In this document: positions 1-44,714 of the stretch, in pieces
Layout: each line of letters starts with the position of its first letter
How positions within the stretch are numbered: the stretch's first letter is position 1
DNA from: Actinomycetales bacterium
GTDB lineage: Bacteria > Actinomycetota > Actinomycetes > Nanopelagicales > Nanopelagicaceae
NCBI GenBank assembly: GCA_018969585.1
Contig: JAGWYB010000009.1
Location: forward strand, 1-44,714
DNA: 44,714 nt
Direction of reading: 5' to 3'
The notes under the pieces: generated by a model
What the model was told of the DNA's origin: nothing
The model's input: the letters and a program-made list of their open reading frames with translations, nothing else
Database searches by the model: none
Made by a program: the position numbers and the translations under genes

Positions 1-81
1 GCAGTCCCAACGGATCAACGTTGGTGTATTAATTCGGTTGCTTTGGTGTTAAAGCCAAAAAATTAATTCCCAAAAATTAAA

Positions 82-708
82 TTAATATATCGAGTGAGCG
101 CGCCAGCAATACCAGGCGAGGTGGCTGCGATACGGACGGTATTTTTCGCCAGCTTTCAAAAGTTCTGCGGGGTTAATTTCACCCCTGATTTGATGAACTT
201 TTTCCCAACCTCGCCTAACTCCTAAATCCCCTACTGGCCAGATATCCAAGCGACCTAACTGAAATATTAGGAACATTTCCACAGTCCACTTGCCAATGCC
301 ATGCATCGGTAGAAGTATTTGGAAAATCTCGTCTTCAGTCTTGCTGCCTATTGACCTTAAATTTAGCTCGCCTGAATTTACGGCAATCGCAAGTTCTTGA
401 ATAGCCCGTGCTTTATTGCTAGAGCATCCGGTTTTTCGAAGCTTTGTCGTTGATTTTGATCCAAGATCTTTTGGATTAATTCTCCCATTACATAACTTCT
501 TGACTCTTCCAATAATTGTATCCGCTGCTTTGATTGAGAGTTGTTGTCCAATAATTGATTCAACTAAAGCGGAGAAACTAGTGACTTTTGAAGGCGCAGT
601 TCCTATCGGGCACGGGCCAAATTCTTCGATAATTTTCGTGAATCGTGGTTCGAGCAAAAGAAAACTATCTGCAATCTCCCTGGATCTTTTTTTGTCAATT
701 ACTTCCAT
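82..708 (-). CDS. DNA-3-methyladenine glycosylase II (AlkA-like)
   Basis: Predicted base-excision repair glycosylase that removes alkylated purines, 208 aa. The HhH-GPD fold is visible: the helix-hairpin-helix LPMHGIGKWTVEMF lies near residues 133-146 and is followed by PVGDLGVRRG with the expected catalytic Asp at D161. An upstream GQQLS segment (about 54-58) is typical of the family. It lacks the long N-terminal domain of E. coli AlkA (about 280 aa) and is closer in size to compact bacterial AlkA homologues. The start is the ATG at 708, which lies 6 nt after a TACTAT box with no Shine-Dalgarno sequence, suggesting a leaderless mRNA. It is divergent from the aminotransferase gene at 816. The family call is firm; substrate range is not readable from sequence. 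Confidence 0.88.
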   Translation of the reverse strand: MEVIDKKRSREIADSFLLLEPRFTKIIEEFGPCPIGTAPSKVTSFSALVESIIGQQLSIKAADTIIGRVKKLCNGRINPKDLGSKSTTKLRKTGCSSNKARAIQELAIAVNSGELNLRSIGSKTEDEIFQILLPMHGIGKWTVEMFLIFQLGRLDIWPVGDLGVRRGWEKVHQIRGEINPAELLKAGEKYRPYRSHLAWYCWRAHSIY

Positions 709-714
709 ATCTGA

Positions 715-720
715 ATAGTA
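715..720 (-). promoter_or_regulatory. -10 box of the AlkA-like gene, leaderless
   Basis: TACTAT on the minus strand ends 6 nt before the ATG at 708, so transcription would begin at or next to the start codon. The same geometry recurs at several other genes in the window. No clear -35 was identified. Confidence 0.5.
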
Positions 721-815
721 AACGCTAGGCTCTTTTTTGTGTTCGAGGGACGAAATCAGGTATTGTCGCCAAGCTCAATAGTTACAAGCTGTCTTGTGTT
801 TGATTTGGTAACTTG

Positions 816-1967
816 ATGGCTAAAATCGTTCGCGCTCAACCTTTAGGTGAGTTAAGAAAACGTAAAAGTCTTAAATGGCGTTATTATGAGAAAGAAGTTC
901 TACCGCTGCCGGTAGCAGAAATGGATTTCCCAATCGCTGAGCCAATCAAAAATGCCCTCCGAGACATGATTGATCGTTCCGATACCGGTTATCTTGGCCC
1001 TTTTCCAGAACTTTTTGAATCTTTTCGAATTTTTTCAAATGAACTTTGGGACTGGAATCCGGACGTTTCGCAAATGCGGACTGCTACTGATGTTGGAGTT
1101 GGCGTTGTAGAAGTAATGCGTACATTGATACAGCCAGGAGATAAAGTTCTACTCAATTCGCCAATTTACGACAATATGTGGCGTTGGGTTACTGAAGTCA
1201 AAGCAGAATTAATTGATGTTCCTCTAAAGCGGAACCAACTCGAATACTCATTAGATTTAGAAGCTATAGAGTCGGCTTATCGAACCGGAGTTAAAGTTCA
1301 TTTGCTCTGTAGTCCACATAATCCGGTGGGAACAGTCTTCGATAGAGAATCACTTTCGAAATTAGCTGAGCTGGCTAAACATTATCAAGTCATAGTTATT
1401 AGCGATGAGATTCATGCGCCACTTACATTTGTAGAGCGAAAATTCATACCCTTCTTAAACGTATCTGATGCTGCTCGGGAAATTGGTATTACTGTCACAA
1501 GCGCAAGTAAGACCTTTAATCTTGCTGGACTAAAGTGCGCCTTGATTATTACAGAGAATGTGGCTCTCAAAGAGAAAATTAACGCAATGCCAATCTCAGT
1601 TGGATATCGGGCTTCTCTTTTCGGGGCAGTAGCGGCAACTTCTGCGATGTCTGAATGCAGTGAGTGGCTTGCCGGAGTACTTTTAACTCTTGATGAAAAT
1701 CGAAAATTAATCAAAAAAATAATTGACACCAAAATCCCTTCAATTGGATATCGAATACCTGATTTTGGCTATCTTGCTTGGTTGGACTTAACTGCTCTAG
1801 GACTGGGTGATGATCCGGCGAAAGTACTCCTCGAGCGAGGTAAGTTGGCCGTCAATGGTGGACATATGTATGGTCCTGAACACTCATCTTTTATTAGATT
1901 TAACTTTGGCACTAGTCCAGAGATAATTACTGAAGCTTTCGAACGAATTTTGCAGACCAATGGCTGA
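816..1967 (+). CDS. PatB/MalY-type PLP aminotransferase / cystathionine beta-lyase
   Basis: Class I/II fold PLP enzyme of 383 aa, most like the MalY/PatB C-S lyase group, which releases homocysteine, ammonia and pyruvate from cystathionine or acts as an aminotransferase. Visible signatures are the N-terminal KWRYY and LPLPVAEMDFP segment, SPHNPVGTVF (Asn binding PLP), SDEIHAPL (PLP-pyridine Asp) and SASKTFNLAGLK with the Schiff-base Lys at K232. The ATG at 816 is preferred to the in-frame TTG at 813. The last 8 bases overlap the FAD oxidoreductase gene, so the two are probably translationally coupled. Whether the main activity is lyase or aminotransferase cannot be decided here. Confidence 0.85.
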   Translation: MAKIVRAQPLGELRKRKSLKWRYYEKEVLPLPVAEMDFPIAEPIKNALRDMIDRSDTGYLGPFPELFESFRIFSNELWDWNPDVSQMRTATDVGVGVVEVMRTLIQPGDKVLLNSPIYDNMWRWVTEVKAELIDVPLKRNQLEYSLDLEAIESAYRTGVKVHLLCSPHNPVGTVFDRESLSKLAELAKHYQVIVISDEIHAPLTFVERKFIPFLNVSDAAREIGITVTSASKTFNLAGLKCALIITENVALKEKINAMPISVGYRASLFGAVAATSAMSECSEWLAGVLLTLDENRKLIKKIIDTKIPSIGYRIPDFGYLAWLDLTALGLGDDPAKVLLERGKLAVNGGHMYGPEHSSFIRFNFGTSPEIITEAFERILQTNG

Positions 1968-3489
1968 AAACTTTGATGCCATTATTGTGGGCGGTGGACA
2001 TAATGGGCTAATTGCTGCTTGTTATCTTGCCAAAGCTGGCAAGAAGGTAGCTGTTTTAGAGAAAAATTCTGAATTTGGCGGTGCCACTACTAGCGTCAAT
2101 GCATTCTCAGGGATTTCCGCAAAACTATCTAGATACTCTTATCTAGTAGCTCTGCTCCCAGACCAGATTATCGCGGATTTACAAATAAATTTTAAAACTT
2201 TAAGCCGAAAAGTATCTTCTTATACTCCGGTCGCAGATACTGGAATTCTAATAAACCGGACATTTGATGATGAGTCACGAACCTCCATAGATATGTTTGC
2301 CGGAAATACCAATGAAGCAGACGGGTGGCAAAAGTTCTATAGGAGAATGGCTATTTTTGCTGAGCGAGTAGCGCCGACGATGTTAAAGCCACTCCCAACA
2401 GAGTCGGAAATCAGAGAATTGGTAGGTGATGATCTCTGGGATGAATTTGTTGTTGAACCCCTGAGCAAGACTCTCGATAAGTATTTTGCAAATGACGTTA
2501 TTAAGGGAATTGTGCTGACTGATGGCTTGATCGGTACTTTTGCTAGCGCCACAGAGAGAGCTGCCAACATCTGTTTTCTTTATCATTTGATCGGAAACGG
2601 AATAGGCGAATGGAAAGTTCCCGTTGGTGGAATGGGTAGTCTGGTTACTGAGTTGCTTTCACTCGCAAGATCACTCGAAGTTTCGCTGTTAGCTGAAACG
2701 TATGTTAGTAAAATTATGGATGCCGGAGATTGCGTTATAGTTGAATCAAGCTCGAAAAGTTTTAAGGCGAGAGTTGTTATTGCTGGGTGTTCGCCGCATA
2801 CACTGGCAAAGTTGACCGGGGATACTCCGCCAAAATCACTTGATGGTTCCCAGCTAAAGATGAACATGGTTTTAACCAAGTTGCCACGACTAAAAAGTGG
2901 GATAGATCCTCGAGTCGCATTTTCAGGTACTTTCCATATCGATGAGAGTTATCAGCAGCTAGAGGATGCTTTTATAGAAGCGAAGGCGGGAGAAATTCCG
3001 GGAGTCATTCCGGCTGAAATGTACTGTCACACCCTGACCGATCCTTCAATTCTCTCGGAAGACTTGCAGAAAGCCGGAGCCCAAACACTCACAGTCTTTG
3101 TACTACATACTCCAGCAGCTCTCTTTGATGATAACCATGATGCGAGAAAATCTCTGGTTGCCAAGAGAGTTCTAGCTGGATTAAACAGATATCTGATCGA
3201 TCCCATAGAAAGCTGCCTTGCCTTAGACGCGGCCGGAAAACCCTGTATTGAGATCAAGACTCCACAGGAATTAGAGAGAGAAATCGGCTTGCCTCGGGGC
3301 AATATCTTTCACGGCGATTTGGAATTCCCATGGAAAACCAATGACGATCCTAGAAAATGGGGAACAGAAACCAAATCACCTCGGATATTCATCGGTGGCG
3401 CTGGGGCGGTAAGAGGTGGCGGGGTTAGTGGCATTAGTGGCCAGAACGCGGCGATGGCTGCGCTAGAGAGATTGTCAGAAATAAAATAG
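1960..3489 (+). CDS. FAD-dependent oxidoreductase, phytoene-dehydrogenase/PYROXD2-like
   Basis: 509-aa flavoprotein. The N-terminal Rossmann motif VGGGHNGLIAA (about residues 10-20), followed by VLEKN, binds the ADP part of FAD. The C-terminal GGAGAVRGGGVSGISGQNAA segment is the second FAD contact typical of the phytoene desaturase / PYROXD2 family. No carotenoid genes lie nearby, so a carotenoid role is not supported; most bacterial PYROXD2-like proteins have no known substrate. The ATG at 1960 lies inside the end of the aminotransferase gene (8-nt overlap). It is followed after 9 nt by a 46-codon membrane protein gene on the same strand. Confidence 0.82.
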   Translation: MAENFDAIIVGGGHNGLIAACYLAKAGKKVAVLEKNSEFGGATTSVNAFSGISAKLSRYSYLVALLPDQIIADLQINFKTLSRKVSSYTPVADTGILINRTFDDESRTSIDMFAGNTNEADGWQKFYRRMAIFAERVAPTMLKPLPTESEIRELVGDDLWDEFVVEPLSKTLDKYFANDVIKGIVLTDGLIGTFASATERAANICFLYHLIGNGIGEWKVPVGGMGSLVTELLSLARSLEVSLLAETYVSKIMDAGDCVIVESSSKSFKARVVIAGCSPHTLAKLTGDTPPKSLDGSQLKMNMVLTKLPRLKSGIDPRVAFSGTFHIDESYQQLEDAFIEAKAGEIPGVIPAEMYCHTLTDPSILSEDLQKAGAQTLTVFVLHTPAALFDDNHDARKSLVAKRVLAGLNRYLIDPIESCLALDAAGKPCIEIKTPQELEREIGLPRGNIFHGDLEFPWKTNDDPRKWGTETKSPRIFIGGAGAVRGGGVSGISGQNAAMAALERLSEIK

Positions 3490-3498
3490 GCTAAGAGC

Positions 3499-3639
3499 GT
3501 GAAACTAATTCGCCGCATTCTTGCTCTGATAGCGATTCTTGCTGTTGCAATTCGCGGCATCCTCTCCTTTTTGACCTGGTTTGAGAAACAAGAAGAAATT
3601 GATTGGTCGGATGACGAAGATTTAGAAGAAGCGATATGA
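3499..3639 (+). CDS. 46-aa single-pass membrane protein
   Basis: Short open frame with GTG start. The protein has a basic N-terminus (KLIRR), one hydrophobic segment of about 20 residues (ILALIAILAVAIRGILSFL) and a strongly acidic tail rich in Asp and Glu (about residues 29-45). It begins 9 nt after the FAD oxidoreductase stop, has a weak AAGAG upstream, and its TGA overlaps the next ATG as ATGA. That overlap and the tight packing are the main evidence that it is real. The expected topology is cytoplasmic or periplasmic acidic tail plus one membrane anchor. No family was recognised and no function is proposed. Confidence 0.55.
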   Translation: MKLIRRILALIAILAVAIRGILSFLTWFEKQEEIDWSDDEDLEEAI

Positions 3640-4016
3640 CTTATAGCTATATCCCAGGTACATGCAATCTCGGAAAAGCCGAAATCCGAAGACGCCAGTT
3701 CGTAGCGCTGCTCGGTCTCATCCTCACAATTTCTAGTTTCACTGGTCTAATTGCAGCGGGAGCAAATCAAACAGCTCGCTTTTCACTATTTGTTCCGTTG
3801 CTGGTATTTTCTATTGGATTTGTTCAATCAAGAAAACGTTTTTGTTTAGCGTATGGACTGATGGGTACCTTTAACTTGGGCAAGTTAGGCGACCTAACGC
3901 GCGTCCAAAGTCCCGAGGATAGAAAGGCTGACCGTAAGACGGCCATAGGAATCTTGCTACAGAGCGCTGCGCTAGCTGCAGTTTTAACTCTTGCCCTAGT
4001 CGCAATACCGCTCTAA
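3636..4016 (+). CDS. Four-helix-type membrane protein with repeated CNLGK/FNLGK motif, unknown function
   Basis: 126-aa protein of unrecognised family. Hydrophobic segments lie near residues 23-42, 48-62 and 104-125, so three or more membrane spans are likely. The short motif GTCNLGKAEIRRR near the N-terminus is echoed at about residue 78 as GTFNLGKLGDLTR, so the two hydrophilic stretches may be related. Only the first copy has the Cys; a second Cys lies just before the second copy (KRFCLAYG). The gene overlaps the upstream 46-codon gene by ATGA. Function unknown; an envelope role is only a guess from topology. Confidence 0.65.
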   Translation: MTYSYIPGTCNLGKAEIRRRQFVALLGLILTISSFTGLIAAGANQTARFSLFVPLLVFSIGFVQSRKRFCLAYGLMGTFNLGKLGDLTRVQSPEDRKADRKTAIGILLQSAALAAVLTLALVAIPL

Positions 4017-4088
4017 ATCACTTCTTGAATTTGCCATTTGTGGCGACTAGCGTTTAGCCAAGACCTCAGATCGGAAAATGGGGGAAAT

Positions 4089-4430
4089 ATGGAAATTACA
4101 ATTCATGCGCGAGGGGTAAACCTCGCTGAAGACTTTTCAGAGATTGCGCGCGAACGAATCGAGAGACTCTCTCGCTTCCATATCCCAATTGAGCGAGTAG
4201 TAGTTGAGGTAATCCATGAAAATAATCCACACCACGGTAAAAATGCATCCCATCTTGTGACAATTACTTCACATGGAGCTGGACCGCTTGTCCGCGCTCA
4301 AGCCAGTGCATTTAATGATTTAGCAGCTTTTGATGAAGCTGCTGAAGCGATTGAATTACAGTTACGCAAGAAACATGAGCGCTCAAAGCAAATAAATAGA
4401 GATACTCTGAGAAAAAGAAAGGCTATTTAG
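4089..4430 (+). CDS. hpf: Ribosome hibernation promoting factor, short form
   Basis: 113-aa HPF/RaiA family protein (ribosome-associated inhibitor A) that binds the 30S decoding region and stalls ribosomes in stationary phase or starvation. The N-terminal MEITIHARGVNL strand, the basic ERIERLSRF helix, the VEVIHENNP strand and the C-terminal helix EAAEAIELQLRKKHERSK match the single-domain fold. The ATG at 4089 is chosen because the family's conserved N-terminus begins there and GGGGG lies 4 nt upstream; a TTG at 4038 would add unrelated residues. The C-terminal dimerisation domain of long HPF is absent, although most actinobacteria carry the long form. It ends 7 nt from a convergent gene. 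Confidence 0.88.
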   Translation: MEITIHARGVNLAEDFSEIARERIERLSRFHIPIERVVVEVIHENNPHHGKNASHLVTITSHGAGPLVRAQASAFNDLAAFDEAAEAIELQLRKKHERSKQINRDTLRKRKAI

Positions 4431-4437
4431 CCAACTC

Positions 4438-4968
4438 TCACACGCTTGAAGCGTCTGCCGTATTTTTTAGAAATTCGAGTGCGCTGGCGTATTGAGAATA
4501 AAAATCAACATTCCACGATCCAAGATCAGGATTGAAAAAGACACCATTAATCTGTTCACTTCCGTTCAAATAATTAATGGTGGACGCGGTTTCACTTACC
4601 AGGCCCGGAACATCCTCTCGCCGATCCATCTTTACACATCCAATATTCTCCTGAAGCGCTTGGTAGATAGTTAGGTCATGGCCCAACACATCTATTACAG
4701 ATAAAGATATTTGAGAAACTGCAACGCCTCGGTCGGGGGAATTTGCGGGTAATTTCTTAAACTCTTCAACCTGTTGACGGTATACGTTCCATTGCGCCTT
4801 ACCAGCAACTTCTTCATCAAGAATTAATTCTCGAACTTCTGCACAGCGAATAGCGCTTTGAGATGGTTTACCGAAAGGACCATAATGAAAAGTCGCCCAG
4901 ATTGAGGATACGGAAAGAAGCGCAGTTATTGGCACAAGTGCCCAAAGAACTATTCGCCCAATCTTCAC
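4438..4968 (-). CDS. Hypothetical protein with N-terminal membrane anchor
   Basis: 176-aa protein with a GTG start. Residues 1-5 are basic (MKIGR) and residues 7-27 form one hydrophobic segment, so it is either membrane-anchored or secreted; no lipobox is seen. The rest is hydrophilic and mostly helical in character, with two Cys (C42 in AIRCAE and one in NIGCVKMD) that could pair outside the membrane. No family was recognised. The GTG lies 6 nt after TAGTCT, which fits a leaderless transcript. It is convergent with hpf and divergent from the methyltransferase gene. Confidence 0.6.
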   Translation of the reverse strand: MKIGRIVLWALVPITALLSVSSIWATFHYGPFGKPSQSAIRCAEVRELILDEEVAGKAQWNVYRQQVEEFKKLPANSPDRGVAVSQISLSVIDVLGHDLTIYQALQENIGCVKMDRREDVPGLVSETASTINYLNGSEQINGVFFNPDLGSWNVDFYSQYASALEFLKNTADASSV

Positions 4969-4973
4969 GCCCC

Positions 4974-4980
4974 TAGACTA
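4974..4980. promoter_or_regulatory. Overlapping divergent -10 boxes
   Basis: The 7 bases TAGACTA contain TAGACT on the plus strand (4974-4979, about 40 nt before the methyltransferase ATG at 5020) and TAGTCT on the minus strand (4975-4980, 6 nt before the GTG of the anchored hypothetical protein). The two predicted RNA polymerase sites would exclude each other. Confidence 0.45.
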
Positions 4981-5019
4981 ATGGAGAGTTTTGGCTGCTT
5001 CGAGACGAAATGGTGAGCG

Positions 5020-7531
<2,512 letters not shown>

Positions 7532-7537
7532 TTCGGT

Positions 7538-7543
7538 TAGACT
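7538..7543 (+). promoter_or_regulatory. -10 box of the riboflavin operon
   Basis: TAGACT ends 6 nt before G7550, the first base of the P1 helix of the FMN riboswitch. This is the same -10 to start distance seen at the leaderless genes, so the transcript probably starts exactly at the aptamer. Confidence 0.5.
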
Positions 7544-7549
7544 TCTCTC

Positions 7550-7675
7550 GTTGTTTCCGGGGTCGGTGTAATTCCGAACCGGCAGTCACAGTCTGCGACC
7601 CGCTAGCAGCCAGCTATCGGTGGACTTGGTGAAATTCCAAGACCGACGGTTAAAGTCCGGATGAGAGGGAGCAAT
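7550..7675 (+). promoter_or_regulatory. FMN riboswitch aptamer (RFN element)
   Basis: Matches the conserved RFN core: GGGGTCGGTG, ATTCCGAACCGGC, GTCTGCGACCCG, a variable arm, GGTGGACTTGGTGAAATTCC, AAGACCGACGGT and AAAGTCCGGATGAGAG. P1 can form between GTTGTTTCC (7550-7558) and GGGAGCAAT (7667-7675), 9 pairs counting three G-U and one end wobble. It lies directly in front of the ribD-ribE-ribBA-ribH genes, as expected for FMN feedback control of riboflavin synthesis. Confidence 0.93.
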
Positions 7676-7725
7676 CGCGCGATAAGCGCGCGGTTATTTG
7701 CGCACCCCGGAAATCTTCCGGAGGG
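7676..7725 (+). promoter_or_regulatory. Riboswitch expression platform with RBS sequestor
   Basis: A hairpin of CGCGCG (7676-7681) with CGCGCG (7687-7692) is followed by CCGGAA (7707-7712) pairing with TTCCGG (7716-7721). The latter covers the first two bases of the ribD ribosome binding site GGAGGG (7720-7725). CCCCGGAAA (7705-7713) is also the exact complement of TTTCCGGGG (7554-7562) in the aptamer's P1 region, so the sequestor and anti-sequestor exclude each other. There is no U-tract, which points to translational rather than transcriptional control. Confidence 0.7.
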
Positions 7726-7729
7726 AGCG

Positions 7730-8752
7730 ATGAATTCAACAGAATCGGCAATGCGCCGAGCGGTTGCGCTATCTGAAATCGCTCTGGGAAAAACCTCACC
7801 AAATCCAATCGTTGGCGCGGTCATTATTTATGAATCCGGCGAAATAATTTCTGAGGGATTCCATGAAAGCGCCGGAAGTGAACATGCAGAAATCGTCGCG
7901 CTAAAACGCGCTGGGGCAAAAGCAAAAGGTTCGACTTTAGTTGTAACGCTAGAGCCATGTAACCATTTCGGGAAAACTCCACCCTGCGTTGAAGCCATAA
8001 TCAACTCTGGCGTTAAGAAAGTTGTATTTGCTGTAAAAGATCCCAATCCGATTGCCTCCGGTGGTGCTGAAAAATTGAGAGCAGCCGGGATTGAAGTAAT
8101 TTCTGACGTTTTGACTAAAGAAGTTGAGTTTTCAAATCGCGCCTGGCTAAAGAAGATCAGAACGAATTCGCCTTTTGTTACTTTAAAAATGGCTACCAGC
8201 TTGGATGGGAGATCAGCCGCGCCGAATGGAACCTCAAAGTGGATTACTACTCCACAGTCGAGACAAGATGTCGCATATTTGAGAAGCGAGTGCGACGCTA
8301 TCGTCACGGGGACCGGAACGGTTATATCCGACAATCCAAGATTATCCGTTCGTGATGTTACTAGAGGCGGTAATAGTTTTGCTCCCGTACGAGTAATCCT
8401 AGGTTCGCGTGAACTTTCAAAAGAATTACAGATCTTCAATAACGAAGCTGAAACTATTCAAATTAAGGATCGAGAACTTTCGAGTCTTTTAACTTTAGCT
8501 AAGGAACGTAATTGGAATCGAATCTTGATTGAAGCGGGACCTAAATTATCAAGCTCTTTCCTCAAAGCAAATTTAGTTGATGAAGTTGTCATCTATCAGG
8601 CTCCATCTTTTCTAGGTGGATCCAATACCGCAATTGATGATATTGGAGTTGCAGATTTAACTGCCCAAAAGCGATTCACCATTTCTGATGTGAAGCGCAT
8701 CCCAGGTGAAGTTGAAAATTTGCGACTACAACTACAAGCGGCAGGTGCATGA
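7730..8752 (+). CDS. ribD: Bifunctional pyrimidine deaminase/reductase
   Basis: Second and third steps of riboflavin synthesis: deamination of diaminohydroxyribosylaminopyrimidinone phosphate and NADPH-dependent reduction of the ribose. The 340-aa protein has an N-terminal CDA-type deaminase with H52-A-E54 and the zinc ligands C77 (LEPCNHFGKTPPC) and C86, then a DHFR-like reductase domain starting near residue 150 (FVTLKMATSLDGRSA). ATG 7730 is chosen because it follows GGAGGG by 4 nt and begins the deaminase fold; an earlier in-frame start would lie inside the riboswitch platform. Its stop overlaps the ribE ATG (TGATG). Confidence 0.95.
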   Translation: MNSTESAMRRAVALSEIALGKTSPNPIVGAVIIYESGEIISEGFHESAGSEHAEIVALKRAGAKAKGSTLVVTLEPCNHFGKTPPCVEAIINSGVKKVVFAVKDPNPIASGGAEKLRAAGIEVISDVLTKEVEFSNRAWLKKIRTNSPFVTLKMATSLDGRSAAPNGTSKWITTPQSRQDVAYLRSECDAIVTGTGTVISDNPRLSVRDVTRGGNSFAPVRVILGSRELSKELQIFNNEAETIQIKDRELSSLLTLAKERNWNRILIEAGPKLSSSFLKANLVDEVVIYQAPSFLGGSNTAIDDIGVADLTAQKRFTISDVKRIPGEVENLRLQLQAAGA

Positions 8753-9342
8753 TGTTCACCGGATTAATTGAGGATTGTGGCGTTATTACCTCTATAAAGA
8801 GACTTACAGAATCGGCAGAAATTGAGATTAAAACTGCACTTTCTGCTCAAATTAAGGTAGGGGATTCAATAAGTGTTAATGGAACTTGTTTAACTGCAAA
8901 AGCAATTTCTCCTAATTCGTTTATCGCCGATGTAATGGTTCAAACACTTCGCCTGACTTCGTTGTCAGATATCTCAATCGGAGATGCGGTAAATCTAGAA
9001 CTGGCTCTGATGAGCGGTTCCCGCATGGGGGGACATATAGTTCAAGGTCATGTCGACGGAGTAGGCGAGGTAATAGAAAATTCAACTGGCGAGAAGTGGA
9101 ACAAACTAGTAATTAGAATTCCGCAACACCTAGCGAAATATGTTGTAAATCAAGGCTCAATTGCTATTGATGGAGTTTCGCTTACCGTTGGCGAAATTAA
9201 GGGTGATTTGGTGACACTCTGGTTGATACCAGAAACTCTTGCGAAAACAAATCTCGATTCAAAATTAACTGGATCTAAATTGAATATTGAAGTGGATTTA
9301 CTAGCTAAATATGTTGAACGCTTAATGAAAGCCGGTGATTAA
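8752..9342 (+). CDS. ribE: Riboflavin synthase alpha subunit
   Basis: Dismutates two molecules of 6,7-dimethyl-8-ribityllumazine to riboflavin and the pyrimidinedione. 196 aa, made of two similar beta-barrel halves: MFTGLIEDCG at the N-terminus with VNGTCLTA, and the second repeat with GHIVQGHVDGVG and IDGVSLTV. Start placed at ATG 8752 because MFTG is the conserved N-terminus; the ATG at 8749 (one extra Met, overlapping ribD by ATGA) is equally possible. The 3' end overlaps the ribBA start by 8 nt. Confidence 0.95.
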   Translation: MFTGLIEDCGVITSIKRLTESAEIEIKTALSAQIKVGDSISVNGTCLTAKAISPNSFIADVMVQTLRLTSLSDISIGDAVNLELALMSGSRMGGHIVQGHVDGVGEVIENSTGEKWNKLVIRIPQHLAKYVVNQGSIAIDGVSLTVGEIKGDLVTLWLIPETLAKTNLDSKLTGSKLNIEVDLLAKYVERLMKAGD

Positions 9343-10576
9343 TTTGGCGAGCGACCTAGAATTAGGGATAAAGCGTTTTGGCACGGGCGATTTTGTAATT
9401 GTCACAGATGATACAAATCGTGAGAACGAGGGCGATTTATTCTTACTGGCGAGCGCTGCAACAACAGAAAAAATTGGATTTATGATTCGATACACCTCAG
9501 GAGTCCTTTGCGTTGCTATGACCGAAGCGCGATCAAGAGAGCTACATCTACCTCTAATGGTCAAACATAATCAAGATACTAAACGAACTGCTTTCACAGT
9601 GACTGTGGATGTAAAGCACGGAATAACTACGGGTATCAGTGCAGAGGAACGTGCAAATACGATTCGCGCTTTAGCAGATAGAAAGTCTACGGCGGAAGAT
9701 TTCATAAGACCTGGGCATATATTCCCATTGATTGCACATGAAGGAGGGCTTGCAAGTCGACGCGGACATACAGAAGCAATTATTGAACTCTGTCGACGTT
9801 CTAATCAAGAATTAGCTAGTCAGGAACTAGTTGGCGTTATTTGTGAGCTTGTTAATGAAGATGGCTCAATGATGCGCGGAGTTGAGCTTAAGAATTTTGC
9901 CAAACTTCATGACATCCCAATAATTACGATAGACGAACTCGCAGAAAGCGCTATTCAAGAACCTCAATTTCAACCACGAATTGAAAAGTGGGCACGCCTT
10001 CCTAGAACTGGTGGAGATTGGCAGGTTGCTTCCTTCACCGGAAGAGGTGGGGTTTCCCATGCAGTTTGCTCCTTTGGCAATATTGCAAAAGGCTCACAAT
10101 TAGTGCGCGTTCATTCCGAATGCCTTACCGGCGATGTGTTGGGTTCTCTACGTTGCGATTGCGGAGCGCAACTCGAAGAGTCATTTAAAATAATTGAAAA
10201 TGCAGGAGCGGGTTTAGTCATCTATCTTCGCGAACAAGAGGGCAGAGGGATCGGTTTAGAAGAAAAATTACGTGCCTACCAATTGCAAGATGAGGGCTTA
10301 GATACGGTAGAAGCCAATCTCGCTTTAGGTCATGAAGTTGACGAACGTGATTTTGTGGATGCAGTAGAAATCGTTAAATCGTTAGGTATAGATGATGTAA
10401 CTCTATTGACTAACAATCCCGAGAAATTAGCAACCTTCGAGAGATCCGGAATAAAAACGAAGGCCCAACCGCTGCCCACCAAGTCAAACCCTCACAATCT
10501 CGCTTACCTTCGAACTAAGAGAGATCGACTTGGGCACATCGTTCTTGAACAAAACTCGGAAGATAGGATGCGATAA
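9335..10576 (+). CDS. ribBA: Bifunctional DHBP synthase / GTP cyclohydrolase II
   Basis: Makes both riboflavin precursors: 3,4-dihydroxy-2-butanone 4-phosphate from ribulose 5-phosphate, and the pyrimidine intermediate from GTP. 413 aa. The RibB domain (about 1-205) shows DDTNRENEGDLF with E30 and E32 and RRGHTEA. The RibA domain (about 210-400) has zinc ligands C263, C274 and C276 in SECLTGDVLGSLRCDCGAQL, then YLREQEGRGIGL. Start is GTG 9335 inside the end of ribE; a TTG at 9344 would be the alternative. Both active sites look intact, so it is probably truly bifunctional. Confidence 0.94.
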   Translation: MINLASDLELGIKRFGTGDFVIVTDDTNRENEGDLFLLASAATTEKIGFMIRYTSGVLCVAMTEARSRELHLPLMVKHNQDTKRTAFTVTVDVKHGITTGISAEERANTIRALADRKSTAEDFIRPGHIFPLIAHEGGLASRRGHTEAIIELCRRSNQELASQELVGVICELVNEDGSMMRGVELKNFAKLHDIPIITIDELAESAIQEPQFQPRIEKWARLPRTGGDWQVASFTGRGGVSHAVCSFGNIAKGSQLVRVHSECLTGDVLGSLRCDCGAQLEESFKIIENAGAGLVIYLREQEGRGIGLEEKLRAYQLQDEGLDTVEANLALGHEVDERDFVDAVEIVKSLGIDDVTLLTNNPEKLATFERSGIKTKAQPLPTKSNPHNLAYLRTKRDRLGHIVLEQNSEDRMR

Positions 10577-11062
10577 ATGTCTGGTAATTCTCCAAGAATA
10601 AAAACAAGTGATTTGAGTGGTGCGCGAGCGGCAATAATTTCAGCTCGCTGGCATAGCGAAATATGCGATCAATTAATCCTAGGTGCGAAACGGGCAATTA
10701 CCGAGGCAAAAATATCGGATGTAACAGTGCATGAAGTTCCAGGTTCATTTGAATTACCACTTGCAGCTAAATACGTTCTTGAAAATGGCGCAGATATGGC
10801 TGTTGTACTTGGTGTTGTATTACGGGGCGAAACGCCTCATTTTGATTATGTATGCAGAGGCGTCACCGATGGAATTATGCAAGTGTCTTTAGAACTAGTT
10901 AAACCAATTGGATTTGGCGTTCTCACAGTAGACAATATCGAACAAGCAATTTCACGATCGGGCGGACCTGGAAGTAAAGAAGATAAGGGTTACGACAGTG
11001 CAATTGCAGCGCTCGAGCTACTTAGACTTGGACGACAATTGGATGGTAGATTCACCAAGTGA
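10577..11062 (+). CDS. ribH: 6,7-dimethyl-8-ribityllumazine synthase
   Basis: Condenses the RibB and RibD products to the lumazine that RibE converts to riboflavin; forms large hollow or pentameric assemblies. 161 aa, with ISARWHSEI near the N-terminus, VPGSFELP, and [15 protein letters not shown] containing the catalytic His (H88). The ATG directly follows the ribBA TAA with no spacer. Its TGA overlaps the prpB ATG (TGATG), tying the riboflavin genes to the methylcitrate genes. Confidence 0.95.
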
Positions 11063-11943
11063 TGTCGGCTGGTAAGCGGTTTCGTGAGGCTCTCGCCGCT
11101 GAATCTCCGCTACAAATAGTTGGAACTATCAACGCCAATCATGCTCTATTGGCTAAAGCCGCTGGATTTAAAGCTATTTATCTCTCAGGTGGTGGTGTTT
11201 CCGCAGGCTCACTTGGAATGCCTGACCTCGGAATACTCACGCTCGAAGATGTATTGGTTGATGTAAGAAGAATTGTGGCGGTCTGCGATCTTCCAATTCT
11301 CGTAGATATCGATACCGGTTTCGGACCTTCCGCTTTTAACATTGAGCGAACCATCAAATCTCTAATTTCGGCCGGCGCAGCAGCGGCTCAAATCGAAGAT
11401 CAAATTTCAGCTAAGCGTTGTGGGCATCGCCCGAATAAAGAGGTTGTTCCTATCGACGAGATGGTTGATCGAATTACTGCCGCGGCTAGTGCACGCGGTT
11501 CCGATCCGTTCTACCTAATTGCCCGGACTGATTCACTAGCAATTGAAGGTATTGATTCTGCTATAAAGCGCGCTAAGGCTTACGTTAAAGCAGGTGCTGA
11601 TGCAATTTTTGCAGAAGCCGTGACGGATTTAGATCAGTACAAGAAATTCACATCAGAAATTTCGGTACCGGTTTTAGCTAACCTAACAGAATTCGGTATG
11701 ACGCCGCTATTTACGACTGAACAACTTAAATCGGTAAATGTTGGTATGGCTCTATATCCCTTATCAGCATTTAGGGCGATGAATAAAGCAGCGACGGAAG
11801 TATTCAAGACAATTCGTGAACAGGGCAGCCAGAAATCTATACTTGAAAAAATGCAAACCCGAGATGAGCTCTACGCGTCAATAAATTATCACCAATACGA
11901 ACAAGCTCTTGATAAATTTCAAAGCGAAAGTAGAGATAAATGA
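11062..11943 (+). CDS. prpB: 2-methylisocitrate lyase
   Basis: Splits 2-methylisocitrate into pyruvate and succinate, the last step of the methylcitrate cycle for propionyl-CoA. 293 aa of the ICL/PEPM superfamily. The active-site loop KRCGH is at residues 118-122 with catalytic C120, preceded by DIDTGFG for metal binding. [16 protein letters not shown] near residue 43 is typical of PrpB. ATG 11062 is preferred to GTG 11059. It lies between ribH (1-nt overlap) and prpC (ATGA overlap), and the neighbouring prpC and prpD make the PrpB assignment secure against other family members. Confidence 0.94.
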
Positions 11944-13076
11944 GCGAATTTAAGCTGAAGAAATCTGTAGCACTCTCAGGCGTAACAGCCGGCGATACCG
12001 CTCTTTCCACAGTTGGTCGAAGCGGTAATGATCTCCACTATCGCGGTTACGACATTCATGATTTAGCTAAGAACTGCGAATTCGAAGAGGTGGCATACCT
12101 AATTCTCTATGGCACATTGCCATCACGAGCGCAACTAACTGAGTATAAAAATCGACTCGCCAAGCTTCGGGACTTACCGGCTGAAGTAAAAACAATTTTG
12201 GAAAATCTTCCTAAAAGCACTCACCCAATGGATGTAATTAGAACTGGAGTTTCTGCGCTTGGTTGTCACCTACCTGAATCTGAGTCACATGATGATGCCG
12301 GGGCAAGAGCTATCGCTGATCGCCTTATCTCTTGTACTCCCTCAATGTTGCTTTATTGGTACCACTTCACACATAGCGGTAAACGAATCAAATTAAATAC
12401 TGGCGCTGACTCAATCGGTGAACACTTTCTCACTTTGCTTCACCAAGAGAAACCTCGTGAATCTTGGATTAAGGCCATGCAGATATCACTTATTCTCTAT
12501 GCCGAACATGAATTCAACGCTTCTACCTTCACTGGACGCGTAATCGCTGGTACCGGCTCCGATATATATTCCGCAATAACGGGTGCAATCGGCGCTTTAC
12601 GTGGCCCAAAGCATGGTGGCGCCAATGAGGTGGCTCTTGAGATTCAAGAGAGATACAACTCTCCAGATTCTGCAGAATCAGATATTCGCTCAAGAGTTGC
12701 AAACAAAGAAGTGATTATTGGGTTTGGGCATCCGGTATACACAATATCTGATCCCAGAAATCCAATAATTAAAGAAGTTGCTCGCCAACTATCCTCTGAA
12801 AACAATTCACCACTTCTGTATTCAATTGCCGAACGTATCGAGAGCATTATGTGGGAAATTAAGAAGATGTTTCCAAATTTGGATTGGTTCTCTGCTGTCG
12901 CCTATAAAGAAATGGGAATCCCAACGAGCTTCTTCACTCCAATCTTCATTTTTGCTCGCATCACAGGTTGGTCAGGACATATCTTGGAACAGCGACATGA
13001 CAATAAAATAATTAGGCCGGCCGCAAATTACACAGGACCCGAAGATCGACCATTTGTCCCGATGGAGGCTCGTTGA
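11940..13076 (+). CDS. prpC: 2-methylcitrate synthase
   Basis: Condenses propionyl-CoA and oxaloacetate to 2-methylcitrate. 378 aa, the short citrate-synthase form. Catalytic residues are visible as H225 (GPKHGGANE), H264 (GFGHPVYT) and D315 (LDWFSAV). The N-terminal [16 protein letters not shown] and [12 protein letters not shown] segments are typical of PrpC-like short citrate synthases. The ATG overlaps the prpB stop by 4 nt. Some PrpC enzymes also use acetyl-CoA, and sequence alone does not exclude that. It is placed between prpB and prpD, which supports the methylcitrate role. Confidence 0.93.
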
Positions 13077-14545
13077 TGTCCGGAACCTATAACTCTAATC
13101 TGCCATTTGATCAAGAAATAATTGATATTGCTGATTATGTTTTAAATTATAAAGTTGACTCTAAGTTAGCAAAAGAGACTGCTTGGTACTGTTTCTTGGA
13201 CACGATTGGTTGCGGTCTTGAAGCTCTGGAGTATCAAGCTTGTAGAAAATTACTTGGTCCTATTGTGCCTGGTGGCGAATTACCGGGTGGTGCTCGAGTT
13301 CCCGGAACAAATTATGAATTAGATCCCGTGCAGGCCGCTTTCAATATTGGCGCCGCAATCCGATGGTTGGATTTCAACGATACCTGGTTAGCAGCAGAAT
13401 GGGGTCACCCCTCAGATAACTTAGGAGCAATCCTTGCGGTATCTGATTGGGTATCACGCCAGTCCCGGTTAAGTGGCGGGAAGCCAATTTTGTTCTCAGA
13501 ACTATTAACCGCGATGATTCAAGCTCACGAAATCCAGGGATGTATAGCGCTAGAAAATTCATTTAATAAAGTGGGTCTTGATCACGTAATTTTGGTAAAA
13601 GTTGCCTCAACTGCAGTCGCTGGAAAGTTACTCGGCCTCACTAGAGATCAAATACTTAATGCCATCTCTCTTGCATGGGTAGATGGACAGTCGCTAAGAA
13701 CTTATCGTCATTTTCCAAATGCTGGCTCACGTAAATCTTGGGCAGCTGGCGATGCGACTTCGCGAGCAGTTCGCCTCGCATTAATCGCAAAAAGTGGCGA
13801 AATGGGCTATCCAACTGTCCTTAGCGCAAAAACTTGGGGCTTTTATGATGTTTCATTTAAAGGTGAAAAATTTAAATTTCAACGCCCCTACGGAAGTTAT
13901 GTCATGGAAAATGTCCTCTTCAAAATCTCTTATCCCGCAGAATTCCACTCTCAGACCGCAGTTGAAGCTGCGATGGCTATCCACTCGCAATTGCAGGCTG
14001 CCGGTAAATCAAGCGATGATATTGAGCGGATTCAGATTCGAACTCACGAAGCCTGTATTCGCATAATTGATAAGAAAGGTCCACTTCGTAATCCCGCTGA
14101 TCGCGATCACACCATTCAGTATATGGTTGCAGTCCCATTAATTTTTGGTCGCTTAACCGCCAGAGATTACGAAGACGATGTAGCAGCAGACCCCAGAATT
14201 GATGCTCTACGAGAGAAGATAACATGTGTAGAGGATCCTCAATTCACTAAGGATTACCATGATCCAGAGAAGCGCTCTATTGCAAATGCTTTAACGGTTT
14301 ATCTTAAAGATGGTTCGAAGCTCGATGAAGTTGCCATCGAATATCCAATTGGCCACAAGCGACGTCGTGCAGATGGAATCCCACTTCTAATACAGAAATA
14401 TCGTACGAATTTGGCGCGGATTTATTCGAAAGAGAAACAAGAAGCCATCCTTGATCTAACGCTAAATTATGAGAAGTTAAGCGCTACGCCGGTCGATGAA
14501 TTAATGGCGCTTTTAGTTAGCGATTCTGGGGGAATCCGAGGTTAA
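13076..14545 (+). CDS. prpD: 2-methylcitrate dehydratase
   Basis: Iron-sulfur-independent MmgE/PrpD family dehydratase that turns 2-methylcitrate into 2-methyl-cis-aconitate. 489 aa, the usual PrpD length. Conserved stretches include WLDFNDTWLAAEWGHPSDNLGAI (near 100), ALAWVDGQSLRTYR-like ISLAWVDGQSLRTYR, GDATSRAVRLA and RNPADRDHTIQYM near residue 340. ATG 13076 overlaps the prpC stop (TGATG). Its last 29 nt overlap the end of mmsA on the other strand. No acnD/prpF pair is present, so the full cycle is the PrpD type and an ordinary aconitase would supply the rehydration step. Confidence 0.93.
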   Translation: MSGTYNSNLPFDQEIIDIADYVLNYKVDSKLAKETAWYCFLDTIGCGLEALEYQACRKLLGPIVPGGELPGGARVPGTNYELDPVQAAFNIGAAIRWLDFNDTWLAAEWGHPSDNLGAILAVSDWVSRQSRLSGGKPILFSELLTAMIQAHEIQGCIALENSFNKVGLDHVILVKVASTAVAGKLLGLTRDQILNAISLAWVDGQSLRTYRHFPNAGSRKSWAAGDATSRAVRLALIAKSGEMGYPTVLSAKTWGFYDVSFKGEKFKFQRPYGSYVMENVLFKISYPAEFHSQTAVEAAMAIHSQLQAAGKSSDDIERIQIRTHEACIRIIDKKGPLRNPADRDHTIQYMVAVPLIFGRLTARDYEDDVAADPRIDALREKITCVEDPQFTKDYHDPEKRSIANALTVYLKDGSKLDEVAIEYPIGHKRRRADGIPLLIQKYRTNLARIYSKEKQEAILDLTLNYEKLSATPVDELMALLVSDSGGIRG

Positions 14546-16013
14546 TTCCGCCGTGGCTTGGATCTAGCCAGCGGCTAGTAACTACCTTGCCACGAGTAAA
14601 GAAGTGAACTCCTTCAGTTCCATGAGCGTGGGTATCCCCAAAGAGCGAGCTCTTCCATCCGCCGAATGAGTAGTAGGCGGTTGGAACAGGTATCGGAACA
14701 TTAATTCCGATCATGCCGACATTAACTTCATTCTGAAATCTTCGAGCAGCGCCGCCATCATTTGTAAATATTGCAGTTCCGTTTCCATAACGATGTGAAT
14801 TTATTAATTCAAGCCCCTCTTCATAACTCTTTACGCGCACTACCGAAAGAACAGGTCCAAATATCTCATCAACATAAATCGACATCTTTGGAGTTACTTG
14901 ATCAAAGAGCGTTGGGCCTAACCAGAAACCATTAGGCGCGCCATCTACTTGAGGATTTCTTCCATCGACAACTAATCTGGCGCCTTCTTTTACGCCAGCG
15001 TCAATATATGAGGCGACTTTGTCGCGGTGAACTGCGGTCACAAGTGGACCCATATCGCTACCTTTAGTGCCATCACCTGTCTTCAACTTCGCCATACGTT
15101 CAGTTATTTTCTTAATGAGCTCATCTGCAACAGGTTCGACTGCAACAAGCGCTGAAATTGCCATGCATCGCTCTCCGGCAGAACCAAAACCTGCATTAAC
15201 GGCGGCATCTGCTGCGAGATCTAAATCAGCATCTGGCAGAACTAACATATGGTTCTTTGCGCCACCAAGAGCTTGAACTCTCTTACCCGCTTTAGTGCCA
15301 TTTTCGTAAATGTATTTTGCAATTGGAGTTGAACCCACAAAAGACACAGATGCAATTTCTGGATGTTCCAAAATTCGATCAACGGCCACTTTATCGCCAT
15401 GTACTACATTGAAAACGCCATCGGGCAAACCAGCTTCTTTAAGATATTGCGCCGTCAGAATTGATGAAGTTGGATCTTTTTCACTTGGTTTAACTATTAC
15501 AGCATTACCTGCACCAATTGCGATTGGGAAAAACCACATAGGAACCATCGCTGGAAAGTTAAATGGAGAGATGATTGCGCAGACTCCAAGTGGCTGGCGG
15601 ATTGAATATACATCGATGCTCGTTGATACATTTTCGCTGTATGAACCCTTTAAGAGATGCGGGATTCCACAAGCAAATTCGACAACTTCTAGCCCTCTAG
15701 TTACTTCGCCCAGAGCGTCGGAAAATACTTTTCCGTGCTCTGCGGTAATTGCTCTTGCAAGTTCTTCTTTGCGAGCGTTTGCAATTTCGCGAAATGCAAA
15801 AAGTACTTGTGCGCGCTTTGCGAGGGAGGCTTTGCGCCATTCCTTGGCAGCGGCGCTTGCAGCGGTAACGGCCTGATCTACGACTGCGTTATCTGCAAAA
15901 TCAACTTTTCCTGTAACTTCTCCAGTTGCAGGGTTATAAACATCTCCGGTTCGGCTGGCGTTACCATTCCAAGATTCACCGTTGATGAAATGAGTGATTC
16001 GTTTCGCAGTCAC
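14517..16013 (-). CDS. mmsA: Methylmalonate-semialdehyde dehydrogenase (CoA-acylating)
   Basis: NAD-dependent aldehyde dehydrogenase that converts methylmalonate semialdehyde to propionyl-CoA, or malonate semialdehyde to acetyl-CoA, with loss of CO2. 498 aa. The MmsA signature GFGSAGERCMA carries the catalytic Cys at about residue 283; ISPFNFPAMVPMWFFPIA and FVGSTPIAKYIY are the NAD and substrate segments typical of this subfamily. GTG 16013 is chosen because AAGGAG lies 4 nt upstream, in the 3' end of the aminotransferase gene; a start at 16061 would overlap it by 47 nt. It is convergent with prpD, whose cycle uses its propionyl-CoA product. Confidence 0.93.
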   Translation of the reverse strand: MTAKRITHFINGESWNGNASRTGDVYNPATGEVTGKVDFADNAVVDQAVTAASAAAKEWRKASLAKRAQVLFAFREIANARKEELARAITAEHGKVFSDALGEVTRGLEVVEFACGIPHLLKGSYSENVSTSIDVYSIRQPLGVCAIISPFNFPAMVPMWFFPIAIGAGNAVIVKPSEKDPTSSILTAQYLKEAGLPDGVFNVVHGDKVAVDRILEHPEIASVSFVGSTPIAKYIYENGTKAGKRVQALGGAKNHMLVLPDADLDLAADAAVNAGFGSAGERCMAISALVAVEPVADELIKKITERMAKLKTGDGTKGSDMGPLVTAVHRDKVASYIDAGVKEGARLVVDGRNPQVDGAPNGFWLGPTLFDQVTPKMSIYVDEIFGPVLSVVRVKSYEEGLELINSHRYGNGTAIFTNDGGAARRFQNEVNVGMIGINVPIPVPTAYYSFGGWKSSLFGDTHAHGTEGVHFFTRGKVVTSRWLDPSHGGINLGFPQNR

Positions 16014-16014
16014 G

Positions 16015-17358
16015 CTACTCCTTACCTTCGTAGTGCTTGCCCGCGATTGCGAGCGCTTCATCCAAGATTTTTATACCTTCTAAAACTTCTGCTTCAGATA
16101 CGTTACATGGAGGCACGACGTGAATTCGATTGAAATTATTAAATGGCATCAATCCACGCTTCTTGCACTCGGTAACAATTTCAGTCATTGCTGGGCTGGT
16201 GCCGCCGTATGGTGCTAACGGAGCTTTTGTTGCCCGATCTGTGACTAGATCCAATGCCCAGAAAACGCCTTGGCCACGAACCTCGCCAATCAACTTATGT
16301 TTCTTGGCCAGTTCGCGCAGTGCCGGTCCAATAACTCTCTCGCCGATTTCAGCCGCATTTTCCACAATCTTTTCTTCCTTCATTACATCGATTGTTGCAA
16401 CAGCAGCTGCACAAGCTAGCGGATGTCCTGAATAGGTAAGTCCTCCTGGAAACACACGTTCATTAAAAGTCTCACTAATCGGTGACGAAATTACAACTCC
16501 ACCAAGAGGTACATATCCAGAGTTAACACCTTTTGCAAAGACGATTAAGTCTGGTTCGGCAGCAGAATGTTGATAGGCAAACCACTTACCGGTTCGACCA
16601 AAACCGGCCATAACTTCATCCGCAATCCAGAGAATTCCATATTTATCGCAGAGCGCGCGAACGCCCTCCAGATAGCCTTTAGGCGGCATCAAGACGCCCG
16701 CTGTACCAACGACCGACTCAATCAAAATAGCGGCGATTGTTTTAGATCCTTCAAAGATAATTACATTCTCGAGATGTTCGAGGGCGCGTTGACATTCTTC
16801 TTCCTCATTCTTTGCCCAAAAGGCGCTGCGATACGCGTAAGGTCCGAAAAAATGAACATGCCCATATGCGAATTCATTTGGCCAACGTCGCGGATCGCCA
16901 GTAGCTGAAATCGCTGAGGATGTGTTGCCGTGGTAGGACCGATAGAAAGAGAGAATTTTGTGACGGTTTGTGTGAAGGCGAGCCATTCGAATTGCATTTT
17001 CGATTCCGTCTGCTCCGCCATTTGTGAAAAATACCTTTGAGAATTTAGAACCTGCTAAACCAACAATTCGCTGCGCAGCTTCACTTCTAACGTCATTTGC
17101 AACTTGAGGAGCAATTGTTGCCAAGGTATCTGCTTGTTTCTTAATGGCATCAATTACTTTCGGATGTTGAAAACCAATATTTGTGAAAACTAATTGGCAC
17201 GAGAAATCCAAATATCGCTTGCCGTCAAAATCCCAGAAATATGAACCTTTTCCGCCAGCAACTGGAAGGGGAGCGATTTGTGCTTGCGCAGACCAGGAAT
17301 GAAAAACATATTTTCGATCGAGATCAAAGACCTCTTTACCGCGAGCCGAATCTGTCAT
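16015..17358 (-). CDS. Class III (omega) aminotransferase
   Basis: PLP enzyme of 447 aa that moves an omega-amino group to a keto acid. Features: FTNGGADGIENAIRMAR, SFYRSYHGNT, WIADEVMAGFGRTG with PLP Asp D247, and IVFAKGVNSGYVPLG with Schiff-base K276. Because mmsA follows directly (the stop is 2 nt before the mmsA GTG), the likely substrate is beta-alanine or 3-aminoisobutyrate, giving malonate or methylmalonate semialdehyde; this is inferred from context. The family also includes taurine and 4-aminobutyrate aminotransferases, and residues that separate them cannot be called by eye. Confidence 0.85.
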   Translation of the reverse strand: MTDSARGKEVFDLDRKYVFHSWSAQAQIAPLPVAGGKGSYFWDFDGKRYLDFSCQLVFTNIGFQHPKVIDAIKKQADTLATIAPQVANDVRSEAAQRIVGLAGSKFSKVFFTNGGADGIENAIRMARLHTNRHKILSFYRSYHGNTSSAISATGDPRRWPNEFAYGHVHFFGPYAYRSAFWAKNEEEECQRALEHLENVIIFEGSKTIAAILIESVVGTAGVLMPPKGYLEGVRALCDKYGILWIADEVMAGFGRTGKWFAYQHSAAEPDLIVFAKGVNSGYVPLGGVVISSPISETFNERVFPGGLTYSGHPLACAAAVATIDVMKEEKIVENAAEIGERVIGPALRELAKKHKLIGEVRGQGVFWALDLVTDRATKAPLAPYGGTSPAMTEIVTECKKRGLMPFNNFNRIHVVPPCNVSEAEVLEGIKILDEALAIAGKHYEGKE

Positions 17359-17363
17359 ATCGC

Positions 17364-17369
17364 AATCTA
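17364..17369 (-). promoter_or_regulatory. Possible -10 box of the class III aminotransferase gene
   Basis: TAGATT on the minus strand ends 5 nt before the ATG at 17358, within the 31-nt gap downstream of nnrD. The spacing is one base shorter than at the clearest leaderless genes, so support is moderate. Confidence 0.35.
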
Positions 17370-17389
17370 ATCACTTACCGTTACGGCTC

Positions 17390-18133
17390 TCAAACTTGCG
17401 CTAACGCCTCCATGATTTCGACGGCGGTAACCGATTTATAACGACTACTTGCCGCTTTCCCTGCCCGGGAATGCATGTCAACCGCATCACAGACCAACTC
17501 AAAGGGATCCCCAGTGTTGGCGACTAGAAACGAACCAATTAGACCCGCCAAAATATCTCCGCTTCCGGCTGTTGCAAGTTCTGGACCACCTAAGCGATCA
17601 ACTTTTGAAACATTACCGGGTTTAGCAATTACTGTTTTATGACCTTTAAGAACAACAATCACATCAAATTGATTAGCAATTTCATGCGCAATTTGCGCTC
17701 TATTATTTCCACTGATTCGATTTGTAAAGCTCTTCCCGAGATACCGTAATTCACCTTCATGTGGCGTAATTACCGAGTAAGCCTTCCGTTTCTTAAATTG
17801 CGAAGTTGCCGCAAAGGAAATCATCTCTCCATCCAGCACTAACGGAAGATCAAGTGGAATTACGGATAAGTGGCTAGCACCCGGTCCCACCACCAGGGCA
17901 TCTATCCTCTCGTTTTCGAGAGTTTGAATTGGAACAACATCGGGGAACTTACTAACCACTAAATCAGAAATCCGCGATTCTTTAGATAGAAATTTCACAT
18001 AGCCAGCATTTCCTCTGCGCGCACCACCCACTGCAAGAATCGCAGCCCCCGGAAATTTCTTTGATCCAGCAGAGATGGCGACAACGCCGCGAGAATACTT
18101 ATCGTCCGAATCAGTCAATTTCTTACGAGGCAT
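17390..18133 (-). CDS. nnrD: ADP/ATP-dependent NAD(P)H-hydrate dehydratase
   Basis: Repairs hydrated NADH and NADPH. The 247-aa protein is the ribokinase-fold YjeF C-terminal domain only: [13 protein letters not shown] for nucleotide contact, [18 protein letters not shown] (residues 123-133) and [14 protein letters not shown] with catalytic D193. The N-terminal NnrE epimerase domain, often fused in bacteria, is absent here and would have to be encoded elsewhere. The ATG lies 11 nt inside the end of trhO, so the two are co-transcribed. Confidence 0.87.
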
Positions 18134-19007
18134 TTACGTGATTGCATTCAATTTCATGAGCACGGCTACCGCATTTTTCACATAGTAAATAGAGATGGTG
18201 GCATGTTGGTTCGGCACAATTTTGGAATTTTTTGGTCGGGCTACCACACAAGTCGCATTCACCAATCATGGTAGCTCGTTCTGTAAAGTCGACAGTCATT
18301 CGACCATCAAAGGTATAAAGAGAGCCCTCCCAATATCCGGAATCCCCGAAAGTCTCGCCATAACGAACTATTCCGCCAGCAATCTGATAAACCTCTTTGA
18401 ATCCGCGATTTTTCATAACTGTTGAGAGAATTTCGCATCGAATTCCACCAGTGCAATAAGTAACTATCGGCTTCTCTTTAAGTGAATCAAATTTTCCGCT
18501 CTCAATTTCAGAAATGAAATCGTGAGTAGTTTTTACATCTGGAACAACTGCGTTTTTGAAGCGGCCGACCTTCGCTTCATAAGCATTTCGGCCGTCAAAG
18601 AAAACGACATCATCGCCTTTAGCCTCGACTAGCTGATGAACTTCTTCTGGCGATAGGTGTTGGCCACCTCCAATCACACCTTTTTCGTTGACTTTGATCT
18701 CATCTGCAACTCCAAATGCCACAAGTTCATCGCGAACTTTGACACTTAAACGTGGAAAATCATCGCCAGTTCCTTCGGACCATTTAAAGTCAATTTTTTT
18801 AAATCCTGGATACTGTTTAGTTTGGCGGACATACTTCTTCAGATTTTCCATATCACCGCCGAGAGTGCCATTTATTCCGTGCTTAGAAATCAATATGCGC
18901 CCCTTGAGATTTAGAGAATCACAAAGTGTGACTTGCCATAGTCGCAGCGCCTCGGGATCTGCGACTGGAGCGAATCCATAAAAAAGGATTATTTTTGGCA
19001 GGCTCAT
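18123..19007 (-). CDS. trhO: tRNA uridine(34) hydroxylase, rhodanese family
   Basis: YceA/TrhO family, which hydroxylates U34 of certain tRNAs using prephenate-linked chemistry. 294 aa: an N-terminal acylphosphatase-like part (about 1-110, [11 protein letters not shown]), a rhodanese domain (about 115-230) with the active-site Cys C185 in [11 protein letters not shown] and a second Cys at 191, and a C-terminal Cys/His-rich tail ([22 protein letters not shown]) that may bind metal. Start at ATG 19007, 6 nt after TAGAAT. Downstream nnrD overlaps by 11 nt. Confidence 0.9.
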
Positions 19008-19013
19008 ATTCCA

Positions 19014-19019
19014 ATTCTA
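19014..19019 (-). promoter_or_regulatory. -10 box of trhO, leaderless
   Basis: TAGAAT on the minus strand ends 6 nt before the ATG at 19007; no Shine-Dalgarno sequence lies in the 14-nt gap to the upstream gene. Confidence 0.5.
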
Positions 19020-19021
19020 AT

Positions 19022-19588
19022 TCATTTTTTAGGCAGACTTACCAGGGTCTCTTGGACCATATCCTTGAGAAGTTTCTTATCGACTTTCCAATCATTAGGA
19101 ATTCTTACGGTTTTTTTATTTACTTCGTATCCTGCAAGCCGATTTTTTAACTTGCTGAGTACTTTTGGGTTCCACGGAGCTATCAAAATATGCTTTTTTG
19201 CAAAGCCCAGTCCAAACACATATTTATCACCCAGTTTAAGCATCGGTTGATTCCAGGCTACAACAAGCTTTAGTTTAGGGTGACTACTTTTTATCGCTGA
19301 AAAAATTTCCTTAGCTTTTTTCGCCTGATTTTTATCTAATGATTCGAAAAGCTCTTTGGGGGTCTCAAAGCGTCGCGAAGATTTGGAGCCTTTCGTAAAC
19401 ATAACTAAGGCATTTGCGTGTGCTTGACTGAAGCCAAAATTTTCTTTAAGGAATGCAATTTGTTCTGGGTATTTTTTTTCTTTCACTTTTTTCATCTGAG
19501 AGAACCAGTAACTCATAGGCTCTCCATATCGTTTCTCGATTGCAGGAAAGTGAGATTCTCTCTTCGAGCGATCAACTTTATCTGCCAT
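19022..19588 (-). CDS. DUF4287 / DUF1801-like protein
   Basis: 188 aa, strongly lysine-rich. Residues about 22-63 (MSYWFSQMKK, then YPEQIAFLKENFGFSQAHANALV) resemble DUF4287, a short helical domain often with a fixed YWF-like motif. The C-terminal half (about 75-185) has VVAWNQPMLKLGDKYVFGLGFAKKHILIAPW, which resembles the DUF1801/YdhG fold. The combination of the two domains is known in actinobacteria, but no biochemical role is established. ATG 19588 overlaps the orn stop (TAATG). Function not assigned. Confidence 0.72.
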   Translation of the reverse strand: MADKVDRSKRESHFPAIEKRYGEPMSYWFSQMKKVKEKKYPEQIAFLKENFGFSQAHANALVMFTKGSKSSRRFETPKELFESLDKNQAKKAKEIFSAIKSSHPKLKLVVAWNQPMLKLGDKYVFGLGFAKKHILIAPWNPKVLSKLKNRLAGYEVNKKTVRIPNDWKVDKKLLKDMVQETLVSLPKK

Positions 19589-20142
19589 TAGGGAGCCTTT
19601 TGAAAAATTGTAGATCGGTAATAATCTAGCTCGTCAATTGAATCTCTGATATCACCTAGGGCTCTGTGATTTCCTTCTTTGGCTGGTGCAGCAAAATAAG
19701 TTTTTGGATACCAACGACGAGCAAGTTCCTTTATTGTAGAAACATCGATAGTGCGATAGTGAAGAAATGAATTCAACTTAGGAAGATCGCGAGCAATGAA
19801 CATACGATCCATATAAACTGAATTTCCCGCCAATGGCGATTTACCGGGCGTAACTTCGTACTTGGTTAGGTAATCGTAAATAGCTTGGTCCGCCTCTTCT
19901 AGAGTGCAACCATTAGGTATCTCCAGCAGTAGTCCCGATTCTTGATGCATGCTCCGGACTACCTCGTTCATCCCATCTAGTTTTGCTTGGTCGCACCGGA
20001 TTACTTTGTCGACTCCCTCCCCGATCACATTTAACTGCGCATCGGTTATCAGAACGGCGATCTCCACCAAAGCATCCCGCTCAGTATTTAACCCAGTCAT
20101 CTCGCAATCGACCCAAACAAGGAAAGGTAAGTCGCTGCCCAT
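19588..20142 (-). CDS. orn: Oligoribonuclease
   Basis: 3'-5' exoribonuclease that degrades 2-5-nt RNAs and pGpG, ending RNA turnover. 184 aa, DEDDh family: D12 and E14 in WVDCEMTGL, the YRTIDVSTIKELARRWYP segment with the third Asp, and NHRALGDIRDSIDEL with the catalytic His and last Asp. This length and arrangement are standard for Orn in actinobacteria and proteobacteria. ATG 20142 is 7 nt after TAGACT, with no Shine-Dalgarno. It is divergent from pstC. Confidence 0.95.
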   Translation of the reverse strand: MGSDLPFLVWVDCEMTGLNTERDALVEIAVLITDAQLNVIGEGVDKVIRCDQAKLDGMNEVVRSMHQESGLLLEIPNGCTLEEADQAIYDYLTKYEVTPGKSPLAGNSVYMDRMFIARDLPKLNSFLHYRTIDVSTIKELARRWYPKTYFAAPAKEGNHRALGDIRDSIDELDYYRSTIFQKAP

Positions 20143-20149
20143 GCGGATA

Positions 20150-20155
20150 AGTCTA
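20150..20155 (-). promoter_or_regulatory. -10 box of orn, leaderless
   Basis: TAGACT on the minus strand ends 7 nt before the orn ATG at 20142. Confidence 0.45.
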
Positions 20156-20168
20156 TTGAAGCCTCAAT

Positions 20169-20201
20169 CTTCACCCTTAGTTCACCTTCTCTTAACCTTG
20201 A
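20169..20201 (+). promoter_or_regulatory. PHO box of pstC: three 11-nt direct repeats
   Basis: Three consecutive 11-nt units, CTTCACCCTTA, GTTCACCTTCT and CTTAACCTTGA, match the Streptomyces PhoP repeat pattern G(T/G)TCAYC with only small changes. The array ends 33 nt before the pstC GTG and is well placed to recruit a PhoP/RegX3-type response regulator under phosphate limitation. Confidence 0.72.
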
Positions 20202-20234
20202 ATACCCCCTATCCCCGTCACTTCAGCCCAAGAT

Positions 20235-21224
20235 GTGCAAGTGAATTCGACCCATCAGGTGCCGAAAGTACTTCCTGAACCACGTGAAATAACGACTGTT
20301 CCTAGAATCTCTGACCGAATCTTTCGCGGAATTGTTACAACCGGTGGACTTTCCACGCTCGCAATTCTCGCTCTAATTGCTTTCTTCCTAGTGTTCAATG
20401 GCTTTGAAGTGATTAGAGATGAAGGTCTTCGATTCTTAACCGGTTTTGATTGGATGGACGCAATTCCTGATGAAGGTATCGCTGCAACTTACGGTATCGG
20501 CGCGATGCTTTACGGAACCCTAGTAATTGGATTACTAGCAATCATTTTTGGAGTTCCGATTGCTGTAGGAGCTGCACTTTTCCTCTCTTATTACGCGCCC
20601 GAATGGATCAAACGCCCAATGGTTGTAGTAATTGATGTTATGGCTGCGATTCCTTCTGTGGTGTTTGGACTCTGGGGCTATTTCATATTGATGCCGCATG
20701 CGGAATATTGGGCGAAATTAATTCATAAGTATCTTGGATTTATTCCGATATTTGATATGCCAGCGCCTGCTTACTCTCGCTCGCCATTTATTGCTGGCTT
20801 AGTGCTAGCAATCATGATTATTCCAATTGTGGCTTCAATTTCGCGCGAAGTTTTTGCGCAAACTCCACCCGATCGAATTCAAGCCGCATATGCGCTTGGC
20901 GCAACTAAATGGGCGATGATCAAAGCGGTGGTCTTTCCGTATGGAATTGGTGGCGTAATTGGTGGCGCAATGCTGGGTCTTGGTAGAGCGTTAGGTGAGA
21001 CAGTTGCTGTTTATACAGTTTTGAATTTGGTTTATGACATTCGAATTGAAATATTGTTAAGTGCCGGCGGATCTGTGGCATCAATGATTGTAAATAAATT
21101 TGGCGAAGCGGATGCAATAGAGCTCCGGGCACTTATGGCGGCAGGCTTTGTACTCTTTGTAGTCACCTTAATAGTTAATTTTATTGCGAACGCCATTATT
21201 AATCGAACAGCAAGGAGAGGTTAA
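20235..21224 (+). CDS. pstC: Phosphate ABC transporter permease
   Basis: First membrane subunit of the high-affinity phosphate importer. 329 aa with about six membrane segments, the first near residues 35-55. The cytoplasmic coupling loop is visible as REVFAQTPPDRIQAAYALGATKW, followed by PYGIGGVIGGAMLGLGRALGETVAVY, the conserved PstC end of that loop. Start taken at GTG 20235; a nearby ATG at 20233 is out of frame. The stop overlaps the pstA ATG (TAATG). Preceded by the PHO box at 20169. Confidence 0.94.
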   Translation: MQVNSTHQVPKVLPEPREITTVPRISDRIFRGIVTTGGLSTLAILALIAFFLVFNGFEVIRDEGLRFLTGFDWMDAIPDEGIAATYGIGAMLYGTLVIGLLAIIFGVPIAVGAALFLSYYAPEWIKRPMVVVIDVMAAIPSVVFGLWGYFILMPHAEYWAKLIHKYLGFIPIFDMPAPAYSRSPFIAGLVLAIMIIPIVASISREVFAQTPPDRIQAAYALGATKWAMIKAVVFPYGIGGVIGGAMLGLGRALGETVAVYTVLNLVYDIRIEILLSAGGSVASMIVNKFGEADAIELRALMAAGFVLFVVTLIVNFIANAIINRTARRG

Positions 21225-22273
21225 TGGCGACAATTTCTGTTGTGCCGAGCAAGCCATGGCGTCCGAAACTTAGCCGCGTCTGGCCCGACATTCTTGGCGC
21301 GCTTTTCACGGCACTTTCTAGCGTCGCAATCGTGGCAGTGACTCCCTTAAAGGGCCGACTGGGATTCTCAATCACATTGATTGTCATGGCGGTTATTACT
21401 TCAGCTTCTATCAGCTGGCTTAGGCGCGATCGAAAAGCGGCACTCAACAGCGTAAGCACGGTCTTTGTGTATGTGGCAGCCGCTTTCGTGATAATTCCAC
21501 TTGCATCTCTACTTTTTGAAATAGTTAGCAAAGGCATAGTTGGCTTCTCATTTGGAATTTTCACCAAAGATATGTCATTGACATCCGCAGATTCTCCGTT
21601 AAGCGAAGGTGGTCTACTCCACGCGGTAATTGGAACTTTGTATATCGTTTTACTCGCCACCGTAATCAGCACTCCGGTAGGCTTCTTAGCCTCTTTATAC
21701 ATTGTCGAAGTACAAGGTCGCTTCGCCTCACTCGTTAGATTTTTTGTTCAAGCAATGAGTGGCGTGCCATCGATTGTGGCAGGTCTTTTTATTTATGCTG
21801 TTTGGATGATTGGTTTAGGAAACAGTTATAACGTAGCCGCTGGTGCGGGTGCTCTAGCAATTCTAATGATTCCGACGGTGGCTCGAACTGCAGAGGAAGT
21901 TCTCAAGTTAATTCCAAACGATCTTCGTGAAGCTGGGCTAGCCCTGGGAGCCACACAGTGGCGGACTGTTGCGATGATAATTCTTCCTGCTGCTAAAAGC
22001 GGACTTGTTACAGCAATTATTCTGGGAATTGCCCGTGTGGCTGGGGAAACAGCTCCTCTTCTCTTGACACTGGGCGGTGCTGATGCCATCAATTTAAATC
22101 CTTTTGAAGGTAATAGTTCAGCTCTTCCGTTCTATGTATGGAAAAACTATTCATTAGGCAACCCGGAATCAATTCAGAGAGCCTGGCTTGGCGTGTTCGT
22201 TCTAATGATTATGGTTTTCATGTTTTTCTCGCTCGCACGATATTTTGGACGGGCGAAAGGTGCTAACAGATGA
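21224..22273 (+). CDS. pstA: Phosphate ABC transporter permease
   Basis: Second membrane subunit of the Pst importer. 349 aa, longer than the usual 280-300 aa because of an N-terminal region of about 70 residues with two additional hydrophobic segments before the core. The core shows [16 protein letters not shown], the coupling loop [26 protein letters not shown] and [22 protein letters not shown] 5 nt upstream is a strong ribosome binding site. ATG overlaps the pstC stop, and its own stop overlaps pstB (ATGA). Confidence 0.94.
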
Positions 22274-23199
22274 TTAATGAAGAAAACCGAGAGATGAGGG
22301 ATAGCATGAGCAAGATAGAAACTACGTCGGCCGCCTCAAGTGGAGCCGATATTAGAAAAGAAGTAAAGCCCTCTTCGCTGGCGAGTGTTGCAGCTTCGCA
22401 TGAGAGCAAAAGTAAGTCACGAGAGATTCGGGACGGAGTGGGTTTAGAAGCAAGAGGTATTCACGCTTGGTTTGGTAAAAAATTAGTACTTGAAGATATC
22501 TCATTGGACTTCGCTCCAGGAACTGTAACTGCGCTCATCGGACCATCAGGTTGTGGAAAATCTACATTTATTCGTATTCTCAATCGAATGCATGAATTTA
22601 TTCCAACCGCAGCTTTAGCTGGTGATGTTCTTCTTGGCGGAAAAGATATTTACGGTTCAGGAGTAGACGTCACAAAGATTCGACTGAAAATCGGCATGGT
22701 ATTTCAGAAACCAAATCCGTTTCCCTCTATGACAATTCGGGAGAATGTCTTATCGGGACTTCGATTGGCCCAAATTAAGCTTTCTAATGAAGACGAATTG
22801 CTGGAAAGTTGTCTACTTCGCGCTGGGCTTTGGGATGAAGTTAAAGATCGGCTCAATGAATACGGCGGCGCACTTTCGGGCGGCCAACAGCAAAGACTCT
22901 GTATCGCACGATCTCTTGCCGTAAATCCTAAAGTCCTCTTGATGGATGAACCTTGTTCTGCGCTAGATCCCGGTTCAACTCTGAGAATTGAGGAGACTAT
23001 TCGAGAGCTTTCTGAGAGTATTTCAATAGTAATAGTTACTCATAATATGCAACAGGCGGCGCGAGTTTCCGACTACACCGGATTTTTCCTCTCTGATGGC
23101 GGTCCTGGCAAATTAATTGAGGTAGGTAGTACATCCGAGATTTTCTCAACGCCAAAAGATCAGCGAACTCTCGACTATGTAACCGGAAGGTTTGGATAG
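22270..23199 (+). CDS. pstB: Phosphate ABC transporter ATP-binding protein
   Basis: ATPase of the Pst importer. 309 aa: Walker [10 protein letters not shown] (near residue 92), Q-loop [10 protein letters not shown], signature [14 protein letters not shown], Walker [14 protein letters not shown] and switch His in VTHNMQQ. The conserved ATPase begins near residue 58, so ATG 22270 gives a hydrophilic N-terminal extension of about 57 residues. An ATG further in (MSKIETT, near residue 14) could be the true start; 22270 keeps the ATGA overlap with pstA. pstS follows after a 120-nt gap with its own regulatory repeats. Confidence 0.93.
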
Positions 23200-23218
23200 C
23201 TGAAGAATGTCACTAATT

Positions 23219-23251
23219 GTTAACCTAAATTAAATGAATCATTAACTCTGT
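23219..23251 (+). promoter_or_regulatory. PHO-box-like repeats before pstS
   Basis: Units GTTAACCTAAA, TTAAATGAATC and ATTAACTCTGT at 11-nt steps. The first and third (22 nt apart) share the TTAAC core with the pstC and ppk arrays; the middle one is degenerate. The array lies about 70 nt before the pstS start and suggests a second PhoP-controlled promoter for the binding protein. Confidence 0.5.
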
Positions 23252-23319
23252 GTGCTCCACCAGTTTGGTGTCACCTGTTTGTATCAAGTTCCAAGTTCAA
23301 ATTTTCACTAGGGGGAAAA

Positions 23320-24504
23320 GTGTTATTAAAGAAAAGAATGGCGAAAATTGCAATCGCCACGTCAGCTCTACTTGTCATAGCCTCTCCGGCATTTGCAGGA
23401 ACAATAAATGGTAGCGGCGCAACATTTGCCGCTCCGCTGATTGATTCCTGTAAGGTAGATTTCGCCAAAGATTCCGGACACACCGTTAATTACACAGGTG
23501 GTGGCTCTTCCAAAGGTCGTTCCGATTTCGCTGGAAACTTGGTCGATTTTGCCGGTTCTGATGCGCCTTATTCCTCGGGAGCTCCAGCAAATCTAATTTA
23601 CGTCCCAGTCTATGCGGCTCCAATCGCGATGATTTACAACTTACCGACTGTTAAAGAGTCTATTTATTTATCGCCGGCATCCATTGCAAAAATCTTTTCT
23701 GGCTATATCACTAACTGGAACCATCCTGACCTAGCTAAAGATAATGAGAGAACCGTTAAAACTCCGGTTTTCAAAACAAAGACTTCGCAGGTTAAAGACA
23801 AGAATGGCAAGATGGTAACGAAGAAAGTTCCTGTACTTGATAAAAAAGGTAAGCCGGTAATCGCAAGGTACAACACAAAGACTGTGAATATCGATCTACC
23901 AAATGAACAAATTACAGTCTGGTACAGAACGGATGGTTCAGGCACTTCGGAAAACTTCGCTAAGTATCTTCGCGGCGCAAATGAGGCAACTGGCAATGCA
24001 AGCCTCTGGCCCAAGGCTGCTTCTTCAACGTTCTCGAATAGTACTCCGAACAACATTTCGACATTTTTCAACTTCCAAGGAGCTTCTGGTTCAGCTGCCG
24101 TAACTGCTGGAGTTGCCGGTAAGGTCGGTTCGATAACTTATGCAGAACTAAGCTTCGCTCTTGACAACAAACTTCCCGTTGCTTATGTTCAAAATGCTGC
24201 CGGAGAGTTTGTAGCGCCGGACGCCGCAGGAACTTCAGCCTTCCTTGGAGGTGGAACCATTAATGCGGATGGAACCGTGCAGGTAGATTATGCCAAAGCT
24301 ATTCCAGGCGCTTATTCACTCGGTACGGCTTCGTATGCTCTCGCATATGAGTCTGGCAAAACAGCTGAGAAACAGGGAATCGTAAAAGATTTCCTAACTT
24401 ATGTCTTAGAGAAATGCCCATCTAAGTATCCTGAAAAGGGCTTTGCTCAGATAACTGGTCCGCTTGCCACAAAAGCAAAAGAGCAGATCGCAAAAATCAA
24501 GTAG
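23320..24504 (+). CDS. pstS: Phosphate-binding protein of the Pst transporter
   Basis: Extracytoplasmic phosphate receptor. 394 aa. Residues 1-26 form a signal peptide (KKRMAKIAIATSALLVIASPAFA); no lipobox Cys is seen after it, so it may not be lipid-anchored. Phosphate-site motifs are GSGATFAAPL, the GGGSSKGRSDF loop, DFAGSDAPY and YRTDGSGTSENF. Residues about 148-190 are a Lys-rich insertion between NWNHPDLA and ITVWYRTDGSGT that ordinary PstS proteins lack. GTG 23320 is supported by AGGGGG 5 nt upstream. A strong terminator follows. Confidence 0.94.
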   Translation: MLLKKRMAKIAIATSALLVIASPAFAGTINGSGATFAAPLIDSCKVDFAKDSGHTVNYTGGGSSKGRSDFAGNLVDFAGSDAPYSSGAPANLIYVPVYAAPIAMIYNLPTVKESIYLSPASIAKIFSGYITNWNHPDLAKDNERTVKTPVFKTKTSQVKDKNGKMVTKKVPVLDKKGKPVIARYNTKTVNIDLPNEQITVWYRTDGSGTSENFAKYLRGANEATGNASLWPKAASSTFSNSTPNNISTFFNFQGASGSAAVTAGVAGKVGSITYAELSFALDNKLPVAYVQNAAGEFVAPDAAGTSAFLGGGTINADGTVQVDYAKAIPGAYSLGTASYALAYESGKTAEKQGIVKDFLTYVLEKCPSKYPEKGFAQITGPLATKAKEQIAKIK

Positions 24505-24513
24505 TAAAGCAAA

Positions 24514-24558
24514 GAAGAAACCCTCATGGCAGATCTCATGAGGGTTTCTTCATTTTTG
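24514..24558 (+). terminator. Rho-independent terminator after pstS
   Basis: Perfect 15-bp stem between GAAGAAACCCTCATG (24514-24528) and its complement (24537-24551), 8-nt loop, followed by ATTTTTG. It ends the pst operon 10 nt after the pstS stop. Confidence 0.93.
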
Positions 24559-24571
24559 TTGGCGAAATAAT

Positions 24572-24615
24572 GTTAACTCTGGATTGAGGATTCGTTAATC
24601 CCGTATTCACATTTG
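24572..24615 (+). promoter_or_regulatory. PHO-box-like repeats before ppk
   Basis: Four 11-nt units in phase: GTTAACTCTGG, ATTGAGGATTC, GTTAATCCCGT and ATTCACATTTG. Units 1, 3 and 4 keep the (G/A)TTNA core. The array lies 18 nt before the ppk GTG, after the pstS terminator, so ppk has its own presumably phosphate-responsive promoter. Confidence 0.55.
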
Positions 24616-24632
24616 AGCGCCACCCTTGCCTA

Positions 24633-26714
24633 GTGAGACAAAATTTTCACCACGTTAAACCAGAGAACCTTATTGATCGCGAATTGAGCTGGCTAGCTTT
24701 CAACACCCGCGTACTTGAGCTCGCGGAAGATAAATCTCTACCACTATTGGAAAGAATTCGCTTTCTCGCAATAACTTCATCGAATCTAGATGACTTTTTT
24801 ATGATTAGAGTTGCATCAGTTAAATTGAAAATAGAGTCAGGAATTTCTAATGCTAATTCCGCTGGGCTAAGCGCGCAACAACAATTAGAGCAAATATTGG
24901 AAGAATCAAAAATTCTTGTTGAGAGACAGAATCGAGTATTTCATAATCAATTAATTCCAGAACTTGCTCAAAGAAATATTCACTTTGTGCATTGGCGAGA
25001 CCTAACTGGAATTGAACGGGATTATGTGAGTGATATATTTGCTGAGACTGTATTTCCAGTTTTGACTCCTTTGGCCGTAGACCCTACTCATCCTTTTCCT
25101 TATATTTCAGGTTTGTCTATCAGTCTTGCCGTGTTGGTAGAACATCCCGAGACCGAAGAGGAGTACTTCGCCCGCGTAAAGATTCCCAATATACTTCCGC
25201 GCTTTATTTCAACTCATCCGAATCAAAAAACAAGATTTATTCCATTAGAAGAATTAATCGCCGCACATTTGAATGAACTTTTTCCAGGTATGAAAATAGA
25301 AGATTACTACTCGTTTAGATTGACTCGAAATGAGGATTTGGAACTTGATGAAGACGAGAGTGAAAACTTATTGGAGACCATGGTGCAGGAGCTATCGAAG
25401 CGGCGATTTGGGCCTCCAGTAAGACTCGAAGTCGAAAGCGATATACAACCGTATTTGCTTGACCGGTTGGTTTCAGAATTAGAAATAGGAGAACGAGAGG
25501 TTTTCAAATATAAAGGTCCGTTAGATTTAACGGGACTTAATCAGATTGCTGACTTAGATTTACCAGAACTGAAGTTTAATTCATTTAAAAGCGCTGTTCC
25601 AAAACCACTACTAGCCAACGGTGAATTTGATGTCTCTACTTTCTTTGATCTTTTAAAGAATCACGAAATCCTTCTCCATCATCCATATCATTCTTTCACC
25701 TCAACCGTCGTGCAATTTCTTGAAGCGGCCGCTACTGATCCACATGTGCTAGCGATAAAGCAAACGCTTTATCGAACTTCAGGTGATTCACCGATAATTG
25801 AGGCGCTAATAGAAGCTGCCTCAGCCGGAAAACAGGTTTTGGCTGTAATTGAAATTCGTGCGAGATTTGATGAACTTGCAAATATGCGCTGGGCCGAAAA
25901 GCTCGAGGCTGCTGGCGTTCATGTCGTTTATGGCTTAATGGGGCTTAAAACTCATGCCAAGCTTTCACTTGTTGTCAGAAAGGAAGGTGAAAAAGTGCAG
26001 CGTTACTGTCACGTTGGGACTGGAAATTACAATCCTCGGACTGCTCGGCTTTATGAAGATTTAGGTTTACTTAGTTCAAATGAAGATTTATGCGACGACT
26101 TATCGCGACTGTTCAACCAACTTTCGGGATTTGTCAAAGATGAGGAATTTTCTAGATTGATTGTCGCGCCATATGGGATGAGAACTGGGCTCCTAGCCAA
26201 GATTTCAAAAGAGATCGCAGCGGCTCAGAACGGAATACCATCGGGGATTAGATTAAAGATTAACTCCTTAGTAGACGAGGAATTCATAGATAAGCTCTAC
26301 GAGGCTTCAATTGCCGGTGTGCCGATTGAAATTACTGTTAGAGGGATTTGCTCACTTGTACCTGGCATTCCTGGTAAATCAGATAACATTAAGGTGAATT
26401 CCTATTTAGGTAGGTTCCTGGAGCATTCACGAATATATAGCTTTCATAATGGCGGCGATCCAGAGTATTGGATTGGAAGCGCTGATCTCATGCAGCGAAA
26501 TTTAGATAGGCGTATCGAAACTCTGATTCGAATTGATTCAGCTGAGCACAAGCGTTATCTTCACGAATTACTTGAAATTTATAGCAGTGGAGCAATGAGC
26601 CACTGGAAAGGTCTTCAAGGAAACGTCTGGCAGAGAGTAACTCAAGATGAAAATCACGAAACGCTTCAAAATCTACATGACCAGCTCTTAGAGAGGTATG
26701 CAGATGACAGATAG
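24633..26714 (+). CDS. ppk: Polyphosphate kinase 1
   Basis: Reversibly makes polyphosphate from ATP. 693 aa, the full PPK1 length. N-terminal domain: ELSWLAFNTRVLELA and ITSSNLDDFFMIRVA; middle: DPTHPFPYISG. The two catalytic histidines of the phospholipase-D-like domains are readable as H460 (YCHVGTGNYNPRTA), the autophosphorylated residue, and H598 (FLEHSRIY). IEIRARFDE and SADLMQRNLDRRIE are further family motifs. GTG 24633 gives the expected N-terminus. Its end overlaps the mutT1-like gene by 17 nt, as in the mycobacterial ppk-mutT1 pair. Confidence 0.96.
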   Translation: MRQNFHHVKPENLIDRELSWLAFNTRVLELAEDKSLPLLERIRFLAITSSNLDDFFMIRVASVKLKIESGISNANSAGLSAQQQLEQILEESKILVERQNRVFHNQLIPELAQRNIHFVHWRDLTGIERDYVSDIFAETVFPVLTPLAVDPTHPFPYISGLSISLAVLVEHPETEEEYFARVKIPNILPRFISTHPNQKTRFIPLEELIAAHLNELFPGMKIEDYYSFRLTRNEDLELDEDESENLLETMVQELSKRRFGPPVRLEVESDIQPYLLDRLVSELEIGEREVFKYKGPLDLTGLNQIADLDLPELKFNSFKSAVPKPLLANGEFDVSTFFDLLKNHEILLHHPYHSFTSTVVQFLEAAATDPHVLAIKQTLYRTSGDSPIIEALIEAASAGKQVLAVIEIRARFDELANMRWAEKLEAAGVHVVYGLMGLKTHAKLSLVVRKEGEKVQRYCHVGTGNYNPRTARLYEDLGLLSSNEDLCDDLSRLFNQLSGFVKDEEFSRLIVAPYGMRTGLLAKISKEIAAAQNGIPSGIRLKINSLVDEEFIDKLYEASIAGVPIEITVRGICSLVPGIPGKSDNIKVNSYLGRFLEHSRIYSFHNGGDPEYWIGSADLMQRNLDRRIETLIRIDSAEHKRYLHELLEIYSSGAMSHWKGLQGNVWQRVTQDENHETLQNLHDQLLERYADDR

Positions 26715-27597
26715 TGTTATTCGAGGCGGCGGTAGTGTTGTTTGGCGCCGCGGTGAAGATGATAAATTAGAGATTGCTTTAATTCATCGGCCAAAATACA
26801 ACGATTGGACTATTCCAAAGGGCAAATGTGAAGATGGTGAGTCGCAAATTACTGCGGCTTTTCGCGAAACTATCGAAGAGACTGGATTTAAGGTTAAGTT
26901 TTCAAGATTTTTGGGAGATGTCGAATACCAGACGGATGAAGGTAAAAAACAGATAAGTTACTGGCGCGCAAAATTTCAAAAATCCGTGGGCTTGCCAATA
27001 GAAGGCGAAGTTGACGAAGTTCGATGGTTTGAAGTGAATAGTGCAGTTGAAAGAGTTTCCCATGATTCTGAGAAGGAAATAATTCAGAGATTTCTTGAAT
27101 CCGATCTAGATTCGAAAGTGTTGATACTACTTAGGCATTGTAAAGCGCTTGCCCGGACTGAATGGGAGGGAGATGATTCCAAGCGTCCACTCGATTCAGT
27201 TGGCTTGGAACAATCTGAACGCCTAATTCAGAATCTAATCCCTTTTGGAATCGAAGAAATTCACTCCTCAGATGCCGTTAGGTGTTACGAATCAATTAAC
27301 CCCTTGGCTAAATCTTTATCTCTAAATTACTTCTTTACCGACTCATTGAGTGAAATTGTTTATCAGAGAAAGCCTAATCGAGTCTTTAAATACATTGAGA
27401 GATTACTAGATAATTCGAACACAACTCTAATCTGTTCGCATAACCCAGTTTTGCCCCATTATCTTCAAAACAAATTAAATCGACAAGGTTTCAACGTAAA
27501 TGACACCTTTTTAAAGCCAGGTGACGCTTGGATAATTCACCATATCCAAAGAGAAATTCTTGCAGTCGATAAACTAAGCGCCCCGACTATTGCTTAA
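26698..27597 (+). CDS. mutT1: MutT1-like NUDIX hydrolase fused to histidine phosphatase domain
   Basis: 299 aa. Residues 1-135 are a NUDIX domain; the Nudix box runs from G42 to G63 (key residues G42, E48, R56, E57, E60, E61). Residues 140-299 form a histidine-phosphatase-like domain with LLRHCKA (R146, H147) and CSHNPVLP. This fusion is the layout of mycobacterial MutT1, which hydrolyses 8-oxo-(d)GTP and dinucleoside polyphosphates. Its position after ppk (17-nt overlap) matches the Rv2984-Rv2985 order in M. tuberculosis. ATG 26698 or 26704; GAGAGG lies upstream. It is convergent with ppx, 11-nt overlap. Confidence 0.88.
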   Translation: MQMTDSVIRGGGSVVWRRGEDDKLEIALIHRPKYNDWTIPKGKCEDGESQITAAFRETIEETGFKVKFSRFLGDVEYQTDEGKKQISYWRAKFQKSVGLPIEGEVDEVRWFEVNSAVERVSHDSEKEIIQRFLESDLDSKVLILLRHCKALARTEWEGDDSKRPLDSVGLEQSERLIQNLIPFGIEEIHSSDAVRCYESINPLAKSLSLNYFFTDSLSEIVYQRKPNRVFKYIERLLDNSNTTLICSHNPVLPHYLQNKLNRQGFNVNDTFLKPGDAWIIHHIQREILAVDKLSAPTIA

Positions 27598-28504
27598 TCC
27601 AATCCATCCATTTAAGCACTATCCCTTCACGCAACGCCCACGGACAAATCTCTAAACTTTCCACCTCTAAATTGCGCATTACTCCTTCAGCAATAAAAGC
27701 ACCCGCAACTATCTGGCGGGCTCTTGATTTAGAAACTCCCGGCAGCTCTCTTCGTTCATCTTCTGTCATCTCCGAGAGTTTGGGTAGTATCTTGCGCAAA
27801 CCATCGAGTTTCAATGACTTTCCGTCTCCGTCAGCCCAATCTCCAGTTAATCTAGCAAGCGTCCTTAGAGTTTTGCTGGTACCAATTGCCCTATCAGTAC
27901 TCTGGTGGCTCAATATATTTCCAATGATTTCCGCTAACTTAGATTCAATCTCGTCTCTAAGTTTTCTAATTGATTTCTTAGTAAAAGGATCTCCCTCTAG
28001 AAATTCTTTTGTAAGACGAGACGCGCCAAGAGGCAAAGAAATTGCGGAGTCTGGCGACTCATTAACTCCGACGGCCAATTCAAGAGAGCCGCCTCCAATG
28101 TCAATCATAAGAAGTCTTCCGCTTGACCATCCAAACCATCTGCGCGCTGCTAAGAAAGTTATCTGAGCTTCTTCTTCTCCAGACAAAACCTGTAGATCTA
28201 TATCAAACTCATCATTAATTAGATTAATGACATCACTACCGTTGCCGGCCTCTCGAAGCGCTGATGTTGCAAACGGCAAAAGCTGGGTGGCTTTTGCTCG
28301 CTTCATTTCGGATAGGCAAGATTTGATTGAGGATCTTAATTCCTCGATTCCTTCGGGTCTTATGAAGCCAGAAGAATCTATAAATTCTATTAAGCGTAAA
28401 TCTATTTTCAGATTTGAGGTCGGATTAGGTCTAGCCCCCGGATAGGTATCCACAACTTGTAAGTGGACCGTATTAGATCCAACGTCCAACACCCCTAAAC
28501 GCAT
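27587..28504 (-). CDS. ppx: Exopolyphosphatase, Ppx/GppA family
   Basis: Removes terminal phosphates from polyphosphate, or pppGpp 5'-phosphate in some members. 305 aa, single ASKHA-fold core without the C-terminal HD domain of E. coli Ppx, as in short actinobacterial homologues. Motifs: GVLDVGSNTVHLQ (phosphate 1), LSGEEEAQITFLAA with catalytic-type Glu, and MIDIGGGSLELAV (phosphate 2). ATG 28504 lies 6 nt after TAGAGT. It shares the intergenic region with the glycosyltransferase at 28612 and faces ppk-mutT1. Confidence 0.9.
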   Translation of the reverse strand: MRLGVLDVGSNTVHLQVVDTYPGARPNPTSNLKIDLRLIEFIDSSGFIRPEGIEELRSSIKSCLSEMKRAKATQLLPFATSALREAGNGSDVINLINDEFDIDLQVLSGEEEAQITFLAARRWFGWSSGRLLMIDIGGGSLELAVGVNESPDSAISLPLGASRLTKEFLEGDPFTKKSIRKLRDEIESKLAEIIGNILSHQSTDRAIGTSKTLRTLARLTGDWADGDGKSLKLDGLRKILPKLSEMTEDERRELPGVSKSRARQIVAGAFIAEGVMRNLEVESLEICPWALREGIVLKWMDWIKQ

Positions 28505-28510
28505 TGCGAA

Positions 28511-28516
28511 ACTCTA
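28511..28516 (-). promoter_or_regulatory. -10 box of ppx, leaderless
   Basis: TAGAGT on the minus strand ends 6 nt before the ppx ATG at 28504. Confidence 0.5.
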
Positions 28517-28539
28517 CTGTAGTCGAAGTTCATCGAATT

Positions 28540-28594
28540 GTTATTTGTTGAGTTACGTAAAGTTAAATTCTTGTATTCAATCCGTTAACAAACG
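28540..28594 (+). promoter_or_regulatory. PHO-box-like repeat array between ppx and the glycosyltransferase
   Basis: GTTA cores start at 28540, 28552, 28562 and 28584, that is at steps of 12, 10 and 22 nt. The last stretch reads as GTTAAATTCTT, GTATTCAATCC and GTTAACAAACG in 11-nt phase, like the pstS and ppk arrays. It ends just before the -10 of the gene at 28612. The region is AT-rich, so chance matches are possible. Confidence 0.38.
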
Positions 28595-28599
28595 CTTCC

Positions 28600-28605
28600 T
28601 AGCCT
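28600..28605 (+). promoter_or_regulatory. -10 box of the glycosyltransferase gene, leaderless
   Basis: TAGCCT ends 6 nt before the ATG at 28612, with no Shine-Dalgarno sequence between. Confidence 0.5.
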
Positions 28606-28611
28606 CCAAAC

Positions 28612-30093
28612 ATGCAGAAGCCCGCCGTCATCATGGCAACGAGCAATGGCGTCGGGGCGGGACATCTAATTCGAACTGCAGCAATCGCTAGAGAACTTCT
28701 GCCTTACGCAAGACCAATCATTTTCTCGATGGCAAATTCCGCTTTAGAAGTTTCAGAAGCGTTGGGGCTTGAACACGAATATGTTCCCGGCAGGGATAAA
28801 GTTTGGATGCCAAGGTGGAGATGGGATCGATATCTACGAGATCGACTCATATCTCTCATAGATGAAACAGACGCGAGAATAATTACTTTTGACGGGGTAG
28901 TTCCGTATCCTGGAATTCTCGCCGCGAAATTTAGACGACCGAAAGTTTCCTTGATTTGGATTCGACGTGGCATGTGGCGCAGCCAGCCACAAGGCATGGC
29001 TTTGAATCTTCAATCAAAGTTAATGGATTACATTATCGAACCGGGAGATATTGCTCGCGACTACGATAGCGGTCCAACGCGAAACAGAGAAGATGCGGTA
29101 ATCACATCTCCAGTTACCCATCATTCAGCGAAAAATTCGTTTAACCGTTTGGAAGCAAAGAAGTTTCTAAAGCTGAATTCTAAGAAGAGGTGTGTGCTGG
29201 TTCAGCTCGGTGTTGGCGAGAGCGATATGAATGATCGAGTATCCAAGATTCTCGAAATTCTTTCAAGATTTTCCAACCTACAAGTGGTCATGGTTCGAGA
29301 ACCAAAGAATCAGGACGGGGTTAACCTAGCGCCTCCCGGTCTCGACTTAAAAATAGTTCGCTATTTTCCCATGGTAGATGTATTAGCTGCTTTCGACGGA
29401 ATAATTTGTGCAAGCGGATATAACTCAGTACACGAAATAATTCCTGCAAGAATTCCGACGCTCTTTATTCCAAATTCCAGAGGCACCGATGACCAGAGAG
29501 CTAGAGCAAAGTGGTGCGTCGAATCTGGCTTAGCATTGATGGTTGATGACTCGAATTGGCGGGAAATAGAGATAATGATTGAGAGGCTGCTAAACCCTGG
29601 TGTGCGAAAAGTTCTACAAAAGAACTGTAGTTATATCGAGCCGATGACGGGTGGTCGAGAGATTGCGGAGATTATCAGGATATTACTTAATGAAAACGTT
29701 ACCTCTCTAGTCCTGAAAAGAATTAGGCATAAACGAATATTGGCGCAAAGTAGATTTGAAAGGGGAGTAAGCGATCTAATTCGCAGATGCATGAGTCATT
29801 TACTGAGAACTGCCTCCATAATTTTTAGATTTTTGTTCCCTCATCATCCTTTTAGAAAAAATGTCACTTCAAGCCCAGTTGTATTCGCGTCTAGCAAAAT
29901 CCGATCCAACAAATCTCTAAAGCGAGGTTATAGATTGGAACATGTCCTGATGGGTAGTTCAGACATCTATTTGAGTTCAAGAAAAAAAATCGCTCAAAAA
30001 GCCTATCAAGTTTCAAGTTTAGCGTTCAATGACGAGGTTTATAGAGGCAGAGAGGGATCAATAGCCCTAAATTCATCTACGAGATCAGCATAA
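28612..30093 (+). CDS. GT28/MurG-like glycosyltransferase
   Basis: 493 aa. The N-terminal ATSNGVGAGHLIRTAAIARELL has the glycine-rich GxGxGHxxR loop of GT-B enzymes of the MurG/MGDG-synthase type. The C-terminal donor-binding domain shows CASGYNSVHEII (residues 266-277), then IPTLFIPN and DDQRARAKW, as in GT28 enzymes. Residues beyond about 365 are a basic tail with a short hydrophobic patch (near 405) and no recognised domain. The donor and acceptor sugar or lipid are not readable. It starts behind a leaderless -10 box and PHO-like repeats, and its last 55 nt overlap the sulfotransferase gene on the other strand. Confidence 0.75.
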   Translation: MQKPAVIMATSNGVGAGHLIRTAAIARELLPYARPIIFSMANSALEVSEALGLEHEYVPGRDKVWMPRWRWDRYLRDRLISLIDETDARIITFDGVVPYPGILAAKFRRPKVSLIWIRRGMWRSQPQGMALNLQSKLMDYIIEPGDIARDYDSGPTRNREDAVITSPVTHHSAKNSFNRLEAKKFLKLNSKKRCVLVQLGVGESDMNDRVSKILEILSRFSNLQVVMVREPKNQDGVNLAPPGLDLKIVRYFPMVDVLAAFDGIICASGYNSVHEIIPARIPTLFIPNSRGTDDQRARAKWCVESGLALMVDDSNWREIEIMIERLLNPGVRKVLQKNCSYIEPMTGGREIAEIIRILLNENVTSLVLKRIRHKRILAQSRFERGVSDLIRRCMSHLLRTASIIFRFLFPHHPFRKNVTSSPVVFASSKIRSNKSLKRGYRLEHVLMGSSDIYLSSRKKIAQKAYQVSSLAFNDEVYRGREGSIALNSSTRSA

Positions 30094-30938
30094 GCCCTAT
30101 TAAATTTGCCAATATCCTCAACTTCTGATTTCCATCTACCTTGATTGATGCTGGACGCCAACATCATTTTATCAAAAAATTCTTTGAAGTTTCTTTCTTC
30201 TTTAATTCCTAGAAAGCCTAGTAATTTCTCTAAACTTTCTTGCCGGTTATTTATTACTAGATCTTCAAGAGAAAGCGTTATTGTGCAATCTTTAATAGTC
30301 ATTCCATTTTTCAAATTTCGAATCATGCGTCTTCTATACCAAAGTAAACCATCTTCGTAATTAGTCGGTCCCCATTTTTCGCGTATTGCCGAAGATATTA
30401 CATCTCGGCCATCTCTTACCATATGAATAAATCTACATCCGGGTAATAATTCCTGAATTTCACTTGAGCGAAAAATGTTCACCGGTGTCGTATCAATCCA
30501 CAATTCCTTTTTAGCATTCTGTAGTTGTATTTCAATAAAGTCTCGCATGAATGATTGCGAAGCTTTCTTTATATCAAGATCAAAATTACGCTTTAGGTGG
30601 GAATATATTTCTTTCAATTGCTCTTCTGATATACCTTGGAAAAGACCTGCTGAGCCCCCAAATTTTGAATCTCGCTGCCACCAGTCATGAAATAGTCGAT
30701 ATTTGAAGCGCTCTAAGTGCAATCGATCATTAAGAATTAGACGCTTATATTTTCCGACGCGTCTTCTCTGACTTAAATCCAATATTCCATTGCCTGCGGT
30801 TAAGAATTTTATTTCTGCAGGTTTTGCCATGGTGACTTTGGAATGCCTAGAGAGTAGGCGACCCACAATCGTTGTTCCACTTCTACCAGTACCGCCAGAG
30901 AAGAGAACATGGCTAAAGAGGTGGTGACCCTCGACCAT
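30039..30938 (-). CDS. PAPS-dependent sulfotransferase
   Basis: 299 aa. The 5'-phosphosulfate loop is FSGGTGRSGTTIVGRLL (residues 13-29) and the 3'-phosphate motif is MVRDGRDVISSAI (R175-D179), so it likely transfers sulfate from PAPS to a carbohydrate or lipid. No transmembrane segment is seen, indicating a cytoplasmic enzyme. GGAGGTGG 3 nt before ATG 30938 is one of the best ribosome binding sites in the window. The gene looks more AT-rich by eye than its neighbours, possibly acquired. It is convergent with the glycosyltransferase; a shared surface glycan or glycolipid is only an inference. Confidence 0.82.
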   Translation of the reverse strand: MVEGHHLFSHVLFSGGTGRSGTTIVGRLLSRHSKVTMAKPAEIKFLTAGNGILDLSQRRRVGKYKRLILNDRLHLERFKYRLFHDWWQRDSKFGGSAGLFQGISEEQLKEIYSHLKRNFDLDIKKASQSFMRDFIEIQLQNAKKELWIDTTPVNIFRSSEIQELLPGCRFIHMVRDGRDVISSAIREKWGPTNYEDGLLWYRRRMIRNLKNGMTIKDCTITLSLEDLVINNRQESLEKLLGFLGIKEERNFKEFFDKMMLASSINQGRWKSEVEDIGKFNRAYADLVDEFRAIDPSLPL

Positions 30939-31103
30939 CGACCACCTCCTTAGGGCAACAGTCTGATCTCACAACATTTATGGATTAGGAAGAGAGGCTT
31001 AAGTTCGGATGAACGCGCGATAACTCAAGAATCGCTTATCGAAGAAAGAGTTGCGAGGTGGTGCTACGCTCGCCCGACTGCCTCCGAACCAAATTCGAAG
31101 ACA

Positions 31104-31202
31104 GGGGCGTTGCGTTTAGCGAAGTCCGGTTTGATTCCGGCGCTGTTCCCGCAACTGTAAAGATCGAAAGATCTAAGCCAGGTCGCCTAGCGCAGACGCC
31201 GA
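31104..31202 (+). promoter_or_regulatory. Cobalamin (B12) riboswitch
   Basis: The core GAAGTCCGGTTTGATTCCGG, then CGCTGTTCCCGCAACTGTAA, and the B12-box-like AAGCCAGGTCGCCTAG match the conserved cobalamin aptamer. An outer helix pairs GGCGT-TGCG (31106-31114) with CGCA-ACGCC (31191-31200, one bulged G). It precedes btuFCD and cobUST-type genes, as expected. An upstream CCCGAC (31073-31078) can pair with GTCGGG (31224-31229). The rest of the gap 30939-31103 holds the leader start and no gene; its promoter was not resolved. Confidence 0.9.
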
Positions 31203-31259
31203 ATTAACCGATCTCGGAGGAAGGTCGGGTCTTTCCGGCAGTTCACGAAAGCCCCCTTT

Positions 31260-31288
31260 CTCCCTCAACGAAGTTTGGGGGAGTTTTT
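31260..31288 (+). terminator. Riboswitch-linked hairpin covering the btuF RBS, with T-tract
   Basis: CTCCCTCAA (31260-31268) pairs with TTGGGGGAG (31275-31283), including one G-T pair, and is followed by TTTTT directly before the btuF ATG at 31289. GGGGGAG is also the only ribosome binding site, so the hairpin can act as an attenuator and as an RBS sequestor. Confidence 0.68.
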
Positions 31289-32200
31289 ATGTTTAGACGC
31301 AAAGAGAAGCTCAGCGTCGTATTTATCGCTATATCGTTGCTTTTTTCTTCGACAGTTTCTGCAGAAGCAAGAGAGATTCAAACGAAATATCCACTTAACA
31401 TCGTCTCCGCAGACTTCGCGGCAAAACTTCCCGCTAAGCCAGTTCGAATAATTTCACTTTCCCCATCAGCCACCGAAATAATCTTTGCTATTAATGCTGG
31501 CTCGCAAGTACTTGCGGTAGATGATAATTCAAACTATCCAGCGAATGTCCCCACTAGCGCGTTGAGCGGATTCGCACCAAACCTGGAAGCAATCGTGGCA
31601 CTTGATCCTGATTTTGTGATCTTAAATAATGATTCTACGAAATCCGATGCTATCCATAAGTCGCTGACAAATTTGGGGATTCCAGTGATGATGGAAGAAG
31701 CAGCTCGAAATCTAAACGATGTTTATAGAGAAATAACAATTATCGGTAAGGCAGTAGACCAACAAGAAAAGGCGAGAAAGCTAATTGTTAGTATGAAGAA
31801 GCGAATTGCCAAAGTTATTAAGTCAAGTAAGAAAGTGAAGAGCCAGAGATTTTTCCACGAACTAGATAACACCTTGTATACCGCAACTTCGAAAACCTTT
31901 ATCGGAAATGTCTATCGAGATTTAGGTCTAAAGAACGTGGCTGATGCTGCTAGTGGCGCTGATTCATCCGGATATCCCCAACTTAGCGCCGAGTACTTGA
32001 TTCGAAGTAATCCGCAAATAATATTTTTGGCCGATGCCCAGTACGGTGAGAGTATTTCTACGGTAAAAGCGAGACCCGGTTGGCAGTCAATTGCCGCGGT
32101 AAAAAATGGGCGCATAATTGAACTTCCCGCTGATATTCCGTCGCGCTGGGGCCCGCGCATAGTTGATTTCTATGAATTGGTAGCGAAATCAATTAAATGA
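31289..32200 (+). CDS. btuF: Cobalamin ABC transporter substrate-binding protein
   Basis: 303-aa extracytoplasmic binding protein of the helical-backbone metal receptor group. Residues 1-27 form a signal peptide (basic start, then VVFIAISLLFSSTVSAEA); there is no lipobox Cys. PVRIISLSPSATEIIFAI, then LEAIVALDPDFVIL and the closing helix are the BtuF/FhuD-type fold. The specificity for B12 is inferred from the B12 riboswitch and the cobUS/cobT genes downstream. The stop overlaps the btuC ATG (ATGA). ATG 31289 follows the attenuator hairpin. Confidence 0.88.
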   Translation: MFRRKEKLSVVFIAISLLFSSTVSAEAREIQTKYPLNIVSADFAAKLPAKPVRIISLSPSATEIIFAINAGSQVLAVDDNSNYPANVPTSALSGFAPNLEAIVALDPDFVILNNDSTKSDAIHKSLTNLGIPVMMEEAARNLNDVYREITIIGKAVDQQEKARKLIVSMKKRIAKVIKSSKKVKSQRFFHELDNTLYTATSKTFIGNVYRDLGLKNVADAASGADSSGYPQLSAEYLIRSNPQIIFLADAQYGESISTVKARPGWQSIAAVKNGRIIELPADIPSRWGPRIVDFYELVAKSIK

Positions 32201-33210
32201 GCGAAATTCAATTAAAGCCAATTTGGCGTTGGCAATGGACGCTAATGGCAGGAATCTTCCTTCTTATTGTTTGCGCCGTTGCAATAACAATTGGACCCGT
32301 TCAAATAAATGCAATTGAAATAATTCATACACTTCTTGGGCGTGAAACTTCTTTGAGTGACCAAGAACGCTCATTGTTAATTGAAATAAGGTTTCCAAGA
32401 GTTGCGCTAGCAGCATTGGTTGGCGCAGCGCTAGCAACGAGCGGTGCGGTTTACCAAACAGTTTTTCGCAACCCACTAGCTGATCCATATCTTCTCGGCG
32501 CCGCCGCAGGTGCTGGACTCGGTGCCACTATCGCAATTACTGTGGCAAGAGCAGATTTCTATCCATCACTTCCCATCTTTGCCTTTATCGGTGGCATCCT
32601 GGCGGTTATCGCAACCTTTTTAGTTGCGGGCAGGCTTTACTCAGATCCTGGTTCACTTTTACTCTCTGGAATTGCAATTGGATCGTTCGCGACCGCAGTA
32701 CAAACATTTTTACAACAGCGAAATAGCGATGTTTTAAGGCCGGTTTATTCGTGGATTCTGGGCGAACTTACAGTTGCTGACTGGTCGAGCGTTCGATGGG
32801 CTGCACTCTACATTTTTATTGCTCTAGGCATTCTCTTGAGTGTTTCCAAAATTTTAGATGCCCTTATGTTGAGTGACGAAGAAGCTTTTTCGCTCGGAGT
32901 CTCTCCAAATAGAATTCGAATTATTGCGGTATGCGCTGCGACGCTTGCGACAGCGACGGCAGTATCGGTTAGTGGATTGATTGGTTTTGTTGGAATTGTT
33001 GTCCCACACATCATTAAGCGTTTAACTAAGAAAGCTACCAATAGAGCGCTATTGGCGATAGCACTCTTTGGAGCCGCTTTTCTAGTTCTGGCGGATTTAG
33101 GAGCTCGAACACTTATTTCTCCTGCTGAAATACCAATCGGAGTTATCACCGCTTTTATTGGCGCGCCATTCTTCCTTTTTATACTTAGAACTAGGAGTAA
33201 AAATCAATGA
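32197..33210 (+). CDS. btuC: Cobalamin ABC transporter permease, FecCD family
   Basis: 337-aa membrane protein with about nine or ten hydrophobic segments. Family motifs include EIRFPRVALAALVGAALATSGAVYQTVFRNPLADPYLLG near residues 66-105, LLLSGIAIGSF and GFVGIVVPHIIKR, which is the loop that contacts the ATPase. ATG overlaps btuF; the stop overlaps btuD. Corrinoid specificity again rests on the operon. Confidence 0.92.
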   Translation: MSEIQLKPIWRWQWTLMAGIFLLIVCAVAITIGPVQINAIEIIHTLLGRETSLSDQERSLLIEIRFPRVALAALVGAALATSGAVYQTVFRNPLADPYLLGAAAGAGLGATIAITVARADFYPSLPIFAFIGGILAVIATFLVAGRLYSDPGSLLLSGIAIGSFATAVQTFLQQRNSDVLRPVYSWILGELTVADWSSVRWAALYIFIALGILLSVSKILDALMLSDEEAFSLGVSPNRIRIIAVCAATLATATAVSVSGLIGFVGIVVPHIIKRLTKKATNRALLAIALFGAAFLVLADLGARTLISPAEIPIGVITAFIGAPFFLFILRTRSKNQ

Positions 33211-33971
33211 TTAAAGTTGAGAACCTCTCAGTAAGTTACGGCGATAAAACTGTTCTTGATTCTATTTCTCTTGAAATCCCGACAGGTACTTGGACATCAA
33301 TTATTGGTCCTAACGGCGCAGGAAAGACAACACTTCTCACTTCTTTGTTAGGAATGAATCCATATTCGGGTTCAATTAAATTTGGCGAGATTGAAGCGTT
33401 TAGAGATTTGAAAAGAAATATCGCTTATGTTCCGCAAAGACCGCAGGTTCCACTCGGAATGACAGTTCGGGAATATGTGACGCTCGGCCGAGCAAAGAGA
33501 GATGGCTGGGGAAGAGAGCGACGCGAAGGAAAAGCTCGGGTATATGCGACTTTAGAGGCGATGCAACTAATTGGTCTACAGGATCAACAGGTAACACGAA
33601 TTTCTGGTGGAGAGTTGCAACGCGTGTTGATAGCGAGAGCCATTGTTCAAGAGCCCCAAATAATTCTCATGGATGAACCGACTAGCGCGCTAGACCTTCA
33701 TCATCAAATTGCAACATTGAATCAGATTGAATTACTGAAAAAGGAGGGAATAACAGTTCTATCCACGATGCACGACATAACCCTGGGCGCGATGTACGCA
33801 GAACGAATCATTTTGATGCGCGAAGGCAGAGTTCTACTTGATGGAAATGCCTCATCTGTTATCCACTCCGAAGAATTGAAAAGCGCCTTTGATCATGGAA
33901 TAAGCGTCCATACACTTGAAGACGGCCACACAGTCATAGTCGCAAATAAGATGCGAATTGAAGAGATTTAA
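33207..33971 (+). CDS. btuD: Cobalamin ABC transporter ATP-binding protein
   Basis: 254-aa ATPase of the importer: Walker A GPNGAGKTT (about residues 35-43), Q-loop YVPQRPQVP, signature ISGGELQRVLIARA, Walker B IILMDEPTSALD and switch His in STMHDITLG. ATG overlaps btuC (ATGA), and the TAA overlaps the cobU ATG (TAATG). Its placement between btuC and cobU makes the corrinoid assignment strong. Confidence 0.92.
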   Translation: MIKVENLSVSYGDKTVLDSISLEIPTGTWTSIIGPNGAGKTTLLTSLLGMNPYSGSIKFGEIEAFRDLKRNIAYVPQRPQVPLGMTVREYVTLGRAKRDGWGRERREGKARVYATLEAMQLIGLQDQQVTRISGGELQRVLIARAIVQEPQIILMDEPTSALDLHHQIATLNQIELLKKEGITVLSTMHDITLGAMYAERIILMREGRVLLDGNASSVIHSEELKSAFDHGISVHTLEDGHTVIVANKMRIEEI

Positions 33972-34492
33972 TGTTAACTCTCATTGGCGGCGGCGCAAGA
34001 AGTGGCAAGAGCTCATACGCCCTCTCGCTTGGAAATAGCGTAATTGACTCTGGCAAGCGTGCCTTATTCGTAGCAACAGCTGAAGCGGTCGATGATGAGA
34101 TGGAGCAACGAATAGCAAAACATAAAGTAGAACGCCGCAGCGAATACGATTTAATCGAAGAACCGCGGGAACTAGCCAAAGTTCTGATCCAAGCTCGCGA
34201 TTACGACATAGTGATAGTGGATTGTTTAACGCTCTGGCTTTCAAATCTGATGCTGGAAAATATTGAACCAGATTTTGAAGATGTTATTGAGGCTGGTAGG
34301 TCTATCAACTCCGCTGTAGTTTTTGTTACAAATGAGACCGGGGAAGGCATCGTGCCAATGCACCCAATTTCCAGAAAATTCAGAGATCTTTCGGGTCAGA
34401 TGAATGTGGCTTTTGCAAAATATTGTGATCAAGTAGTTGCCATGAAATTTGGAATACCTATGGTTCTAAAAGGAATTACTGATGTTAAATGA
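33971..34492 (+). CDS. cobU: Adenosylcobinamide kinase / guanylyltransferase
   Basis: Phosphorylates adenosylcobinamide and then attaches GMP, activating the corrinoid for loop assembly. 173 aa; the P-loop GGGARSGKSSYA is at residues 6-17, ATAEAVDDEMEQRIAKHKVER carries the guanylylated His (in AKHK), and VTNETGEGIVP follows. The usual length is about 175-180 aa. It overlaps btuD by one base and cobS by 11 nt. It works with CobS and CobT encoded directly downstream. Confidence 0.93.
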   Translation: MLTLIGGGARSGKSSYALSLGNSVIDSGKRALFVATAEAVDDEMEQRIAKHKVERRSEYDLIEEPRELAKVLIQARDYDIVIVDCLTLWLSNLMLENIEPDFEDVIEAGRSINSAVVFVTNETGEGIVPMHPISRKFRDLSGQMNVAFAKYCDQVVAMKFGIPMVLKGITDVK

Positions 34493-35240
34493 CCTGAAAG
34501 TTGCCCTCGCATTCTTAACTCGAATTCCAATCAATCACGGACCCCAGATCAGTTTGCGAAGAAGCGCTGCGTTATTTCCATTAGTAGGAGCGCTAATTGG
34601 TCTAATTGGTGGTTTAGTTTTTTACCTGTCTTCCGCGATTCTGCCGCCACTTGTTTCTGCATCTATCTCAATTTTAGTTACGGTAGCAATCACGGGGGCC
34701 TTTCATCTAGACGGGCTAGCAGATATTTGTGATGGGTTAATTGGTGGCTGGAATCGAGAAGAGAGGTTGAAGATTCTCAAAGATTCACGCCATGGAACCT
34801 ATGGAGTAGCCGCAATCTCACTCCAGCTAATTCTGCAAGTCTGCCTTTTATCGGCGCTTTCACCGCGCGATGGCCTATTTACACTCATCGTTCTACATAC
34901 CCTCTCAAGACTGGTTCCAATTTTTCTGATGCTAATTCCGGCGACATCTGGTCATGATGGAATGGGCGCAAGCGTCTCTCGAGAAATTGGAGCGAAGGAG
35001 CCAATTGTTGGATCGCTGATAACCGTTTTACTTATTGCGCCGATTATGGGGCTAAATTTTCTTCTTCTGAGCGCAATTCTCTTTTTAACTCTATCAATAT
35101 TCGCACTCTGGGTTATTCGAAAAATTGGTGGCATGGTGGGCGATGCCTTTGGAGCAGGGGAACAAATCAGTGAAACGATGATTCTTTTCTTCTTCGTGGC
35201 ACAGTTTGGAATAGTTGGAGAGATCCCATGGATAATTTAG
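34482..35240 (+). CDS. cobS: Adenosylcobinamide-GDP ribazoletransferase (cobalamin synthase)
   Basis: Integral membrane enzyme that joins AdoCbi-GDP and alpha-ribazole (or its phosphate) to give adenosylcobalamin (phosphate). 252 aa with about six hydrophobic segments. The signature FHLDGLADICDGLIGG (Asp-rich metal site, near residue 77) is followed by KDSRHGTYGV, as in all CobS. Normal length. It overlaps cobU by 11 nt and the HAD-CobT gene by 13 nt. Confidence 0.93.
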   Translation: MLNDLKVALAFLTRIPINHGPQISLRRSAALFPLVGALIGLIGGLVFYLSSAILPPLVSASISILVTVAITGAFHLDGLADICDGLIGGWNREERLKILKDSRHGTYGVAAISLQLILQVCLLSALSPRDGLFTLIVLHTLSRLVPIFLMLIPATSGHDGMGASVSREIGAKEPIVGSLITVLLIAPIMGLNFLLLSAILFLTLSIFALWVIRKIGGMVGDAFGAGEQISETMILFFFVAQFGIVGEIPWII

Positions 35241-36715
35241 TTGAATTTGAAGCCATTCTCTTTGATGTGGGAAACACACTAGTTGAACAGAGATTTTATG
35301 ATTCTGATAAATCTAGAGCGTCACTCCTACCTGGTGTTGCCGAATTACTTCGCGCTCTAACGGGAAAATTTCGACTAGGCGTAGTTTCTAATTCCAAGGT
35401 TTTTGATTCAACTGATATTAAAAATAAATTAGAGGAATGTGGTATCGCGGATTATTTTGAAGTTTTTGTCTCAAGTCTTGACGTGGGTGAAGAAAAGCCC
35501 TCTCCTCTACCACTCAAAGTCGCCTTAGAAAAAATGAATATCAGTTGTGAAAAAGCTCTATATATAGGTGACAATGAAATTGATCGACTCGCTGCCGAAG
35601 CTGCTGGTATGGAATTCTTATTCACCTCAAAAGATATAAGAGAATCGTTTTCGGATTATGAATTTTCATTAAAATCTGCATGGCAACGGGGATTAGGAAA
35701 AAAAATTAGAAAATTTCCCGAAGTCGCCGTTGAAATCCGGTCACATATTGATGGCCGTGCTAAGCCCAAAGGTTCACTAGGACTCCTTGAGGAAATGGCT
35801 ATTCAGATCTCAAACATAACTGGTGAAGCGCCGAAGATAGATCCCGCCGGGGCTGCAATCTTTATCGCAGATCACGGAGTAGCGGCCGATAATTCAGTAA
35901 CGCCCTGGCCACAATCTATAACAGCACGCATGGCGGATTTGATTGTTGACGGGAATGCGGCAGTCTCAGTAATTGCACGAAATTCAGATGTCTATCTTGA
36001 GGTAATTAATTTAGGGACGGTTACGAAGACTCACTCAATTAATGTGCGGAATGAAACTATTTCAACTGGAACTTTAGATTTTCGACAGAAAGAAGCTATG
36101 TCTGAATCACAACTCAACCAGGCGCTTGAAGTCGGAGCCAAAACCGCAGAACGGCTAATAGCAGGAGGCTCAAGAAGCATCAGCATCGGCGAAGTAGGAA
36201 TAGGCAACACGACTTCATCTGCGATCTTGATAGGTGTATTTTGTGGAGTATCGGCAGCTGAAGTTACAGGCAGAGGTTCCGGCATTCCAGACGAAGTTTT
36301 TAAATCAAAATTACTAGTTGTAGCGAACCAGATTGGTAAATTATCTTCAAAGGAAGACCCACTGAAAATCCTCCGTCATTTCGGAGGCTTTGAATTGGCA
36401 GCAATGGTTGGGTTGATTGTTAGGTCTGCAAGTCTAAACATTCCAGTTATTTTAGATGGAGTAACAACTCTCGCTTCCGCACTTGTTGCGGTTGCTATCA
36501 AACCTGAAGTCAGAAATTCGATGCTTTTAGGTCATCTCTCGTCTGAGCCAGCAAGCAAAATCGCTGCAGAAAATTTGAATCTAAAACCAATTCTCGACTT
36601 AGATCTTCGACTAGGTGAGGGAACGGGGGCAATTTTAAGTGTTCCGATCATTCGCGCCGCCTGCAGGCTCCATGCTGAGATGTCACCGCTATCTGATGTC
36701 GTTAACCTAGACTAA
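35228..36715 (+). CDS. cobT: HAD-family hydrolase fused to CobT (DMB phosphoribosyltransferase)
   Basis: 495 aa, two domains. Residues 1-140 are HAD-like: motif I D13-V-G-N-T17, motif II VVSNS, motif III Lys in EEKPSPLPLK, motif IV YIGDNEID. The second motif I Asp is replaced by Gly (G15), so catalysis may differ from standard HAD phosphatases. Residues about 165-495 are CobT, which makes alpha-ribazole 5'-phosphate from nicotinate mononucleotide and dimethylbenzimidazole: GRAKPKGSLG, FIADHGVA, GEVGIGNTTSS and RLGEGTGA with catalytic E464. No stop or frameshift divides them. The operon lacks cobC, so the HAD part might act as alpha-ribazole phosphatase; this is inference. It overlaps cobS by 13 nt. 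Confidence 0.9.
   Translation: MDNLVEFEAILFDVGNTLVEQRFYDSDKSRASLLPGVAELLRALTGKFRLGVVSNSKVFDSTDIKNKLEECGIADYFEVFVSSLDVGEEKPSPLPLKVALEKMNISCEKALYIGDNEIDRLAAEAAGMEFLFTSKDIRESFSDYEFSLKSAWQRGLGKKIRKFPEVAVEIRSHIDGRAKPKGSLGLLEEMAIQISNITGEAPKIDPAGAAIFIADHGVAADNSVTPWPQSITARMADLIVDGNAAVSVIARNSDVYLEVINLGTVTKTHSINVRNETISTGTLDFRQKEAMSESQLNQALEVGAKTAERLIAGGSRSISIGEVGIGNTTSSAILIGVFCGVSAAEVTGRGSGIPDEVFKSKLLVVANQIGKLSSKEDPLKILRHFGGFELAAMVGLIVRSASLNIPVILDGVTTLASALVAVAIKPEVRNSMLLGHLSSEPASKIAAENLNLKPILDLDLRLGEGTGAILSVPIIRAACRLHAEMSPLSDVVNLD
36708..36713 (+). promoter_or_regulatory. Possible -10 box of the SDR gene, leaderless
   Basis: TAGACT lies across the last codons of the HAD-cobT gene and ends 7 nt before the ATG at 36721. 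Confidence 0.4.
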
Positions 36716-36720
36716 TCATC

Positions 36721-37419
36721 ATGGCGCTCACATTTGTTACCGGCGGAAGTCGAGGCTTGGGTAAAGAGGTGGCCAGCGCGCTTGCAAAACGCGGAGATAA
36801 AGTAGTGATTGTAGGGAAAGATAAAGATAGAGCTGCTGCTACCGCTAAAGAAATTGGTTGTGTTTTTGAAATAGTAGATTTAGAAAATCAATCTCAATCC
36901 CGTTTAACTGCAGATGCCATGCTCGGCAAATATGGAGTTCCAGATGTAGTTGTATTGGCTCATGGAGTTATGAGTGAGAAAATGGCAAAGACCTTAAGGA
37001 CCACAGACAGTGAGTGGAACCGTGTCATGAATATCAACTTAAATTCCACGTTTACCTTGGTAAATGTATTTGGTTCAAAGATGGCAGAAGCAAGAAAGGG
37101 TCGCATCATTATTTTTTCGGCCTGTCTTGGAAGAATGTCAGGCCCTGGAAACGCTGGTGGATTAGCTCCGTATCGAATCTCTAAAGCAGGCGTCAATGCA
37201 TTGGTCAGAAATCTAGCTCATGAAACTGGCCACGGAAGTCGTGGCTTTCTAGTCGATGCAATCTGTCCAAACCATAGCCGCACAGATATGGGCGGACCTG
37301 ATGCGCCTCGTAGCGCAGCGGAGGGAGCCGAGACTGCTATCTGGTTGGCAACAAGAGAATTCTCTGCCGGCGATACAACAGGAGTTCTTTGGGAAGATCA
37401 CGAAATAGTTCCTTGGTAG
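36721..37419 (+). CDS. Short-chain dehydrogenase/reductase
   Basis: 232-aa NAD(P)-dependent oxidoreductase. Dinucleotide motif TGGSRGLG (residues 7-14), then NAG-like VLAHGV, INLNSTF, the catalytic Ser in FSACLG, and the YRISK pair (Tyr-x-x-x-Lys) near residue 153. The classical SDR fold is complete but short at the C-terminus. It lies 5 nt after HAD-cobT, and possibly has its own start. The substrate is unknown; a cobalamin role is not supported by any family knowledge, so this may be an unrelated neighbour. Confidence 0.85.
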   Translation: MALTFVTGGSRGLGKEVASALAKRGDKVVIVGKDKDRAAATAKEIGCVFEIVDLENQSQSRLTADAMLGKYGVPDVVVLAHGVMSEKMAKTLRTTDSEWNRVMNINLNSTFTLVNVFGSKMAEARKGRIIIFSACLGRMSGPGNAGGLAPYRISKAGVNALVRNLAHETGHGSRGFLVDAICPNHSRTDMGGPDAPRSAAEGAETAIWLATREFSAGDTTGVLWEDHEIVPW

Positions 37420-37462
37420 GAATCAAAGCAAGAATCAATCCGCCTAGTACGTTTTGAAAGAA

Positions 37463-37468
37463 TAGACT
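37463..37468 (+). promoter_or_regulatory. -10 box of hisD, leaderless
   Basis: TAGACT ends 6 nt before the hisD ATG at 37475, within a 55-nt gap that holds nothing else recognised. Confidence 0.5.
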
Positions 37469-37474
37469 TAGAAC

Positions 37475-38779
37475 ATGTTGATGCGCAAACTAGATTTTCG
37501 GGGTAAAAAATTTACTAAGTCTGAACTCAAACGCGCACTACCTCGTGGAAATTTTTCAATATCTGATGCGCTGAAAAAAATTGAACCAATTCTCCAACGC
37601 GTTGAAAAGGCTAGCGAAAGCGATCTTTTAGATATCTGCCAAGAGCTGGATGGAGTCCGACCACAGTCAATCCGGGTTAGCCGCGAGGCGCTAGATAAGG
37701 CGCTCAATAATCTAGACAAAGAAGTTCGGGCTGCCCTAGCGGAAAGTATCCGTCGGGTGAGGAAAGTTCATGCCGATCAATTACCTGAGTTGAAAGTAAC
37801 TGAGGTTTCTGCGAGCGGAACTGTAACTCGAAAGTGGATTCCAGTAGATCGCGTTGGAACTTATGCACCGGGTGGGCTGGCAACTTACCCGAGTTCAGTA
37901 ATCATGAATGTTGTACCGGCACAGATTGCGGGTGTCTCAAGTGTTGCAGTCGCATCTCCGCCACAGAAGAAAAATGGTGGATTACCTGATGAGATTGTTT
38001 TAGCTACATGTAGGTTACTTGATGTTGATGAAGTCTTTGCAATTGGTGGAGCACAAGCCGTTGCCATGTTTGCATATGGCGTGCCTGGATTATGCGAGAG
38101 CGTTGATATTGTGACTGGACCCGGAAATATTTATGTTGCCGCAGCAAAGCGCGCGCTACGTGGGTTAATTGGAATTGATTCAGAAGCTGGTCCGACTGAA
38201 ATTATGGTCCTAGCTGATTCGAACGCAGATCCGATCCACGTCGCATCAGATCTAGTAAGCCAGGCCGAGCACGATGAACTCGCTGCAGCGATATTAGTAA
38301 CCAACTCAGTTGAGTTAAGTAATAAAGTACAAGAAATTGTGGCGGAACGAGCAGCTTCTACCAAACATGCTAAACGCGTCCAAACTTCACTGAGCGCTGC
38401 ACAATCTGGAATTGTTTTAGTTGATACGTTAGATGATGGATTTTCAGTTATTAATGCGTATGCGCCTGAGCATCTAGAATTATTGATAGAAAACGCCGAA
38501 AAACTCTCAAATAAAGTAAGAAATGCCGGCGCAATATTCCTCGGAACTTATTCGCCCGTTTCTTTGGGTGATTATGCGGCTGGATCGAATCACGTACTTC
38601 CGACCGGCGGATGCGCCTGTCACTCAAGCGCGTTATCAGTCAACACTTTTCTCAAGAATGTTTCCCAAATTGAGTACAGCAAGGAAGCGCTCGCAGAAAT
38701 TGCGGCTCAGGTGGTCAAACTGGCGGAAGCCGAGAACCTGCCGGCTCACGGTGAGGCGATTACCGCACGATTTGAGTAG
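37475..38779 (+). CDS. hisD: Histidinol dehydrogenase
   Basis: Last two oxidations of histidine biosynthesis (histidinol to histidine, NAD-dependent, zinc enzyme). 434 aa, normal length. Motifs: VPGGLATYPSS-like APGGLATYPSS, VDIVTGPGNIYVAAAKR, the zinc/catalytic segment GPTEIMVLADSNADPIHVASDLVSQAEHDE, and APEHLELL. ATG 37475 or 37481. Standing alone here: no other his gene is in the window, although hisD-hisC pairs are common in actinobacteria. Confidence 0.95.
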   Translation: MLMRKLDFRGKKFTKSELKRALPRGNFSISDALKKIEPILQRVEKASESDLLDICQELDGVRPQSIRVSREALDKALNNLDKEVRAALAESIRRVRKVHADQLPELKVTEVSASGTVTRKWIPVDRVGTYAPGGLATYPSSVIMNVVPAQIAGVSSVAVASPPQKKNGGLPDEIVLATCRLLDVDEVFAIGGAQAVAMFAYGVPGLCESVDIVTGPGNIYVAAAKRALRGLIGIDSEAGPTEIMVLADSNADPIHVASDLVSQAEHDELAAAILVTNSVELSNKVQEIVAERAASTKHAKRVQTSLSAAQSGIVLVDTLDDGFSVINAYAPEHLELLIENAEKLSNKVRNAGAIFLGTYSPVSLGDYAAGSNHVLPTGGCACHSSALSVNTFLKNVSQIEYSKEALAEIAAQVVKLAEAENLPAHGEAITARFE

Positions 38780-38796
38780 TACCTCCAGATGCCTAT

Positions 38797-38829
38797 CTAG
38801 GGGGAATTTGGTAAGTTTTCACCCCTTAG
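38797..38829. repeat. Inverted repeat between hisD and gltB
   Basis: CTAGGGGG (38797-38804) pairs with CCCCTTAG (38822-38829) with one G-T, and a 17-nt loop. It has no T-tract, so it could be a weak hisD terminator, an RNA hairpin or an operator in front of gltBD. Confidence 0.4.
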
Positions 38830-38852
38830 GGCCATCGTCGTCCCACTGAAGT

Positions 38853-38858
38853 TACTCT
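38853..38858 (+). promoter_or_regulatory. Possible -10 box of gltB
   Basis: TACTCT lies 21 nt before the gltB ATG at 38880, leaving a short leader with GGAG (38872-38875) as ribosome binding site. The inverted repeat at 38797-38829 lies just upstream. Confidence 0.38.
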
Positions 38859-38879
38859 GAAAAATCGAGATGGAGAACG

Positions 38880-41800
38880 ATGGCACAGCAAGAACGACTA
38901 TTCAGCGCTCTGCCGGAGCGAAGCGGTCTTTATGATCCTTCTTTCGAGCATGATGCCTGTGGCGTTGCCATGGTTGCAACCTTAAATAAAAAAGCAAGCC
39001 ACGAAATTGTTCAGCAGGGACTTCAAGCTCTTCGTAACTTAAATCATCGCGGCGCCTCGGGGGCCGAGCCAAACAGCGGAGATGGCGCCGGAATCATGGT
39101 GCGAATCCCCGATGAATTTCTCCGCGCAAATGTGAAATTTGAATTACCTCCTGTTGGAAGTTACGCCACGGGTATTGCTTTTGTTCCGAAAAATTATGGT
39201 GATTTATCCGGTCTTGAAAAGTTCGCAACCGAGGAAGGTCTCAAAGTTCTCGGCTGGCGAGATGTGCCGGTTGATTCCTCAAGCTTGGGCGATACAGCAC
39301 TTTCGGTTATGCCTGATTTCAAACAAATCTTTCTCTCAAGTATCTCCAAAGAAAGCGGAATCGAATTAGATCGCCGAGTTTTTGTATTTAGAAAGCGCGT
39401 TGAACATTCTCTGCCGATTTATTTTGCGGGTTTATCGACTCGCACTCTGGTCTATAAAGGAATGTTGACTACCTATCAACTCTCTGAATTCTTTATTGAC
39501 TTGAATGATCCAGCCTTCGCCTCGCCTTTCGCTCTCGTTCACTCGAGATTTTCTACTAATACATTTCCATCTTGGCCATTAGCTCATCCCTATCGATATA
39601 TCGCACACAATGGTGAAATTAATACGCTAAAGGGAAATAGAAATTGGATGGCAGCGCGAGAGGCTCTATTAGAGAGTAATTTAATTCCCGGCGATATCAA
39701 ACGATTATTTCCAATCGTAAATCCACAAGGTAGCGATTCATCTTCATTTGATGAAGTTCTTGAATTGCTTTACTTGGGAGGTCGGTCACTTCCACATGCA
39801 GTCTTGATGATGATTCCAGAAGCTTGGGAAAAGAACTCCACCATGACGCAGGAACGAAGAGACTTTTATCGGTTCCATGCCTCATTGATGGAGCCGTGGG
39901 ATGGACCAGCCTGTATAACGTTTAGCGATGGCCAATACATCGGTGCAGTTTTAGATAGAAATGGTTTGCGCCCAAGTCGATTCTGGGTAACCGATGATGG
40001 TCTAGTAGTTCTTGCTAGCGAAGTTGGAGTTCTAGATATCGCGCCGGACCGAGTTATTCGAAAGGGCCGATTACAGCCCGGGAAAATGTTCTTGGTCGAC
40101 CTTGAAGCAGGACGAGTAATTGAAGATGACGAAATTAAGGATGAATTAGCAAGCGCGGCTCCGTATGGCCAGTGGCTCAATGATGGCCTCGTAGATCTCA
40201 AGGATATTCCGACGAGAGAACATATTTTTTATCCTCACTCCTCAGTGCTTAGACGTCAAAGAGCTTTTGGATACACCGAAGAAGAGATTCGTCTAATCAT
40301 CTCTCCAATGGCGCGATCTGGCGCAGAGCCGATCGGTTCGATGGGAACTGATACACCGGTTGCGGTTCTCTCTGAAAAACCAAGATTGCTCTTTGATTAC
40401 TTCAGTCAAATTTTTGCTCAAGTTACCAATCCACCACTCGATGCAATTCGAGAGGAACTAGTAACGTCTTTAGGCGGCTCAATCGGACCGGAGCACAATC
40501 TTCTTGATCCCGGCCCAGAATCCTGCCGTCAAATCACTCTTGATTTTCCAGTGATTGATAATGATCAGTTAGCAAAAATTATTCACATAAATGCAGACGG
40601 AAATCATCCGGGTTTAACTGCCTACAAAGTAAAGGGTCTATTCCCGATTGCCGAAGGTGGCGAAGGCTTAAAAAACCGTATTGAAGAAATTAGAAGTGAA
40701 GTTTCGCAAGCAATAAAGGATGGCGCCCACATAATTGTTCTCTCCGATCGCGATGGTGACGCAGAAAATGCTCCGATTCCTTCATTGTTGTTAACTGCCG
40801 CAGTTCATCACCATTTAATTCGCGAGAAGACTCGAACCCAGGTTGGCTTAGTTGTCGAGTCCGGAGAAGTAAGAGAAGTCCATCACGTAGCGTTATTGGT
40901 TGGATATGGCGCAGCTGCGGTCAATCCATATCTCGCTATGGAGAGCGCTGAAGATCTTGTACTCCAAGGCGTACTCACCGATGTAACACCGGAAACCGCT
41001 GTCTATAACTTGATTAAATCACTTGGAAAAGGTGTTTTGAAAGTTATGTCAAAGATGGGAATTTCGACGATAGCTTCGTATACCGGCGCTCAAACTTTTG
41101 AAGCGCTTGGCTTATCACAAGAGCTAATTGATGAATATTTCGCAGGAACCACCTCGAGATTAGGCGGAGTTGGTTTAGATGTAATTGCTGAAGAAACTAT
41201 CAAACGCCATCACATCGCGTACCCACCTGGAGGCGAAATCCCAAACACTATGCGCCTACAAATTGGCGGCGAGTATCAATGGCGCCGAGATGGCGAGCCA
41301 CATCTATTCGATCCAGAAACCGTGTTTGCGCTGCAACATGCCACCAGAGCAAAGCGCTATGACATATTCCGACGCTACACCTCTCGGGTTGATGAACAAG
41401 CCAAGTCGTTAATGACACTAAGAGGCTTATTTACCTTCAAAGAAGGGGTTCGTAAACCAATTCCAATTGATGAGGTTGAACCAATCAGCTCCATCGTAAA
41501 GAGATTTTCTACGGGAGCTATGTCATATGGATCCATTTCGCAAGAAGCTCACGAAACTTTAGCAATCGCGATGAATCGCCTCGGTGGTAAATCAAATACC
41601 GGAGAAGGTGGAGAAGATCCTGAGCGTTATACAAAGTTACCCAACGGAGATTCCAAACGCTCCTCTATAAAGCAAGTTGCTTCAGCGCGTTTTGGTGTCA
41701 CCAGTGAGTATCTAGTAAACGCTGATGATCTCCAGATTAAGATGGCGCAAGGCGCAAAGCCTGGCGAAGGTGGACAGTTACCGGGTAACAAGGTTTATCC

Positions 41801-43412
41801 GTGGATAGCGAAAACACGCCACTCAACACCCGGAGTTGGATTGATATCGCCACCTCCTCATCACGACATCTACTCAATTGAAGATCTTGCCCAATTAATT
41901 CATGATCTAAAGAATTCGAATCGTGACGCAAGAATCCACGTTAAATTAGTGGCACAGGTCGGAGTTGGAACTGTTGCTGCTGGCGTAAGTAAGGCGCACG
42001 CTGACGTTGTATTGATCTCTGGCCATGATGGCGGAACCGGAGCCTCACCTCTAACTTCACTTAAGCATGCTGGCGCGCCATGGGAGTTGGGATTAGCTGA
42101 AACGCAACAGACTCTAATTCTCAACGGACTTCGTGATCGAATCGTTGTCCAGACTGACGGTCAGATGAAGACTGGCAGAGATGTAGTTATCGCCGCTCTA
42201 TTGGGAGCCGAAGAGTATGGCTTCGCGACTGCGCCACTGGTTGTATCTGGCTGCGTGATGATGCGCGTCTGCCACCTAGACACCTGTCCGGTAGGCGTTG
42301 CAACTCAGAATCCAGAATTGCGAAAGCGATTCACTGGAAAACCCGAATTTGTTGAAACATTCTTTGAATACATCGCAGAGGAAGTTCGCGAATGGCTCGC
42401 CAAGCTTGGCTTCCGCTCGCTAGATGAAGCTATCGGCCAGGTCGAGTTACTTGATACTAAGAAAGCGATTGATCACTGGAAAGCCTCTGGATTAGATCTT
42501 TCCCCAATCTTAGAATTCCCAAGCCAGAGTAAATTCCCAGCGCGCAAGCGAGAGATTACTCAAGATCATGGTTTAGCTGGCGCTCTGGATTTTGAGCTTC
42601 TGGAATTAGCAAAGCCTGCTCTTGAATCAGGTAAGCACACAACAATTTCAATGCCTATCACAAATAGAAATCGAACAGTAGGAACGATACTTGGTTCTGA
42701 AATCACAAAACGATACGGGGGCGAAGGTCTACCAGAAGACACAATTGAAGTCACGCTACATGGCTCTGCCGGTCAATCTTTAGGTGCATTTATTCCACGC
42801 GGCTTGACGATTCGCTTATATGGAGATGTAAATGATCACCTTGGAAAAGGAATCTCCGGCGGCAGATTAATTGTGCGACCAGATGAAAAAGCCAAGTTGG
42901 ACTCTGAAAAGAACATAATCGCTGGAAATGTCGTCGGATACGGCGCAACTAGCGGCGAGATTTTTGTTAGAGGAATAGTAGGCGAGCGATTCTGCGTAAG
43001 AAATTCAGGCGCAACTGCGGTTGTTGAGGGGACCGGTGATCACGGCTGCGAGTACATGACTGGTGGAACTGTAGTAGTTCTAGGCAAAACTGGTAGAAAT
43101 TTTGCTGCCGGAATGTCTGGCGGCGTTGCGTATTTACTAGATCTTGATTCACGATTGGTGAACACCGAATTAGTTGACCTACAGCCAGTCCCTGCTGAAG
43201 ATAGTGAATTGCTGTTGGCAATTGTTTCTAAATTCTTCGCTGAAACTGGATCAAAAATTGCTGATTCTCTTATGAAAGATTGGCAGAAATCGCTAACACG
43301 ATTTACTCGCGTAATGCCTCGAGATTATGCTCGAATCTTAAAAGTAATCTCTAGCGCAAAAAGTTCCGGTAAGTCCGTCGATTCCGCGATAATCGAGGTG
43401 CTCAATGGCTGA
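38880..43412 (+). CDS. gltB: Glutamate synthase (NADPH) large subunit
   Basis: Transfers the glutamine amide to 2-oxoglutarate; assimilates ammonia together with glutamine synthetase. 1510 aa, full length. The [10 protein letters not shown] segment places the N-terminal nucleophile at C27, so a 26-residue propeptide is probably removed. The FMN-binding synthase domain (about 850-1230) has [22 protein letters not shown] and [10 protein letters not shown]. The 3Fe-4S ligands are C1125, C1131 and C1136 ([15 protein letters not shown]). The C-terminal GXGXG-type domain begins near 1290. ATG 38880 has GGAG upstream. gltD overlaps its end by 8 nt. Confidence 0.97.
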
Positions 43413-44714
43413 TCCCAAAGGGTTCTTACGATTCGAACGCGAAACTCCGAAGCGCCGTCCGGTCGATGTACGAATTAAAGATTGGAAAGAGGTTTACGAA
43501 GAGCAAGAATTTGGTGCGCTACGAAATCAAGCTGGACGATGCATGGATTGCGGAATTCCTTTTTGTCACCAAGGCTGCCCGCTTGGAAATCTCATCCCGG
43601 AATGGAATGACCTGATCTGGCGTAATGAAAAGTTTGAAGCAATCAATCGTCTCCATGCCACAAACAATTTTCCAGAATTCACGGGACGACTCTGCCCTGC
43701 TCCATGTGAAACAGCTTGCGTATTAGGCATTAACCAAGACCCGGTAACTATCAAACAGATTGAATTGCGGACAATAGAAGAGGCATTCCAATCTGGGACC
43801 GTCCGCCCACTACAACCAGATCGAATAACAGGAAAGACCGTTGCGGTAATCGGTTCCGGCCCAGCCGGCTTAGCAGCTGCTCAACAACTTACAAGAGCCG
43901 GTCATACTGTCGTCGTATATGAGCGAGCAGACAAAATCGGTGGATTGCTTAGATATGGAATTCCTGAATTCAAAATGGAGAAATCTATTCTAGATCGACG
44001 TCTTAATCAGATGAAGCAGGAAGGCACCCAATTCCGGCCAGGCGTAAACGTCGGAGTTGATTTAACTGCAATTGATTTGAAGACTCGATACGACGCGGTT
44101 GTTATTGCTGTCGGCGCTACACAAGCTCGCGAATTAAATATTCCAGGAAGAGATGCAAAAGGTGTTTATCAATCTATGGAGTATCTACCTTGGGGAAATA
44201 AGCAGGCGCTCGGCGAGTTAAAGGAAGAACCGAAAATCTCAGCAAAAGGTAAACGCGTAATCATTTTGGGCGGTGGCGACACTGGCGCTGATTGTTTAGG
44301 TACAGCAATTCGCCAAGGCGCAGCCGAAATTACTCAAATTGAAATCTTGCCTAGACCTACAGATGAAAGACCGTCATCTCAACCATGGCCGACATATCCT
44401 GCTGTATATCGAGTAAGTAGCGCCCATGAAGAAGCGGGAGAACGCCTCTATTCCATTTCAACTCAGGAATTTATAAAGAACTCCGAAGGTAATTTAATTG
44501 GATTGAAAATTGTTGAGACAAAATACGAGAACGGTAAGTTTGAACCAGTACCTGGAACCGAACGCGTGCTTGATGCTGATATGGTCTTACTAGCACTTGG
44601 GTTTACTGGTCCCGAGCAGAACAAATTGGTTACGGAACTTGAATTAGCTCTAGATGAACGCGGCGCTATCAAACGAGATAAGGATTTCGCCACCAATATA
44701 GAGAATGTATATGT
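43405..44714 (+). CDS. gltD: Glutamate synthase small subunit (partial, runs off the window)
   Basis: NADPH-oxidising FAD and iron-sulfur subunit that feeds electrons to GltB. 436 codons are present of the usual 480 or so; the 3' end is missing. The N-terminal domain has the Fe-S cysteines in [19 protein letters not shown] and [15 protein letters not shown] motif: [15 protein letters not shown] (near residue 149). NADPH motif: [13 protein letters not shown] (near 289). ATG 43405 overlaps the gltB stop by 8 nt. Confidence 0.96.

Follow-up and report, generated by a model that had tools for sequence, protein, structure and literature searches.

The window, by which we mean the whole 44,714-nucleotide stretch of DNA considered here, is contig 11 of a draft Nanopelagicaceae (acI) genome of 1.1 Mb in 67 contigs that is 81% complete. 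The genes for the phosphate transporter, pstC, pstA, pstB and pstS, are followed on the same strand by ppk, which encodes polyphosphate kinase, and orn lies divergently on the other side of pstC (Table 1). Downstream of ppk lie two further genes (window 26698-28504), one with NUDIX and histidine-phosphatase domains and the other, convergent, of the ppx/gppA type; the region after ppk resembles the phosphate supercluster of Streptomyces. That supercluster, with pst, nudA and ppk, is similar to the arrangement in the window (PMC7866108, PMC4415409, PMC2605767). In one related genome (G092 contig 1, 387190-389228; L221 and L223) ppk is in two pieces with one in-frame TGA, which represents either decay or an assembly error.

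Table 1. Genes and regulatory features of the pst-ppk region, in window coordinates
Feature	Coordinates	Strand	Basis
orn (oligoribonuclease), divergent neighbour	19588..20142	-	ORF with family match
Three-unit PHO box (11-nt direct repeats) before pstC	20169..20201	+	Sequence, genome scan, held-out motif, unit scores
ATACCCCCTAT, a degenerate in-phase fourth unit where the -35 would be expected	20202..20212	+	Weak, -3.4 bits
Predicted -10 hexamer CAAGAT of pstC	20229..20234	+	xAxxxT at the same place in relatives
pstC	ORF 20235..21224; probable leaderless start GTG 20241	+	NCBIfam TIGR02138 above cut-off; in-frame start in relatives
pstA	21224..22273	+	TIGR00974, 243.5 bits, above cut-off
pstB	22270..23199	+	TIGR00972, 332.7 bits, just under the cut-off of 343.2
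Second PHO-like array, before pstS (units 23208, 23219, weak 23230, 23241)	23208..23251	+	Relatives-trained motif, unit scores
pstS	23320..24504	+	PF12849 above cut-off; TIGR00975, 182 bits, under the cut-off of 205
Third PHO-like array, before ppk (units 24572, weak 24583, 24594, 24605)	24572..24615	+	Unit scores, motif rank, relatives
Predicted -10 hexamer CACCCT of leaderless ppk	24621..24626	+	GTG start 24633, 39 nt after unit 24594
ppk (polyphosphate kinase)	24633..26714	+	Family match

The 92-nt gap between orn and the pstC ORF holds three units, CTTCACCCTTA (20169), GTTCACCTTCT (20180) and CTTAACCTTGA (20191), which follow one another end to end in exact 11-nt phase. The core of unit 2 is GTTCACC, those of units 1 and 3 are CTTCACC and CTTAACC, and the unit pooled from relatives is GTTCACCTTCC. 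Units 1, 2 and 3 score 7.9, 14.4 and 6.5 bits, respectively; on the same unit score the good units before pstS and ppk reach 4.0-6.0 each. The place of the degenerate fourth unit is often taken by TTCCAC in the aligned rows of relatives. An actinobacterial PHO box is recognized in sequence by at least two in-phase 11-nt direct repeats, by a GTTCACC-like core and by a location upstream of phosphate-starvation genes. The pstC array has three such repeats and such a core, and arrays of this kind precede pstC, pstS and ppk here and phoU in relatives. The PHO boxes of Streptomyces PhoP, including those of pst and ppk, are built of 11-nt units with a GTTCACC core (PMC4415409, PMC7866108, PMC2605767). 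The preliminary description had proposed three perfect-phase repeats with a TTCACC/TTAACC core, which is exactly what 20169-20201 contains, and had likened them to the Streptomyces PhoP repeat type, with which both the core and the unit length agree. It had also called this the strongest of four candidate arrays; by unit scores it is indeed the strongest, but the number of arrays that we find supported is three (pstC, pstS and ppk).

The array is more than chance would produce. With up to three mismatches, TTMACC-N5-TTMACC-N5-TTMACC has two matches in the window, both at the pstC array and one of them without a mismatch, while dinucleotide shuffles of the window (n = 100) give a mean of 0.14 three-unit matches and only one of the 100 reaches two. 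The exact two-unit form, TTMACC-N5-TTMACC, occurs twice in the whole 1.1-Mb genome, both times at the pstC array. Looser patterns behave differently. Over the whole genome the two-unit pattern with up to two mismatches gave 267 matches against 474 for the reversed control, and a composite of array, -10 and start with up to three mismatches gave 41 against 74, so neither is in excess. The surroundings of three of the 41 composite matches were inspected (L224, L226 and L227); the match with the fewest mismatches, C32:16435, lies inside a coding ORF. Since neither looser pattern exceeds its reversed control, the genome gives no indication of a large regulon, and we claim no further regulon members.

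PstC was detected in 106 of the 121 genomes of the family at an E value of 1e-40 or better, and the surroundings were retrieved as 107 loci in these 106 genomes; at 42 loci the related PstC has 57-94% identity in alignments that span most of its length. We scored 105 pstC upstream regions, the window's own included, and left out L113, whose PstC is partial, and L021, whose PstC lies at a contig end. Motif searches were run on non-redundant rows. An unsupervised search of 81 non-redundant pstC upstream regions, from which that of the window had been withheld, returned gATTTCACCtTTCGTTCACCTTCTgTTaACCtA, the same array, with a log-likelihood ratio of 1630 compared with 106-109 for shuffled input. 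The column similarity of this motif peaks at a lag of 11 (0.67) and is at most 0.29 at the other lags from 4 to 19. The held-out motif scores 36.3 bits at 20167-20199; the next independent place in the window reaches 2.5, and no simulated window (first-order Markov, n = 100) exceeds 10.8. The simulated maximum is surpassed by 96 of the 105 scored regions, with a family matrix that was trained on most of the regions it scores, only the window's site being held out, and whose training retained near relatives of that site (G115 and genus g2). Columns from 25 to 3 nt before the motif carry no more than 0.3 bits, those inside it up to 2.0.

Nine loci fall below the threshold. In seven of them (L036, L055, L059, L065, L069, L080 and L099) the box is found about 700-750 nt further up, phoU lies between this far box and pstC in every case and the box stands directly before phoU. 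The other two (L114 and L115) have a weak pair only and no good array. The exact pattern TTCACC-N4-GTTMACC is present at 120 places across the 121 genomes and its reversed control at 19 (manual count), and 65 occurrences of the pattern, at 55 of the 107 loci, are within 150 nt upstream of pstC. Thus the enrichment of the matrix upstream of phosphate genes, proposed earlier as a check, is borne out across the family, but within this genome only the strict pattern stands out.

Twenty of the 120 places, all outside pstC upstream regions, were inspected. Three precede phoU, four precede a different pstS-pstC set beside orn, one precedes pstS, three precede a gene for a binding protein of the branched-chain-amino-acid type (family checked for L189), three precede other genes (L183, L192 and L194) and six are inside an ORF, which at L187 and L195 belongs to a gene that we take to be aroC-like. 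At the pairs L189:2309, L190:2110 and L191:1712 the binding-protein gene is downstream and a small response regulator is adjacent; wider Pho control, or nitrogen control, is possible there. The pair at L193:2026 of a related genome lies in an ORF and also 62 nt before a divergent 277-aa ORF (1131-1964, minus strand), a possible further member of the regulon.

When the relatives are aligned on the array, a second conserved element emerges 62-67 nt from the motif start, in which A2, A5 and T6 carry 1.9, 1.6 and 1.8 bits. In a first count of hexamer-to-start distances, made with starts at or before the first aligned codon, 42 pairs were at 12 nt and eight at 13 nt, the next most frequent distance having six. 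Among 60 non-redundant rows with a good array, the window included, xAxxxT is at offset 62 in 59 and at any other offset from 45 to 74 in no more than eight; an in-frame start codon is at offset 74 in 52 rows and at offset 75 in seven. Hexamer and start codon occur together at this fixed spacing in 59 of the 60 pstC promoters. In the window the first base of CAAGAT is 12 nt from GTG 20241, with A2 and T6 present and T1 absent.

Leaderless genes, which are common in Actinobacteria, are marked by a TANNNT-like signal some 12 nt upstream of the start codon (PMC3160421), and the pstC upstream region has a -10-like signal at that distance. Because a hexamer of this kind lies 12-13 nt before the start codon in 59 of 60 promoters, the pstC messages look leaderless, that of the window being predicted to be so, and GTG 20241 is probably the start of pstC rather than the position 20235 given by the ORF caller. 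What distinguishes these promoters from other leaderless genes of Actinobacteria is that the signal is joined to a RegX3-type array at fixed spacing and that the pstC hexamer usually lacks its first T. A search of open-licence literature found no paper with a title that joins leaderless genes and PHO boxes.

We looked at the arrays before pstS and ppk in the same manner. A first motif search upstream of pstS was dominated by the end of pstB; its best site, 23165, falls within pstB, and more than 1,000 places ranked above the pstS array or level with it. Motifs trained on the pstB-pstS gap of 56 non-redundant of 69 relatives, the window's gap being absent, contain GTTCACC. The three best distinct places of the 33-nt gap motif in the window are before pstS (23213, 16.8), pstC (20174, 10.9) and ppk (24566, 9.7). 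For the 22-nt gap motif they are pstC (15.2) and pstS (14.2), followed by 42661 at 8.3, with ppk not among the best six. By pooled-unit score the pstS array ranks third and the ppk array fifth among two-unit places, a coding site coming between them, and their scores (10.9 and 9.9) lie amid coding sites of similar score (10.6 and 9.6), so that their support is a matter of position and of the relatives. The ppk upstream regions of relatives have two-unit pairs of varying strength. On these grounds the view that the weaker arrays before pstS and ppk are also of PHO type is supported at the level of sequence.

The distance of 39 nt between the GTG of ppk and unit 24594 recurs in several relatives. 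A hexamer-start pair is present in 15 of 23 non-redundant ppk regions (the window's included) and missing from eight; counted from where the best two-unit array starts, the -10 begins at 5 + 11k nt in 14 regions and at another phase in one. For phoU, 17 of 23 regions fit, nine at 4 + 11k and eight at 5 + 11k, and six are without a pair; this set has one extra start at another phase and includes some weak arrays (L170 scores -3.0). The different pstS set has a hexamer-start pair in one of two regions, at phase 6. Since orthologous promoters share ancestry, a register common to three promoters is suggestive and not proved.

The genome gives seven response-regulator matches. One of them, L003:5186-5869:- on contig 22, adjoins a histidine kinase that is truncated where the contig ends. 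Among solved proteins this regulator is nearest to M. tuberculosis RegX3 (2oqr) at 330.2 bits; with MtrA at 207.8, PrrA at 167.2 and M. tuberculosis PhoP at 162.3 it is closer to RegX3 than to any of these and we class it as RegX3-type. Within the stretch RVLTR...KIE of the DNA-binding domain, which presumably holds the recognition helix, five of 36 aligned positions differ from RegX3 (manual count). Streptomyces PhoP is the counterpart of RegX3. A second regulator, truncated at a contig end (contig 15), has M. tuberculosis PhoP as its nearest relative, and MtrA is encoded on contig 13 (L001:7466-8173; 350.8 bits, cut-off 300). PhoU was not found in the 81%-complete genome; the contig breaks off within the kinase gene, after which phoU follows in relatives. 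In L055 and L059 the RegX3 orthologue and its kinase are divergent from phoU-pstC, in L116 (G119 contig 26) a kinase and a RegX3-type regulator stand directly before pstC-pstA and run in the same direction, a second pstC being elsewhere (L032), and in L178-L180, from genomes of the same genus as ours that lack this PstC type, a PHO box separates the RegX3 orthologue from a divergent phoU. The preliminary description predicted a PhoP or RegX3-type regulator; the genome does encode a RegX3-type one, whose counterparts lie beside phoU-pstC in some relatives.

In mycobacteria SenX3-RegX3 and PhoU control phosphate genes, and in M. smegmatis SenX3-RegX3 mediates the induction of phoU1 (PMC12301784). 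Our regulator is closest to RegX3, the kinase-regulator pair is beside phoU in relatives and the induction of phoU1 is matched by the box before phoU in acI relatives. A departure from the mycobacteria is that in some acI relatives phoU-pstC is divergent from the kinase and regulator genes (L055 and L059) or the kinase-regulator pair precedes pstC (L116). With the PhoP boxes of S. coelicolor and S. lividans the window shares 11-nt direct repeats with a GTTCACC core before pst and ppk. In Streptomyces the pst box precedes pstS and consists of two units, which in S. lividans fall between -141 and -113 (PMC2605767), whereas the strongest box of the window has three units and is before pstC, pstS follows pstB with an array of its own and the start is predicted to be leaderless.

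We consider it very probable, judging from the sequence, that the array is the operator-promoter of pstCAB and is read at low phosphate by the RegX3-type regulator of contig 22. At low phosphate a kinase of the SenX3/PhoR type would phosphorylate this regulator, monomers of which would bind the 11-nt units in head-to-tail order, along one face of the DNA and upstream of the -10 CAAGAT. This -10 is without a good -35 of its own; the bound regulator would recruit RNA polymerase, and transcription would start at or next to GTG 20241 to give a leaderless pstC message. The same regulator would read the weaker pstS and ppk arrays, and we propose that phosphate uptake and polyphosphate storage would consequently rise together. 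Activation is not the only possible role, given that deletion of the pstS PHO boxes in S. lividans led to constitutive, PhoP-independent expression (PMC2605767).

A different regulator may be envisaged. MtrA is encoded in the genome and, like RegX3-type regulators, recognizes short direct repeats of 11-nt period; were it the main reader of the array, or were it to share the array with the RegX3-type regulator, pst would be tied to growth and not only to phosphate. The published Streptomyces MtrA site consists of K-T-R-A-C-C and G-T-K-A-C-N, five nt apart (PMC5650626), the third unit in many relatives is CGTAACC and Streptomyces MtrA is stated to regulate phosphate metabolism (PMC12323332). Nevertheless, the strongest units have the GTTCACC core reported for PhoP (PMC4415409) and not GTAACC, the array follows pst, phoU and ppk, and in some relatives it is the RegX3-type gene that lies beside phoU-pstC or pstC, with mtrA not seen there in the four translated loci. 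We therefore regard a leading or shared role of MtrA as unlikely.

The neighbourhood of orn raises the question of which gene the array serves, for the orn ORF starts 26 nt from the array and a divergent orn is within 400 nt of pstC in 88 of the 107 loci. Against a role at orn, seven relatives in which pstC comes after phoU, with no orn within 400 nt, have the box before phoU, the -10 and the start-codon spacing are directed towards pstC, and with other transporter types the box is still before the transporter, though orn is present too. That the array belongs to orn rather than pstC thus appears very improbable. We give still less credence to a chance repeat or a remnant without present function. 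Short motifs of this sort are frequent by chance at looser settings, yet the shuffle expectation of 0.14 at up to three mismatches, the contrast in column conservation between up to 2.0 bits inside the motif and 0.3 or less from 25 to 3 nt before it, the held-out motif score and the conservation in the family all contradict it. Regulation of pstCAB by the RegX3-type regulator remains the preferred reading.

The history of the operon merits comment. In a tree of 43 chosen rows the PstC of the source genome groups with that of G115 (genus g17) inside the g2 group and not with its own genus. Orn (37 chosen rows) also groups inside g2, where Orn of G115 does not, and its own genus is apart; the Orn branch of the source genome is long and its placement was flagged as unsure. 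The regulator is like that of its own genus (86-91% identity, compared with 70-73% in other named groups) and ppk has its nearest matches in own-genus genomes (63-69%, compared with no more than 62% elsewhere; ppk was present in 24 of the 36 genomes searched). Contamination as the origin of the window's contig, a concern raised by the grouping of PstC and Orn, is disfavoured by genome G121 (locus L117), whose PstC and regulator are each 94% identical to those of the source genome, and by the own-genus-like ppk. The same two observations favour, and do not prove, transfer of the orn-pst segment (window 19588-21224), which was probably acquired horizontally. With PstC and Orn grouping with other genera the operon is probably an acquisition, whose fit to the resident regulator we assume; since PstC is patchy across genera, exchange may be common. 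At L181:2502, L182:2433, L185:1060 and L186:2286, all of the same genus as the source genome but lacking its PstC type, a different pstS-pstC set (transporter families checked for L181 only) occupies the same orn site behind a PHO box, an apparent exchange of transporter type behind one operator. Trees and gene order together give the impression that the PHO box travels or persists with whichever transporter occupies the orn site.

A stricter rule can be formulated for the core Pho promoters of the acI freshwater actinobacteria, which we advance tentatively and with rather more doubt than conviction. RegX3-type units, -10 and leaderless start codon would share a single 11-nt register, with the -10 at 5 or 4 + 11k from the unit start and the start codon 12 nt on. 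Given such a register, the dose of regulator would be set only by the number of whole helical turns from array to promoter, and the module would be portable, unrelated Pst transporters being swapped in behind it at the orn locus.

The evidence supports the pstC array as a real and conserved operator of the RegX3/PhoP type, ordinary in kind. No paper on the Pho regulon of Nanopelagicales was found by title in the part of the open-licence literature searched, and as far as that search extends a PHO-type operator is new for this order. Compared with the preliminary description the promoter model is sharper, a -10 hexamer and a leaderless start having been added. The promoter rule makes the start sites, including the corrected start of pstC, directly testable in cultured strains, and an operator of the RegX3 type that is conserved before pstC, pstS, ppk and phoU may serve as a ready marker of phosphate stress in lake metatranscriptomes.
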